From assembly GCA_019745975.1 (NCBI GenBank), contig JAIESQ010000110.1, positions 1 to 56,724 of the forward strand: DNA of 56,724 nt, in the 5' to 3' direction. The notes under the pieces are model-generated. The model did no database searches and was not told the DNA's origin. It was given only the letters and a program-made list of their open reading frames with translations. The stretch's first letter is position 1. Each line of letters begins with the position of its first letter. This document shows positions 1 to 56,724 of the stretch, one piece after another. The translations under genes were made by a program, and so were the position numbers. Source of the stretch: Pirellulales bacterium (GTDB taxonomy: Bacteria; Planctomycetota; Planctomycetia; Pirellulales; JAEUIK01).

Positions 1-49
1 GTCTCGCAACCGCAGCTTGAGGGAAGAGCCGTTTTTCATGGAATACCAG

Positions 50-193
50 TTACCGACGATTTCTCAGAAAGTGCAGCCCATAAGCAATGCCGATTGAAGA
101 TCCGGCTGGATTCAAGAATTGAATGGTGGCCGCGCGCGATGTGCCCACGAGCGCGACGGAAATCAACACGACTGCCAGAATCGTGCGATGCAT
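50..193 (-). CDS. Putative small exported peptide, or 5' part of a frameshifted gene
   Basis: The reading frame encodes 47 residues and begins with a typical signal peptide: MHRT, a hydrophobic stretch of about 13 residues (ILAVVLISVALVG), then TSRAA. A GGAGG ribosome binding site lies about 8 nt before the ATG at 193, so translation initiation looks real. The frame stops after only about 25 mature residues. In another frame, continuing to the left window edge, the sequence reads IVGNWYSMKNGSSLKLRLRD, which looks like protein and resembles small secreted GTW-type proteins. A single frameshift near position 55 could join the two parts. It may therefore be a broken or mis-sequenced gene running off the window rather than a 47-residue peptide. 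No family is recognised. Confidence 0.35.
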   Translation of the reverse strand: MHRTILAVVLISVALVGTSRAATIQFLNPAGSSIGIAYGLHFLRNRR

Positions 194-380
194 TAGCGTT
201 TCCTCCCCAGATGCGAAACTACTCCCCAAACGGCCGCGAGTCCGCCCATGCTACCCCCGGCCAAATCACGCCGCCAGCAGCACGTGAGACGTCCCCCTCG
301 GCGCGGCACCGCGCAGAGCGCTGTCCCAACAACCGGCGCCCGATCAAGTTGCGCCCTCGCGCGTGGCCATTTTCTGGCCC

Positions 381-408
381 TTGACAAATGGTCACAAATG
401 TGTACAGT
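381..408 (+). promoter_or_regulatory. Near-consensus sigma70-type promoter inside repeat A1
   Basis: TTGACA at 381-386 is followed after 16 nt by TACAGT at 403-408. The second copy of the repeat keeps the arrangement as TTGAAA, 16 nt, TACAGT at 53295-53322. The -10 region overlaps TGTGTACAGTAATA, which resembles the half-site GTGTACAGAAA in front of lexA in this window. No gene follows directly: the transcript would run through the palindrome at 446-472 into the motif array. Promoter activity is inferred from sequence only. Confidence 0.45.
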
Positions 409-604
409 AATAGGTGCGAGACCTGGGAAGGAAGTCGCGCGGGTGCCATGCCCACGCTTGTCGTGGGCATGCCTGCGATCGGTCCCCTGAAAACTGAACA
501 CCGAACACTGAAAACTATTCACGACGGGAGCAAACCTGGCGCGCCAGCCTGCGCGCGAACACGAACCCGACGCGTCAGCGAGGGTCTCATTGGTAAAATT
601 GGTC

Positions 605-730
605 GGGACGCAAAATGCTCGGCGGGACGCAATCGGGACGCAAGCTTTTCAGTTTTGCGTCCCGGTGCAAGTAGTTCACAGATAGGAGGTTAACCGCATG
701 TAACACCCTGCCGGGACGGTAGGGACGCAA
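605..730 (+). repeat. Array of GGGACGCAA motifs in repeat A1
   Basis: Exact GGGACGCAA occurs at 605-613, 624-632, 635-643 and 722-730, and inverted (TTGCGTCCC) at 655-663. A variant GGGACGG occurs at 713. A mix of direct and inverted copies of a 9-mer looks like a multi-site protein-binding region such as recombinase arm sites or iterons. The second array (53604-53730) has nearly the same layout but every unit begins TAGGACG instead of GGGACG. Confidence 0.75.
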
Positions 731-1189
731 GTTCCCCGGACAATTCTATTCTGGGCCCCCCCAGGTGACAGTCCGCAGTCGGTGGGCGTTGTGGTGGATC
801 GCGCCGACTTGCCAGAGCGCCCAACGGCTTACGCGCGCTATCCGGCCAGAACCACGCGATCGGTGGCTCGCTCGGATGATAGGTCAACGTCTCCCGCTTG
901 CGGGCGGCGACACTTATTGACCCTTTCACAGCCGGGCGAACGCGGGCGACCTACGGAAGCCCGCGATTTAGCAGGAAAACTGCCCGAGCGAGTGTTCGCG
1001 CCATTTGCCACGGCTAATAAAATACCCCCCTTATCGACGGACGAGCGGAGCGAACCGGCGCTTCGCGCCAACCGTCTTGCCAGAAGGGACGTTTGCGGCC
1101 AGCCTGGCGACGACGCCACGCCCCGAGCCTGGCGAGCAGTTCGCGACGACTTGAAATCCAGCGACTCACGGAGCGAGGGAATCCACGAC

Positions 1190-2302
1190 ATGGCCCAGCG
1201 CGTTTTCAACTTTTCGTCGGGGCCGGCCGTGCTGCCGCTGCCCGTACTCGAGCAGGCACAACGCGACCTGTTGGCGCTCCCCGGCGTGGGCATGTCGGTG
1301 CTGGAAATCAGCCACCGCTCGAAGCCCTTTGACGAAATCCTGGCGTCCACCGAGAGCAACCTGCGCAAGCTGCTGGGAATTCCCGACGGCCACCGCGTGC
1401 TGTTCTTTCAAGGGGGCGCGGCGCTGCAGTTCTCGATGATCCCCATGAATCTGCTGCGCGGCACCGAGCGCGCAGCCGAATACCTCGTCGCTGGCGCTTG
1501 GGGGAAGAAGGCCCAACAGGCCGCCGCGCTTGAAGGCACAGCCCGCGCGGTCTGGGACGGCGCCAAAACGTCGTACGACCGCTTGCCCCATCCCGGCGAA
1601 TTCCAGGTCAGCCCCGAGGCGGCTTATTTCCACATCACCTCGAACGAAACCATTCAAGGCGTGCAGATGCCGGCCGATCCGCGGCAAGCCGGCCTCAAGC
1701 TGCCCGCTGGAGTGCCGCTCGTTTGCGATTCGTCGAGCGACATCCTTTCGCGGCCGGTGCCGATCGCCGATTACGGGCTGGTTTACGCCTGCGCGCAGAA
1801 AAACGCCGGGCCGGCCGGTGTGACCGTTGTGATCATTCGCGACGAATTGATCGAGCGCTCCTGCCAGTCGCTGCCGGGCATCCTCAGCTATCGGGAGTTC
1901 GCCCAGAATAATTCGCTCTACAACACCCCCTGCGTGTTCGGCATCTATGTGATGATGCTCGTCACGCGCTGGCTGTTGGAGGACGTTGGCGGGCTAACAG
2001 AGATGGCCCGGCAAAATGCCGCCAAGGCGAAGTTGCTCTACGATGTGCTCGACGGCAGCGGCGGGTTTTACCGTGGGCACGCGCAGCCCGAATGTCGATC
2101 GGACATGAACGTCACCTTTCGGTTGCCGAGCGAGGAATTGGAGATGCGGTTCATTAAAGCCGCCGAGGCTGCCGATCTCTATCAACTCAAGGGACACCGT
2201 TCGGTGGGCGGGATCCGGGCCTCGATCTACAATGCCATGCCTTTGCAAGGAGTCCAAAGGCTGGCCGACGTGATGCACGATTTTCGGCGGCAGGCGGGGT
2301 GA
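1190..2302 (+). CDS. serC: Phosphoserine aminotransferase
   Basis: This cytoplasmic PLP enzyme converts 3-phosphohydroxypyruvate and glutamate to phosphoserine and 2-oxoglutarate in serine synthesis; it can also act in pyridoxal phosphate synthesis. The protein is 370 residues, the normal length for SerC. It opens with the hallmark FNFSSGPA at residues 6-13, has GGAALQFSM near 75-83 and the expected PLP lysine K204 in YACAQKNAGPAG. The ATG at 1190 was chosen because family homology begins exactly there and an AGGGA site precedes it; the open frame extends upstream but that part is not protein-like. It stands alone after repeat A1 and is followed by a flippase gene 77 nt downstream. Confidence 0.96.
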   Translation: MAQRVFNFSSGPAVLPLPVLEQAQRDLLALPGVGMSVLEISHRSKPFDEILASTESNLRKLLGIPDGHRVLFFQGGAALQFSMIPMNLLRGTERAAEYLVAGAWGKKAQQAAALEGTARAVWDGAKTSYDRLPHPGEFQVSPEAAYFHITSNETIQGVQMPADPRQAGLKLPAGVPLVCDSSSDILSRPVPIADYGLVYACAQKNAGPAGVTVVIIRDELIERSCQSLPGILSYREFAQNNSLYNTPCVFGIYVMMLVTRWLLEDVGGLTEMARQNAAKAKLLYDVLDGSGGFYRGHAQPECRSDMNVTFRLPSEELEMRFIKAAEAADLYQLKGHRSVGGIRASIYNAMPLQGVQRLADVMHDFRRQAG

Positions 2303-2379
2303 TACGATCGCTGGTACGTCAGCGAAGCTGAAGTTCAGCGAGCGCAACCGATCCAGGGGCATTACAGGTATCTCATCCG

Positions 2380-4059
2380 GTGAAGCCAACCACGCGCTTC
2401 GCTCTCAACGCGACGACCGGTTGGTTAAACGTGCTGGTCGGCGGCGCGACATCGTTCTGGATCGTCGCGTTCCTGGTGCGCGAGTTCTCGCCCGAGCGCT
2501 ACGGCATCACCGTGCTGATGAGCTGGCTCGTCGTCATGCTGCTGATGATCGATGGCGGCATCCGCACCGCCATGGGGCGGCAACTTGCCGAGCACATCGC
2601 CGCTGGAAACTTGCAGCGCATCAACGAGCTCATCACCAGCGTGCTGGCGGGCATCAGCGTTGCGGCCGTCGCCGCGCAACTCGTCGCGCTGGCGGCCGGC
2701 GGCGCGATCGTCGATCTCTTGCAGATCACGGGGCCCGACCGCGCGGTGGCGATGGCGCTGGTGCGCTATTTCGTTGTTCCCTATGCGCTCATGCAGTTTG
2801 TCACGGCGCTCTTCGGAGCCCTGGTCGAAGCAGAACATCGATTCGATCTGGCCGACGCCGCCCACATCGCCGAAACGATCTGCCGTGCGCTGTTGATCGC
2901 CCTGGCACTTGGCGCGTTGGGCTTGGAGTTGCACGGCTGGGCCGCGGCGATGCTGGTCTCAAAGGGAATCGGGCTGGGTTTATCCGCGGCCGTGGCGTGG
3001 CGCGTCGTGCCGACGCTGCGTCTGGCCGGGCGCAACTTGCGTCGCAACATCGTGGACGAACTTTCCGGGCTGGCAAGCGTGACGTTCGTGCAGCAGCTTG
3101 TGCAGAAGCTCACGTCACAAACCGACGTGCCGATTCTGTCGAGCCTCTACGGGCCGGCGGCGGCGGCGTTCTACAACCCAGCGCTGTTGCTGGTTACGTT
3201 TGCTCAACCGTTTTCAGCGGTGCTCAGTCGGCAGTTGCGTCCGCTGGCGACGGCGAATTTCACTCGAGGCCGTCACGAACTGATTCGCGAACTGCTGGTG
3301 CGCGGCACGCGTGTCGGCGCGTTGGTGGCCGTACCGTTTACCGTGGTATTCGTGGCCTTTGCCTTTCCGCTGGTGCGCTTTTGGCTGGGCGAGGGTTATG
3401 CGGCGACTAGTTGGACACTGATCGCCTGGGCGGTCGCCGATTTGGCTTCCAACGCCACGAGCGCCCAATGGCAAGTCATGCTGGGACTGAACCGCGTCCG
3501 CTTGCTAACGGCCGTGCAAACGATTGCCACCGTGATCAACATTGCGGCCTCGATCACGATCATCGTCTGGGCGAAAGCGGCTGGCTGGCCGATGCAACAC
3601 GCCATTCCCGCGATTGTGATACCGACGATCGTAGTCAGTTGGGTGCAGCGCACGGTGATTACTGTGCACGTCGCGCGAACGCTCGACGTGGGGCTGATCC
3701 ATTACCTGATGCACGGCTTCGCTTCCGCCGCGGTGCTCGGACTGGGCTTGACCGCGTTGGCCTTCGGAGTTCAGCTCGTGTTGCCCGCGGACACTCCTGC
3801 AACCTTGATCGCCGAAATCGGCCTGACGATGCTCGTTTGGGCGCCACTGGCCTGGTGGTTGGGCTTCGACGCAGTCGATCGGCGACGCGTACTGGGGGTG
3901 TGGAACACCGTCACCGAGCGCGCTTTGCGGGGCTCGCCCGACTCGCGTGCCAGCTCAGAAAGCGCCACCGCGTTCTCGCGCCCCGAAACCGGAGCATCCG
4001 CAGATCGTCTCGACGACGCCACGGTAAGCGACGCTCTCGATCAAACGACGGAAGAGTAG
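2380..4059 (+). CDS. Polysaccharide/oligosaccharide flippase-like membrane protein
   Basis: The 559-residue protein is almost entirely hydrophobic with roughly a dozen membrane segments, beginning WLNVLVGGATSFWIVAFLV and ending near residue 500. The pattern, including VREFSPERYGI after the first segment and LGLNRVRLLTAVQTI later, fits the Wzx/MurJ/MATE-like exporter superfamily that moves lipid-linked sugars across the inner membrane. A hydrophilic tail of about 50 residues, rich in Ser, Asp and Thr, follows the last segment. The start is a GTG at 2380 without a strong ribosome binding site. No glycosyltransferase lies next to it, so the substrate cannot be guessed. It converges with sppA, with 17 nt between the stops. 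Confidence 0.8.
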   Translation: MKPTTRFALNATTGWLNVLVGGATSFWIVAFLVREFSPERYGITVLMSWLVVMLLMIDGGIRTAMGRQLAEHIAAGNLQRINELITSVLAGISVAAVAAQLVALAAGGAIVDLLQITGPDRAVAMALVRYFVVPYALMQFVTALFGALVEAEHRFDLADAAHIAETICRALLIALALGALGLELHGWAAAMLVSKGIGLGLSAAVAWRVVPTLRLAGRNLRRNIVDELSGLASVTFVQQLVQKLTSQTDVPILSSLYGPAAAAFYNPALLLVTFAQPFSAVLSRQLRPLATANFTRGRHELIRELLVRGTRVGALVAVPFTVVFVAFAFPLVRFWLGEGYAATSWTLIAWAVADLASNATSAQWQVMLGLNRVRLLTAVQTIATVINIAASITIIVWAKAAGWPMQHAIPAIVIPTIVVSWVQRTVITVHVARTLDVGLIHYLMHGFASAAVLGLGLTALAFGVQLVLPADTPATLIAEIGLTMLVWAPLAWWLGFDAVDRRRVLGVWNTVTERALRGSPDSRASSESATAFSRPETGASADRLDDATVSDALDQTTEE

Positions 4060-4076
4060 CGATCGCGTTGGCGTCG

Positions 4077-5186
4077 TTACGGTCGCACGAGCTTCTCTAG
4101 CGGCGGCAAGCTCGTGCAGAGATAGTAGGCGCGCGGCGTCGAAAGCTCGATCACGCTGCGCACGTCGAGCTTATTGGCCGGCAACGACGCGGCAGCCTCG
4201 GCGAACGTTTGCGAGCCGCTGGGGCCAATCAGCAAATCCTGGAGCAACCCCGTCTGCTGCCGGTATTCGATCGCTTGGGCGTCGCTCGCGTCGAGATTCG
4301 CCAGTTCGAGGGCGCGGGCAATCGCGTCGTCGAGATAGCCGATCTCGTCGACGAGCCCCTTGGCCTTGGCATCGCCGGCCGCGAAGACCTGTCCCGTGGC
4401 CAGCGCGTCGAGTTGTTCGGGATGCTCGGCGAATTGTTTGCGGCCGGACTTGATGACGTCCTTGAAGCGCGTGAAGCCATCGTCGACGAGCGCCTGCAAG
4501 ATCGCGCGCTCCTCGGGCGTCATCGTCTTGGTCAGGCTACCAACACCCTTGAGCGGATGGCTCTTGATGGAGTCGTCCTCGATTTTCCATTCCTGCATGA
4601 GGCCGGCGAAGCTGTAATGTGGGATGATCACGCCGATCGACCCGGTCCAGGTCGTGGGCTCGGCAAAGATGCGGCGCTCGCCGTCGCCGACGGCCATCGC
4701 GGAGTAGTATCCGCCGCTGGCCGCGATTCCGCCCATGCTCACGACCATGGGGATCTCGCGCTCTTCGAGCAGTTGGCGCAAGCGGTGGTAGATTTCGTCG
4801 CTGCCGCTGATCGTGCCGCCCGGCGAATTGATGCGCAGCACGACAGCTTTCACGTTGTCGTCGCGGCGGATGACTTCGACCTGGTTGCGGACGAAGCTGT
4901 CCTCGTCGAGGATCGGCCCTTCGAGCCGCACGATCGCGACCTTATTGGTCGCCTTGCGATCGAGCGAGTGGTACTTCTCGGTCACGCCGTGCTCGTGGTG
5001 CGTCTTGTCCACCTGGCCCGCCGCCAGCGTGATATTGAGCAGTAGCGACAGGCCCAGGCCGCCCACCAAGAGCACAAACACACAGCCCACTGCGCACGAG
5101 CCCAGCCCCATGCCACGCGGTGGTGGCGGCGGCGCATAGGCGGGCGTTCGGTATCCCGTTGCTGGCCCCGCAGTTGCCGATTCCAT
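4077..5186 (-). CDS. sppA: Signal peptide peptidase SppA-type protease
   Basis: This membrane-anchored serine protease of the S49 family cleaves leftover signal peptides in the membrane. The 369-residue form has a Pro-rich cytoplasmic N-terminus, one membrane helix at about 33-55 and a single protease domain, as in short SppA proteins. The oxyanion region INSPGGT lies near residue 120, the predicted nucleophile is Ser157 in GGIAASGGYYSA and the general-base lysine is probably Lys213 in PLKGVGS. The ATG at 5186 was chosen because AGGGA sits about 9 nt before it; the open frame continues upstream as low-complexity sequence. It converges with the flippase gene. Confidence 0.93.
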   Translation of the reverse strand: MESATAGPATGYRTPAYAPPPPPRGMGLGSCAVGCVFVLLVGGLGLSLLLNITLAAGQVDKTHHEHGVTEKYHSLDRKATNKVAIVRLEGPILDEDSFVRNQVEVIRRDDNVKAVVLRINSPGGTISGSDEIYHRLRQLLEEREIPMVVSMGGIAASGGYYSAMAVGDGERRIFAEPTTWTGSIGVIIPHYSFAGLMQEWKIEDDSIKSHPLKGVGSLTKTMTPEERAILQALVDDGFTRFKDVIKSGRKQFAEHPEQLDALATGQVFAAGDAKAKGLVDEIGYLDDAIARALELANLDASDAQAIEYRQQTGLLQDLLIGPSGSQTFAEAAASLPANKLDVRSVIELSTPRAYYLCTSLPPLEKLVRP

Positions 5187-5485
5187 GTGAATGATCCCTG
5201 TTGAAAACTCGGGGCGGAGTGAATCGCGCGATTGGCGTCTCCCGCCGGGCCGGCGGCTACCTGGAGACAGCGGGCACAACGGCGGGCCCGTGGGCTTGAT
5301 GCCATCGCGCCAGCAGAACGCGCGTTAGTGTTGCTTGAGACGGCCAGCCGCACAAGTACCGATGGCCTCCGTCGCGGTGTTGCATCGCTTGTGCCGGCAG
5401 CGGTAAGCTACGGCGGCTCAAACCGAATCAACCCGCCGCCGCGAGTCAACGCCACCGGTGGCTCGTCGCCCCAGGAGTAAACGGA

Positions 5486-6235
5486 GTGTTTGTCGCCGCC
5501 TCAACGGATTGTTTTCCAGACCTGTCGCTTGATGCCGCGCTGGACAAAGTCGTCGAACTCGAATTCGCGCGTGTCGAGTTCGCTGTTCGCGAGCACGGCA
5601 ATCAATTGAAGCCGTCGCAGGTGTTGGCGAATCTCGACAAGGCCGTGCAAGCCTGTCGCGAAACGCATCGGCTTAAGCCTGTCGCTCTATTCGTCGATAT
5701 TGACGCGCCGCGCAATGCCTACTACCAGCAGTTCGCCGCGTGCTGCCGGCTGGCAAAAGCGACCGGCATCGTCTCGGTCACCGTACCCGCCGGCGTCCTC
5801 GGCACCCCGTTCAACGAGGAGATCGAACGACTTCGCGAGCTGGTGCGGATCGGCGCGGACGAAAGCGTGCTGGTGAGCGTCAACACCGAGATCGGCCACA
5901 TGACCGAAGACCCCGCCACGGCCGTGGTGCTTTGCGACAATGTCAAAGGACTCGGCATTACCCTCGACCCGAGTCATTACACTTGCGGGCCGCACGCCGG
6001 CGCCAATTACGAGCACTTGATCAAGCACACCTACCACGTGCGACTCCGCGACACTTCCAAGGACAAGCTGCAGGTCCGCGTGGGGCAAGGCCAGATCGAG
6101 TACGGTCGGTTGATCAACCAGCTCAACAAGGCGAACTACCAACGCGGCTTGGCGGTGCACATTGTCCCCCAGGAAGGGGTCGATCACCTGGCGGAAATGC
6201 GTAAATTGCGGCTCTTGCTCGAGAGCTTGCTGTAA
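5486..6235 (+). CDS. Sugar phosphate isomerase/epimerase-like TIM-barrel protein
   Basis: The 249-residue protein fits the AP endonuclease family 2 / xylose isomerase-like TIM barrel. It begins with a beta strand (FVAASTDCF), followed by LEFARVEFAV. Likely metal ligands are the Glu in SVNTEIGHMT, Asp and His in LDPSHYTCGP and His in HVRLRDT, all expected positions in this fold. The start is a GTG at 5486 with AGGAG upstream. Neighbours give no pathway: sppA is divergent and a lipoprotein gene follows 78 nt downstream. Substrate is unknown; planctomycetes carry many such enzymes, so the family call is much firmer than any specific activity. Confidence 0.82.
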   Translation: MFVAASTDCFPDLSLDAALDKVVELEFARVEFAVREHGNQLKPSQVLANLDKAVQACRETHRLKPVALFVDIDAPRNAYYQQFAACCRLAKATGIVSVTVPAGVLGTPFNEEIERLRELVRIGADESVLVSVNTEIGHMTEDPATAVVLCDNVKGLGITLDPSHYTCGPHAGANYEHLIKHTYHVRLRDTSKDKLQVRVGQGQIEYGRLINQLNKANYQRGLAVHIVPQEGVDHLAEMRKLRLLLESLL

Positions 6236-6313
6236 CTGCCAGGTCGAACTAGCGTGGAACATGGGCCGCGACATGGGTCGCGCACGCATCGTTCCCTTTG
6301 GCGATTCCTCTCG

Positions 6314-6901
6314 ATGAAACGCGATCTTGTGTTCTTCTGCGCCGGGCTGCTTGCCGGTGGCCTGGTCCTGGCGGGGTGCGGCCAGAAGTCGACGCCCTCG
6401 ACAACGTCCGCCACGCCGAATGCTCCAGCGACCAGCGAACCAGCCTCTGGTCAAGTCGCTCCAAGTCAAATCGCCGGGCAGCCCGCCGTGCCCTCCGGCG
6501 CCGTGCACCCCAGCATTCCGCGGCCCGCAGCACCGTTGCCGCAATCCGCTAGCGCTGCCTCGGGCGCGCCGTCGCGTCCCGTGCCCGCCCGTCCGCGCGA
6601 CGAGCGTCAGGATGAGGTCCCCATCGTCCGCGAACTGCGACGCTCGCTGGCTGACGTCGAAGTCGAAAGCGACGACGACCGCAAGTCGATCGGCGCGATG
6701 CTAGATGCGGCCGAGCCTCAGTTGCGTGGCGTGCTCGGCAAGAACTCATTGCGGGCGATCCAGCAAGCGAATCAGCGGATGCCGTTTGTCGTGATCGAGC
6801 CGCCGCGCAAGCCTGCGGCCAAGCCAGCGAACCCGAGTTCGCCATCCGCTCCCTCGAGCCCCACGCCAGCACCAACGCCGACGGCGCCAGCAGGCGAGTA
6901 A
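6314..6901 (+). CDS. Pro/Ala/Ser-rich lipoprotein of unknown function
   Basis: The 195-residue product starts with MKRDLVFFCAGLLAGGLVLA and a lipobox LAGC with lipidation Cys22, so it should be an exported lipoprotein. A disordered Thr/Pro/Ala/Ser region follows to about residue 95. A short, more conserved-looking segment then has alternating charge (VPIVRELRRSLADVEVESDD, ending near QQANQRMPFVVIEPP), before a second Pro/Ser/Thr tail. The ATG at 6314 is chosen because the signal sequence starts there. No domain is recognised. The convergent terminator at 6964 ends its transcript. Confidence 0.72.
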   Translation: MKRDLVFFCAGLLAGGLVLAGCGQKSTPSTTSATPNAPATSEPASGQVAPSQIAGQPAVPSGAVHPSIPRPAAPLPQSASAASGAPSRPVPARPRDERQDEVPIVRELRRSLADVEVESDDDRKSIGAMLDAAEPQLRGVLGKNSLRAIQQANQRMPFVVIEPPRKPAAKPANPSSPSAPSSPTPAPTPTAPAGE

Positions 6902-6963
6902 CTGGCGCGCGCCGTTCGCGCGCGGCGTCATCTTGCAAATTCTGTAACCCGGGGCGCAACAAT

Positions 6964-6993
6964 TAAGCCCAGGGATCGCATTCCCTGGGCTTA
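6964..6993. terminator. Bidirectional hairpin terminator
   Basis: A perfect 12-bp stem (TAAGCCCAGGGA with its complement TCCCTGGGCTTA) encloses the 6-nt loop TCGCAT. It lies between the convergent lipoprotein gene and rpmG, 62 nt after the first and 32 nt after the second. The stem ends in A/T pairs but no long U tract follows, so efficient factor-independent termination is likely but not certain. Confidence 0.8.
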
Positions 6994-7025
6994 CAGCTTT
7001 GCGACTCGCGAATAAACGCCGACGG

Positions 7026-7190
7026 TTACTTCTTCTTTTCGGCGTGCATGGTGTGCTTGCGCAGCCGCGGGCAGTATTTCATCAGCTTGAGTTTCTCGCC
7101 GCCCGTCTTGCGGCGGAGCACATAGTTGTAGTCGCCGGATTCCTCGCAGACGAGGAACACGGTCTCGACCTTTTTTTTGCTCTTGGCCAT
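7026..7190 (-). CDS. rpmG: 50S ribosomal protein L33
   Basis: The 54-residue basic protein [15 protein letters not shown] has the L33 landmarks [24 protein letters not shown] and a lysine-rich end (AEKKK). It binds 23S rRNA near the E site. Zinc-type L33 proteins carry two CxxC pairs; here only single cysteines remain at VCEES and KYCP, so it is a zinc-free or degenerate form. The ATG at 7190 follows AGGAAA. An upstream in-frame ATG at 7316 would add non-homologous residues and is not used. It is divergent from xseA across a 273-nt gap. Confidence 0.95.
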
Positions 7191-7463
7191 GGGGAGTGTT
7201 TCCTGAAGCGCGGGAGCACAAAGCCTAGGCTCGTACGCGCAATCGCGGTACGTAGAAGCCAACGGCCCGGCCATCATCGGCGTCGGTTTGGCCCTGTAGT
7301 GTAACGCCGACCCCACCGGCGGCGGAAGGGGCTTTGCGAACGTCGCCGCTAGGTCGAATTTCGGGCGAAATCCAATCAGAGCATCCGGTTTGTCGGCCGA
7401 GATCGCTAAGCTGATGGTTAATCACTCCCACAGTTTGAAACAATTGCGACCGGCCGCCGCGTC

Positions 7464-8873
7464 ATGCGTCAGTTCGACCTCTTTCCCGATCCCGAGCCGC
7501 CGCTGGCGCAACCTTCCGGGCCGCGGAAGAAATCTGCCCGGTTCGCGCCGCCAAAAGCTCGGCGTAAGGTCGCCAACGCCGCAACTCAGCCGTCGGCGAG
7601 CACGCCGGCGAAAAAAGTCGTGGCCACGCCGACACCTGCCGCTCCCGATGGTCCTGTCGTCCTCTCCGTTTCCCAGCTCACCGACGTCGTCAAGGAATTG
7701 CTCGAAGGGGCTTTCCCGGCAGTCGATGTCACGGGCGAGATCACCAACTTTTCGCGGGCCCACTCCGGGCATTGCTATTTCACGCTCAAGGACGACCGAG
7801 CCCAGGTCCGGGCAGTCATGTGGCGCAGCGCGGCCGCTCGCCTGCGCTTTGACCTGCACGACGGGCTGGAGGTCGTTTGCCACGGAGCGATCGAAGTCTA
7901 CGCCGCCCGCGGCACCTATCAGCTCGTCGTCGATCGCCTGGTTCCGCGCGGCATGGGGGCGCTCGAGTTGGCGCTGCGGCAGCTTCACGCGAAGCTCGCG
8001 GCCGAAGGTTTGTTTGCCCCAGAACGGAAGCGGCCATTGCGACGCTTTCCCCGCCGCATCGCGGTCGTCACCAGCCCGACGGGCGCGGCGATCAAGGATT
8101 TTCTCGAAGTGTTGCGCCGCCGCTGGCGCGGGACCGACGTGTGGATCATTCCGGCCCGCGTACAAGGCGAACGTGCGGGCGTGGAGATCGCCGCCGGCAT
8201 CGCCCTGGCCAATCGACTGGCCAACGACATCGACACGCTCGTGGTTTGTCGCGGCGGAGGCAGCACCGAAGACCTATGGGCGTTCAACGAAGAGCGCGTC
8301 GTGCGGGCGATCGCCGCTTCGCAAGTCCCCGTGGTTTCGGCCGTCGGGCACGAGATCGATGTCACGCTTTCGGACCTGGTGGCCGACGTCCGGGCACTTA
8401 CGCCCAGCGAAGCCGCCGAGCTCGTCGTCCCCTCGGTCGACGAGATGCGCGGACTGATCAGGCAACTGGCCGGAAGGTTGCGTGCCGGGCTAAGTCGTCG
8501 AGCGGCTCTCGCCCGCACTCGACTCGCAGCGCTGGCGGGCAGTCGCGTGCTGCGGCGGCCTCTGGAGCGGATTCACGACTTGTCGCGAAGGCTCGACGAG
8601 CTCGACACTCGCGCCTTCAAAGCGCAGCGCCGGCGGCTCGACTTGGCGCGGCATCGCGTCGAGCGGCTGGGAGGCAAGCTCGAATCGCTCAGTCCGCTGC
8701 AGGTGCTAGCACGTGGGTATAGCCTTACCGAACGTGCCGACGACGGACATCTGGTACGCGACGCCCGAACCCTTAAGATGGGGGATCGCTTGCGGACCCG
8801 CCTTGCACGAGGGAGCGTCACCAGTCGCGTTGAAGAACTGGATGACGCGGCACGTGCCGGAGATGCCGGTTGA
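7464..8873 (+). CDS. xseA: Exodeoxyribonuclease VII large subunit
   Basis: This is the large subunit of exonuclease VII, which degrades single-stranded DNA in the cytoplasm to oligonucleotides in repair. It has 469 residues. After about 60 variable residues comes the OB-fold single-strand-binding domain (SVSQLTDVVKELLEG, then VTGEITNF and GHCYFTLKD). The catalytic domain follows with RRIAVVTSPTGAAIKD, ARVQGE, VVCRGGGSTEDLWAFNEE and SAVGHEIDVTLSDLVAD. A basic helical region and the C-terminal VLARGYSLT motif complete the protein. xseB follows after 61 nt, as in many bacteria, so the two subunits are probably co-transcribed. Confidence 0.97.
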   Translation: MRQFDLFPDPEPPLAQPSGPRKKSARFAPPKARRKVANAATQPSASTPAKKVVATPTPAAPDGPVVLSVSQLTDVVKELLEGAFPAVDVTGEITNFSRAHSGHCYFTLKDDRAQVRAVMWRSAAARLRFDLHDGLEVVCHGAIEVYAARGTYQLVVDRLVPRGMGALELALRQLHAKLAAEGLFAPERKRPLRRFPRRIAVVTSPTGAAIKDFLEVLRRRWRGTDVWIIPARVQGERAGVEIAAGIALANRLANDIDTLVVCRGGGSTEDLWAFNEERVVRAIAASQVPVVSAVGHEIDVTLSDLVADVRALTPSEAAELVVPSVDEMRGLIRQLAGRLRAGLSRRAALARTRLAALAGSRVLRRPLERIHDLSRRLDELDTRAFKAQRRRLDLARHRVERLGGKLESLSPLQVLARGYSLTERADDGHLVRDARTLKMGDRLRTRLARGSVTSRVEELDDAARAGDAG

Positions 8874-8934
8874 GCGTTCTCAACGGTCGTTGCCCGATGA
8901 GTTGTGACTGCGGTTGTAAGCCTGGGAAAGAACG

Positions 8935-9348
8935 TTGAGCGACCCAAAACGCCAGGAAGCGACGTCGCCAACCACCAACACCGACGAAGCGCCGGTCAGC
9001 TTCGAGGCTGCGGTGGCCACGCTGGAACAAATCGTTCACGAGTTGGAGGAAGGGCAGATTGGCCTCAACGAAGCGATGGCCCGCTACGAACGGGGGGTCG
9101 ATTTGCTCGCGAAGTGTCAGGAGATCCTCGAACGGGCGGAGCGCCGGATTGAGCTTCTTACCGGCGTCGATGCCACCGGCCGGCCGCGAACCGAACCGTG
9201 CGACGACGCACAGCCCGATGCCGGGCTGAAGCAGCAAGGACGGCGCTTGCGCCGCGGGGCTTCTGGCTCGGCAACGGCAGCGCAACCGCAGTTGCCAGCG
9301 GAGGAACCGGTGGAAAGCGACGTAGACGAGCCGCCTTTCGCTTTGTAG
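8935..9348 (+). CDS. xseB: Exodeoxyribonuclease VII small subunit
   Basis: The small subunit binds the long helical arm of XseA. The family core lies at residues 21-76: SFEAAVATLEQIVHELEEG, then LNEAMARYERGVDLLAKCQ and LERAERRIELL. At 137 residues it is longer than the usual 70-85 because of an N-terminal extension of about 20 residues and a disordered acidic tail of about 60. The start is TTG at 8935 with a GGGAAAG site just upstream; no ATG precedes the core. It lies between xseA and ispA, the common bacterial order. Confidence 0.92.
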   Translation: MSDPKRQEATSPTTNTDEAPVSFEAAVATLEQIVHELEEGQIGLNEAMARYERGVDLLAKCQEILERAERRIELLTGVDATGRPRTEPCDDAQPDAGLKQQGRRLRRGASGSATAAQPQLPAEEPVESDVDEPPFAL

Positions 9349-9406
9349 GATAAAGTCGCTTAGGGTCGTCTCACGACCTCGGTTACGCGGAGCAACAGAG
9401 CGCCTA

Positions 9407-10303
9407 ATGGCCCTTTCGACCCCCAGCACCTCGTTCGCCGAGTTGTCGTCTGCGACGCGCGTCGAGATCGACCGCGCGCTAGCGAGTTATTGTCAGTTCG
9501 GCCCTAAGTGTCCGGTCCCCTTGGCCGAGGCGATTCGCTACAGCCTTTTGGCACCCGGAAAGCGCTTGCGGCCACTGCTGTGCTTGTGGGGGGCGGAAGC
9601 CGTGGGTGGGGTTTCCAAGGCCGCGATGCCGGCGGCCTGTGCCGTGGAAATGATTCACGCGTATTCGCTGATTCATGACGACTTGCCGGCCATGGACGAC
9701 GACGATTTGCGCCGCGGCCGGCCGACCTGTCACAAGGTCTATGGCGAGGCCGTGGCCATTCTTGCCGGCGATGCGTTGCAGGCGCTGGCTTTCGAAATCG
9801 TGGCGCGCGATCTGCGACCAGCGCACGTCGCCGCGCGATGCGCGGCCCTGCTAGCCCACGCCGCCGGTCCTTGCGCCCTAGTGGGCGGGCAGGCCGACGA
9901 TCTCGATCCTGATCGCGCGGCGACGGCTGGTGCCTTGGAGAGCATTCACGCTCGAAAAACGGGCGCCATGCTCAGCGTGTCGCTGCAGCTGGGCGCCGTC
10001 ACCGCGCAGTGCGCTTCCGATGCGGAAGCCGCGCTTGCCGACTACGGCCGGCATCTAGGACTGGCTTTTCAGATCGTCGACGACCTGCTCGACGTGTCGG
10101 GCGACGCGGCGACGGTCGGCAAACGAGTTGGCAAGGACGAGAGTCGAGGCAAGCTCACGTTTCCCGGCGTATGGGGCATCGCCGAAAGCCGCCGCCGAGC
10201 CGCCGAGTTGATCGACGCGGCCATCGGTGCGATCGAGCCGTTGGGGGCAACCGCCCAACCGCTCGAGGCTCTAGCCCGTTACGTCTTGGAAAGGGATCGT
10301 TGA
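9407..10303 (+). CDS. ispA: Geranyl/farnesyl diphosphate synthase
   Basis: This soluble trans-prenyltransferase condenses dimethylallyl diphosphate with isopentenyl diphosphate to make C10-C15 (possibly C20) prenyl diphosphates. The 298-residue protein carries GKRLRP at 51-56, the first Asp-rich motif IHDDLPAMDDDD at 89-100 with RRGRP following, and the second motif FQIVDDLLDVSGD near 225-237. This is the classic short-chain form. The stop TGA shares an A with the ATG of dxs, so the genes are translationally coupled. With dxs it supplies the isoprenoid precursors for quinones, undecaprenyl phosphate and hopanoid-type lipids. Confidence 0.95.
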   Translation: MALSTPSTSFAELSSATRVEIDRALASYCQFGPKCPVPLAEAIRYSLLAPGKRLRPLLCLWGAEAVGGVSKAAMPAACAVEMIHAYSLIHDDLPAMDDDDLRRGRPTCHKVYGEAVAILAGDALQALAFEIVARDLRPAHVAARCAALLAHAAGPCALVGGQADDLDPDRAATAGALESIHARKTGAMLSVSLQLGAVTAQCASDAEAALADYGRHLGLAFQIVDDLLDVSGDAATVGKRVGKDESRGKLTFPGVWGIAESRRRAAELIDAAIGAIEPLGATAQPLEALARYVLERDR

Positions 10304-12246
10304 TGGAGAGATTGCTTGCCAAGATCCGCTCGCCGCAAGACCTCGTCGACCTGTCGCTCCCCGAATTGGAGCAAGTCGCCGCCGAGATGCGGGCGGTGCT
10401 GTGTAACCTGGTGTCGAGCCGCACGGCCCACTTCGCGTCAAACCTGGGGGTCGTCGAACTCTGCCTGGCGCTGCACACCACATTCGACTTTTCGCGCGAT
10501 CGCCTGATCTGGGACACCGGGCATCAGATCTATCCACACAAGCTGATCACCGGCCGCTACGACGAATTCGGCACCATGCGCACCAAGGGGGGGCTGATGG
10601 GCTACCCCAATCCGCATGAGAGCATTTACGACCTGTTCATGACGGGTCATGCCGGCTGCAGTGTTTCGACCGCACTGGGCCTCAAGTGCGGCGACGATCT
10701 CCTCCCCGGCGAAGAAGACCGCCATTCGATCGCGGTCATCGGCGACGGCGCGCTCCCCTCGGGCATCGTCTTCGAAGCGCTCAACAACGCCGGCGGGCTG
10801 AAGAAGAAGCTGCTGGTGATTCTCAACGACAACAAGATGTCGATCTGTCCGCGCGTCGGCGGGCTGGCCGAGTATCTCGACAAGGTGCGCGTCCATCCGC
10901 TCTACAATGGGCTTAAGTCCGAGGTGCTGCGGTTCCTCGAAAACCTGCCAGTGCTGGGCGATCCGGTAGAGAAACTGCTCGGCCAGGCGAAGGACTCGAT
11001 CAAAGCCGGCCTGCACCATGGCGGCATGCTGTTCGAGCAGCTCGGCATCCGCTACTTGGGCCCGATCGACGGGCACAACCTTGGCCACCTGAAAAGATTC
11101 CTGCGGATTGTCAAGGACGTGCCGGGGCCGGTCCTCTTGCATGTCATCACCGAGAAGGGGCACGGATTTAAGCCGGCCGCTGAAGACCCTGTCTACTTCC
11201 ACACGCCGGCCCCCTTCGAGTGCGAAGACGACGGCGTCGTCTCGGTCAAGCAAAGTTCGTCGCGGGCCTACACGAACGTCGCCAGCGAAGCGATCGCCCA
11301 TCAGTTGGCCAGCAATCCCAAGGTCACGGTGATGACCGCCGCGATGTGCCAGGGAAACAACCTCGAGAAGGTGCGCGATGGATTCCCTGATCGGTTTTTC
11401 GATACAGGCATCTGCGAGTCGCACGCCGTGGCGTTTGCCGCCGGCATGGCCAAAGCGGGGATGCGGCCTATCGTCGACATCTATAGCACCTTCCTGCAGC
11501 GCAGCTTCGATCAGATTTTCCAGGAAGTAGCGCTGCAGAACTTGCCGGTGACGTTCTTGCTCGACCGGGCCGGCCTGACTGGGCCTGACGGTCCCACGCA
11601 TCACGGCATGTTCGACCTGGGCTACATGCGTTTGTTCCCGAACATGACGGTGATGGCGCCCGGAGACGATCTCGATTTGCCGGCGATGCTCGACTACGCA
11701 CTCGCGCAGCCGGGGCCGGTGTCGCTGCGCTACCCCAAAGCCAAGGCTGAGCGCGTCGAACGCAACCTGGCACCGATCGAAACCGGTCGCGCCGAGATCA
11801 TCGAATGGGGCGCCGACGGCATGCTCATCGCCTGCGGCACGCAACTGACCGCTTGCGTGCAAGCCGCGGCCGCTCTGCGCGGCGAAGGACTTGACGTGGG
11901 AGTGATCAATGCGCGCTTCATTAAGCCGCTCGACCGGCAAACGATCCTCCGCGCTGTGCGCGATTGCGCTTTCGTGGTCATGGTTGAAGAAGGGGCACTG
12001 ATGACTGGCTTCGGCAGCGCCGTGCTGGAAGCCGCCAACGACGTGCGGCTCGATACCCGCCACGTGCGCCGCCTGGGGATTCCCGATCATTTCATCGAGC
12101 ACGGCGAGCGCGGGGAGCTTTTGGCCGATCTGGGCCTCGACCGCGACGGCATCGCGCGAACCTGTCGCGAGCTGGCCAATCAACTCGGCATCGTGCGTGG
12201 CCATGGCGCCCTGGCCACGGCCGGCTCCGCCCGACACACTGGATAA
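10303..12246 (+). CDS. dxs: 1-deoxy-D-xylulose-5-phosphate synthase
   Basis: This thiamine diphosphate enzyme makes DXP from pyruvate and glyceraldehyde 3-phosphate, the first step of the MEP pathway. The 647-residue protein has WDTGHQIYPHKLITGR at 70-85, the thiamine-binding GDGALPSG at 147-154 with NDNKMS at 175-180, catalytic-type His43 in TAHFASNLGVVEL and Glu372 in GICESHAVAFAAG. The last motif normally reads EQHAV; here Gln is replaced by Ser. A transketolase C-terminal domain (VIEHGERGELL region) ends it. The ATG at 10303 overlaps the ispA stop by one base, and nadK follows after 5 nt. Confidence 0.96.
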   Translation: MERLLAKIRSPQDLVDLSLPELEQVAAEMRAVLCNLVSSRTAHFASNLGVVELCLALHTTFDFSRDRLIWDTGHQIYPHKLITGRYDEFGTMRTKGGLMGYPNPHESIYDLFMTGHAGCSVSTALGLKCGDDLLPGEEDRHSIAVIGDGALPSGIVFEALNNAGGLKKKLLVILNDNKMSICPRVGGLAEYLDKVRVHPLYNGLKSEVLRFLENLPVLGDPVEKLLGQAKDSIKAGLHHGGMLFEQLGIRYLGPIDGHNLGHLKRFLRIVKDVPGPVLLHVITEKGHGFKPAAEDPVYFHTPAPFECEDDGVVSVKQSSSRAYTNVASEAIAHQLASNPKVTVMTAAMCQGNNLEKVRDGFPDRFFDTGICESHAVAFAAGMAKAGMRPIVDIYSTFLQRSFDQIFQEVALQNLPVTFLLDRAGLTGPDGPTHHGMFDLGYMRLFPNMTVMAPGDDLDLPAMLDYALAQPGPVSLRYPKAKAERVERNLAPIETGRAEIIEWGADGMLIACGTQLTACVQAAAALRGEGLDVGVINARFIKPLDRQTILRAVRDCAFVVMVEEGALMTGFGSAVLEAANDVRLDTRHVRRLGIPDHFIEHGERGELLADLGLDRDGIARTCRELANQLGIVRGHGALATAGSARHTG

Positions 12247-12251
12247 TCGCC

Positions 12252-13196
12252 ATGCGACGCGGCAGCGCCAGTCCGACTAGCGGCTCGCGCAATCCTGAGG
12301 CCGCAACCGCCAAACATCCCGCTGCGTCAGCGGCGGGCAAGCTTCCTAGCCCGGCGCGGCCGCGCGTTGTCGTGCTTGGATCCGCGCAGCATCCCCGAGT
12401 GCAGGCCGAAAGCGCGCGGCTGCGTCCCCTGTTGGAAGCCCATGTTGAAGTGCTGGCTTGGGACCTGCAATCGGCCATCGACCTGGGGACGCTCGACTTC
12501 GATCTGGCGATCGTGCTCGGCGGCGATGGCTCGATCCTGCGCGCGGCGCGGCAGATGGGCTACCAGCAGCGTCCAATCGTCGGAGTCAATCTGGGCAAGT
12601 TGGGATTCCTGGCCGATCTGACTCCCGACGAGCTTGAAGCTGCCCTGCCGCGGCTGGCATCGGGCGATTATCGCGTCGTCGAACATCTCATGTACGAGTG
12701 CGCGCTTTTGCGCGGGGGGCATCCCGTCGAAACCCATCTGGGACTTAACGACGTCGTGCTGCACTCCGGCGCCCCGTTCCACATGCTCGAGGTGCATCTC
12801 TACGTTGACGCAGAATTGGTCACTACCTATAGTTGCGACGGCCTGATCGTCGCCACGCCCGTCGGCTCGACTGCGCATAGTTTGTCGGCCGGCGGTCCGA
12901 TCCTGCGGAAGGATCTGCAGGCGTTTGTGGTGTCGCCGATCAGCCCCCACACGCTCACCAATCGCCCCGTGGTGGATAGCGCCGAGCGGAAGTACGAACT
13001 GGAGGTCACGCGGCCGAATCCCGGTACTACCGTGGTGGCCGACGGCCGCACCCTGTCGCTGATGGCTCCCTACGATCGCGTACGCATCGTGCGGGCCCAG
13101 CCGAAGTTCCAGCTCGTAGAAGTCCCCGGCCACAGCTACTACCGCACGCTCCGCGAGAAGCTGGGTTGGGGCGGACAATTGCGGTTGAGCGAATAG
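12252..13196 (+). CDS. nadK: NAD kinase
   Basis: The enzyme phosphorylates NAD to NADP in the cytoplasm. It has 314 residues, with a disordered N-terminal extension of about 36 residues before the core. Landmarks are the catalytic GGDGSILRAA at 90-99, GVNLGKLGFLADL at 111-123, and the conserved DGLIVATPVGSTAHSLSAGG that binds the nucleotide. A basic and aromatic C-terminal end (YYRTLREKLGW) matches the family. It starts 5 nt after dxs, so it belongs to the xse-isp-dxs operon and links NADPH supply to the NADPH-using MEP pathway. The ATG at 12252 may not be the only start because the first 36 residues are unconserved. Confidence 0.94.
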   Translation: MRRGSASPTSGSRNPEAATAKHPAASAAGKLPSPARPRVVVLGSAQHPRVQAESARLRPLLEAHVEVLAWDLQSAIDLGTLDFDLAIVLGGDGSILRAARQMGYQQRPIVGVNLGKLGFLADLTPDELEAALPRLASGDYRVVEHLMYECALLRGGHPVETHLGLNDVVLHSGAPFHMLEVHLYVDAELVTTYSCDGLIVATPVGSTAHSLSAGGPILRKDLQAFVVSPISPHTLTNRPVVDSAERKYELEVTRPNPGTTVVADGRTLSLMAPYDRVRIVRAQPKFQLVEVPGHSYYRTLREKLGWGGQLRLSE

Positions 13197-13278
13197 CGCG
13201 TCGACACGCGATGAAGCCGCCGGCGCGCACCCTGTCGTAAAACCTGATAACCGACCTCGAACGGATGCGAGGTGTTTG

Positions 13279-14427
13279 GTGAGTGCTCGAGATTGCCGCT
13301 TCTGGCGCGCGTGCTTGTCCCTTGGATTCATGATGTTGGCAGCGGTACCGCTGCGCGCGGCTGGCCCTGCCGGCGGGGCTACCCCCACAGGTGTCGACGC
13401 GCCAGAAGCCGGTAATGGCTCCGATGCCGCTGCCGAATCAACCGACAAAACCTATCGGCTCCGCTACCGCTTTAAGGCGGGCGAGACGATTCGCTGGCAG
13501 GTGGAGCACCGCGCGCGAGTAACGACGACCGTTTCCGGATCGACACAAACCGCCGAAACGCTGAGCCGCTCGATCAAAGTCTGGCGGATCAAAGAGCTGG
13601 CTGCGGCCCCTCAGCCGGCGGTCGTGTTCGAGCACCTGGTCGAAAACGTCGAAATGCGGCAAAAACTCAGCGGCCGCGAGGAAGTCGTCTACAACAGCGC
13701 GACCGACGTCGTGCCCCCCGCGGGGTTTGAGCAAGCCGCCCAATCGGTCGGCGTTGTGCTGGCACGCGTGACGATGGACTTGCGCGGCATCATCGTCCAG
13801 CGCGGAGGGGCCGTCGCCGATGCCGAAGGTCAATCTCCGCTCACGCTCCCTCTGCCGGAAGAGGCCGTGCCCGTCGGTCACACCTGGTATGCCCCTTCCG
13901 AAACGACGGTAAAGCTCAAAGATGGGCAAGTGCGCACCGTCAAGCTCCGCCAGCGCTGCACGTTGGCGGAAGTTCGCGATGGCATCGCCAAGATCGAGGT
14001 TGAATCGCAGATCATTACCCCGATCCGCGATCAGCCGGAACTCGAGGCTCAGCTCATTCAGCGGCAGAGCTCCGGCGAGTTGCAGTTCGATATCGCCGCG
14101 GGGCGGCTCCTCTCGCATCGACTGGAGTTGGACAAGCGCGTCGTCGGCTTCAGCGGCGAGCAAAGCAGTTTGCACTATGTGACCCGCTTCACCGAAGAGC
14201 TCGTGCCGGCGGTTCCCACCGTCACCGTCGGGCCGCGTAAACCGGCGCCCCCGACCGCACCGAACGCAGGCACGATTAGCGATACAGCTTCTGACAGCGG
14301 GCCGGCTCCGGGGCCGCGCGTCGCCAAAACGCCCGACGCAGCCCAGCCCACCAGCGAATCCCCAGCGAAAAAGCCCTCTGCCAAATCGAAGGGTAAGCCG
14401 GGTCGCTCGAACTTGCGGCGGCGGTAA
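13279..14427 (+). CDS. Exported protein of unknown function (DUF6263-like)
   Basis: The 382-residue product has a signal peptide (CLSLGFMMLAAVPLRAAG) and a Gly/Ala-rich linker. A beta-rich domain follows, starting YRLRYRFKAGETIRWQVEH and running to about residue 305 (SSLHYVTRFTEELVP). A disordered tail rich in Pro, Ala, Ser and Lys ends in RRR. The domain resembles planctomycete exported proteins of the DUF6263 type, but I am not certain. The start is taken as GTG at 13279 because GAGG lies 6 nt before it; a TTG at 13276 would add one residue. It follows nadK by 82 nt and might be read from the same transcript. Confidence 0.7.
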   Translation: MSARDCRFWRACLSLGFMMLAAVPLRAAGPAGGATPTGVDAPEAGNGSDAAAESTDKTYRLRYRFKAGETIRWQVEHRARVTTTVSGSTQTAETLSRSIKVWRIKELAAAPQPAVVFEHLVENVEMRQKLSGREEVVYNSATDVVPPAGFEQAAQSVGVVLARVTMDLRGIIVQRGGAVADAEGQSPLTLPLPEEAVPVGHTWYAPSETTVKLKDGQVRTVKLRQRCTLAEVRDGIAKIEVESQIITPIRDQPELEAQLIQRQSSGELQFDIAAGRLLSHRLELDKRVVGFSGEQSSLHYVTRFTEELVPAVPTVTVGPRKPAPPTAPNAGTISDTASDSGPAPGPRVAKTPDAAQPTSESPAKKPSAKSKGKPGRSNLRRR

Positions 14428-14578
14428 CGCCCGGCGAGTAGCTGGTCGCTGATCGAACGGCCCGCTAGGCTAGATAGCAGTCCGATTTCTGCCGGACTGG
14501 CGGCTTGTTCCCGGGCCAAACCGCTCTTGCCGGGGCAGGCGCGTTCGGCTACCTTCCCGCTCCTTTCACCGAACGGCT

Positions 14579-15025
14579 GTGACCTACGCGACCTCGAACG
14601 ATTCAGGACGACGCGTCCTGGCGGTCCGCGGCGGACTGGCGGTGCTGGGCTTGGGTTTGGCGACCCTCCTGGCAACGGCCGTCTGGCTCGAACCGAATCC
14701 TCGCGGTCGCGGGACTCATCAACAACTGGGTCTGCCGCCGTGCTCGTTCGTAATGTTGTTCGATATGCCGTGTCCGGCTTGCGGAATGACGACCTCGTGG
14801 GCGCATTTTGTGCGCGGGCAACTGCCTTCAGCGCTACGGGCGAACATCGGTGGAACCCTGTTGGCGGCCGTCGCCGTGGTGGTCATGGTGTGGTCGCTGG
14901 CCTGTGCGGTAGCTGGACGAATCTGGTTGCGGCTCCCCAGCGATCGCGTGCTGGTGTTGCTGGCGGCGATCGTCATTGTCATCACCTTGACCGACTGGAT
15001 TGTTAAGCTCGTGTCGGCCGCCTAG
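14579..15025 (+). CDS. DUF2752 family membrane protein
   Basis: The 148-residue protein has three membrane helices (about 18-36, 88-110 and 122-145). Between the first two lies the DUF2752 signature MPCPACGMTTSW, with Cys65 and Cys68 and a further Cys55 upstream. DUF2752 proteins are small inner-membrane proteins of unknown role, often encoded near other membrane proteins. The start is the GTG at 14579, since the first helix begins soon after. Downstream is an exported lipoprotein gene after about 110 nt. Confidence 0.85.
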   Translation: MTYATSNDSGRRVLAVRGGLAVLGLGLATLLATAVWLEPNPRGRGTHQQLGLPPCSFVMLFDMPCPACGMTTSWAHFVRGQLPSALRANIGGTLLAAVAVVVMVWSLACAVAGRIWLRLPSDRVLVLLAAIVIVITLTDWIVKLVSAA

Positions 15026-15133
15026 GCGGCGACAAGCGTCGTCCGCACGGATCGCGGGCAGAACTTGGTAACTCCCTCTAAGAACTACTCGCCCAACACG
15101 GGCGAAACTCGAAACCACCGGAAAGGCTTGGCG

Positions 15134-15793
15134 ATGGACCGCTGTGCTTTTCGTCGTCCGCTGGCCGGATGGCTGGGACTGGCTGTTTTGTTGGTGCCCT
15201 TGTTCGCGGGCGGTTGCGCTAGCGCACTGGCCACGGCCATTTACGTCATTAAGGGGAATCGCATCCCGGCGGAGTACAACGGCCTGCGCGAAAAGCGCGT
15301 CGTGGTCGTGTGCCGCACGCCGGCCGCCATGCAGTTCTCGAGCACGAACGTGACCCGCGAGCTGGCCACCGAACTGGGCCGTCGCTTGCAGCTCAACGTC
15401 GCCAAAGTCGCGGTCGTCGATGCTCGCGACGTCGATCGTTGGATGGACGAAAATGAGTGGGACGACCCGCGCGAGGTGGGTAAGGCCCTCGACGCGCAGA
15501 TGATCGTCGACATCGACATCGATCATTTCAGCCTGTATCAGGGACAGACGCTCTACCAGGGCGAAGCGGTCTACACGATCGAGGTCATCGACCGCGACAA
15601 CGAAGGGGAGGTGGTCTTCAAGAAGCAACCGCCCCGGCTCCTCTGGCCCCCCAACTACGCGATTCCGACGCAGGAGAAGCGCGAGCCAGAGTTCCGTCGC
15701 GAGTTTGTCGAAGTGTTGGCCGAAGAAATCGGCCGCTACTTCTACCCGCACGATGCGCACGCCGACATCGCGCCGCACAACCCGGGACTGTAG
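15134..15793 (+). CDS. Lipoprotein of unknown function
   Basis: The 219-residue protein starts MDRCAFRRPLAGWLGLAVLL and reaches a lipobox-like FAGGC near residue 31, so it is probably a lipoprotein. The mature part has alternating strands and helices: KRVVVVCRTPAAMQFSSTNV, then TRELATELGRRLQLNVAKVA, a Trp/Asp motif (DRWMDENEWDDPREVG) and AQMIVDIDIDHFSLYQGQTL. This resembles the fold of outer-membrane assembly or curli-secretion type lipoproteins that bind at the periplasmic face, but no family is firmly recognised. It ends 15 nt before the stop of the convergent dehydrogenase gene. The ATG at 15134 was chosen over an earlier in-frame start because the signal peptide begins there. Confidence 0.72.
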   Translation: MDRCAFRRPLAGWLGLAVLLVPLFAGGCASALATAIYVIKGNRIPAEYNGLREKRVVVVCRTPAAMQFSSTNVTRELATELGRRLQLNVAKVAVVDARDVDRWMDENEWDDPREVGKALDAQMIVDIDIDHFSLYQGQTLYQGEAVYTIEVIDRDNEGEVVFKKQPPRLLWPPNYAIPTQEKREPEFRREFVEVLAEEIGRYFYPHDAHADIAPHNPGL

Positions 15794-15808
15794 AAGTAGG
15801 AGCTCTTG

Positions 15809-16861
15809 CTAGCTGCTCTTGGTCGCCGCGGTGGCCTTCTCGCCCGCCAGCCGCCGCGATAATTCGTCGGCCACGCGCTCGCTGAACTGCGTCGTCGAGA
15901 GCGTGCCGCCCAGGTCCTTGGTACGCTCCCCCTCGCGCAGCAGATCGAGCACGACTGCCTTGAGCGTGGTCGCCAACTCGCGCTCGTCGAGCTCGAACAG
16001 CAGCATCGTCAGCGCAAGAAAAATCGCGGTCGGGTTCGCCAGGTTCTTGCCGGCGATGTCGGGCGCGGTACCGCCGGCCGGATCGAACATCGCCAGATTC
16101 ACCTGGCCGTCGGGCGTAAAGCTCAAGCTCGCGCTGGCTCCAATTCCCATCGAGCCCGCCAGCCCGCAGGCCATGTCGCTCAAGAAATCGCCGTATTCGT
16201 TGAGCACCAACACCACGGCATACCGTTCGGGGTGCATGATGATCTTGGCCAACAGCGCGTCGAACAACTCCTCCTGATGCAGCACGTCGGGAAAATCAAG
16301 CGCCACTTCCTCGACGACGTGCGCGAACAGTCCGTCGGTCGCCGCTTGAATCGTTCGCTTCGACGCACTGGTCATGCTGCGGCCGCTCCGCCGGGCGAGC
16401 ATGAAGGCATAGCGCGCCGCTTCCCAGCAGGGTTGCCGCTCGACGATCCGCAAGCTGACCGCCGCTTCGGTGCCGATCATCCGCCCGGGATCGTCGTAGG
16501 TGCCGCCGCGCGCGATGCGAATAATATTGAGCGCCAAGGGCTGGCGGAAATTCGTCACCACGCCCGGTATCGTCGAGACCGGCCGGTGGATCACCGAGAA
16601 ATTGCAGCGTTGCCGCAGGATGGCGTTCGGGCTTTCCTTGGCGGTGACCGTCGGGTACTTGATCGAGAAGCGATTGCGGCGCATGGCTTCCATCGCTTCG
16701 TCGTAGATCGCCACGCCGCGCGCTTCGCGATTGCGCAAGCTCAGATCGACCGGCTCGAAGTCGATGCGAATCGGGAATTTGGCCACGACGAGGCGCACCG
16801 CGGCGGCCAGTTCGCTGGCGATTCCATCTCCCAACAACTCGGTAATGGTATAACTCTTCAC
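15809..16861 (-). CDS. Isocitrate/isopropylmalate dehydrogenase family protein
   Basis: The 350-residue protein follows the beta-decarboxylating dehydrogenase fold: GDGIASELAAAV at the start, a metal-site region NEYGDFLSDMACGLAGSMG and the dinucleotide site GTAPDIAGKNLANPTA. Family members oxidise isocitrate, 3-isopropylmalate or tartrate with NAD(P). Several usually fixed positions differ: the motif normally reading E-x-x-H-G-T-A-P-D is DPAGGTAPD, losing the His, and the GGLG turn is GSMG. Substrate and activity are therefore open. It lies between a lipoprotein gene and a divergent hydrolase, with no leucine or TCA genes nearby. Confidence 0.82.
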   Translation of the reverse strand: MKSYTITELLGDGIASELAAAVRLVVAKFPIRIDFEPVDLSLRNREARGVAIYDEAMEAMRRNRFSIKYPTVTAKESPNAILRQRCNFSVIHRPVSTIPGVVTNFRQPLALNIIRIARGGTYDDPGRMIGTEAAVSLRIVERQPCWEAARYAFMLARRSGRSMTSASKRTIQAATDGLFAHVVEEVALDFPDVLHQEELFDALLAKIIMHPERYAVVLVLNEYGDFLSDMACGLAGSMGIGASASLSFTPDGQVNLAMFDPAGGTAPDIAGKNLANPTAIFLALTMLLFELDERELATTLKAVVLDLLREGERTKDLGGTLSTTQFSERVADELSRRLAGEKATAATKSS

Positions 16862-17105
16862 GAGAAGTACGCTCCTGACACAAACGACTCACTGGTGCTG
16901 CCGCGCGCCGGCATGCGCCCCCAAAGCAGCGTTCAATGTACTACAGCCCGTTCGTTCGCCCAGCCGAATCCTCGGCGTGACAGCCGTGACCAGCCTGCTC
17001 GGCGTGTACGAGATCGCCAGAAAATTGGCCGCGTTGACGCCCCAAGTGGCCACTTTTAACATGGGTCTAGGAGTCAGGAATCCTCGCTTCGACACGGGGG
17101 CCATC

Positions 17106-18050
17106 GTGACTGGATTGCGCTTGTTGTTTGTTCCGCCGCGACACCGCCGTAGTTTGTTCGCGGCCCTGCTGGCCCTGTGCATGGCCATTCCGCTACCCGC
17201 GCTGGGCGCCGAGGAGGAGGAAGAAGGCCCTCCCGAGCCGGAAGACATCGAACTGGTAACCAAGGACGGCGTGCTCCTCAAGGCGACCTGGTACGCCAGC
17301 CGTAAGAAAACCGAGGCAGTACCGGTCATCCTGCTGCACCAATACCGTGGCAGCCGCGCCGACTACCGCGACCTGGCGCTCTATCTGCAAGTCGAAAAGG
17401 AGCACGCGGTCATCGTGCCCGACCTGCGCGGACATGGCGACAGCCTCAAGTGGGAGCGCGGCGGGGATAAGGGTAGCTTCGATGTGGAGCGCTTGCGCCC
17501 CGAGGATTTCGACCTGATGGCCTCGCAAGACGTCGAGGCAGTGAAGCGCTTCCTGGTGCGCAAGAACAACGACAAAGAGCTGAACATCGAAAGGCTCTGC
17601 CTCGTCGGGGCCGAGATGGGCGCCCTGGTCGGCATCCGCTGGTCTTGGGGCGATTGGGCCTGGGGATCACAGCGCGCCAGCACCGTCAAGCAAGGTCGCG
17701 ACGTCAAGGCGCTCACGCTTATCTCGCCCGAGTTGCGCTTCAAAAACCTGCAGGCCAGCCAATTAGCGACGCCGCCGATTGCTGGCCAGGTCGCGATCCA
17801 AATCGTCGCCGGCGCCAATGACCCGAAAGTCGTCAAGAACGCTCGGCAACTCAACAACCTGGTCAAAAAGCTCTACGTCGACAAGCGGGAACAGATGCTG
17901 TTTCTCGACATCGGCTACAAGACTCGGCTGCAAGGGACCAAGATGCTCGGCGAAAAGCTCGGGCTCGAGGAACGCATCGCCACCTTTATCGAGTTGCGCG
18001 CGGTCAAACAGCCATTCAGTTGGACGGAGCGCAAGGCGCCGGTTCCTTAG
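17106..18050 (+). CDS. Exported alpha/beta hydrolase-fold protein lacking the nucleophilic serine
   Basis: The protein of about 314 residues starts with a signal peptide (SLFAALLALCMAIPLPALGA) and an acidic linker (EEEEEGPPEPED). The alpha/beta hydrolase core has the oxyanion-type LLHQYRGSRADYRDLA, then VPDLRGHGDS, as in esterases. The nucleophile elbow, normally G-x-S-x-G, reads LVGAEMGALVG with Glu at position 170, so classical serine catalysis is not expected. The GTG at 17106 is preferred because GGGGG lies 6 nt upstream and the signal peptide follows; starts at 16977 or 17061 (ATG) are possible. A promoter may lie in the 245-nt gap to the divergent dehydrogenase gene. Confidence 0.75.
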   Translation: MTGLRLLFVPPRHRRSLFAALLALCMAIPLPALGAEEEEEGPPEPEDIELVTKDGVLLKATWYASRKKTEAVPVILLHQYRGSRADYRDLALYLQVEKEHAVIVPDLRGHGDSLKWERGGDKGSFDVERLRPEDFDLMASQDVEAVKRFLVRKNNDKELNIERLCLVGAEMGALVGIRWSWGDWAWGSQRASTVKQGRDVKALTLISPELRFKNLQASQLATPPIAGQVAIQIVAGANDPKVVKNARQLNNLVKKLYVDKREQMLFLDIGYKTRLQGTKMLGEKLGLEERIATFIELRAVKQPFSWTERKAPVP

Positions 18051-18109
18051 CGCGCCAGCGGTACCGGGCAGCAAGTACCGAGATTTCCGCGGCGATTCCT
18101 TCGCCACCG

Positions 18110-18451
18110 CTACTTTGCCACCAGCGCGTGGGCGCGCTCGACTTCGGCTCGCATGCGCCCTGTTAGCATCAGCCCCCACATCCGCCAATCGCCGATAAAC
18201 GACCAGAGCGGGTACTTAAACGTCGCCGGGCGATTGTGCTCGATAAAGAAGTGCCCGACCCAGGCAAAGCCATACCCGATCACCAGGCCCACCAGCAGCA
18301 GCCACCAATTCTGGGTGTAAATCATCACGCCGAGCACGACCAAGGCGAGCGTGCTGCCGATAAAATGCAGCGCGCGGCAGCCGGGGTGGCTGTGCTCGCG
18401 GACATAGTAGGGCCAGAACTCAGCGAACGACTGGTAGCGCGACTCGGACAT
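18110..18451 (-). CDS. Mpo1-like/DUF962 membrane protein
   Basis: The 113-residue protein matches the DUF962/YGL010w family. It has the N-terminal FAEFWPYYVREHSHPGCRAL, two membrane helices (LALVVLGVMIY and WLLLVGLVIGYGFAWVG), then HFFIEHNRPATFKYPLWSF and a closing GDWRMW. The yeast member Mpo1 is an iron-dependent dioxygenase of 2-hydroxy fatty acids; the conserved His residues (HSHPG, HFIG, HFFIEHNRP) could bind iron. In bacteria the role is not established. It stands alone between convergent and divergent neighbours. Confidence 0.88.
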   Translation of the reverse strand: MSESRYQSFAEFWPYYVREHSHPGCRALHFIGSTLALVVLGVMIYTQNWWLLLVGLVIGYGFAWVGHFFIEHNRPATFKYPLWSFIGDWRMWGLMLTGRMRAEVERAHALVAK

Positions 18452-18797
18452 AGTGCAGCGCCTCGCGAAAAAGTACGGCGATGGCGATTCGCCGCGGCCG
18501 AATTACCAGTTCTTATACACTCGCTGGGGCACTTACGCCAAACGGTCGCTCGCGCTGGCCAGCGGGCCTTGTCCTGGCCCACGCCAGGCGTTTGATGAAA
18601 ATCGCGTGAAATCTGGGCTCGCCGGCCGAGCTGGAGCGCTGCGCCGGTTCGCGCCGGGGCGGTCGCTATGCTATTCTTGAGCGGTCGACAGCGCGATTCG
18701 AGCGGCCGCGTGCCTCGGCGGCCTTGCGCCGCGTCGGCAGGATACGGACATCCTCAATTCCGGACTTCAGTGGCCCGCTCCGGTCCCGGCGGTTGCG

Positions 18798-20549
18798 ATG
18801 GAAAGCCAGCAGTACATTCTTTCGCCCGAGCTGGGCCATCGCCTGGCGGCGATCGATATCGGCACGAACAGCATTCGCATGATCGTGGCCGAGGGCTTGC
18901 GCGACGGCAAATACCGCATCCTCGACGACGAAAAGGACGCTGCCCGGCTCGGCAAGAACCTGGCCACGACCGGTCGGCTCGATCCCGAAGCTGTCGAGCG
19001 CGCGATCCAGACGCTGCGCCGCATGCATCAAATCGTCACCGGCTATCAGGTGCAGGAACTCCGCGCCATCGCCACCTGTGCCGTGCGTGAAGCCATCGAT
19101 GGGGCCGAGTTTTGTCAGCGCGTCCACGATGAAGTTGGCCTCGCGATCGAAATCGTCAGCGCCGAAGAGGAAGCGCGACTGGCTTTCTTCGGCGTGCAGC
19201 GCAGCTTCGATCTGGAGCACAAGAACGTGGCCGTCGTCGATATCGGCGGCGGCAGCACCGAGATCGTGCTGGCTTCGAACAACCTGATCGAATCGATCGA
19301 CACGACGCCGCTGGGGGCCGTGCGGCTGACTGAGAGCTTGGGCGGAGCTCAAGCTTTGACGAACGAGCAGTTCGATCAATTGCTGCGTGCCGTCGATCGA
19401 CTATTGCGCAAGCACACGGCCAAGCCGCATTTTGCCCCACATCTGCTCATCGGTTCCGGCGGTACTTTCACCGCGCTGGCCGCGATGATCATGGCCGCCA
19501 AGGGGCTGGGCAATCTGCCGGTGCAGGGCTACCAGGTGTCGCGGGCCGAAGTTCGGCACCTGCTCGATCGGCTCCGCAAGGTGCCTCCCAAGTCACGCCG
19601 CACGGTGCCGGGATTGAGTCCCGACCGCGCCGATATCATCGTCGCTGGTTTGGCCATCATCGATAGCGTCATGCGGCGCTTTCACGTCAACACCCTGGCC
19701 GTGCATACCGGCGGAGTCCGCGACGGCCTGCTGCTGACGATGGTCAATGCCGCGTTGGGGCCCGCCAGCTCACCGACACACGACCGCCAAGCGAGCGCGC
19801 TGGGGCTCGCGGCCCGCTGTGGCGTCGATCTGCCGCATTGCCAGCACGTCGCACGGCTGGCCGTTTCGATCTTCGCGCAGCTCGTCGAACCCTTTGGCCT
19901 CGATACGTCGGACCAGGCGCTCTTGGAAGCCGCCGCCTGGCTACAGGATGTTGGCTATCTGATCAATTACGACCAGCACCACAAACATAGCTACCACTTG
20001 ATCCTCAACAGCCGGTTGGCGGGCTTTCAACCGCATCAATTGGAGCTGATTGCCAACATCGCGCGTTACCATCGCGGCGCCCAGCCCAAGAAAAAGCACG
20101 CCAATTTTCGCAGCTTGTCGCGCAAAGATCGCCGGCGCGTGCGGCAATTGGCAGGCATCCTGCGGCTGGCTGTCGGTTTCGACCGCAGTCACAGTCAGCA
20201 GGTCCGCGACGTCCAGGTGCACGTCGAGCCACACAGCGTGCAAATCCTGCTCGTGGCCGACGAGTTACCCGAGGTCGATCTGTGGGGCGCCAGGCGGCGT
20301 GGCGAGCTCTTTGAACGGGCGTTTCGCACGCACCTGAAACTCGAGTGGCTCGAGCCGGCGCCCAGCCTCCCACGCGACATCCTGGCCGAAGGGGAGCGCG
20401 CCGAAGAAAACCTCGAATTCTCAGAAATACCGCAGCCAGCCTCGCCACTGGCGAGCCATGACTCGACGGTCAACGGTTTGTCGGGCAACGGCTGCCCGCC
20501 GCCGCGCCCGAATCGATCCGCAACGAACGAAGTCGAAACGGCATTTTAG
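18798..20549 (+). CDS. Ppx/GppA-type phosphatase with C-terminal HD-like domain
   Basis: The 583-residue cytoplasmic protein belongs to the exopolyphosphatase / pppGpp phosphohydrolase family. The ASKHA ATPase-like half has AAIDIGTNSIRMIVAEG at the start, the VVDIGGGSTEI glycine-rich loop and LLIGSGGTFTALAA. The C-terminal HD-like half carries EAAAWLQDVGYLI, HSYHLILNS and IARYHRGA, as in the long Ppx proteins. The typical LHDxG of this domain is LQDVG here. Family members remove phosphate from polyphosphate or pppGpp, so it may act in phosphate or stringent control. It starts at ATG 18798 and is followed by a lipoprotein hydrolase gene. Confidence 0.9.
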   Translation: MESQQYILSPELGHRLAAIDIGTNSIRMIVAEGLRDGKYRILDDEKDAARLGKNLATTGRLDPEAVERAIQTLRRMHQIVTGYQVQELRAIATCAVREAIDGAEFCQRVHDEVGLAIEIVSAEEEARLAFFGVQRSFDLEHKNVAVVDIGGGSTEIVLASNNLIESIDTTPLGAVRLTESLGGAQALTNEQFDQLLRAVDRLLRKHTAKPHFAPHLLIGSGGTFTALAAMIMAAKGLGNLPVQGYQVSRAEVRHLLDRLRKVPPKSRRTVPGLSPDRADIIVAGLAIIDSVMRRFHVNTLAVHTGGVRDGLLLTMVNAALGPASSPTHDRQASALGLAARCGVDLPHCQHVARLAVSIFAQLVEPFGLDTSDQALLEAAAWLQDVGYLINYDQHHKHSYHLILNSRLAGFQPHQLELIANIARYHRGAQPKKKHANFRSLSRKDRRRVRQLAGILRLAVGFDRSHSQQVRDVQVHVEPHSVQILLVADELPEVDLWGARRRGELFERAFRTHLKLEWLEPAPSLPRDILAEGERAEENLEFSEIPQPASPLASHDSTVNGLSGNGCPPPRPNRSATNEVETAF

Positions 20550-20815
20550 CTAGCAATCGCCACGACGCGGCATTAACCCGTCTTGACGATTCGAGCGCGG
20601 TGCCGCTATCTTCCCGCCCCACTCTCGGGCGACTGACTGCTAGCACAAGCGGTCCGGACGCCGTGCGCTTCCGCAGACGACCCGGCGATCGGCGATTCCC
20701 TGCGGCGCCAAAGTGGTTTATCCGACTCGACGTTCGTCAAGCTCCGCTCTTCGCATTCGTGAATCGGCTCGCCATGCCGACCGTGGCCACACTACCTACA
20801 CAACGACGCCGCGCC

Positions 20816-22849
20816 ATGCCGACGGAACGCGCGCTGCGCGGCAGCACTCTTCCCGTGCGATGTCGCGCCGCGCGTACCGGCGCGGCGATTCTTTGCCTCA
20901 TATTAACGTTGGCAGCCCCTGGCTGCGGCCCCGAGCGCTACGCCACGCTCCGCAAGACCCCGCAGAACCCGCTCGAAAACCAGTTGCAGTTCACGGCCAT
21001 CAAGGGCCTGCAGCCAAGCGAGCGCACGATGCAGGTTCTGCGGCGTTTTGGCCTCGAGCAGCAGTTGCACGGCGACGGCCGCGACCTCTACGAACAGCTC
21101 GAAGCCTTTCACGAGCGCGAGCCGATCCCCGAAACGCACTACGCTTGCGCCGAAGTCGCGTACTTAGCCGCGCGGCGCGCCGCGACGGGCGATCAGAAGC
21201 AGGCCCTCGACCTGTACGGCGCCACGCTCGTCCATGCGCACCAGTTTCTGTTCGACCCGGGCTTGTCGCGCAATGTGTACGATCCCGAATTCCGCGGTGC
21301 CTGTAATCTTTACAACCAGGCGCTGGAAAGCGCGCTGCGGATCGTACTCAAGCAAAACGCCTTGCGGCCCGGCGCCTCGCTGCAACTCGAGACGGCCACG
21401 CGGCACTTTGACGTCGAAATCGTCGAACGCAGCAATGCCTGGAAGAACGAAGACTTCGCCCGCCTGGAGTTCGCTTCCGACTACGAAGTAAAGGGGCTCA
21501 CCAATCAGTACCGCGGCTACGGGCTCGGTGTGCCGCTGATCGCGGTGCGCAATTGCCGCGATGAGTCCGATCCGCGCGAGAAGTTCTATCCCCCCGATCT
21601 GAGTTTCCCGGTCACGGTCTTCTTGCGGTTTGAAGTCGTGCCCGCCCGCGGCGAGGCCATGCCCGGCGGCTCACATCGCTGCCTGCTCGAATTTTATGAT
21701 CCGCTGAGCACGGCCGACATCGACATCGCCGGCACGCGGGTACCGCTGGAAAGTGACCTGACGACGCCCCTGGCGTACTTTCTCGACAAGCCATCGCTGG
21801 CCGAACTCCCCACGCTGGGCTTCGTCAATCCCGACAAGTATCAAGGGCTCGAAGGGCTCTACATGGTCCAGCCGTATCAGCCCGGCAAGATCCCGGTGCT
21901 GATGGTTCACGGGCTGTGGTCGAGTCCGATCACGTGGATGGAGATGTTCAACGATCTGCGCAGCGCCAAGGAAATCCGCGACCACTACCAGTTCTGGTTC
22001 TACTTGTACCCGACCGGTCAGCCCTTCTGGGTGAGCGCCTCGCAAATGCGGCGCGACCTGGCCCAAGCGCGCGTATTGCTCGATCCCAGCCGACATGAGC
22101 CGGCCCTCGATCACCTGGTATTGGTCGGCCACAGCATGGGCGGGCTGGTCTCGAAGCTGCAATCGTTCTCCAGCGGCGACGCTGTGTGGCATACCGTCAG
22201 CAAACAGCCGATCCAGCTAGTCAAGGCGGATGGCGACGTGCGCGACAACCTCGAACACGTCTATTTCTTTCAGGCCAATCCCGCCGTGCGGCGGATCATC
22301 ACGATTGGCACGCCGCACCGCGGCAGCAAGTTCGCCAACGATTTCACCCGGTTCGCGGCCCACAAGCTGGTCACCGTGCCGCAGGCGATGATCCGCGGCA
22401 CACAGGAGATCTATCGTGAGAATCCTGGCGCCTTCGACGCCGGCTCGCTGCTGAACATCACGACGTCGATCGACTCACTGGCGCCAAACTGCCCGCTCTT
22501 GCCGGTGATGCTTGCCGCGCCCCGCGCTCCCTGGATGCACCATCACAACATCGTCGGGGTGATCGAAGACAAGGCACTGGTGCGGCGTGTCGCCGGCCGC
22601 GGCGACGGCATCGTCGAATACGACAGCGCGCATCTGGACAACGTCGACTCGGAAAAAGTGGTGCCGGCCGACCATCTGCACGTGCACCGGCATCCGCTGG
22701 CGGTGCTCGAAGTGCGGCGCATTTTGCGGCAGCACCTGGCCGAAATCCAAGCCTGGCCCCGCCGGCCGGACGCCGGTCCACCGCATCCGCGCGTCTATCA
22801 AGCTTCGGCCGAGATTGCTCCGCGCCCTGCGGCGGCAGAAACGCGCTAG
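20816..22849 (+). CDS. Alpha/beta hydrolase lipoprotein (lipase/acyltransferase-like)
   Basis: The 677-residue protein has a signal peptide ending in the lipobox APGC (LCLILTLAAPGCGPE), then about 300 residues of mixed helix and strand, then a lipase-type hydrolase domain. The hydrolase has the oxyanion HGLWSSPITW near the strand PVLMVHG, the nucleophile VLVGHSMGGLVSK, and ITIGTPHRGSKFA as in PGAP1/lipase families. A late His in ADHLHVHRHP may complete the triad. The start at 20816 is preferred because it leads directly into the signal peptide; 20600 and 20774 are also open but add Arg/Pro-rich sequence. It is probably anchored in the envelope and acts on lipids or esters; the substrate is unknown. 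Confidence 0.83.
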   Translation: MPTERALRGSTLPVRCRAARTGAAILCLILTLAAPGCGPERYATLRKTPQNPLENQLQFTAIKGLQPSERTMQVLRRFGLEQQLHGDGRDLYEQLEAFHEREPIPETHYACAEVAYLAARRAATGDQKQALDLYGATLVHAHQFLFDPGLSRNVYDPEFRGACNLYNQALESALRIVLKQNALRPGASLQLETATRHFDVEIVERSNAWKNEDFARLEFASDYEVKGLTNQYRGYGLGVPLIAVRNCRDESDPREKFYPPDLSFPVTVFLRFEVVPARGEAMPGGSHRCLLEFYDPLSTADIDIAGTRVPLESDLTTPLAYFLDKPSLAELPTLGFVNPDKYQGLEGLYMVQPYQPGKIPVLMVHGLWSSPITWMEMFNDLRSAKEIRDHYQFWFYLYPTGQPFWVSASQMRRDLAQARVLLDPSRHEPALDHLVLVGHSMGGLVSKLQSFSSGDAVWHTVSKQPIQLVKADGDVRDNLEHVYFFQANPAVRRIITIGTPHRGSKFANDFTRFAAHKLVTVPQAMIRGTQEIYRENPGAFDAGSLLNITTSIDSLAPNCPLLPVMLAAPRAPWMHHHNIVGVIEDKALVRRVAGRGDGIVEYDSAHLDNVDSEKVVPADHLHVHRHPLAVLEVRRILRQHLAEIQAWPRRPDAGPPHPRVYQASAEIAPRPAAAETR

Positions 22850-22882
22850 TAGCGTATGGCGCGGTAGCCGACCATCGCTGAG

Positions 22883-24022
22883 CTACTCTGGCCGGCTGAA
22901 ACGCTTGCGATCGACGAGCTGGATGTTCAGCGTTTCCTCTTGCCCGCCACGAAAGACGACGACCGGCGTGGTCCCAGTCACGTCGGCCAGCGCCACGAGG
23001 TTGATGAGGTGCGAATCGTCGTCGACCGGCAGATTGTTGAACCTCAACACGACGTCGCCGACGCGCAGTCCGCCCTTCTCGGCAGGTGATCCCGCCGTGA
23101 TGCCGTTGATCAGGGCTCCGCGTGGCCGAGCGAGGCCGATCGCCGTGGCTTTGGCTGGCCCGAAGTGTCGATCGAGCTGCACGCCCAAGAACGCGCGGGT
23201 GACGATGCCCTGATCGACGAGCTGCCGCACGACTTTCATAACGTCGTTGATGGGGATGCTGAAGCCGATCCCCTCGTTCCCACCCGAGTTGCTGGCGATC
23301 GCGGTGTTGATGCCAATTACCTCGCCACGCAGATTGATCAGCGGACCACCGCTGTTGCCGGGGTTGATCGCGGCGTCGGTTTGCAGAAAGTCGCCGTATT
23401 GCACCCCTTCGCTATCGAGCTCCAGGTCGCGGCGACCTTTGGCGCTGACAATCCCGTAGGTGACCGAATGACTGAGCCCGAACGGGCTCCCCACGGCCAC
23501 GACGAAGTCGCCGATGTCGACACGCGCGCTGTCGCCGATTCGCGCCGGCACCAGGCGGCTGCTTTGCACGGCCATCACCGCGATGTCGGTCGGTGGGTCA
23601 TCCCAGGCCTTGGTGGGCGAAATCTGCCGCCCATCGGCCAGGCTGATCTGGATGTTCCCCAGCTCGGTCCCCTTAATGACGTGATAGTTCGTCAGGACGT
23701 AGAACCGCTCCTTGAGCTGGATGACCACCCCCGAGCCCGCTTCTTCGACCAAGCGCCGCGTGGTGCCGCGCGCGCCTTCGGTCTTTTCAGTCTCGATGTG
23801 CACGACGGTTGGCGCGATAAGCTTGACGACGGTGCGCAGCAGATGCCCCTGGCGTTCGAACTCGTCGGCCGCGCGCGCCAGCTCCTGGAATCGGCGCTCG
23901 CGCGCGGCCGAGTCGAACTCGGGTTCGGGGTCTTGTGCGCGGACCGACGCCCACGCGTGACCACAGATCAGGCAGAAAAAGACGATGAGGATCGGGGCGC
24001 CAATACGGCGCGAACCAGCCAT
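22883..24022 (-). CDS. HtrA/DegP-like periplasmic serine protease with one PDZ domain
   Basis: The 379-residue protein has a signal peptide (APILIVFFCLICGHAWA), a helical stretch rich in Glu/Arg, a trypsin-like domain and one C-terminal PDZ domain (ALINGITAGSPAEKGGLRVG). The catalytic triad is visible: His114 in LTNYHVI, Asp146 in TDIAVM and Ser224 in NPGNSGGPL. Such proteases degrade misfolded envelope proteins. The ATG at 24022 follows GGAGCG; the frame begins 10 codons further upstream at 24052 but that start is less likely. A DksA-like gene precedes it on the same strand, 67 nt away. Confidence 0.92.
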   Translation of the reverse strand: MAGSRRIGAPILIVFFCLICGHAWASVRAQDPEPEFDSAARERRFQELARAADEFERQGHLLRTVVKLIAPTVVHIETEKTEGARGTTRRLVEEAGSGVVIQLKERFYVLTNYHVIKGTELGNIQISLADGRQISPTKAWDDPPTDIAVMAVQSSRLVPARIGDSARVDIGDFVVAVGSPFGLSHSVTYGIVSAKGRRDLELDSEGVQYGDFLQTDAAINPGNSGGPLINLRGEVIGINTAIASNSGGNEGIGFSIPINDVMKVVRQLVDQGIVTRAFLGVQLDRHFGPAKATAIGLARPRGALINGITAGSPAEKGGLRVGDVVLRFNNLPVDDDSHLINLVALADVTGTTPVVVFRGGQEETLNIQLVDRKRFSRPE

Positions 24023-24089
24023 TCTGGCGCTCCTAGGGAAGCATCCCTGCAACCACGTGGAAGCGTGCCTGAAGGCAAGCGGGCACTCG

Positions 24090-24536
24090 TTACGGCACGT
24101 CGATCTCGATCTCGTTGATCGTCAGATCGTGATCGCTGCCGGTGTCGAGTACCCGACCCCAGTCGGCGGCTTCGATGCTCGAGCCACCCTCGCGCTCCGC
24201 TTCACGCTGGCATTCGATGCACAGCACAGCATACGGCAGCGCCTTGAGGCGTTCGAGCTTGATTTTGCAGGCGCAGCCTTCGCACACGCCGTACTCGCCG
24301 GACCGCATCCGTTCCAGGGCCTTTTCGATCATGCCCAATTCACGGCTTTCAACCTCGGCCAATTGCGAGTTGATCTCGTCTTGAGCCGAATCGAGCGCGG
24401 CGTCGACCACATCGCCCGAAGTCTGATTGCTGAGCTCTTTCAGCAGGCTGAGATCGCCGGCCAAAGCCTTTCGAAGCGCGTCGCGACGCTTCACGAGCGT
24501 CTGTCGCATTTGCAGGATGGCGTCTTTGCGTGCCAT
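24090..24536 (-). CDS. DksA/TraR-type C4 zinc-finger regulator
   Basis: The 148-residue protein has a coiled-coil N-terminus (MRQTLVKRRDALRKALAGDL) and the C4 zinc finger CEGCACKIKLERLKALPYAV followed by C-x2-C. At the coiled-coil tip lies DVVDAA, the D-x-x-D-x-A pattern that DksA uses in the RNA polymerase secondary channel. It therefore probably modulates transcription, with or without ppGpp. DksA itself is close to this size, but a TraR/YteA-like role cannot be excluded. The ATG at 24536 follows GAGGGGAAG. Confidence 0.9.
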   Translation of the reverse strand: MARKDAILQMRQTLVKRRDALRKALAGDLSLLKELSNQTSGDVVDAALDSAQDEINSQLAEVESRELGMIEKALERMRSGEYGVCEGCACKIKLERLKALPYAVLCIECQREAEREGGSSIEAADWGRVLDTGSDHDLTINEIEIDVP

Positions 24537-25066
24537 GGTGCTTCCCCTCGCTGTCCGGTCGGGCCACGCCGAAGGCTTTTACCCCCCTTCGGACTAGCCG
24601 CTCGAACGATCTAGTTGTTCCTCGATCAACGGCGTGCGAATACCGGTTGCGCGGGCTGCCCGGTCCATGCCGGGTCAGGTCGCAACCCAACTATAGTACG
24701 CACCCAGTCCAAAACAGGTCGCGGCAACGCGGCCTCGGCGCAAAAATCAATCCCAATTGCCGGCCGACGCAGAAGTTCTTTTTTTCCAACTGCTTACGGC
24801 GATCGGCATGCGATCGATAAACCCGCGGAGGACATCCACCCTGATGTCTTTTCGCCACGCATCGGACACTTTCGAGGTGCCGACCGCGCGCGGTTGAGGG
24901 GGTGAACCACCCATCCGTTGGCTTACCGATAATCGTCAAAACCGGCAGGGATATGCAGCCGATTTTGGCATTCGCGCCGACCTTTTGGGTGTTGCAAGCC
25001 GACGGCCAGCGGGTAACCGAGCCCCGCAAGTCGTTAGCCAAACGCGACTTCGCAATCGCCGACCGG
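24537..25066. other. Intergenic gap, no gene seen
   Basis: The gap separates two minus-strand genes. The frames here have little coding character. A -10-like TATAGT lies on the minus strand near 24694-24699 with only a weak -35 element, so it is a weak candidate promoter for the DksA-like gene. An imperfect hairpin (CCGAAGG with CCTTCGG) lies near 24570-24595. Nothing else could be supported. Confidence 0.4.
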
Positions 25067-26587
25067 CTAATTGCCGACGACGCGCCGCACGACCGCCACG
25101 CCAGTCGCTGGCGTGCGGTGCAGGTACACTGAGAAACGCGCCGGCCCGTCGTAGATCCATTGCTCCACGATCCACCCGCGCCCCGCCACCCGAGCGATGC
25201 GGTCCGGCGGACGAAGCTTCTCGCGCGCAATCGTCTCCGAATCGCCCGGTTGCACGACGCTCGAACCGCCTCCCACGGTAGCGGTGCGAACCTCGGCCAC
25301 TGGCTTCCAGTTGCCTTCAACGCGGACGAAGCCCAGCCGCTCGAGGAGTTCCGTGGCTTCTCCCATTTCGGGTGACAATTCGGCAGCTTCGCGGGCCAAA
25401 GTAGCAGCCATCTCACGATCGTCAGCCAGATCGAGGTAGTCGATCGCCAGACGCAAGCGGGCTTCAGCATCGCCAGGCGCCAGGCGCTCAAATTGTCCGC
25501 TCAGCCAGGCGGCAGTCAGTTCCTTGACTTTCGCTTCGTCTCCTAAGCGAGCCCACGCGGCGCGCGCCCGGTCCAATTCCGTACGCGGCATGTGCTCTGG
25601 TCGGGAGGAACGCTCGGTCCACAGTTTTCTTTCGAGCTCCGCGACGATTGCCGGCCGGTCGGGCAACATAGCGCGCGCCTCGTCGACCAACGCCGCAAGC
25701 CTGGCTTTGGGTTGGCGAGCTTCCTCCGCGAACGCCCCGCCGATGAGCCAAGCCCAAAAGGCGCGGTGCGCCCGCCGACGATCCGCGGCGGAGAGCCCGT
25801 CGTACATCTCAATGGGGCGCTGCTCGTAATTCGCCCATTGGGCCGCGGAATCGGCCGGCAACGGCTCTTCGCTACCTGGCAGCAACTCGCGCACCTGGGC
25901 CGCCAACTCCCGCCGCGCCGCGGGTTGCGCCGGCGGCAGCATGCCCACCTTGAGCCACAACGCCCGATGCCGAATTCGCAGCGTTTCGGCCGATTCCAGC
26001 CCCAGTGAATCGCCTCGCGCCGCTAGGGCCAACAATCGCGTGCTGTCGCCGACGCGCGCCACTTCATCTTCTTCCCAGCGGAATGCCTCGCGGTAATTGC
26101 CCCAGGCCAGCTCGAGCAATGCTTCATCGCCGTACCATTGGCCGCGCTGCCGAGCCCAGCGGCTCAAGTCGTAGAGCGCGTCGAACTGCGGAGCGCTCAG
26201 GCTCGCGCGACGTTCGGCAAAGCGCTTCGTCTCGGGGGCCAGCGGCGTGAAGGTAGCTACGTCGAACACCAGCCCTTTGTCGGTGCGGCTCAAGCGGCCA
26301 GTCAGCTCGACATGCGTCGGCGCGCGGCGCACCGCGCCCGCCTCCGGAAAGACGCGAAAATCGATCCGCGAATCGACCAATCGCAGCTTGCCCGCTCCGA
26401 ACGCGGAGAATCGACCGGTCAAAGTCATCGGGCGGCCGACGAATTCGTCCGGGTTGGCCTCGACCTGATGGACCTCGGGTGGCTCAATCCCGGCGACCGG
26501 GCCAACAGCCAACGCGAACATGAGCGCCGCCGTCAGCAGTCCCGCGGGTCGCAACAAAAATGCCGCGAATCGTCCGGCAAAGGTCAT
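25067..26587 (-). CDS. Exported protein of unknown function, OB-like domain plus helical repeats
   Basis: The 506-residue product begins with a signal-like segment (LLTAALMFALAVGPVAG). A strand-rich domain follows (PDEFVGRPMTLTGRFSAFG, then KLRLVDSRIDFRVFPEAG) that resembles a small OB-type barrel. A long Ala/Arg/Glu-rich helical region comes next with tetratricopeptide-like spacing (RLRLAIDYLDLADDREMAAT), then a short beta-rich end. No family is recognised. The ATG at 26587 overlaps the stop of the preceding gene by 4 nt, so the two genes are coupled. Confidence 0.72.
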   Translation of the reverse strand: MTFAGRFAAFLLRPAGLLTAALMFALAVGPVAGIEPPEVHQVEANPDEFVGRPMTLTGRFSAFGAGKLRLVDSRIDFRVFPEAGAVRRAPTHVELTGRLSRTDKGLVFDVATFTPLAPETKRFAERRASLSAPQFDALYDLSRWARQRGQWYGDEALLELAWGNYREAFRWEEDEVARVGDSTRLLALAARGDSLGLESAETLRIRHRALWLKVGMLPPAQPAARRELAAQVRELLPGSEEPLPADSAAQWANYEQRPIEMYDGLSAADRRRAHRAFWAWLIGGAFAEEARQPKARLAALVDEARAMLPDRPAIVAELERKLWTERSSRPEHMPRTELDRARAAWARLGDEAKVKELTAAWLSGQFERLAPGDAEARLRLAIDYLDLADDREMAATLAREAAELSPEMGEATELLERLGFVRVEGNWKPVAEVRTATVGGGSSVVQPGDSETIAREKLRPPDRIARVAGRGWIVEQWIYDGPARFSVYLHRTPATGVAVVRRVVGN

Positions 26588-27780
26588 GGTTGCTCCATCT
26601 TGTCCGGCACGGCAGCCAGCCCGTCTCGCAGCTTCTTCTGCGTCGCGAGCACTTCTCGCCAGCCATCGTCCGGCCAATGGAAACTCTCCAGCGGTCCTGG
26701 AACCGTCAGCAGTACGCAAGAGCCCGGTACTAGATGCAGTCGCCACTTGCCCGGCGCCCCAGCGACCTGTTCGAGTCGCCCGATGGCACCACCGAAGATG
26801 CCGCGCACCCCGTTTCCTCGGGGCAAATCGTCGAAGATGACTAGCCCTTCCGTGGCCAACTCGACGGCGTACCCCTCGCCGGCGACCTGCCAATCGAGGC
26901 GCCAACGATTGGCTGGGCGCTCCGCGGTGCCAGACGCATCGGACGGCAATGGACCGGGCACGGCCGCGACGTTAGCGGCACCCGGCGCCAGTCCGTCGGG
27001 CACATTTCCTTCGCCGGAACGCGGCACCCCAAATGCCGCATCAGGTCCGTAGTTCGCCGGATCGACGATTGGTTCGACGACCCCATCGAAAACAAGCGTT
27101 CGGCCAGCAAATTCGCGCTCGAAAACTCGCCGCTGCTCAGCGCCACCATCGGGCCCGTGCTCAACGAAGAAATCGTCGAGTGTCCGCACCGACAGCCGGT
27201 TCCAGACGTGGGCCTCGAGTTCTAGCGCGCGGGCCGCGGCAGCCTGAGGCGCCGCAGGTCCCGCGATACGGGCCGCATCGGCCGCCGCGTGCAACAACGA
27301 CGCGGCCTCGTCAAAGCGCGCGTCGGTCAGGGCCTGTTGCCCGGCCGCCAGGGCGTCGTTCAGTCGAATCTCCGCACGCCGCTTGCGCTCGAACTGCCAG
27401 GTAGCCGCCACGACGATCGCGCAGGCCGCCAGCAACAGCCACACCGTCCGGTGCCGGCTTGGTTTCCAGCCCAAGCGCGATCTCGGGAACCGCCGCGGCG
27501 CGTCCTTCGCCGATTCGCTCCGTCCGCACTCGCGGTCGTCCTCAGGTTGCCGAGCGGTCGGCCGATCTCGAGAGACGGCCACGCGCGACCCCGCCGGCGC
27601 TAGCTGCCGCGAAGCCGGGATCCGACTACCGCAAACCGGACAAACCGCTTCCTCCGCCGCTTGCGTGGTGCGCAGGATCGCGCCGCACAAACAGGCCAGT
27701 TCGAAAGGAGTGGGAGCTGCCGACGCGGGCGAGGGGGAGGTCGGGGCAACGTCGAGCGGCGCGACGGGGTCGGAATTCAT
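26584..27780 (-). CDS. Zinc-ribbon membrane protein of unknown function
   Basis: The 398-residue protein has an N-terminal zinc ribbon (ACLCGA, then CPVCGSRIP), a basic Arg/Ser linker and one membrane helix (TVWLLLAACAIVVAATWQF). A helical pair (LNDALAAGQQALTDARFDEA) leads to a strand-rich domain with FAGRTLVFDGVVEPIVDP and WRLDWQVAGEGYAVEL, similar in style to the OB-like part of the next gene. The mature part probably faces the periplasm with the zinc ribbon in the cytoplasm. Start ATG at 27780. The TGA overlaps the ATG of the next gene, so the two products may work as a pair. Function unknown. Confidence 0.72.
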   Translation of the reverse strand: MNSDPVAPLDVAPTSPSPASAAPTPFELACLCGAILRTTQAAEEAVCPVCGSRIPASRQLAPAGSRVAVSRDRPTARQPEDDRECGRSESAKDAPRRFPRSRLGWKPSRHRTVWLLLAACAIVVAATWQFERKRRAEIRLNDALAAGQQALTDARFDEAASLLHAAADAARIAGPAAPQAAAARALELEAHVWNRLSVRTLDDFFVEHGPDGGAEQRRVFEREFAGRTLVFDGVVEPIVDPANYGPDAAFGVPRSGEGNVPDGLAPGAANVAAVPGPLPSDASGTAERPANRWRLDWQVAGEGYAVELATEGLVIFDDLPRGNGVRGIFGGAIGRLEQVAGAPGKWRLHLVPGSCVLLTVPGPLESFHWPDDGWREVLATQKKLRDGLAAVPDKMEQP

Positions 27781-28013
27781 TGCGGCGCTATTATACAGGT
27801 CGAGGCCCTCGATCGCGCAAACTTGGCATGGTCGTTACGCCCTGCGCCCCGATCCTGGTGGTTGCAATTGCGACCGTAAGTTCGTTTTGACTGTCACAGC
27901 ACCGTAAGCTACATGCCTTTAGGGCCGAACGGTTTCGGCGCTGCGAAGAATCCTTGCGCTCTCACTATGGGAGCACAACCAGTACAGCCCGCCAAGCGAA
28001 GGGTCGTCAAGAC

Positions 28014-29249
28014 ATGGGCCGGCGAAAAGCGGGAACCACCGTGACCCTTGATGGGGGTGGACGAGCGGCTTCGCGAGTCGACGACGCCTCGGAGCCGTCG
28101 CGAATTGACCGCGCAACGGAACCTTCCGATCAACTCGAGCCGGCCAGCGATCCGGCTCGCCAGCTTGAAGCTCAGATTGCGGCGCTGACGGCCCGCCAAG
28201 CCGAAATCGAGCAACAACTGCTGCAGCTTGCCGACCGCGAATCGCGCGTCGCAGCCGCCGAGCAGGAAGTGGCCGAGTCCCGAGCGAGGCTCGCCGCCGA
28301 ACCGCACTTGTCTTCCGCATTATCGCACGCAGCCAACGAGCCATGCTGCGACGAACCGGCCGCTAGCGCTGCTGACAACATGCCCGTCGAACTCGAGACC
28401 ACGCTGGTTCTGCGGCGCCTGCAAGCTGCAGGCATCCTGCGCGACGAGAGCGACGTTGCAGCACACGCCGCAGATACGACCGAAACGGGGACAACTGCGC
28501 ACGCCGGCGAGGTCCGACTCGCGACCTCGGCTCTGCTACCGGAAGTCGACGAAATCGCCAACGACGCTACCGATGATCCCGCGCCACGGCGAGACGACGT
28601 CGAGACGGTCGCGAGCGACATGACGCGGTCCGAAACGAGCGCCACGACGACGGCGTCGCGCGTTGAAGAGGACGACGATCTGCAAGAGTCGATCGATCGC
28701 TACATGGAGCGGCTCCTCAATCGCTCGCGCGCGGATTCCACGAAAACAGCTCCGGCACCCAAACCTCAGCAGCCTGTCCAAAACCAAACGCACGAGCCGA
28801 GCATTCCGCGGTGGACACCGCCTGCCGAACCGACGGTCCAAGCCCCCGCGGAATCGACCGCCGAGCCTCCGCGGAAGCCGTTAAAGCCGGCTCGCAATCC
28901 CGCGCCAGAGCGCAGTTGCGATCTGGCGGCGATGCGCGAACTGGCGAATGCCTCGGCCCGCGCCCACCTGGCTCAGTATGCCCGTGACGAACGCCGGTCG
29001 ATGCTGCAAACCAAGGTGGCCGTACTGGTGGTGTCGCTGGTCTCGGCGATCTTCCTGTTAGCGATCAGCCCGCGCGGCTCGACCCCCTGGTGCGGCGGAA
29101 TCGTGGCGCTGTTGGTGGCCGGCTTCTGGGGAATTCAGATTGCCGTGATCACTGGCAAGCTCACCATCGACGCCCAGGGCGGATTGTTGATCACCCAAGC
29201 GCGCGAGAAGGGCGGCAGGTTCGTCCAGCGCTGGCGCGGCTCGAACTAG
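28014..29249 (+). CDS. Membrane protein of unknown function with coiled coil
   Basis: The 411-residue protein starts MGRRKAGTTVTLDGGGR, followed by a coiled coil (LEAQIAALTARQAEIEQQLL, then ESRVAAAEQEVAESRARLAA). A long acidic, Ala/Thr/Ser-rich disordered stretch comes next, then a Pro-rich linker and two hydrophobic helices (VAVLVVSLVSAIFLLAI and CGGIVALLVAGFWGIQIAVI). The topology suggests a membrane anchor at the C-terminus with a long cytoplasmic rod. The ATG at 28014 was chosen over a TTG at 27954 because the upstream residues look random. No family is recognised. Confidence 0.65.
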   Translation: MGRRKAGTTVTLDGGGRAASRVDDASEPSRIDRATEPSDQLEPASDPARQLEAQIAALTARQAEIEQQLLQLADRESRVAAAEQEVAESRARLAAEPHLSSALSHAANEPCCDEPAASAADNMPVELETTLVLRRLQAAGILRDESDVAAHAADTTETGTTAHAGEVRLATSALLPEVDEIANDATDDPAPRRDDVETVASDMTRSETSATTTASRVEEDDDLQESIDRYMERLLNRSRADSTKTAPAPKPQQPVQNQTHEPSIPRWTPPAEPTVQAPAESTAEPPRKPLKPARNPAPERSCDLAAMRELANASARAHLAQYARDERRSMLQTKVAVLVVSLVSAIFLLAISPRGSTPWCGGIVALLVAGFWGIQIAVITGKLTIDAQGGLLITQAREKGGRFVQRWRGSN

Positions 29250-29435
29250 CGCTGGCGAGCAACGTGTTCGCTTGGTCGCTTACACCGTCGACACCTGCCC
29301 ACGCCAGTTCGTCCGCGCCGAGCGTGATATCGCCGTGCCACTTCGCGTCGCCGGGCACTTGCCCCAATCCCCGCCTCGTGAGATTCTGCACCTCCCCATC
29401 GACACGCGATCCACGTATCGGCTAGGACCGCTCCC

Positions 29436-30548
29436 ATGGCGAAGGTCGGCATCGGCTTGCTAGGCAGTCAGTTCATTACCAGCATTCATTACGAAGCTTT
29501 GCGCGGCGTGCCCGATGCCGATGTCCTGGCCGTGGCTTCGCCCACCGCGGCACACGTGCGCGCCTTCGCCGAAAAACGCGCCATTCCGCATTACTTCACC
29601 GACTATCGCCGGCTGCTGGAAATGCCGGAGATCGATCTCGTCGTGCTCGGCATCCCCAACGACCTGCATTGCGAGGTCGTGTTGGCGGCCGCCGCGGCGG
29701 GCAAGCATGTCGTGCTCGAAAAGCCGATGGCGCTCTCACTCGACGAGTGCGACCGGATGATCGCCGCCTGTCGGCAGGCGAACGTCAAATTGATGTATGC
29801 CGAGGAGTTGTGCTTTGCACCCAAGTACGTGCGGCTCAAAGGGCTGTTAGATTCCGGCGCGCTAGGACGGCCGCACCTCGTCAAGCAATCGGAAAAGCAC
29901 GACGGACCGCACACCCCCTGGTTTTACGATGTCACGCGCAGCGGCGGCGGCGTGACACTCGACATGGGCTGCCACGCGATTCAATTCTTCCGCTGGCTCC
30001 TCGCAGGCCCTGACGGCCGCAACCCACCGCGCGCCACCAGCGTGCTCGCGCACATGCAAACGACCGTGCACGCCGGCCGCACACTGGGGGACGACGACGC
30101 GCTAATCGTCATTCAGTTCGAAGGCGGCCACTTGCAGGCTCCGTGCACCGGCCTGGCCGAAGAAAGCTGGAGCAAGCCGGGCGGCATGGACGACCGCGCC
30201 GAGCTGTTCGGTTCCGAGGGACAAGCGTATGCCGATTTGCTGCGCGGCAACTCGATCCATACCTATTCGAAGCGCGGCTACGATTACGCCGTCGAAAAGG
30301 CCGATACCACGGCCGGCTGGAGCTTCACGATCTACGAAGAGAACTGGAACTACGGTTTTCCGCAGGAAATGGCGCACTTCGTCGCGTGCGTGCGCGACGA
30401 CCGACAGCCGCTGGTGACCGGCGACGATGGCCGCGCTACTTTGGAAATCGTGCTAGCGGCTTACGCTTCGGCTGGCCAGGGGCGCAAGATCGAATTGCCC
30501 TTTACGATCGACGCCAAGCGCCCGATCGATCTGTGGCGCGGCGCGTGA
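29436..30548 (+). CDS. Gfo/Idh/MocA-family oxidoreductase
   Basis: The 370-residue protein has the NAD(P)-binding Rossmann start (KVGIGLLGSQFITSIHYEAL) and VVLGIPNDLHCEV. The EKP motif (KHVVLEKPMAL) is typical of Gfo/Idh/MocA enzymes, which oxidise or epimerise sugars and cyclitols. The C-terminal sheet domain includes SGGGVTLDMGCHAIQFFRWL, with the usual His. The standard GxGxxG turn is weak (LGSQF). The substrate is unknown; planctomycetes carry many paralogues. No sugar genes flank it: an unknown membrane protein precedes it and a 188-nt palindrome and mlaE follow. Confidence 0.9.
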   Translation: MAKVGIGLLGSQFITSIHYEALRGVPDADVLAVASPTAAHVRAFAEKRAIPHYFTDYRRLLEMPEIDLVVLGIPNDLHCEVVLAAAAAGKHVVLEKPMALSLDECDRMIAACRQANVKLMYAEELCFAPKYVRLKGLLDSGALGRPHLVKQSEKHDGPHTPWFYDVTRSGGGVTLDMGCHAIQFFRWLLAGPDGRNPPRATSVLAHMQTTVHAGRTLGDDDALIVIQFEGGHLQAPCTGLAEESWSKPGGMDDRAELFGSEGQAYADLLRGNSIHTYSKRGYDYAVEKADTTAGWSFTIYEENWNYGFPQEMAHFVACVRDDRQPLVTGDDGRATLEIVLAAYASAGQGRKIELPFTIDAKRPIDLWRGA

Positions 30549-30556
30549 ACCGCCAC

Positions 30557-30744
30557 TGCTAGCCCGCATTTCTCACCAGCCATCTGCTACGCGGAGCCCA
30601 AGTCCTTGGATGGCGGCGTCGCCGGGTGCGTCTCGATCCAGAGCGTATGAGCCAATACGCTTCCGGTCGATCCACTCCCTGCTTCTTGCCATCCAAGCAC
30701 TTAACTCCGCTCGCGACGAAGTTGATGAGAAATGCGGGCTAGCA
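30557..30744. repeat. 188-nt imperfect palindrome (MITE-like hairpin)
   Basis: The outer ends are a perfect 19-bp inverted repeat (TGCTAGCCCGCATTTCTCA at 30557-30575, complement at 30726-30744). Inside, a second pair (left AAGTCCTTGGATGGC near 30600, right complement near 30685) and a central hairpin (GCGTAT at 30643 with ATACGC at 30655) continue the symmetry around 30650. The whole unit could fold into one long hairpin and looks like a miniature inverted-repeat element without coding capacity. The remaining 30745-30945 shows no gene. Confidence 0.75.
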
Positions 30745-30945
30745 ACTCCCTGCACCTGATCCGCCGCAACGACCTGCGCGAAGCTCTCCTCACTTGGCCA
30801 CTCTACGTAGCTTCGCCGACCCGAAAATCCCCTTCAAGCGTCAAGCTCTTGCGGTCGAAAGAACAAGCGGTGAACTAGCCGCGTAGTTCGTGGCAGCGCC
30901 GCGTCGATGCGCCGGCGCTGACGGTTCACCAACGAAACCAACCGA

Positions 30946-31836
30946 GTGCTAGCAGTGGCGACAACCTACGACGATGCCGGCTCGTCGGCGCCCCCCCGGC
31001 GCGGCTTTCACCCCTTCCTGGCCGCCAGCGAATGGGTCACCGACTTGGGGAGCCTGGTTGTCGACTGGATCGTGGCGCTGGGAAATGTCGCGATGTTCGC
31101 CCTGCGCGTCGTGCGCTGGATGTTCACGCGCTTGCCGCGCCGCGAAACGCTGCTCCCGGCTTTCTACCAGATCGGAGTCCTCAGTTTGCCGGTCGTCGCG
31201 CTCACGGGCACGTTCATCGGCATGGTGCTGGCCGTGCAGAGCTACGATCAGTTTCGCATGCTCAATCTCGAATCGCGCTTGGGGGCGGTCATCAACATGT
31301 CGCTCGTGCGCGAGCTCGGACCGGTGTTGGCCGCCACGATGCTGGCCGGCCGCGTCGGCAGCGCCATGGCGGCTGAGCTGGGCACCATGCGCGTCACGGA
31401 GCAAATCGACGCCCTGGCCAGCATGGGGGCCAACCCGATTCATTACCTGGTCGTGCCACGCTTCCTCGGCTGCCTGATTCTGATTCCGACCTTGACGATC
31501 ATGGCCGACTTCATGGGGATCGTGGGCGGCGCGTTTTTCAGCATCGTGCGGCTGGGAATCGACTCGCACCAGTATTGGCAGAACTCGCAGGAATTCATCG
31601 GCGTGTTCGACGTCTTCGGCGGTACGTTCAAGAGCCTGTTCTTCGGCGCGGCCATCGCCATTTTGAGCTGCCACCGCGGCTTCTATTGCGATCCGGGCGC
31701 CGAAGGGGTGGGCCGGGCAGCCACCGGCGCCTTCGTCACTTCGTTCGTTTTGATTCTGATCCTCGACTTGCAATTGGGCATCCTGCTCAACACGTTGTAT
31801 TACTTCCTCTGGCCCGACGCCGGAAAACTCATCTAG
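30946..31836 (+). CDS. mlaE: MlaE/YrbE-type ABC permease
   Basis: This inner-membrane permease belongs to the MCE phospholipid transport system. The 296-residue protein has the MlaE landmarks [38 protein letters not shown] and [16 protein letters not shown], then [20 protein letters not shown] before the last helix. The N-terminal 30 residues are polar. The start is GTG at 30946, where the polar N-terminus begins. The ATPase and MCE-domain genes follow, giving an mlaE-mlaF-mlaD order. Lipid direction (retrograde or anterograde) cannot be read from sequence. Confidence 0.95.
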
Positions 31837-31841
31837 TGGTC

Positions 31842-31903
31842 AGTGGCTAGTGGCTAGTGGCTAGAACTGGCACTGAACGCTGAAAACTGAACACTGAAAA
31901 CTA
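31842..31903 (+). repeat. Short word repeats between mlaE and mlaF
   Basis: The 70-nt spacer inside the mla cluster consists of AGTGGCT repeated three times, then two tandem words of the type CTGAACGCTGAAAA and CTGAACACTGAAAACTA. The same words occur at 485-518 in repeat A1 and in weaker form at 53399-53418. The last copy ends 3 nt before the mlaF ATG, and no ribosome binding site is visible there. Confidence 0.7.
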
Positions 31904-31906
31904 CCC

Positions 31907-32761
31907 ATGGTTGCCGCCGACCAAGAAGCCGAATTCCTCGTCGACATCGACGACGTCGATGTCGCTTTCGGTAAGCAGCAAGTGCTGCGCGGCATCGATC
32001 TGCGCATACCGCGCGGCCAGACCCTGGCGATCATCGGCGAAAGTGGCTGCGGCAAGACGGTGCTCTTGAAAACCCTCATCGGGCTCATCAGTCCCACGTT
32101 GGGGCAGGTGCGCTTCGATGGCCGCAACCTGGCGAAACTCAACGAGCGCGAACTGTCGGCCTTGCGCACCCGCTTCGGCTTCGTGTTTCAGATGGCCGCC
32201 TTGTTCGACAGCATGACGATCGGCCAGAACGTGGCGTTTCCGTTGCGGCAGCATACGCGCAAATCCGAGGACGAAATCCGCGACATCGTCGCCGCCCGGC
32301 TCGAAGAAGTGGGGCTCCCCTGGACGGTCGTCACGAAGAAGCCCGCCGAACTCTCCGGTGGCATGCGCAAACGCGTCGGGCTCGCCCGAGCGCTGGCCCT
32401 CAACCCGGAGATCGTGCTCTACGACGAACCGACAACCGGGCTCGACCCGATCATGAGCGACGTCATCAACGAACTGATGCTCCGCACGCGGCAGCGCTAT
32501 CCCGTGACGAGCGTGATCGTCACGCACGACATGCGCACGACGCACAAGGTGGCCGATCGTGTCGTGATGCTGTACCCAACCGCGCGATTGGAACCCGACG
32601 AGCCGCAGGTAGTCTTCGACGGCTCTCCCGAGGAAATTGAAAGCGCGGGCGACCCCCGCGTCCGCCAGTTCGTGCGAGGCGAGGCCGGCGAGCGGTTGAG
32701 CGAAATGTACGAGCCGAACGAGGCGGATGAATCGGTTTACGAAGAGGACCAATACGCCTAG
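31907..32761 (+). CDS. mlaF: MlaF-type ABC ATPase of the MCE transporter
   Basis: The 284-residue cytoplasmic ATPase energises the MlaE permease. It shows Walker A GESGCGKT at 44-51, a Q-loop (FQMAALFDSMTI), the signature LSGGMRKRVGLARAL and Walker B with DEPTTGLDPI, followed by the switch His in VTHDMRT. The LFDSMTI after the Q-loop is typical of MlaF. An acidic tail follows the ATPase core. It lies directly between mlaE and mlaD. The region before the start consists of short word repeats rather than a ribosome binding site, so translation could depend on coupling or an uncommon signal. Confidence 0.96.
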   Translation: MVAADQEAEFLVDIDDVDVAFGKQQVLRGIDLRIPRGQTLAIIGESGCGKTVLLKTLIGLISPTLGQVRFDGRNLAKLNERELSALRTRFGFVFQMAALFDSMTIGQNVAFPLRQHTRKSEDEIRDIVAARLEEVGLPWTVVTKKPAELSGGMRKRVGLARALALNPEIVLYDEPTTGLDPIMSDVINELMLRTRQRYPVTSVIVTHDMRTTHKVADRVVMLYPTARLEPDEPQVVFDGSPEEIESAGDPRVRQFVRGEAGERLSEMYEPNEADESVYEEDQYA

Positions 32762-32857
32762 CGCGCGCAGGCATCGACAAACTGGGCCAGCCCGTCGATC
32801 CCGTAGTGGTTCGGCCAGGGCTTGACCGATCACGGCACAACTTCGGGCAAGGCGATC

Positions 32858-33937
32858 ATGGACGAACGCATCGTACAGTTCCGCGTCGGCGTCATGGTGA
32901 TGGCGGTGATCATCATCGCCGTCATTCTGGTGCTGTTGTTTGGCGAGCTGCCGACCTTGCTGCAAGGTTCGTACACGGTCTACGTGCATTTCCCCGAAGT
33001 GCGCGGCGTCAGCAACGACACCGCGGTTCGCATGCACGGCATTCTGATCGGCCGCGTCAGCGACGTGCGGTTCGCGCCCGAAGGGGGCGTGCTGGTCACG
33101 GCCCGCATCCAGAAGGACGTGCGCCTGCAGCAGAACGACGTCTGCCGTTCGAGCGGCTCGCTGTTGGGCGCGTCCGACCTGGAGTTTGTCCGCGTCACCG
33201 ACAAGGGCTTGTCGACCAAACCGGTGGTCGACGGCCAATTGATGTATGGCATGTCCTCGCCCGACCCCTTCAAGGTCCTCGGCAGTATGCAGGGAGACGT
33301 GACCGTGGTGCTCAGTTCGCTGGGCCGCACCAGCGATCAGATCGGTGAATTGGCCGGCCGAGTCAACGATTTGCTGGAAGGTAATAACGACCAGTTTTCG
33401 CGAATCATCGACAAAGCGGAGACGACGCTCGAAGGGTTGCAGGTCGCGGTCGCCAACGTCAACGAAATCATCGGCGACGAGAAGCTCAAGACCGACCTCA
33501 AGCAAAGCGTCGCCGAGTTTCCCTCGCTGCTGCAAGACGCGCGTACCACTCTCAACGGATTGCAGCAGACGCTGGCTACGGTCGATGACAACCTCGTCAA
33601 CCTTAAAGGGCTGACCGAGCCGCTCGGTCGGCAAGGGCCCGAAATCGTCGGCAATGTCGAGCGCAGCACGAAACGGCTGGCCGAAGTGCTTGACGAAATG
33701 GGCCAATTCACCGCGGCGCTCAACAACTCGCAGGGGTCGCTTGGCCAGTTGCTCAACGATCCCGAGCTGTATCTCAAGTTGTCGGCCACGGTCGACAACG
33801 TCGAGCAGTTGACCCGCAGGCTGCGGCCAATCCTTGACGACGCCCGCGTCTTCACCGACAAGATTGCCCGCGAACCGGGGCGGCTAGGTGTCCGCGGCGC
33901 GCTGGAACGTCAAGCGCCAGTGAAGTACAACCGCTAA
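32858..33937 (+). CDS. mlaD: MlaD-type MCE-domain protein
   Basis: The 359-residue protein has one N-terminal membrane helix (VMVMAVIIIAVILVLLFG) and one MCE domain (YTVYVHFPEVRGVSNDTAVR, then HGILIGRVSDVRF). A long coiled-coil-like region follows (LEGLQVAVANVNEIIGDEKL; LLQDARTTLNGLQQTLATVD), as in MCE proteins that span towards the outer membrane. It probably forms the periplasmic hexamer on MlaE. The ATG at 32858 was chosen because the membrane helix follows and AAGG precedes it; an ATG at 32822 is possible. No mlaB or mlaC gene is visible nearby. Confidence 0.93.
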   Translation: MDERIVQFRVGVMVMAVIIIAVILVLLFGELPTLLQGSYTVYVHFPEVRGVSNDTAVRMHGILIGRVSDVRFAPEGGVLVTARIQKDVRLQQNDVCRSSGSLLGASDLEFVRVTDKGLSTKPVVDGQLMYGMSSPDPFKVLGSMQGDVTVVLSSLGRTSDQIGELAGRVNDLLEGNNDQFSRIIDKAETTLEGLQVAVANVNEIIGDEKLKTDLKQSVAEFPSLLQDARTTLNGLQQTLATVDDNLVNLKGLTEPLGRQGPEIVGNVERSTKRLAEVLDEMGQFTAALNNSQGSLGQLLNDPELYLKLSATVDNVEQLTRRLRPILDDARVFTDKIAREPGRLGVRGALERQAPVKYNR

Positions 33938-33996
33938 GCGGCCCAGTGAGCGTCTCTGTAGGCAGGGTCTGCGATCCCTGGCGGCGCGCGACGAAG

Positions 33997-34656
33997 CTAC
34001 CGCCGTACGTTCGGCGTCGTCCAGCGCACTGGCGTCGCAGCCGAGCGGTTCTGTTCGCGCGGCGTGTTCGCATCGCCTGGAGGCGACGGGCGCGGCGCTA
34101 AGCCCACCACGGCGCCCGGCGGATCGCCCGGCCCTGGCGGCGCGGCGCCGCCGCGCGGTGGCAAAAGCGAGGCGGTCGCTGGCACGGTCTGCAAGATCGC
34201 CGGTTCTCCGCCGGCCGGCACCAATCCGGTCATGCGGCTGCCGGCCCGCAGCCGTTCGGCGTTCTCCAGCAACTCTTCGGTGGGCACGTTGCGGAGCGGC
34301 TGCAAGTTGAACACCAGGTCGCGCTCGTCGCGGATCTCCCACGGCACCAGGTTCTCGGCGACAAAGTCGACGCCAACTACTTGATACCACGGAAACATGA
34401 TCCGCTGCTCGGTCGTCAGCGTTTCGTAGCCGTCGAGCACGAGCCGGAACTTGCGCTTGCCGTAGTACGTGAAAGGGGTCGAGCAAGGCGTGCGGCCAAT
34501 CTCATAGTCGTCGACGTACACTAGCGCTCCGGGGGGATTGCTGCGAATCGTCATTCGCCGTTGCACGCAGCCGGTCAATAGCGGCAGCACGGCCACGAGC
34601 GCCAAAAGCGCTAGTCGCGTAACGCGTCGTGTCGTGTTACTGCACGATCGATGCAT
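33997..34656 (-). CDS. PEGA-domain lipoprotein
   Basis: The 219-residue protein starts with a signal peptide (ALLALVAVLPLLTG) and lipobox LTGC. The mature start MTIRSNPPGALVYVDDYEIG is a PEGA domain, a small surface beta-sandwich named for its Pro-Glu-Gly-Ala motif. A strand YYGKRKFRLVLDGYETL completes it. The second half is Pro/Gly/Ala-rich and probably disordered. It is convergent with mlaD, 59 nt apart. Role unknown, likely cell-surface attachment. Confidence 0.85.
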   Translation of the reverse strand: MHRSCSNTTRRVTRLALLALVAVLPLLTGCVQRRMTIRSNPPGALVYVDDYEIGRTPCSTPFTYYGKRKFRLVLDGYETLTTEQRIMFPWYQVVGVDFVAENLVPWEIRDERDLVFNLQPLRNVPTEELLENAERLRAGSRMTGLVPAGGEPAILQTVPATASLLPPRGGAAPPGPGDPPGAVVGLAPRPSPPGDANTPREQNRSAATPVRWTTPNVRR

Positions 34657-34897
34657 AGCGTTGGGTGAGCTCAGATCGGGCCGCTTTCGCCGCGACCGCG
34701 CGGAGATGAGATGCCGCCGCGGGAAGGCTCTGGCCGTGTGCGGCCGTAGCCGCTTCGCGGGCCGAATGGCCCATCATGGCGGCCGGAGTATAGGGAGAGC
34801 GGCCCGGACGAGCCAGAGTGATCTGCCGCGGGCCTGGCGTTGCGGGCCGCTGCTGGCAGACCCACGCCATCAGGCGCCGTGTGGCCTGCCGAGCCAA
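34637..34897 (-). CDS. Possible small helical protein upstream of the PEGA gene
   Basis: A frame from a TTG at 34897 encodes 86 residues: a basic start (MARQATRRLMAWVCQQRPA), then a helical Ala-rich part (ARSELTQRYASIVQ at the end) with strong G/C at third codon positions. Its last codons overlap the ATG of the PEGA-domain gene by 20 nt, an arrangement compatible with coupling. No family is recognised and no clear ribosome binding site was seen. It may be spurious. Confidence 0.35.
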   Translation of the reverse strand: MARQATRRLMAWVCQQRPATPGPRQITLARPGRSPYTPAAMMGHSAREAATAAHGQSLPAAASHLRAVAAKAARSELTQRYASIVQ

Positions 34898-35042
34898 TTC
34901 GCGCGGTTGCGCTGAATAGGTGGCCGGGGCTGTCTTCAGCGACTGTAGGAGGGGCGCGGGGCGTGCTATTGTCCGGCAACTACGCGGAGTAGAATTTGCT
35001 GGCTATTGACCCTGCCGCTCTCTCCGCTTGGTGCCCCCACCG

Positions 35043-36347
35043 ATGACAGCTCCCGCGCCGAACTGGTCGAACGGCGTCGAGTACGCGGTCCAGAGCGACG
35101 TGGGACTGCGGCGGGCCAACAATCAAGACGCGTACGCGGTCTCCCTGGCCAAGACCGAAGAACAGTGGCGCAGCCGCGGCCATTTGTTCCTCGTCGCCGA
35201 TGGCATGGGTGCCCACGCGGCCGGCGAGCTAGCGAGCAAACTGGCGGCCGATGCCGTCCCGCTGACGTATGCCAAGCTCGCCGACGAACCCCCTGCCGAA
35301 GCCATCCGCCAGGCTGTCGAACAAGCCAACGAGAGGATCCACGAGCGCGGCCAGGCGAATGCCGAATTCCACGGCATGGGCACGACGGCCAGCACGCTGC
35401 TGTTGTTGCCTGCCGGAGCCTTGGTAGCACACGTCGGCGACAGTCGCGTCTATCGCCAGCGCGGCCAGCGCCTCGACCAACTCACGTTCGATCACAGCCT
35501 CGTCTGGGAGATGGCCGCCGGGGGCGCGCTGCGCGACGACCAGGTGTCGGCCTTCATTCCCAAGAACATCATCACGCGGTCGCTAGGGCCGGGGCCCAAG
35601 GTCGAGGTCGATCGCGAAGGTCCCTTTCCCCTGGCCTTCGGCGACACGTTTCTGCTCTGCAGCGACGGCCTCACGGGTCAGGTGACCGACGAAGAGTTGT
35701 GCGGCATTTTGGCCTCCTGCCCTCCCGACGAAGCCGTGCGCTCGCTCGTCGATTTGGCGAACCTCCGCGGCGGTCCCGACAACATTACCGTCATCGTGGC
35801 GCGCGTCGTGGATCCGCAGTTGGTGACCAAAGCTGCTGGGTCCGAATCACTCGCGCCAGCCGGGTCGGCGACTGGCGCTTCCAAAGCGTTGCTCTTCGGG
35901 CTGGCGGCGGCCGGGCTGGCGGCGGCCGGCGCAGTGTTCTTCCTGGCGCAAATGCCGGCGGTGGCTGGCCTGTTTGGGGTCGCGGCGGTGGCCTGCCTGG
36001 TAGGAACCGTCATCGCGTCGCTTGCGAAGCGGTCGGTGGCGGACAACGCGGTCGCGGCGCAGCCAGCCTCGGGGCGTTTCGGGCGCGGCCCCCATCGCAC
36101 CTGCAGTTGCCCTCCCGGCGCGCTACTCGTCGACGAGCTGGCCAGTATCAGCCAGCAACTCCAGCAGGCCGCGCTCGAAGAGCGCTGGTCGATCGATTGG
36201 CAGCGTTTTCGCTCGCTCGATGAGGCCGCCACCAAGGCGGCTCAAGAAAAGCACTTCGAGACTGCCGTTCGCACCCGTTGCCAGTCGATCAGCTTCATGA
36301 TGAACGAGCTGCGCAGTCAGCGCAGCCGAGAGCGCCGCGTGCAGTGA
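35043..36347 (+). CDS. PP2C-family protein phosphatase with membrane segments
   Basis: The 434-residue protein has an N-terminal PP2C Ser/Thr phosphatase domain: SDVGLRRANNQDAYAV, VADGMGAHAAGELAS, GMGTTASTLLLLPAG and HVGDSRVYRQRG. It continues with LLCSDGLTGQVTDEE and GGPDNITVIVARV, giving the Asp residues that bind the metal ions. After about residue 280 come two hydrophobic segments (LLFGLAAAGLAAAGAVFFLA and VAAVACLVGTVIASLAKR) and a soluble C-terminal helix region. It may counter Ser/Thr kinases, which are common in planctomycetes. The ATG at 35043 is preferred over a TTG at 35028. Confidence 0.9.
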   Translation: MTAPAPNWSNGVEYAVQSDVGLRRANNQDAYAVSLAKTEEQWRSRGHLFLVADGMGAHAAGELASKLAADAVPLTYAKLADEPPAEAIRQAVEQANERIHERGQANAEFHGMGTTASTLLLLPAGALVAHVGDSRVYRQRGQRLDQLTFDHSLVWEMAAGGALRDDQVSAFIPKNIITRSLGPGPKVEVDREGPFPLAFGDTFLLCSDGLTGQVTDEELCGILASCPPDEAVRSLVDLANLRGGPDNITVIVARVVDPQLVTKAAGSESLAPAGSATGASKALLFGLAAAGLAAAGAVFFLAQMPAVAGLFGVAAVACLVGTVIASLAKRSVADNAVAAQPASGRFGRGPHRTCSCPPGALLVDELASISQQLQQAALEERWSIDWQRFRSLDEAATKAAQEKHFETAVRTRCQSISFMMNELRSQRSRERRVQ

Positions 36348-36353
36348 CGCCGG

Positions 36354-37706
36354 TCACGGCCGCAGTGCGCCGCGGCCCTCGTCGTTGTCGCGCTCGGCCA
36401 CGTGTTCGACGCGTGGACGATCGGGCTCGACCAGCGTCGTCAGCCGCGCGAAGTCCTGGTGGGCGTCCAACCAGTGACCTGCCCGCTCGGCGGCGTGGGG
36501 CCAATCCGACACGTGCCCGGCAATTTCGACAAAATTCTGATCGACAATCACCGCCAACCGCGCGGCCGCCGTCTCGCAATAACGATAGCGCCGCGCGGCG
36601 GGCTCCACATGCTGGCGCGAATCGGTCAGCAGCGCTTGTAGATACGGGATGCGGTTGACGGTGTAGCGATTACAGACTCCGGCCGCCAATGCCGCGTAGC
36701 GCGGACTGACCGCGGCATCGCGCGGCTCGTCCTGCAAGAGCGCCACCAGCCGCTGTTGTTGTCTGGGCGTGCCAAAATCGGCGATCACTGCCGCGGCGGT
36801 CGACCAGTCGCGCGGCGGCGCGCTGGTCTCTTCGAGAACCAGCGCCGCGCGTGCCGCCAAAGGCGCCGCTAGCGGATCGTCGGGTGAGTCAACCAACCGC
36901 TGCACCAAACAGAGCGCGAACTCGACACCGCGCTCCAAGAGTGCCGCAGCCGCGGCCCGCAACTCCGGCTCCTGCCGCCTCCGACGCAGCGCCTGCACCG
37001 CGGCTTCATAATCGCCACACTCGCGCGGACTAAGCCAGCCGCTAAGCTCCGCGGCTAGCGTTCCCCATTCCTCGGCGCCAGGCCTGGGCCGCGGCAAATA
37101 GGTACGCAGATTGTGCTCCTGGACCGGTACGGGCGAACCGAACTTGAATGAGTACATCTCCTCCAGTGCCCGCTCGACTGGCCACCGATCGTATTCCAAT
37201 CGGAACAACGCGGCCAACGTGCCGGTGCGATGTCGTCCTCCTTGGCAGTGAATGGCGATCGGCCAGTTCGCCGGCTCATCGAGCGTGCGGAACCAGTTTT
37301 CGTAGACCCAAGGGCTCGGCCACGGCCAACAGGCTTCGTCTCCCAGCGGCCAGTGGATGGCGCGGGCTCCCAAGCGTTCGACAAACTGCTCCTCGCAACA
37401 TCCGCTGGGTTTGTCGTAGTCGTACAGCCCCCAGCGCAGCCTCGCGGGATGGAGCTGCAAACTGATGACCGTCTTCACGCCGCGCCGCTTGACGAGGTAT
37501 TCCAGCCCGAATTCCGAGGGCTGGCCGGTGCGATAGAGCACGCCGGGCCGCAGTTGCTGAAAGCGCTTGGCGTGATGATTCCAGAACAGCCGGTCGAGGC
37601 CCGCTAACAATCCAACGACCACGAGCGCCGCAATCGCCCAGCCAACGAAGCGCCGACGTCGAACCAGCGAAGCGAGCCACCTGAATCGCAGCGTATGACT
37701 ATTCAA
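36354..37706 (-). CDS. Membrane-anchored Cys-based (dual-specificity type) phosphatase
   Basis: The 450-residue protein has a basic N-terminus and one membrane helix (WAIAALVVVGLLAGLDRLF), then a phosphatase domain with YRTGQPSEFGLEYLV and the P-loop HCQGGRHRTG, giving catalytic Cys154 and Arg160 of the C-x5-R motif. A candidate acid Asp lies at WPLGDEACWPW (Asp123). The remaining 250 residues are mainly helical with many Arg and Ala, without a recognised family. It could be a tyrosine or lipid phosphatase. It is convergent with the PP2C gene, with only 6 nt between the stops. Confidence 0.85.
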   Translation of the reverse strand: MNSHTLRFRWLASLVRRRRFVGWAIAALVVVGLLAGLDRLFWNHHAKRFQQLRPGVLYRTGQPSEFGLEYLVKRRGVKTVISLQLHPARLRWGLYDYDKPSGCCEEQFVERLGARAIHWPLGDEACWPWPSPWVYENWFRTLDEPANWPIAIHCQGGRHRTGTLAALFRLEYDRWPVERALEEMYSFKFGSPVPVQEHNLRTYLPRPRPGAEEWGTLAAELSGWLSPRECGDYEAAVQALRRRRQEPELRAAAAALLERGVEFALCLVQRLVDSPDDPLAAPLAARAALVLEETSAPPRDWSTAAAVIADFGTPRQQQRLVALLQDEPRDAAVSPRYAALAAGVCNRYTVNRIPYLQALLTDSRQHVEPAARRYRYCETAAARLAVIVDQNFVEIAGHVSDWPHAAERAGHWLDAHQDFARLTTLVEPDRPRVEHVAERDNDEGRGALRP

Positions 37707-38051
37707 ACTAGTCTCACTCTCGATGCCCCGTAGCCCCTGGCCTGTCGCCGTGCATGTCCGCTAGCAAAACTCGAGCTACCGGCCGCTGGCGGCGGCTGAT
37801 AATAGGAAGATCGGCAATTTGGGACAACGCAGTTTGAGTTTCGACGGAACGTCCGAGTGCTAGCAATCGCCAACGGCAATCTTGGCTGCCTCCAGCGTCA
37901 GCGAGCCCGGTGAATCGCCGCGATTCTCCGGCATTGCCTGATCGAGCGATCGTCCGTTAGAGTCCGCGTCCTGCACCTGCCGCCGGCAGCGCGTCGGGCC
38001 ACGACGTTGGGCGACCGCGCCGGCGCCGCGACTCGCCACGAGATTTCGCCG
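37707..38051. other. Intergenic gap between divergent genes
   Basis: No gene is supported. The gap must hold the promoters of both flanking genes, but no clear -35/-10 pair was seen. The word GCTAGCAA occurs twice (near 37760 and 37859); similar GCTAGCA words occur in other gaps of the window (20550, 30740, 30948). Confidence 0.4.
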
Positions 38052-39233
38052 ATGCACGAAGCCCCTACGCTCCCCGCACAACCGCGCGCGATCGCATCGC
38101 CGGTCACGATCGCCGACGAGCGCCGCCAGACGCCACCACGCCAGCGGCCGCAGCGCGCCACGCGAAGCTTAAAGCGCCGCCTGCTGGGCCTCGTCGTCTA
38201 CGCCTGTTACCTGCTGATCATCGTCGAGTTGGTGTGCCGCGGCTATTGGTGGAAGCGCTGGGGCGTCCCCTTTCTGCATATGGATCAGATCTGGGCCGGG
38301 CGATTCTATCCCGAGCTGGTCGAGTCAGGCCTGGCGACCGCCTCGATCCCGCGCGGCGACGCGACATTCGATATCCTGCTCCTCGGTGGCTCGGTGCTAC
38401 ACGTCAAGCACGGCAACATTGCCGCACTGCTCGAAGAAAAACTAAACGCTGCCCAGTCCCGACCGGTCAAAATCTGGAACTGCTCGGCCCGCGCGCTCAC
38501 TTCGCGCGACTGCCTGCTCAAGTACGAGCGCCTGGGCGACCAGCATTTCGACCTCGTCGTCTTCTACGAAGCGATCAACGAAACGCGCATGAACAACTGC
38601 CCGCACGAGATGTTCCGCGCCGACCTGACCCACTGTTCGTGGTATAAGCGACTCGACAGCTTCCAAAAGCACCGCGAAATCAACTGGCTCGCCAGCCCGT
38701 TCACGATCCAAGACACGATCATCGGCGCGCTCGACTCTCCGAGCCTGATGTGGTATCTCCCGCGCGAGCATCCTCCCGAGGGGGCCTGGAGCGAGGCTGG
38801 TCGCGACATCAAAACCGCCGTCAGCTTTCGCAACAGCCTCACGGGCCTGGTTAACCTTGCGCACGAGCGCGGCGAGCCGCTGTTGCTCTTGGGCTATGCC
38901 GTGCATATCCCGCCCGATTACACGCGCGCGAAGTTCATCCGCCACGAACTGAGCTACGGCGCGCATTTCGGTCCGGCCGAATGCTGGGGTTTGCCCGACG
39001 CCGTTCGCGCCGGCGTTGCGGCCGAAAACGCCGTGACGCGTGATTTGGTCGCGAAGCATCCGTCGGTTCACTACGTCGATCTCGACGCCGCGATCCCCAA
39101 AGACGGCGCCCATTTCGACGACCCTTGCCACCTGACCGCGGCGGGTTGCGCGGCTTGGGTCGATGGCGTGCTGCCAACCATTCGCGAGGTCATGGTCGCC
39201 AGCCCCAGTGGTACCGCGGCCTCCGCAAACTAG
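38052..39233 (+). CDS. SGNH/GDSL-like hydrolase-fold membrane protein
   Basis: The 393-residue protein has a polar N-terminus and one membrane helix (RLLGLVVYACYLLIIVELV). A domain follows with block I FDILLLGGSVLHVKHGN, where the Ser sits in the place of the GDS nucleophile, block III-like VVFYEAINETRMNN and a C-terminal DxxH in DDPCHLTAAGCAAW. This matches the SGNH hydrolase pattern, so a lipase- or sugar-esterase-like activity in the envelope is possible. The ATG at 38052 was preferred over an upstream frame start because a Pro/Arg-rich soluble N-terminus begins there. Divergent from the phosphatase gene. Confidence 0.75.
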   Translation: MHEAPTLPAQPRAIASPVTIADERRQTPPRQRPQRATRSLKRRLLGLVVYACYLLIIVELVCRGYWWKRWGVPFLHMDQIWAGRFYPELVESGLATASIPRGDATFDILLLGGSVLHVKHGNIAALLEEKLNAAQSRPVKIWNCSARALTSRDCLLKYERLGDQHFDLVVFYEAINETRMNNCPHEMFRADLTHCSWYKRLDSFQKHREINWLASPFTIQDTIIGALDSPSLMWYLPREHPPEGAWSEAGRDIKTAVSFRNSLTGLVNLAHERGEPLLLLGYAVHIPPDYTRAKFIRHELSYGAHFGPAECWGLPDAVRAGVAAENAVTRDLVAKHPSVHYVDLDAAIPKDGAHFDDPCHLTAAGCAAWVDGVLPTIREVMVASPSGTAASAN

Positions 39234-39366
39234 GGCGATTTCGACCCCCCCGGCTGGCCTTGCCCGGTTTTAGAGGCCAGTGCTACACTTCGGCCCTCTT
39301 GGGCGCGGTGCTAGCGGAAGCAACGGGTTTTTCCGCGCTCCAGAGGCGGCATGGAGGTCGCCTGCG

Positions 39367-40956
39367 GTGCTCGCGCGTTGGCCTATTCGCAACAAACTCT
39401 TGGCCGGGCTCGTCCTGCTGGTCGTGATCGTGACGATCGCGTCGGGCACGGGCCTGGTCGGCCTCTATGCCTATCGCGGCATGGTTAAGAGCCTTAGCTC
39501 GCGCGCCAACGAACTGCCGCTGGCCACCGCACTCATTCAGGAGTCGAGCGAGCTGCGGCTGTTGATCGACGACCTGCCGCGGATTCATGTGTCCCAGTTC
39601 CCCGACAACGAGCTCGGCCAGTCCGACGAATCGCTGCACCTGGAGATCGAAAAGCATATCGCCAAGATCGTCGACACCGTCGGCGCGTATCGCGAACAGA
39701 TCAAACATAACGAACAGCTCAAGACGCGCTTCTACGCCAGTCGCAACGAGCGCGCCCGGCTGGAAACTTTCGCCGACATTTTCGCCAGGGTGACCGCCAT
39801 TGCCCACGATCGCGGCTGGCTGCGCAACCCCGCGCAAACCGCCGCGCTCGACCGCGAGTGCGCGGCCCTGCAGGCATCGGCCTTCGAACTCCCCGCGTCG
39901 CTGCAAAAGGACATGCAGCACCTGGCCGGCGAAGTCCGTAGCGAGTACCGCTCACTGATCTACGTCTGCTGGATCACGTCGATCCTCGCCGGGCTGCTGC
40001 TGGTGCTCTTCGTCAAGCTGTTCTACGACTGGGTGTTTCGCCCGCTGCGTATTCTCATCGAAGGGTCGCGCAAAATCGCCGCCGACCACTTTGATCACCG
40101 TGTTCGCTTGGACAGTCACGACGAGATGGCCGAACTGGCCGATGCCCTCAACGACATGACCGCGCGCTTTCAGCACATTCGCGACGATCTCGATCGGCAG
40201 GTGCAAGAACGCACGAAACAGGTCGTCCGCAGCGAGCAGTTGGCCAGCGTCGGTTTTCTGGCCGCCGGTGTCGCCCACGAAATTAACAATCCGCTGGCGT
40301 CGATCGCCATGTGCGCCGAGTCGCTCGAGGGGCGCCTCGCCGAATTGCTGCCGCCGGGAGCCGACCGCGGCGTCGCGCCACAGTATCTGCGCATGATCCA
40401 GGACGAAGCCTTCCGCTGCAAAGAGATCACCTCGCGACTCTTGGACTTCGCCCGCCTGGGCGACGTGCAGCGCCACGACGCCGATCTCGTCGAGCTGATC
40501 TTTGGTGTCATCGGCATGCTCAGCCACTTGGGCAAGTACCAAAACAAGCGGATCGAGTTCACGCCCAGCCGTGCGGTGCGGGCCCACGTCAACCCGCAGG
40601 AAATCAAACAGGTGCTGCTCAATCTGCTGACCAACGCGCTCGACAGCGTTGAGCCCCAGGGGCACGTGCGCGTCACGCTCGCCGAGCGGCTCGGGCAGAT
40701 TGAACTCGTTGTCGCCGACGACGGCTGCGGCATGACCGGCGACGTGCTCGAACACATTTTCGAGCCGTTCTACACGCGCAAGCGGGGGGGCCAGGGGACT
40801 GGTTTGGGACTGTCGATCACCTATCGCATCGTGGCCGATCACGGCGGGCAGATCGAAGCCACGAGCGCCGGGCCCGGCCGCGGAGCACAGTTCCGCGTCA
40901 CCTTGCCGCGCAGTACCAAAGTCGAGGAGACACGACATCGCTACCAAGCCGCGTAA
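39367..40956 (+). CDS. Membrane sensor histidine kinase (NtrB-like)
   Basis: The 529-residue protein has two membrane helices (about 12-36 and 198-222) flanking a helical periplasmic sensor of about 160 residues, then a HAMP domain (RPLRILIEGSRKIAADHF). The dimerisation domain has phosphoacceptor His304 in AAGVAHEINNPLASIA. The kinase domain carries the N box LLNLLTNALDS, G1 VADDGCGM, F box IFEPFYTRK and G2 GTGLGLSITY. The GTG at 39367 was chosen because GGAGG lies 9 nt before it; the longer open frame upstream is not protein-like. Its partner is the overlapping NtrC-type gene. Confidence 0.95.
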   Translation: MLARWPIRNKLLAGLVLLVVIVTIASGTGLVGLYAYRGMVKSLSSRANELPLATALIQESSELRLLIDDLPRIHVSQFPDNELGQSDESLHLEIEKHIAKIVDTVGAYREQIKHNEQLKTRFYASRNERARLETFADIFARVTAIAHDRGWLRNPAQTAALDRECAALQASAFELPASLQKDMQHLAGEVRSEYRSLIYVCWITSILAGLLLVLFVKLFYDWVFRPLRILIEGSRKIAADHFDHRVRLDSHDEMAELADALNDMTARFQHIRDDLDRQVQERTKQVVRSEQLASVGFLAAGVAHEINNPLASIAMCAESLEGRLAELLPPGADRGVAPQYLRMIQDEAFRCKEITSRLLDFARLGDVQRHDADLVELIFGVIGMLSHLGKYQNKRIEFTPSRAVRAHVNPQEIKQVLLNLLTNALDSVEPQGHVRVTLAERLGQIELVVADDGCGMTGDVLEHIFEPFYTRKRGGQGTGLGLSITYRIVADHGGQIEATSAGPGRGAQFRVTLPRSTKVEETRHRYQAA

Positions 40957-42316
40957 GCGCCTCAAACTGCTGTTCGCCGACGACGAGCGCTCGTTGCAGG
41001 AGCTGATGAGCCTCGAGCTGCCGCGCATGGGGCACGAGGTCACCGTCTGCCCCGACGGCGTCACCGCCGTGGCCGCGCTCGAGAAAAACACCTACGACTG
41101 CCTGCTCGTCGATCTCGACATGCCCGGCCTCACCGGCATCGAAGTCATCGCCCGCGCCAAGGAGCTTAACCCCGATACCGAAGCCGTCGTGCTGACCGGC
41201 AAAAGCTCCGTCGAAACGGCTATCGCGGCGCTCCGCCACGGCGCCTTCGACTACCTAACCAAGCCGTGCAAGCTCGTCGAGCTCGACGCGCTGTTGGCGC
41301 GCGTGGCCGACAAACGCGAGCTGACCAACAAGTACCGCGCCGTGAAACGCCAGCTCGAACGGCTCGAAGGCAAGTCGGAGCTCGTTGGCGACTCGCCCCG
41401 CATGGAGCAACTACGGCGCTTGATCGCCAAGGTCGCCCCGACCAATTCCACCGCCCTGCTGCTGGGCGAAACCGGCACCGGCAAGGAGCTCGCCGCGCGC
41501 TCCATTCACGACCAGAGCCTGCGGGTCGACATGCCCTTCGTCGCCATCAATTGCGGCGCCTTGCCCGAAAGCTTGATCGAGAGCGAATTGTTCGGCCATC
41601 GCCGCGGTGCGTTCACCGGCGCCGACGAGCATCGCGTCGGCCTGTTTGAAGTCGCCAACGGTGGCACGCTCTTTCTCGACGAGATCGGCGAGCTTCCTAA
41701 GGCGATGCAGGCCAAGCTGCTGCGATTTCTCGAAAGTGGCGAGATTCGTCGCGTCGGCGAAAACCAGTCGTTGATCGTCGATGTCCGCGTCGTCTGCGCC
41801 ACGCATCGCAATCTCGAGGAGATGGTCGCGCACGGCGATTTCCGCGAAGACCTGATGTTCCGCATCAACACCTTCGAGATTCATCTGCCGCCACTGCGCG
41901 AACGGCTCGAAGACGTCCCCAAGCTGGCGCGGCACTTGCTTACGCGCTTCCGCCGCGCGGCCAAACCGAGCGACGAGCTCGTGGCCGCCGACGCCATCAA
42001 AGCACTCGAATCGCACTGCTGGCCGGGCAACGTCCGCGAATTGGCCAACGTGCTTGAGCACGCTGCCATCTTGTGCGACGAGGGGCCGATTCGCGCTGAG
42101 CATTTGCCGAGCCGCTTCTTGCAGCGACGCCTGCAAGGACCGCAGTTCAAGCTCGTCGGCGTTCTCCCCCTGCGCGAGATCGAAATGCAAGTCATTCAGC
42201 AGGTCCTCGAGAAGCATGGCGGCAACAAGCCCAAGGCCGCCGAGGAGCTCGGCATCAGCCTGAAGACGCTCTACAACAAGCTGAATCAGGTGAACCAGCT
42301 CGAGCAGTCGGCCTGA
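40937..42316 (+). CDS. NtrC-family sigma54 response regulator with unusual start
   Basis: The protein of about 459 residues has a receiver domain (LKLLFADDER at the first strand, phospho-acceptor Asp59 in LLVDLDMPG, Thr87 and Lys109), an AAA+ domain (Walker A GETGTGKE, GAFTGA sigma54 loop, Walker B TLFLDEIGE) and a Fis-type DNA-binding end (GGNKPKAAEELGISLKTLYN). It activates sigma54 promoters after phosphorylation by the preceding kinase. The first in-frame ATG/GTG/TTG is TTG 40994, which would delete the DD acid pocket. A GGAGA site 6 nt before an ATC at 40937 points to that codon, overlapping the kinase gene by 20 nt; CTG at 40967 or 40970 are alternatives. Confidence 0.92.
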   Translation: MATKPRKRLKLLFADDERSLQELMSLELPRMGHEVTVCPDGVTAVAALEKNTYDCLLVDLDMPGLTGIEVIARAKELNPDTEAVVLTGKSSVETAIAALRHGAFDYLTKPCKLVELDALLARVADKRELTNKYRAVKRQLERLEGKSELVGDSPRMEQLRRLIAKVAPTNSTALLLGETGTGKELAARSIHDQSLRVDMPFVAINCGALPESLIESELFGHRRGAFTGADEHRVGLFEVANGGTLFLDEIGELPKAMQAKLLRFLESGEIRRVGENQSLIVDVRVVCATHRNLEEMVAHGDFREDLMFRINTFEIHLPPLRERLEDVPKLARHLLTRFRRAAKPSDELVAADAIKALESHCWPGNVRELANVLEHAAILCDEGPIRAEHLPSRFLQRRLQGPQFKLVGVLPLREIEMQVIQQVLEKHGGNKPKAAEELGISLKTLYNKLNQVNQLEQSA

Positions 42317-42341
42317 GCCGCTTACTGGGGCCTTGCAAAAA

Positions 42342-42371
42342 GGGGACGGGAGGACGGGAGTCGTTTCTGGG
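42342..42371 (+). repeat. Single arm of palindromic repeat family C (C1)
   Basis: The sequence GGGGACGGGAGGACGGGAGT, continuing CGTTTCTGGG, matches the arm of two complete palindromes at 45264-45336 and 53136-53208, with an internal duplication of GGACGGGA. No complementary arm was found nearby. Confidence 0.6.
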
Positions 42372-42388
42372 ACTCATCGCGCTGGACG

Positions 42389-42516
42389 CCATGCCCACGT
42401 CCTTGGGCTGACGACATGCTCACGCAAAGTACCGTCGATGGCGCCGGCTCATTCATTTCGGTTGGTAGATCGACGTGGGCATGCTCCTGTTGTGCGTGAG
42501 CATGGCACCCGAATCG
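42389..42516. repeat. Palindromic words of family B
   Basis: CCATGCCCACGT near 42390 is complemented by ACGTGGGCATG near 42475, and CATGCTCACGCA near 42415 by TGCGTGAGCATG near 42495. The same CATGCCCACG/CGTGGGCATG pair forms tight hairpins with 5-nt loops in both A repeats. The 222-nt gap between the regulator and the glycosyltransferase holds only C1 and this element. Confidence 0.6.
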
Positions 42517-42538
42517 TTCGCCTTTCCCAGTTTGCCGC

Positions 42539-43609
42539 ATGACCGCTTTAGCCGACCGCGACTTCTCGCGCATCCTGATCATCAAGCCATCGGCAGTGGG
42601 CGACGTTGTTCACACGCTGCCGCTGTTGGTCAAACTACGGCGACGCTATCCCGCCGCCCAAATCGATTGGTTCATCACGCCCGAAAACGCCGAGCTAGTG
42701 CGGGCCCATCCGGCGCTATCGAACATCGTGCTGTTTCCCCGCCGGCAGTACGCGCGTTTCGGCACGAGCCCCACGGCGACTCTTGGCGTCGTCCGGCTGC
42801 TCGCCGAGTTGCGACGCGCTCACTACGACCTGGTTGTCGACGTCCACGGCCAGGCACGTTCGGCAGTTTTTGCCCTGGCGACCGGCGCGAAATGCCGCGT
42901 CGGTTACGAGCGGGCGCGCGAGTGGGCGTGGCTGGCCTATTCGCATCGCGTGCCAGTGCCGACCATGGATTGCCACGCCGTCGATCGCTACCTCGGGCTG
43001 TCCGATGTCTTGAACCTGGACCGCGACCCGCCTGACTTCACGATCTGCCTGCCGCCAGCCGTCGACGAGCGGGCTAACGAACTGTTGGCAGGCGAAGGCC
43101 TGATAGGGCAACGCTACTCCGTGATCTCCCCCAGCACGACCTGGGAAACCAAATTCTGGTCGCCCGAACACTTTGGCGAAGTGGCGCGGCACCTCTCGGC
43201 ACGCGGGCTGCGCGTGCTGGTTGTCGGCGCTCCGTCGGAGCGCGAGCGCTGCCGCATGGTTGCTGAGCAATGTCCCGGGGCCATCGACTTGGCCGGCCGA
43301 ACATCCCTTGGCGTGCTCGCGGCGGTGATGCGTCAGGCGGCGATCTGTGTGACCAACGATTCCGGGACGATGCACCTGGCCGCGGCGCTGGGGCGACCGT
43401 TTGTCTCGGTCTTTGGCCCAACCAACCCGGTACGTACGGGTCCCTATCAGCGTCCCGACGCGGTCGTGAGACTGGACCTCGAATGCTCGCCCTGCCTACT
43501 GCGCAAACTGCGGCATTGCCGGCACGAACATCGCTGCCTGCGCGATCTTGGCTCGTCGCTGGTCATCGAGCGGATCGAGCTGGTGCTGGCGACCCGCGCC
43601 GCAGCTTGA
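42539..43609 (+). CDS. Glycosyltransferase family 9 (heptosyltransferase-like)
   Basis: The 356-residue protein matches the GT9 family, which transfers ADP-heptose to lipopolysaccharide core or related sugars. It opens RILIIKPSAVGDVVHTLPLL, has LVVDVHGQARSAVFALATG, SPSTTWETKFWSPEHFGEVA and the C-terminal nucleotide-sugar site TNDSGTMHLAAALGRPFVSV with FGPTNP. The Cys-rich segment CSPCLLRKLRHC with HRCL also occurs in heptosyltransferases. Acceptor and donor are not determined; planctomycetes have an outer membrane with lipopolysaccharide-like genes, so a core-sugar role is plausible. It ends close to convergent lexA across a repeat-filled gap. Confidence 0.92.
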   Translation: MTALADRDFSRILIIKPSAVGDVVHTLPLLVKLRRRYPAAQIDWFITPENAELVRAHPALSNIVLFPRRQYARFGTSPTATLGVVRLLAELRRAHYDLVVDVHGQARSAVFALATGAKCRVGYERAREWAWLAYSHRVPVPTMDCHAVDRYLGLSDVLNLDRDPPDFTICLPPAVDERANELLAGEGLIGQRYSVISPSTTWETKFWSPEHFGEVARHLSARGLRVLVVGAPSERERCRMVAEQCPGAIDLAGRTSLGVLAAVMRQAAICVTNDSGTMHLAAALGRPFVSVFGPTNPVRTGPYQRPDAVVRLDLECSPCLLRKLRHCRHEHRCLRDLGSSLVIERIELVLATRAAA

Positions 43610-43628
43610 AGGCGTGTAAATATCGGGG

Positions 43629-43680
43629 TGGCCCGGATACGGCGAAGCCGCATCCGGGTCGCGCAGCGACAAGAGGCCCC
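43629..43680 (+). repeat. Repeat family G, single arm (G1)
   Basis: GGTGGCCCGGATACGGCGAA leads into an internal hairpin (CCCGGAT/ATCCGGG) and a tail GCGCAGCGACAAGAGGCCC that also ends the arms of the larger elements at 46863 and 47539. Only one arm is present here. Confidence 0.6.
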
Positions 43681-43741
43681 CAAAAAAAGTCGCCCTAGCG
43701 AAAAGCACTCAACCAGCACTCGGCGCGCGAACGGCCCAGTC

Positions 43742-43826
43742 GTAGGGTGCGTGAAACGCACCAATCGCCAGTCAGGCGCGCCGCAATCGACGCGAGCGGC
43801 AACCTGGTGTGCTTCGCACACCCTAC
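43742..43826. repeat. Repeat family D, single complete unit (D1)
   Basis: The left arm GTAGGGTGCGTGAAACGCAC and right arm (ending TTCGCACACCCTAC) are inverted, and each folds on its own (GTGCGT-GAA-ACGCAC; GTGTGC-TTC-GCACAC). The interior is 41 nt. It matches the units in the array at 50561-50862 and lies between the convergent glycosyltransferase and lexA genes, where it could also end transcription. Confidence 0.75.
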
Positions 43827-43839
43827 TACCTCGCGGCCC

Positions 43840-44451
43840 CTACCGCGGCACGCGGCGGACGACTCCCACCAGCACGCCCAGCACCTGGGCGTTGTCGACG
43901 TAGATCGGGTCCATCGACGAGTTGGCCGGTTGCAAGCGAATCCGCCCTGCTTCGGGGAACCAGTGCTTCAGGCTTGCTTCGCCGTCTCCGGTAAGCGCGA
44001 CCACCGTTTGCCCGCGCTGCGCGGTCGGCTGCCGGCGAATCACGGCATAGTCGCCATCGCTGATCTGGTCTTCGATCATCGAATCGCCTTTGACCTTGAG
44101 CACGAACAGGTCGTCACGCCCCGAGCCAAACAGCTCGTCGAAGTCAAAGCGATTATCCTCTTGGATCGCTTCGTCCAGCGCACCGGCGGCGATGCGCCCC
44201 ACCAGCGGCAAACCCCGCTGTTCGGCCGGCTCGGTGGCCAGCATGATCGCCCGCGACATGTTCGGCTCGCGGTTGATCAGCCCCTTCTTTTCCAGGGCCT
44301 TGAGGTGGCACATCACGCCGTTGGGCGAGCTGATATGGAAGTGCGTCCCGATCTCGCGGACCGTCGGCCCGTAGCCGCGGGTGCGTATCTTGTCGCGGAT
44401 AAACTCGTAGACTTCCCGCTGGCGGCTGGTGAGCTTGTCCAACTGACTCAT
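43840..44451 (-). CDS. lexA: LexA repressor
   Basis: The 203-residue protein is the SOS repressor, which binds operators as a dimer and cleaves itself when RecA is activated. The helix-turn-helix reads GPTVREIGTHFHISSPNGVM with the wing KKGLINREP. The self-cleavage site Ala89-Gly90 lies in VGRIAAGALDE, and the catalytic dyad is Ser124 in VKGDSMIED and Lys162 in GEASLKHW. The ATG at 44451 matches homologue length; the open frame upstream is not conserved. The recognition helix is divergent, so the operator need not be the E. coli or Bacillus type. A 30-bp palindrome lies 97 nt upstream. Confidence 0.96.
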   Translation of the reverse strand: MSQLDKLTSRQREVYEFIRDKIRTRGYGPTVREIGTHFHISSPNGVMCHLKALEKKGLINREPNMSRAIMLATEPAEQRGLPLVGRIAAGALDEAIQEDNRFDFDELFGSGRDDLFVLKVKGDSMIEDQISDGDYAVIRRQPTAQRGQTVVALTGDGEASLKHWFPEAGRIRLQPANSSMDPIYVDNAQVLGVLVGVVRRVPR

Positions 44452-44547
44452 GGCAATACACTCCGCGTGGGAGAGCGGACAGCCGGCGAACTGCGGGCCG
44501 TCCCCCCGATCCTGCACTCCGTTGACGCATGACAAATATAATATACG

Positions 44548-44577
44548 CGTGTACAGAAACAATAGCATTTGTACACG
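44548..44577. promoter_or_regulatory. Palindrome upstream of lexA, candidate LexA operator
   Basis: CGTGTACA and TGTACACG form a perfect 8-bp inverted repeat separated by 14 nt (GAAACAATAGCATT). It overlaps an AT-rich stretch on the minus strand containing TATATTAT that could be the lexA -10 region. It lies between lexA and a divergent gene at 44644, so it may control both. It does not match CTGT-N8-ACAG or GAAC-N4-GTTC. Function is inferred from position and symmetry. Confidence 0.55.
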
Positions 44578-44643
44578 TAAATGCGATCGGCTATGCCGGC
44601 TGCCCGACTAAAAGCCAATTGCCAAGTTGCCTAACTAACTGGC

Positions 44644-45246
44644 ATGATAGGGGTTATGTCGCCAGAGATTGCAGCTACCGAGGCCGCTCCCGCTGCGTCA
44701 AACCGACGTCGCTGGCGGCTGCGCTTCGGCCTTCGCGGGCTGATCGTCGCGGTCACCCTCGCGGCGATCGTCTTCGCGCCCTTGGGCATGATCGCGCGGC
44801 GGAAACAGCGCGAGCAACGGGCGATTCAGGCTCTCACCCGTGTCGGCGCGATCGTATCGCTATTCCCTCAGAGATCTGCCAACGAGTATTTCTCGTACTA
44901 TGCCCACGGAGGACCCTGGTTCGTGCATTTCGGCTCATTCGAAACGACTGCGCGGACGGATCCAAATTACCCGTACCAGGGCGCGTTACGATCTTTGACA
45001 CACCTGCCGTCGTCACATAGCAATCTCAGTGACGCGCAGATGCCAGATGTGGTCGTCGCTCTTCGGGATTTGGGCCCAATTCGTCAAGTTGTCATTGAGA
45101 GTCTGACCTTGACCGATGACGGGCTGCTTCAACTCTTGGATAGTCCAAGACTGCAATGCCTGGAACTTCGCTGCCCGCTTGTCACAAGCCGCGGCACCGA
45201 CGCCCTGCAGCGTAAGTTTCCCAAGCTCGTCATTCTCGACGATTGA
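44644..45246 (+). CDS. Membrane protein of unknown function with LRR-like end
   Basis: The 200-residue protein begins with an Ala-rich N-terminus, then RRWRLRFGLRGLIVAVTLAA, a basic segment followed by one membrane helix, a pattern seen in many planctomycete proteins of unknown role. The middle has aromatic residues (NEYFSYYAHGGPWFVHFGSF), and the last 50 residues look like degenerate leucine-rich repeats (LTDDGLLQLLDSPRLQCLEL). The start is uncertain: ATG at 44644 or 44656. It is divergent from lexA and shares the palindrome region, so LexA control is possible. Confidence 0.68.
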   Translation: MIGVMSPEIAATEAAPAASNRRRWRLRFGLRGLIVAVTLAAIVFAPLGMIARRKQREQRAIQALTRVGAIVSLFPQRSANEYFSYYAHGGPWFVHFGSFETTARTDPNYPYQGALRSLTHLPSSHSNLSDAQMPDVVVALRDLGPIRQVVIESLTLTDDGLLQLLDSPRLQCLELRCPLVTSRGTDALQRKFPKLVILDD

Positions 45247-45263
45247 GCCGAGTCCGTGTCGAC

Positions 45264-45336
45264 GGGGACGGGAGTCGTTTCCGGCCAACGACAAATCAGA
45301 TCGCGCGATCTAGGACCGGAAACGACTCCCGTCCCC
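45264..45336. repeat. Perfect palindrome of repeat family C (C2)
   Basis: A 21-nt arm starting GGGGACGGGAGTCGTTTCCG (45264-45284) is exactly complementary to the arm at 45316-45336, with a 31-nt interior containing TCGCGCGA. The element recurs at 53136-53208 with small changes and as one arm at 42342. Confidence 0.8.
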
Positions 45337-45369
45337 TTGGGCCAGCCATTCGCGGAACGCGCTGCATTT

Positions 45370-45480
45370 GTTAGCCGCGGAGTTTACTCCGCGCGCTGGC
45401 TCGTGCGACGAAGTTTCGAGCACCCTTCTTTGGAATCGGGGTCGAACCCGCTAGCGCGCGGGATAAATCCCGCGGCTAAC
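45370..45480. repeat. Nested palindrome of repeat family F
   Basis: Two 28-nt arms (45370-45397 and 45453-45480) are inverted with four mismatches. Each arm is itself a hairpin: GCGGAG-TTTA-CTCCGC on the left and GCGGGAT-AA-ATCCCGC on the right. The mismatches between arms are compensated within each arm. With C2 it fills the 399-nt gap between 45247 and 45645, which holds no gene. Confidence 0.8.
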
Positions 45481-45645
45481 AGATTCCGACCCTTCTCCCA
45501 CTCCTTGGAACCGAACCCGGCGGCCCGTAAGATGGTCCGTTTCTACGGATTCGCGCCGCAGCGTCGCATTACCGCGAGGGTCGCGTGCCCGCCAGCAATA
45601 TCCCGGCCTCACTGCGGCCGGCTATAACCAACCCACCACCACGCC

Positions 45646-46845
45646 ATGTCCATCGAAATCTCCAAGATCGTTCAAGCCCTTGAACCCTCGGCCACCTTGG
45701 CGATGGCGGCCAAAGCCAAGGCACTAAAGGCCGCCGGAAAAACCGTTTACGACTTCAGCGTCGGCGAGCCCGACTTCGACACCCCCGAGCACATCTGCCA
45801 GGCCGCCGTCCGCGCGATGCAGTCGGGCCACACCCATTACACAGTCGCCAGCGGCATTCCCGAGCTCAAGCAGGCGATCGTGGCCGACTACGCTCGTCGC
45901 CACGGTCTTGACTACAAGCCCAACCAGGTGGTGATCTCCAACGGCGCCAAGCACTCGCTGCACAACGTGTTTACGGTGCTGCTGAACCCCGGCGACGAGG
46001 TGATCATCCCCGCGCCCTACTGGGTCAGCTATGCCGAGCTGGTCAAGCTCACCGGCGCCAAGCCGGTCATTCTGCAAACCGCGGAGGCGGCCGATTTCAA
46101 ACTCACGCCCACGGCACTGGCCGCCGCGATCACGCCGCGCAGCAAGGTGCTGTTGTTGTGCTCCCCCTCGAATCCAACCGGCAGCATGTACTCGCCCCAG
46201 GAGTTGGGGGCGCTGGCCGACGTGGTGCTCAAGCACAACCTGATTGTCGTGGCCGACGAAATCTACGAGCGGCTCACTTACGGCAACCACCGCTTCGCCA
46301 GCTTCGCCACCGTGCGGCCCGGGCTGGTCGAACGCACGATCCTCGTCAACGGCGTCAGCAAGACGTACGCCATGACCGGCTGGCGAATCGGCTGGACGAT
46401 GTCGCCGGCCAATGTGGCCACGGCGATGGGCGATCTGCAAAGCCAGGAGACGTCGAACCCATCGAGCGTCAGCCAGTATGCCGCAGTGGCCGCGCTCGAA
46501 GGCCCACAGCAGTGCGTGGCCGACATGTTGGGCGAGTTTGCCAAGCGCCGCGACTATGTGAAGAAACGCATCGCCGAGTTGCCGGGTGTCACCTGCCCCG
46601 ACATGGCCGGCGCGTTCTACGCCTTCATGAACATCGGCAAACACCTGGGCCGCACCTACGGCGGCGCCAAGGTCACCAACTCCACCGAGTGGTGCCTGGC
46701 CCTGTTGGAACAGCACAACGTGGCCACGGTGATGGGCTCGTCGTTCGGCGCCGAAGGCTACGCCCGCGTGTCGTTCGCCACGGGCCTGCCGGTGCTCGAA
46801 GCCGGCTTCAACCGCATCGCGGCGTTCCTCAAAAGCGCGACGTAG
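45646..46845 (+). CDS. aspC: Class I aspartate-type aminotransferase
   Basis: The 399-residue PLP enzyme belongs to the aminotransferase class I/II fold, subgroup Ib, which includes aspartate and prephenate aminotransferases. It shows VYDFSVGEPDFDTPEHI, THYTVASGIPELKQAI, SPSNPTGSMYSP, ADEIYERLTYG and the PLP lysine Lys239 in VNGVSKTYAMTGWRIGW. The C-terminal substrate Arg is likely in YARVSFATG. It probably makes aspartate from oxaloacetate and glutamate. It stands alone, flanked by repeats. Confidence 0.93.
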   Translation: MSIEISKIVQALEPSATLAMAAKAKALKAAGKTVYDFSVGEPDFDTPEHICQAAVRAMQSGHTHYTVASGIPELKQAIVADYARRHGLDYKPNQVVISNGAKHSLHNVFTVLLNPGDEVIIPAPYWVSYAELVKLTGAKPVILQTAEAADFKLTPTALAAAITPRSKVLLLCSPSNPTGSMYSPQELGALADVVLKHNLIVVADEIYERLTYGNHRFASFATVRPGLVERTILVNGVSKTYAMTGWRIGWTMSPANVATAMGDLQSQETSNPSSVSQYAAVAALEGPQQCVADMLGEFAKRRDYVKKRIAELPGVTCPDMAGAFYAFMNIGKHLGRTYGGAKVTNSTEWCLALLEQHNVATVMGSSFGAEGYARVSFATGLPVLEAGFNRIAAFLKSAT

Positions 46846-46862
46846 AACATCGTTTGTTACCT

Positions 46863-47014
46863 GGGTGGCCCGGGAACGCGCAGCGTGCCCGGGCGGCGCA
46901 GCCGCAAGAGGCCCACTGGAAACGTCGTGGCTCGTCACGACCGCGCGGCAGCATGTCCTCTTGTCGCTGCGCGACCCAGACGCGGCTGCGCCGTGTCTGG
47001 GCCACCCATCACTT
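46863..47014. repeat. Repeat family G, two-armed element (G2)
   Basis: The left arm begins GGGTGGCCCGGGAACGCGCA and the right arm (about 46957-47014) is its degenerate inverse ending GGGCCACCC. Each arm has its own hairpin (CCCGGG with CCCGGG; CCAGAC with GTCTGG) and the shared tail GCAAGAGG / CCTCTTG. The interior is about 50 nt. It lies after aspC and before the convergent DinB-like gene. Confidence 0.75.
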
Positions 47015-47018
47015 GCCG

Positions 47019-47507
47019 TCACTCCAGCGGCTTGCCCACCAGTCGCCGTTTCTCGCGCACGAATCTCAGATGGTGCGCCACGTGCTTCACGTACGTCTCG
47101 ACCAGGTACTCGAGCGTCACCGTCCCCGACTCGTTGTGCTCTCCCGTGCGGGCGAACGCGTCGTCGGCCAACCGCGTGAGAATCTCCCCAGTCATTTCGC
47201 GGTTCAAGCGAAAGATCTCGCAGGCCTTCGCGACGTCAAGGTGCTTGCCGTATAGCCGCCCCGCGAACGCCGTCTCGTCGTAGCCGATCAGCATCGGCGG
47301 GCGATTCTCGGCGATCACGCGCTTCATCCGATCGCTGGCGATCAGATCGCTATCCATCAGGTGCAGCACGATCTCGCGAATGCTCCAGGTGCCCGGCACG
47401 GGATGGGCGTCGAGTTCGGCGTCGGCTAGCCCGGCAATGGCCTCGGCCGGTTGCTTCGCGCCAGCGATGTAGCGACTGACGAGATCGGCAAAGCGATGCG
47501 AGAGCAT
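47019..47507 (-). CDS. DinB-like family protein
   Basis: The 162-residue protein matches the DinB/YfiT-like four-helix bundle, a metal-binding fold used by bacillithiol or mycothiol transferases and other enzymes. Likely metal-binding His residues are in EIVLHLMDSDL and KHVAHHLRFV; the central VPGTWSIREIV matches the family. Despite the family name it is unrelated to DNA polymerase IV. It ends in the gap next to repeat G2. Activity is unknown. Confidence 0.88.
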   Translation of the reverse strand: MLSHRFADLVSRYIAGAKQPAEAIAGLADAELDAHPVPGTWSIREIVLHLMDSDLIASDRMKRVIAENRPPMLIGYDETAFAGRLYGKHLDVAKACEIFRLNREMTGEILTRLADDAFARTGEHNESGTVTLEYLVETYVKHVAHHLRFVREKRRLVGKPLE

Positions 47508-47538
47508 AGAAGTGCCTTTTGCAAATCGGTTTTAACGA

Positions 47539-47698
47539 TGGGTGGCCCGGGAACGCGCGGCGTGCCATTCTGGCTCCGCCACATGGAAATCTTGGGGCGC
47601 AGCCGCAAGAGGCCCTCTGCAAACGTCGCCGCTTCTCGCACCGGCTCGGCACCAGGCCCTCTTGTCGCTGCGCGACACGGACGATGTCCGTGCCACCC
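47539..47698. repeat. Repeat family G, two-armed element (G3)
   Basis: The left arm begins GGGTGGCCCGGGAACGCGCG and the right arm ends GTCCGTGCCACCC near 47698. The shared tails are CGCAAGAGGCCC on the left and GGCCCTCTTGTCGCTGCGCG on the right. The left arm is enlarged by an internal insertion with GCCATTCTGGCTCC. Confidence 0.7.
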
Positions 47699-47749
47699 GG
47701 CAGGCATCATGCAATATATCGCGAGCTTGTTGCCGCCGACGCGAACTGT

Positions 47750-47778
47750 TTGACGCTCATGGCGCAAACCATTAACGT
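47750..47778 (+). promoter_or_regulatory. Candidate promoter of the DUF1549/DUF1553 gene
   Basis: TTGACG at 47750-47755 and TAACGT at 47773-47778 are separated by 17 nt. The gene begins 106 nt further on with a GGGAG site. Prediction from sequence only. Confidence 0.45.
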
Positions 47779-47883
47779 ATAAGTCAGCTTGGATGGGTTC
47801 GCTGGGTCCGCACGAAAGGGACGTGCGTCGCCGCCCGCCCGTGCAAGTTCCCACCTGTTGCTCCCGGCCCTTGGGAGATCGGC

Positions 47884-49681
<1,798 letters not shown>

Positions 49682-49718
49682 TTGCAACGAGCAATATCAC
49701 GAGGATGGGAGCACTGCC

Positions 49719-50597
49719 ATGAACTGCACCTACGCCTGCCAATCGGCTGAGCACGTCGTTGCCCGCCGCCGCTTCCTCGGCCTCGCCGGAGCCGGCGCAC
49801 TGGCTGGCGTGGGCGCCTTGGCCAGCCCGTTGGGCGCGTTCGTGCGTCCCGCCGCCGCGGCTGAGCTTCAGTCGAAGCAAAAGCGCATCCTCATGGTCTA
49901 CCTGGCCGGCGGTCTCAGTCAGCTCGAAAGCTGGGATCCCAAGCCTGGTACCGACACGGGCGGCCCCTTCCGCGCCATCCCCACGTCGGTCCCCGGCATC
50001 CACATCTCGGAATTGTTGCCGCAGACCGCCCGGCAGATGCACCGCCTGACGATCGTCCGCGGCGTGAACATCAACGAGAACGATCACGGCCGCGGCAGCT
50101 ACATCATGCACACCGGCCGCGTCCCCGATCCGTCGAACGAGTACCCGCATTTGGGCTCGGTGGCCGCCCGCTGTCTGTCCCTCGAGAACGATCCCCTGCC
50201 AGGCTACATTCACATCACGCCCGGCGGTGGTGGCGGCTTGAGCTCGGGCGACGCCGCGTTCCTTGGCCCGCGCTACGCTTCGGTGGTGCTCGGCGGCGGT
50301 CAGCCTCCGCAAAACACGGTCCGCCCCGATGCCGTGAGCGAGGCGGCCGATCAATCCCGTCAGGCCATACGCCGCCGCGTGAACGATCACTTCGCCCGCC
50401 GGCGCCGCACCGCCGAAACCGAAGCCTACACACAGACGTACGATCAGGCCGCCGAGCTGATGAAGCGCCGCGAACTGTTCGACGTCACCAAGGAGCCCGC
50501 TGCCGATGGCCGACCCCGCGTTCGGCCCAATCAAGGAACTCCTGGCCTGAGCACCGCTGTCGGGTGCGTGAAACGCACCACGCGCCTGAGACTGTAG
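49719..50597 (+). pseudogene. DUF1501 gene with an apparent internal deletion
   Basis: The 292-residue frame begins with a Tat-like signal (ARRRFLGLAGAG with a hydrophobic stretch). It then has the DUF1501 core start ILMVYLAGGLSQLESWDPKP, HRLTIVRGVNINENDHGRGS and MHTGRVPDPSNEYPHLGSVA. DUF1501 proteins are usually well over 400 residues, but this frame loses similarity after FDVTKEPA near residue 262 and runs into repeat D. In the +1 frame at 50509-50550 the sequence reads ADPAFGPIKELLA then stop, which looks like the usual xPIKEL end of these proteins. An internal deletion of roughly 150-200 codons with a frameshift would explain this. The DUF1549 partner is intact. Confidence 0.65.
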
Positions 50598-50862
50598 GGT
50601 GCGTGAAACGCACCACGGGCCGAGGCGTGACATCGACGTGGCGAACCCGGGAACTGGTGTGCTTCGCACACCCTACCGAGTTTTGTAGGGTGCGTGAAAC
50701 GCACCACCGGTCGAGGCGTGACATCGTACTTGGCGCGAACACGGAAACTGGTGTGCTTCGCACACCCTACCGAGTTTTGTAGGGTGCGTGAAACGCACCA
50801 CGGGCCGAGGCGTGACATCGAACGTGGCGAAAGCGGGAGTTGGTGTGCTTCGCACACCCTAC
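50561..50862 (+). repeat. Tandem array of repeat family D
   Basis: One half-unit (50561-50593) is followed by three complete units at 50594-50676, 50685-50770 and 50779-50862 (83-86 bp each). The units are joined by an identical 8-nt spacer CGAGTTTT. Each unit begins GTAGGGTGCGTGAAACGCAC and ends TTCGCACACCCTAC, and each end is a hairpin. Interiors are conserved at the left (GGGCCGAGGCGTGACATCG) and variable at the right. Further sequence to 51084 holds no gene. Confidence 0.85.
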
Positions 50863-51084
50863 CCAGACCGCGACCCGGGCCGGCCCCGCAGAGGCCGGCT
50901 ACAGTCTGTTGCCGCCGACGGTGCCCAACACCTCGAACCCAGCGGCGCCACGGCTTGTCCCTACTTTGCGCCCGAGAACCTCGCCCTGCACGCCGCCTGA
51001 CGCTTTCGATCGCGCGTTCCCCCTGGGGCCGTCAAGCGTTCTCGGCTACGATTCGGCGATTGCCCGTCCTCCCTGGGATCGACC

Positions 51085-52692
51085 ATGCCCGAGCCGCGCC
51101 GCTTTTACCAGACGACCGCCATCGACTATCCGAACAGCCGGCCGCACATCGGCACGGCCTTTGAGAAGATCGGCGCCGACGTGCAGGCCCGCTACCGTCG
51201 CCAGCAGGGGTACCGCGTCCACTTTCTGATGGGCAACGACGAAAACACCATCAAGGTCGTCGAGCGGGCCCAGCAACTCGGCGTCGATCCGAAGCCCTAC
51301 GTCGACGACATGGCCCGGCAGTTCCGCGAGGTGTGGCAGTCGCTCGATATCTCGTTCGACGACTTCATCCAGACCAGCGAGGAGCGGCACCGCATCGGCT
51401 GCCAGAAGTTTATCCAGCGTGTCTACGACGCCGGCGATATCTACAAACGCAACTACCAGGCGCTCTACTGCGAAGGCTGCGAAGAGTTCAAAACCGAAAG
51501 CCAGCTTACGCCCCAGCGCCGCTGCCCGAACCACGCCAACCGCGACCTGCGGCTCGTCGAGGAGGAAAACTACTTCTTCCGCCTCTCGAAGTACGGCCCG
51601 CGCTTGCTGGAACTATACGAAGCGCGCCCCGACTTCATTCAGCCCGAGGGGCGCCGCAACGAAGTCGTCAGCCTGGTCCGTGGCGGGCTCGAGGATGTGT
51701 CGATCAGCCGCCGCAACTTCACCTGGGGGATCGACATTCCCTGGGACGCCGAGCACAAGATCTACGTCTGGTTCGACGCCCTGCTCAACTACATCACCGG
51801 CGTTGGCCACGGCACCGACGAGGCGCTATTTGCCCAGTGGTGGCCGGCCGCCGTTCACTTCATCGGCAAGGACATCACGCGCTTCCACTGCGCGCTCTGG
51901 CCCGCCATGCTTTGGAGCGCCGGCCTCGAGCTACCGCAGCGCGTCTTCGCCCACGGTTTCGTCTACATCAAGAACGAAGCCACCGACGAAGTGCAAAAAA
52001 TCTCCAAGTCGCTGGGCAACGTGATCGAGCCGCTGGACATCGTGCGCGAGTTCTCCAGCGACGCCTTTCGCTACTATTTCATGCGCGAGTGCCCGTTCGG
52101 CGGCGACGGCGAATTCAGCTTCGCCCGCTTCGCCGCCACCTACAACGGCGACCTGGCCAACAACCTCGGCAATCTGTTCAGCCGCACGGTCTCGATGGCC
52201 GTGCGTTACTTCGATGGCGTGCTCACAGGCTCGCGCGCCATCGCGCCGACCGACATGTTTGCCAGCGTCGATCTGGCGGCGCTCACGGCTTCGGTCTCGG
52301 CCGACATCGAGGCCTGCCGCTACGCGACCGCGCTCGAAACCATCTGGCGGCAGGTGCTCGACACCGGCAATCGCTACATTGAAGAGACGCGTCCCTGGCT
52401 GCTGGCCAACTCGTCCAAGCCGGAGTACGACCTCGAAGCCTGCCGGCGCGTGCTGGTAAACCTGGCCGAAGCTGTCCGGGTCGCCGCGATTCTGCTGCGC
52501 CCTTTCCTGCCGCGCACCGCCGCGAAGCTCTATGCAGGCTTCAACTTTCCGGGCCCGTTCGCCGAGCAGTCGCTCGCCACGATCGTCGCGCGGCCGGCCG
52601 AGCACGAAGACTTGCGCGTGACCGCCGAGCTCGTCGACGGGAAGCTGCCGCCGATGTTCCCCAAGATCGAGCCGCAACGAGCAAAGGCCTGA
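51085..52692 (+). CDS. metG: Methionyl-tRNA synthetase, divergent form
   Basis: The enzyme charges tRNA-Met with methionine. The 535-residue protein starts RRFYQTTAIDYPNSRPHIGT, so the class I signature HIGH reads HIGT at 21-24; the KMSKS loop is KISKS at 305-309 (VQKISKSLGN). The zinc insert has CEGCEEF at 129-135 and CPNH at 147. WWPAAVHFIGKDITRFHCAL and the anticodon-binding helix DIVREFSSDAFRYYFMREC fit MetRS well. No C-terminal tRNA-binding EMAP domain is present. Start ATG 51085. Divergent signatures raise the chance that another, more typical MetRS exists in the genome. Confidence 0.93.
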   Translation: MPEPRRFYQTTAIDYPNSRPHIGTAFEKIGADVQARYRRQQGYRVHFLMGNDENTIKVVERAQQLGVDPKPYVDDMARQFREVWQSLDISFDDFIQTSEERHRIGCQKFIQRVYDAGDIYKRNYQALYCEGCEEFKTESQLTPQRRCPNHANRDLRLVEEENYFFRLSKYGPRLLELYEARPDFIQPEGRRNEVVSLVRGGLEDVSISRRNFTWGIDIPWDAEHKIYVWFDALLNYITGVGHGTDEALFAQWWPAAVHFIGKDITRFHCALWPAMLWSAGLELPQRVFAHGFVYIKNEATDEVQKISKSLGNVIEPLDIVREFSSDAFRYYFMRECPFGGDGEFSFARFAATYNGDLANNLGNLFSRTVSMAVRYFDGVLTGSRAIAPTDMFASVDLAALTASVSADIEACRYATALETIWRQVLDTGNRYIEETRPWLLANSSKPEYDLEACRRVLVNLAEAVRVAAILLRPFLPRTAAKLYAGFNFPGPFAEQSLATIVARPAEHEDLRVTAELVDGKLPPMFPKIEPQRAKA

Positions 52693-52727
52693 CGCTTTCG
52701 TAGCGCCCCGTGTGACGATTCCGCACG

Positions 52728-53123
<396 letters not shown>

Positions 53124-53135
53124 ATGCTGGGCCAA

Positions 53136-53208
53136 GGGGACGGGAGTCGCTTCCGGGCAAAGACCGAGCGCAAGGGTGCGACGCCGACCGGAAACGACTC
53201 CCGTCTCC
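53136..53208. repeat. Palindrome of repeat family C (C3)
   Basis: Arms at 53136-53156 and 53188-53208 are 21 nt each and complementary except for two positions. The sequence is nearly that of C2. It lies at the start of repeat copy A2. Confidence 0.75.
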
Positions 53209-53778
53209 CTCCGCGCGGCATCGTCAGCGCGCTGTCCCAACAACCGGCGCCCAATCACGTTGCGCCTCTCGCGCGTGGCCATTTTTAGCCATCCTTGAAA
53301 AATGAACACAAATGTGTACAGTAATAGGTACGAGACCTGAGAAGGAATTCGCGCGGGTGCCATGCCCACGCTCGTCGTGGGCATGCCTGCGATCGATCCC
53401 CTGAATACTGAATACTATCCACAACAGGAGAAAACCTGGCGCGCCAGCCTGCGCGCATGAGAGAACACCCAGCTACGCATCTCACCCAGGGACTTCGCGA
53501 TTCCACGGAATCGTTTGTCAAAGTCGGGACCGAAGAGCTGCGTAGAGCGTGCGCGCGTCGATCGCGCTGCCTGAAGCCTGATCCCTGAGGCCTGGAGCCT
53601 GCTTAGGACGCAAAACCGCGCTTAGGACGATCTAGGACGCAACGGTTTTGGATTTTGCGTCCTAAAATAAGTCGTTACTGAGAAAAGACTTAACGACTTT
53701 TGACAGCCGCTTAGGACGGTTAGGACGCAAATTCCCGGGCAACTTTATTCTGGGACCCCCCAGGCGACGGTTCCTGCG
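53190..53778 (+). repeat. Long dispersed composite repeat, copy A2
   Basis: This copy keeps the order of A1: GCGCTGTCCCAACAACCGG, the promoter-like site (53295-53322), palindrome CATGCCCACG-CTCGT-CGTGGGCATG (53361-53385), CTGAATACTGAATACTA words, CTGGCGCGCCAG and the motif array. The linker is about 100 nt longer than in A1 and holds a palindrome (GATTCCACGGAATC near 53500) and GCCTGAAGCCTG words. In the array, TAGGACGCAA occurs at 53604, 53633 and 53721, inverted at 53655, with variants at 53623 and 53712. A 9-bp inverted repeat (AAGTCGTTA / TAACGACTT) lies at 53669-53699. Confidence 0.8.
53295..53322 (+). promoter_or_regulatory. Promoter-like site in repeat A2
   Basis: TTGAAA and TACAGT with a 16-nt spacer match the site in A1; TGTGTACAGTAATA overlaps the -10 element. 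No gene follows within 700 nt. Confidence 0.4.
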
Positions 53779-54088
53779 ACCTGCACCCCGATCCAGCAGC
53801 GATCCCGGCAAACCAGCTAGGCATGTCAGGTTGAATTGCCGCGCCCCGCGAACCCTCACGACGCCAGTATGCGCTGGCCATCGCGCGAGCCATGATCCCA
53901 ACGCGCCACGATTTACTTGCCCTGAGCCTTACTTATACTCCTATTCCTCGCTGCGCCGAGAATGACACCCGGCCGACCAGCGGAAGGCCGGATCCCAGGT
54001 CGAAATCGCTCCCATTGGTTCATTCACTGCACAGCTATCAAAAAGCTCTTCGTACCCGCCCGACCACTGTTAACAGGAAACGGTTTCG

Positions 54089-55540
54089 ATGAACTCTCGC
54101 TCGCTGTTCATCGCCAGTTGCATCGCGCTGATCACGTCGGCCTTCACGTTTGTGATCCGCGGCGACATTCTGCCGCTGTTGGGGGACGAATTCGGTTTGT
54201 CGCAAGCCGACCGCGGCTGGATCGCCGGCGGCGCGTTTTGGGGTATGGCGGTCTCGATGCTCCTGGGAGCGCCGCTCTGCGACTTCATGGGAATGAAGCG
54301 CATCCTGATGCTGGCGTTCGCCTGTCACATGATCGGCGTGGCCGGCACGATCTTCGCCCCCCACGACAGCTCGGCCTTCTACGTGCTGTTCGGCGCGACG
54401 TTTCTGGCCGGTTGCGGCAACGGACTGGTCGAGATCGCCATCAATCCGCTGGCCGCCACGCTCTACCCAACACAAAAGACGCATTACCTCAACATTCTGC
54501 ATGCTTGGTGGCCCGGCGGCTTGATCCTCGGTGGCTTGCTGGCCCGCTGGATCGGCGATGGAATTTCGTTCGGCCCGGACTGGTCGAGTATCGATGGACT
54601 GGGTTACGGTTGGCGGGCGCGCATGGCGCTGATCGTCGTGCCTGGCATCACCTATATCTTGCTGGTGCTGCCCCAGCAGTTTCCGCCGACAGAGCGCGTG
54701 TCGTCGGGCGTGTCGACCGCGGACATGTTCACGCAGGTATTTCGCCCGTTGTTCCTGTTATGGGCCTTCTGCATGTTGCTGACGGCCGCCACCGAACTTG
54801 GCCCGCAGCAGTGGCAAGAGTCGGTGATGATGCGCACGACGGATGGCAAGGTGTCGGGCACGCTGATCCTGGTTTACACCAGTTCGATGATGTTCGTGCT
54901 GCGGCACTTCGCCGGCACGTTGGCACACAAGTTTTCGCCGATCGGGCTGTTGGCTGGTTCGTCGGCCTTGGCTGGCATCGGCCTGTATCTGCTGAGCACC
55001 GCCAACAGCCCTAAGACGGCCTTTGGCTACGCCACGATTTTCGGGCTGGGGATCGCGTACTTCTGGCCAACGATGTTGGGCGTGACCGCCGAGCGTTTCC
55101 CCAAGGGGGGCGCTTTCTTGCTGGGCTTGATGGGCTCGGTCGGCAATTTATCGATCGCCTTGGTGTTGCCGTTCATGGGTTACACGTACGACAAGTTCTC
55201 GGCAAGCGCCGTGCCCGAGCCGCTCACGAGTAGTGTGCTCGTACAGGAAGATGCCGGCTGGGCGCTATCGTTGTTCGGCATTGAGTCGGTTCCCAAGATT
55301 GATACCAAGGCGGTTGCGGCACTACCGCAGGCGGACCAGACCGCCGTGAAAGACGCCGAAGCAACCGGCGCTGCGATGGCGTTCCGCCGGGTGAGCGTGC
55401 TGCCGATCGCGCTGGTGATCATCTTTGGCGCGATCGCGCTGGTGGACCGTGCGCGCGGCGGTTATCAAGCGGAGCGAATACTATCGCCCGACGAAGAGCG
55501 CGAGCTGTACTCGGGAGGTGTGCAGGCCGCAGTGGAGTAG
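54089..55540 (+). CDS. MFS transporter
   Basis: The 483-residue inner-membrane protein has about 12 membrane helices in the MFS pattern. It begins RSLFIASCIALITSAFTFVI, has GDILPLLGDEFGLSQADRGW and the A-motif-like GAPLCDFMGMKRILML between helices 2 and 3. Helix 4/5 contains NGLVEIAINPLAATLYP, seen in FucP/sugar-type MFS proteins. A large loop between helices 10 and 11 contains ALPQADQTAVKD. The ATG at 54089 follows AGGAAA at some distance. It is preceded by about 1.4 kb of repeats and converges with tilS. Substrate unknown, possibly a sugar. Confidence 0.86.
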   Translation: MNSRSLFIASCIALITSAFTFVIRGDILPLLGDEFGLSQADRGWIAGGAFWGMAVSMLLGAPLCDFMGMKRILMLAFACHMIGVAGTIFAPHDSSAFYVLFGATFLAGCGNGLVEIAINPLAATLYPTQKTHYLNILHAWWPGGLILGGLLARWIGDGISFGPDWSSIDGLGYGWRARMALIVVPGITYILLVLPQQFPPTERVSSGVSTADMFTQVFRPLFLLWAFCMLLTAATELGPQQWQESVMMRTTDGKVSGTLILVYTSSMMFVLRHFAGTLAHKFSPIGLLAGSSALAGIGLYLLSTANSPKTAFGYATIFGLGIAYFWPTMLGVTAERFPKGGAFLLGLMGSVGNLSIALVLPFMGYTYDKFSASAVPEPLTSSVLVQEDAGWALSLFGIESVPKIDTKAVAALPQADQTAVKDAEATGAAMAFRRVSVLPIALVIIFGAIALVDRARGGYQAERILSPDEERELYSGGVQAAVE

Positions 55541-55607
55541 CGTCGAAACGATGCGTCGGTCCGCTGCTGGCGTGTTTAGTAGTCGAGCTTGTTTCCAGTC
55601 CGGATCG

Positions 55608-56648
55608 CTACTTCGTCGCTTCCAACACGATTTCATCGCCGCGGCGTGTCGCGCGAACGGCGCCAGGCAAGGTAATTCGCCAACGCGGCTCGGCGCTGGC
55701 TAGCTTACGCCCTGCTAGTGGCCAGTTGTCGATCGAGGCCAGACGCGCCAACTGGTCCCAATGCTCGGCGGTCATGTCCCCCTCGGGCCAATGCTGCGAG
55801 CGCCAACAGGAGACAAACAACTCGCGTACGATGAAAGGTGGGAACGGTCGCAGACCGTCGGTTGCGATTCGCACAACGCCTGCCGAGTTTTCGACAACAC
55901 AAGATGCCGTAGCTTGTTCCAGCAGCCGCGCGATCAACGGCTTCAGGTCTTCGGCCTGTCGCCCGAGGCGCAGCAACGCCTCGCCGACTCTTGGGTTATA
56001 GCGCCGCGCCAGGTGCGGGAGTAGTTCGTGCCGCAGCCGATTGCGCGTGTAGGCGAGCGATTCGTTCGTGGTATCGGTCGAGAACGATTGCCCGAGAGTT
56101 GCCAGGTAGTCGAGCACGACAGCGCGTCGCACATCAAGCAGCGGACGGACGATCGACGTTGCTTCGCTCAAACGTCGCACTCGCGGGATGCCGGCAAGCC
56201 CTGCAATGCCGGTGCCCCGCAGTAGGCGATGCAAGATGGTTTCGATCTGGTCGTCTGCCGTATGAGCAAGCGCAACGTAGCGAGCGCCGACCCTCTCGGC
56301 CGTGTGGCGCAGGAAGCGGTAGCGCTGTCGCCGGGCCGAAGCTTCGCTGCGAGAAGTCGGCAGCTCGATGCTGCCTGCCAAAGCGGCGGCGCGTCCGCAT
56401 TCAAATTGCCAACCGAGATCGGTGGCCAGGTGCCGAACGAACACCTCGTCGGCGTCCGATGCGGCGCCGCGCCAACCATGATTAAAGTGTGCGACGACAA
56501 CCCGCCCAGGGCCCGGACGTCGAACCGCCGCGACACCGCGCAGCAGCGCGACGCTGTCGGCTCCGCCCGATACGGCAACCAAGGCGGTGACATCGGCCCA
56601 ACTGCTGGGCGGCCAGGCGTCGGCAATCGCGTTTTCGAGTTGGTGCAT
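55608..56648 (-). CDS. tilS: tRNA(Ile)-lysidine synthase
   Basis: This enzyme converts the C34 of the CAU anticodon of tRNA-Ile to lysidine, which is essential for AUA decoding. The 346-residue protein has the PP-loop AVSGGADSVALLRG at 25-38, HFNHGWRGAASDADE and ASARRQRYRFL, then the conserved LAHTADDQIETILHRLLRGT. A helical and short beta-rich C-terminus (LPGAVRATRRGDEIVLEA) completes it, a shorter form than in E. coli. The start is ATG at 56648; the remaining 76 nt to the window end are its upstream region. Confidence 0.94.
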   Translation of the reverse strand: MHQLENAIADAWPPSSWADVTALVAVSGGADSVALLRGVAAVRRPGPGRVVVAHFNHGWRGAASDADEVFVRHLATDLGWQFECGRAAALAGSIELPTSRSEASARRQRYRFLRHTAERVGARYVALAHTADDQIETILHRLLRGTGIAGLAGIPRVRRLSEATSIVRPLLDVRRAVVLDYLATLGQSFSTDTTNESLAYTRNRLRHELLPHLARRYNPRVGEALLRLGRQAEDLKPLIARLLEQATASCVVENSAGVVRIATDGLRPFPPFIVRELFVSCWRSQHWPEGDMTAEHWDQLARLASIDNWPLAGRKLASAEPRWRITLPGAVRATRRGDEIVLEATK

Positions 56649-56724
56649 AGTTCTACTGTTCGATTTGCTATCGCGTGACGCAAGTGTTTTCTGGCATAGT
56701 TCTTTGTGGGCGGCAAGCTCAAGG

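Follow-up and report, generated by a model that had tools for sequence, protein, structure and literature searches.

A palindrome located between an oxidoreductase gene and mlaE in the DNA of a Pirellulales bacterium is a non-autonomous DNA transposon (MITE) of 176 bp that is bounded by 16-bp terminal inverted repeats (TIRs), duplicates a YTAR target site and is present in 27 near-identical full copies in its own genome. It was analyzed within a stretch of 56,724 nucleotides, referred to below as the window. The interior of the element is a core that covaries, prefers one strand and is common to several phyla and several types of ends. In our judgement, the MITE is probably moved in trans by an IS1380 transposase, with the core being selected as a folded strand; both function and transcription are inferred. 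An earlier note on the window had judged the palindrome similar in size and layout to a MITE or to a structured RNA. Support for the former comes from the full-length copies, the CTAG target duplication and ends shared with IS1380-family transposons, and the evidence points to the latter as well (an interior that shows covariation among phyla and favours one strand).

The element, its insertion sites and its copies

The palindrome had been placed at 30557-30744, and its inverted arms are exact: perfect 19-bp inverted repeats extend over 30557-30575 and 30726-30744. Perfect 19-bp inverted repeats within 250 bp gave four counts in the window and none in 20 mononucleotide shuffles. When folded as RNA, 30557-30744 reaches -103.7 kcal/mol, compared with -60.3 ± 4.3 kcal/mol for 200 shuffles (z = -10), and the palindrome is therefore real. 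As boundaries of the transposon these limits are too wide, as the element proper spans 30563-30738 and the remainder is made up of the CTAG duplication and a chance TG/CA pair; other copies have divergent flanks at these outermost bases. The left TIR, CCCGCATTTCTCACCA (30563-30578, plus strand), is of a kind that also flanks IS1380-family transposase genes, and the right TIR (30723-30738, minus strand) matches it in 15/16 positions and carries a G to A change at 30725 relative to the consensus. Direct repeats, which the earlier note had advised looking for, are present on both sides of the element: comparison of the flanks of the 27 copies, which diverge outside, defined the CTAG duplication at 30559-30562 and 30739-30742. 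The perfection of the outer ends, previously taken as a hint of selection, does not by itself show it, since these ends are in part the palindromic CTAG duplication.

The neighbouring genes, all of them plus-strand, were confirmed: a GFO_IDH_MocA oxidoreductase gene lies upstream, and genes for MlaE, an ABC ATPase and MlaD lie downstream. The element contains no transposase gene, and the consensus, translated in six frames together with its flanks, gives at most 61 codons. Insertion lengthens a site by 180 bp, and in the family consensus (corresponding to 30559-30742) one plus-strand frame is open from end to end; the reading frame could therefore be retained at some MITE insertion sites. Five positions distinguish the window copy from the family consensus, three of which (30640, 30641 and 30643) lie in the central hairpin (30640-30664, minus strand) and are also found in 3/27 copies of the same genome.

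Other inverted repeats were observed in the window. An exact 13-nt pair, CGCCACTGCTAGC and GCTAGCAGTGGCG, at 30551-30563 and 30948-30960, joins the left end of the element to the start of mlaE and may be due to chance. A different hairpin, with 21-nt arms (GGGGACGGGAGTCGTTTCCGG) separated by 31 nt, is present in two copies (45264-45336 and 53136-53208); it has a REP-like look and is unrelated to the MITE. The first of these copies adjoins an imperfect inverted repeat of 55 nt with a 31-nt loop (45355-45495).

The search for further copies, also proposed earlier, was performed in the assembly of the same bacterium (6.98 Mb, 204 contigs) and yielded, besides the 27 full-length copies, four partial ones, of which at least three are cut by contig ends. 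Identical 4-bp flanks, CTAG or CTAA, were found for 22/27 copies, and in the other five the flanks are unequal by a single base each. Two copies are flanked by CTAA on both sides, which supports a 4-bp duplication, and a TA-only (IS630-like) duplication was set aside. The mean pairwise identity of the copies is 96% and two of them are equal to the consensus, which indicates recent spread of the MITE in this genome. One copy (C88, locus L011) is inserted in, and splits, a PF13366 gene. After its flanks are joined at one CTAG, the encoded protein matches positions 2-117 of the 117-position PF13366 profile (E 6e-39). This is a single case with flanks joined in silico, and a natural empty allele was not seen. 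A sequence search of this protein against solved structures gave no match.

Conserved core positions showed no depletion of mutations among the copies of this genome (5 events at 25 conserved positions vs 39 at 120 others, p = 0.48). Purifying selection on the resident copies thus left no sign, and selection, if there is any, acts on the copies that spread. A plasmid or phage element was also considered and rejected: no plasmid match was obtained for the element of this genome, and neither plasmid nor phage matches were obtained for a gammaproteobacterial relative.

The ends and the IS1380-family transposase

The TIR pattern (with at most one mismatch) was detected in 29/396 genomes of the order, and the reversed TIR, used as a control in the same genomes, gave 0 among the matches listed. 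In a wider genome collection the pattern is present in at least 119 stretches. Among the matches listed (these at least 119 stretches and 29 loci of the order, L045-L192), 94 inverted TIR pairs were identified, and 70 non-overlapping pairs of those listed are shorter than 420 bp, with identical 4-bp flanks in 43 cases. Two size groups among these 70 short elements comprise 16 elements of 174-178 nt and 13 elements of 238-244 nt. The very short elements at L106 1352-1398 (47 bp) and L163 2382-2443 (62 bp) are nearly two TIRs placed back to back.

The earlier note had suggested looking for a transposase gene with the same ends, and such an element exists, although none was seen in the assembly of this bacterium. 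Nannocystis exedens (L186) carries an intact element of 1756 bp that has these ends and encodes an IS1380 transposase, scoring 497.5 bits with PF13701 and 377.8 bits with NF033539 (IS1380). A similar element of N. poenicansa (L154) has an interrupted frame, and the part of it that was searched matched no family. Of the 30 PF13701 loci listed, 6 have TIR pairs (at most 3+3 mismatches) on either side of the transposase gene, compared with 0/300 shuffled loci, and some other PF13701 loci of the order have variant, CCCGGATTATNCA-like ends and YTAR flanks. CTAG flanks were found at loci L154, L186 and L209; IS1380 elements duplicate 4 bp at their target.

Matches to PF13701 (E <= 0.001) were more frequent in genomes with the TIR (21/29 vs 107/367 others; Fisher p = 5e-6), and remained so after removal of the genome under study (20/28, p = 1e-5). 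This count includes weak matches, such as the IS4-like one of that genome, and 8/29 TIR genomes have no PF13701 match. In the assembly of the Pirellulales bacterium only weak, IS4-like matches were found and no IS1380 transposase, and there were no TIR pairs at element distance other than the MITEs; a copy may have been missed in an assembly of 204 contigs, and the parent element has thus been either lost or left unassembled. Mobilization by an IS1380 transposase is most likely; that it occurs in trans is inferred, as there are no transposition data.

One core with different ends

Elements of about 176 nt that align with the window element through the interior were found in Gammaproteobacteria, Deltaproteobacteria, Myxococcales, Holophagae, Thermoanaerobaculales, Neomarinimicrobiota and Gemmatimonadetes. 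A covariance model of the core of about 145 nt without TIRs, R2, was built for the minus strand from 15 training rows. In the window, it identifies 30579-30723 on the minus strand over its full length (94.8 bits, E 1.7e-24), and the next best match has 12.4 bits. In a test on 60 loci, 60 places in 59 loci were matched, each on one strand only, and the 244-nt element of L079 gave no match.

R2 matches were obtained in 41/392 genomes of the phylum (including the one under study), representing 34/267 genera, and in 14/16 genomes chosen through other loci, 11 of which had supplied training rows. Five of the chosen genomes had not: R2 finds the core 82 times in Acanthopleuribacter pedis KCTC 12899, 23 times in a Planctomycetota record and 12 times in a gammaproteobacterium, but gives no match in either Nannocystis genome. 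Where at most eight candidates per genome were scored in these surveys, core copy numbers are lower bounds. A known RNA family was sought in Rfam 15 and rejected: no match overlaps the element in the window (E up to 1) or in relatives (7 and 14 loci at E up to 0.5; 14 loci at E up to 1), and only tRNA, tmRNA and weak matches were seen elsewhere in the loci. Two core copies lie close to such genes, one beside a below-threshold tmRNA match (L301) and one between two tRNA genes (L294). At L358 158-671 (G475:C201), three cores are arranged in tandem at a spacing of about 184 bp, each between degenerate ends.

The ends around the core are not of one kind. Of 28 loci with enough flank, 26 have inverted repeats (at least 13/16 matches) directly next to the core, as against 0/2000 shuffled controls. 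In the set of 30 core loci, L298 and L307 have no flanking inverted repeats, and L286 and L287 are cut. CCCG ends were found in 14/30, and three loci (L283, L284 and L296) have ends that are, by eye, variants of these. The remaining 11/30 loci have other inverted repeats, of which that of L311 is perhaps a distant CCCG variant. The types of end were confirmed by additional copies from individual genomes and are (i) GGCTCTGTTTGGAAA-like in genomes G479, G513 and G662 and in part of the copies of G653, (ii) GGCTGTGTCTGAAAA in G557, (iii) GGAGTGGTTTCAAAACC and GAGGCGGTTTCATGGCT in G583, with a like end in G660, and (iv) CGCGCGGCGGCTGGGTCG in G783; no clear ends were seen for some core copies of G662, G585 and G653. 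Several of the non-CCCG ends follow a TA-centred site, and some of them may therefore be distant IS1380 relatives. In the loci searched, none of the other TIR classes could be linked to an autonomous element, and nine PF01609 loci (from 6/12 genomes) had no matching ends. A 2.6-kb pair in G513 was rejected as an autonomous GGCTCTG-type partner: its two ends proved to be separate and to enclose a long open frame, by its look that of a metal ATPase, with one core match. The length between the TIRs is near-constant, and TIR and core closely abut.

Compensatory changes in relatives, another of the checks proposed earlier, were found along with the fold: the stems covary across phyla. RNAalifold, applied to an alignment of 18 rows, predicted 32 pairs, 18 of which have both sides changed in some row. 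For 30 of these 32 pairs, 64 both-side-changed cells were counted vs 18.5 ± 3.5 in shuffled and at most 16 in slid controls, and the R2 training rows gave 58 vs 19.6 ± 3.5 in shuffled ones. Among 37 cores that were not used for training and come from genomes with other ends, 127 both-side changes were counted; shuffled controls gave 42.4 ± 6.3 and slid controls no more than 21. A total of 14 pairs have a both-side change in this set, a number reached in 36/500 shuffles. The rows share ancestry and the cells are thus not independent events, and the alignments named A4 and A5 were fitted to R2. For A5, 7/40 fetched loci were left out (L354, L355, L357 and L358 with CCCG-type ends; L342 and L343 with a score and ends equal to those of L341; L339 without clear ends) and four loci from the 30-locus set were added.

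Among the most constant features of the core are two internal-loop motifs, a G-U pair of the apical stem (49/60 rows of A4 and 34/37 rows of A5) and the YGAG that follows this pair. In the window, the R2 alignment places the 5' motif, UUCGUCGCGAG (family consensus CGUMGCGAG), at 30710-30720 and the 3' motif, GCGUAGCAGA (family consensus CGCAGYAG), at 30583-30592, both on the minus strand. The mismatched internal loops are among the most conserved positions, and the stems switch among several pair types.

The strand described by the model is the more stable one in 28/30 whole elements, 59/60 A4 cores and 37/37 A5 cores, with a mean energy difference of -15.6 (A4) and -14.1 (A5) kcal/mol vs -6.4 kcal/mol for shuffles of the same composition; about 40% of the difference is hence due to base composition. 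G-U cells outnumber A-C cells by 268 to 93 and 156 to 53 in pairs predicted on the model strand, by 152 to 71 and 84 to 47 in pairs predicted on both strands, and by 152 to 115 and 86 to 73 in pairs predicted on the opposite strand. The excess, which shrinks for the latter, is partly an effect of the choice of pairs. Moreover, G-T beats A-C in single-stranded DNA too, and RNA is therefore unproven.

Interpretation and comparison with known systems

The mechanism we propose would start with an IS1380-family DDE transposase, supplied in trans, that moves the MITE into CTAG, CTAA or TTAG sites. The core of about 145 nt folds into a single long, interrupted hairpin, the internal loops of which are conserved and which is topped by an apical hairpin, and it would be selected as a folded single strand, probably as RNA from a transcribed copy, although transcription is only inferred. 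Selection would act on spreading copies and not on each resident copy, and the fold may either make insertions near genes tolerable or aid mobilization of the element. Tentatively, and with somewhat less than even confidence, we suggest that the elements represent an unrecorded class of mobile structured RNA, in which MITEs carry the core with its several conserved internal loops between phyla, the core has switched ends (IS1380-type CCCG, GGCTCTGTTTGGAAA-type, GGAGTGGTTTCAAAACC-type and others) and the RNA is the conserved unit.

The selected structure might instead be DNA, i.e. single-stranded DNA or a cruciform needed for transposition and, for example, bound or exposed in excision or replication. 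We consider this unlikely, even though the near-constant distance between the TIRs, their close contact with the core and the drift of resident copies all fit selection during mobilization, and single-stranded DNA is also strand-specific. With TIRs that are clearly different, such a core would need to work with more than one transposase, or with a single family of great variety; moreover, the two Nannocystis genomes have an IS1380 element with the same TIR and no core match, and the conserved G-U pair looks more RNA-like.

Still less probable is an ordinary MITE, the similarity of which reflects descent and horizontal spread, and the fold of which results from copying of one arm onto the other (quasi-palindrome correction) and has no function. 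Long hairpins formed by MITEs have been described (PMC4853749 among other sources), and the absence of constraint on conserved positions within the genome of the Pirellulales bacterium agrees with such an origin. Arm correction, however, would erase mismatched internal loops, yet it is the loops that stay constant while the stems vary in pair type, and the TIRs differ though the core is the same.

It is very doubtful that the core is a host regulatory RNA or a bidirectional terminator that merely acquired transposon ends. In favour of this possibility, 12/27 copies directly adjoin a called gene end and, among the 23 copies for which both neighbouring genes were called, convergent genes are the commonest arrangement (+- 11, ++ 5, -- 4, -+ 3). 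The gene calls around the copies are crude, however, and since CTAG holds a TAG stop codon, some contact with gene ends would be expected anyway. The presence of near-identical copies at numerous sites, with one inside a gene, fits recent transposition and not fixed regulation. Finally, a one-off foldback without relatives, the outcome that would have refuted the earlier note, has nothing in its favour and is ruled out by the 27 full copies and the relatives in many genomes.

The interiors of MITEs are usually regarded as filler. In this family it is the interior that is conserved, between ends that vary, and a functional RNA cargo of bacterial MITEs thus becomes testable. The core family is abundant in a named strain, A. 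pedis KCTC 12899, in which transcription, structure and the effect on host genes are measurable, and the R2 covariance model could annotate unexplained repeats in other genomes.

No description of the window TIR or core was recognized in a literature search, from the scope of which most subscription journals were excluded, and a search by the letters of the TIR and the loop motifs returned one unrelated paper only. Bacterial MITEs, such as Correia/NEMIS, RUP, Nezha and ERIC, are described as short, non-coding, multi-copy elements with TIRs, target duplications and foldable transcripts. The window element resembles them in being short, non-coding and multi-copy, with TIRs and a target duplication, but differs from the named families in that its interior is one conserved core across phyla and TIR types. 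To our knowledge, no such shared core exists in these four families (the sequences were not compared). According to one report, Thiomargarita harbours abundant hairpin-forming MITEs, one of which lies inside a group I intron, with ends consisting of a 10-bp duplication and a 19-bp inverted repeat, and with a TATAG repeat (PMC4853749). The ability to form hairpins is shared with the window element, whereas the ends reported there do not match (again without a comparison of sequences).

REP/REPIN sequences with RAYT transposases are palindromes of 20-40 bp with a GTAG or CGTC tag (PMC3733652). They are likewise repeated palindromes in genomes of several phyla, but the size and TIRs of the window element do not fit such units. 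Background was also drawn from PMC4133298, PMC10813416, PMC3542288 and PMC8841776. The IS1380 family has been used as a prokaryotic outgroup of piggyBac. Members of this family (NF033539, PF13701) have CCCGSATTTCTCACCA or CCCGGATTATTCATGA-like TIRs and YTAR flanks, as does the window element; the MITE differs in having no transposase gene, and the two Nannocystis genomes that carry the family lack a core match. IStrons, reportedly a group I intron plus an insertion sequence, differ from the window element, which has no group I intron (no Rfam match) and a core of about 145 nt; what the two would have in common is a structured RNA that travels as a DNA transposon.
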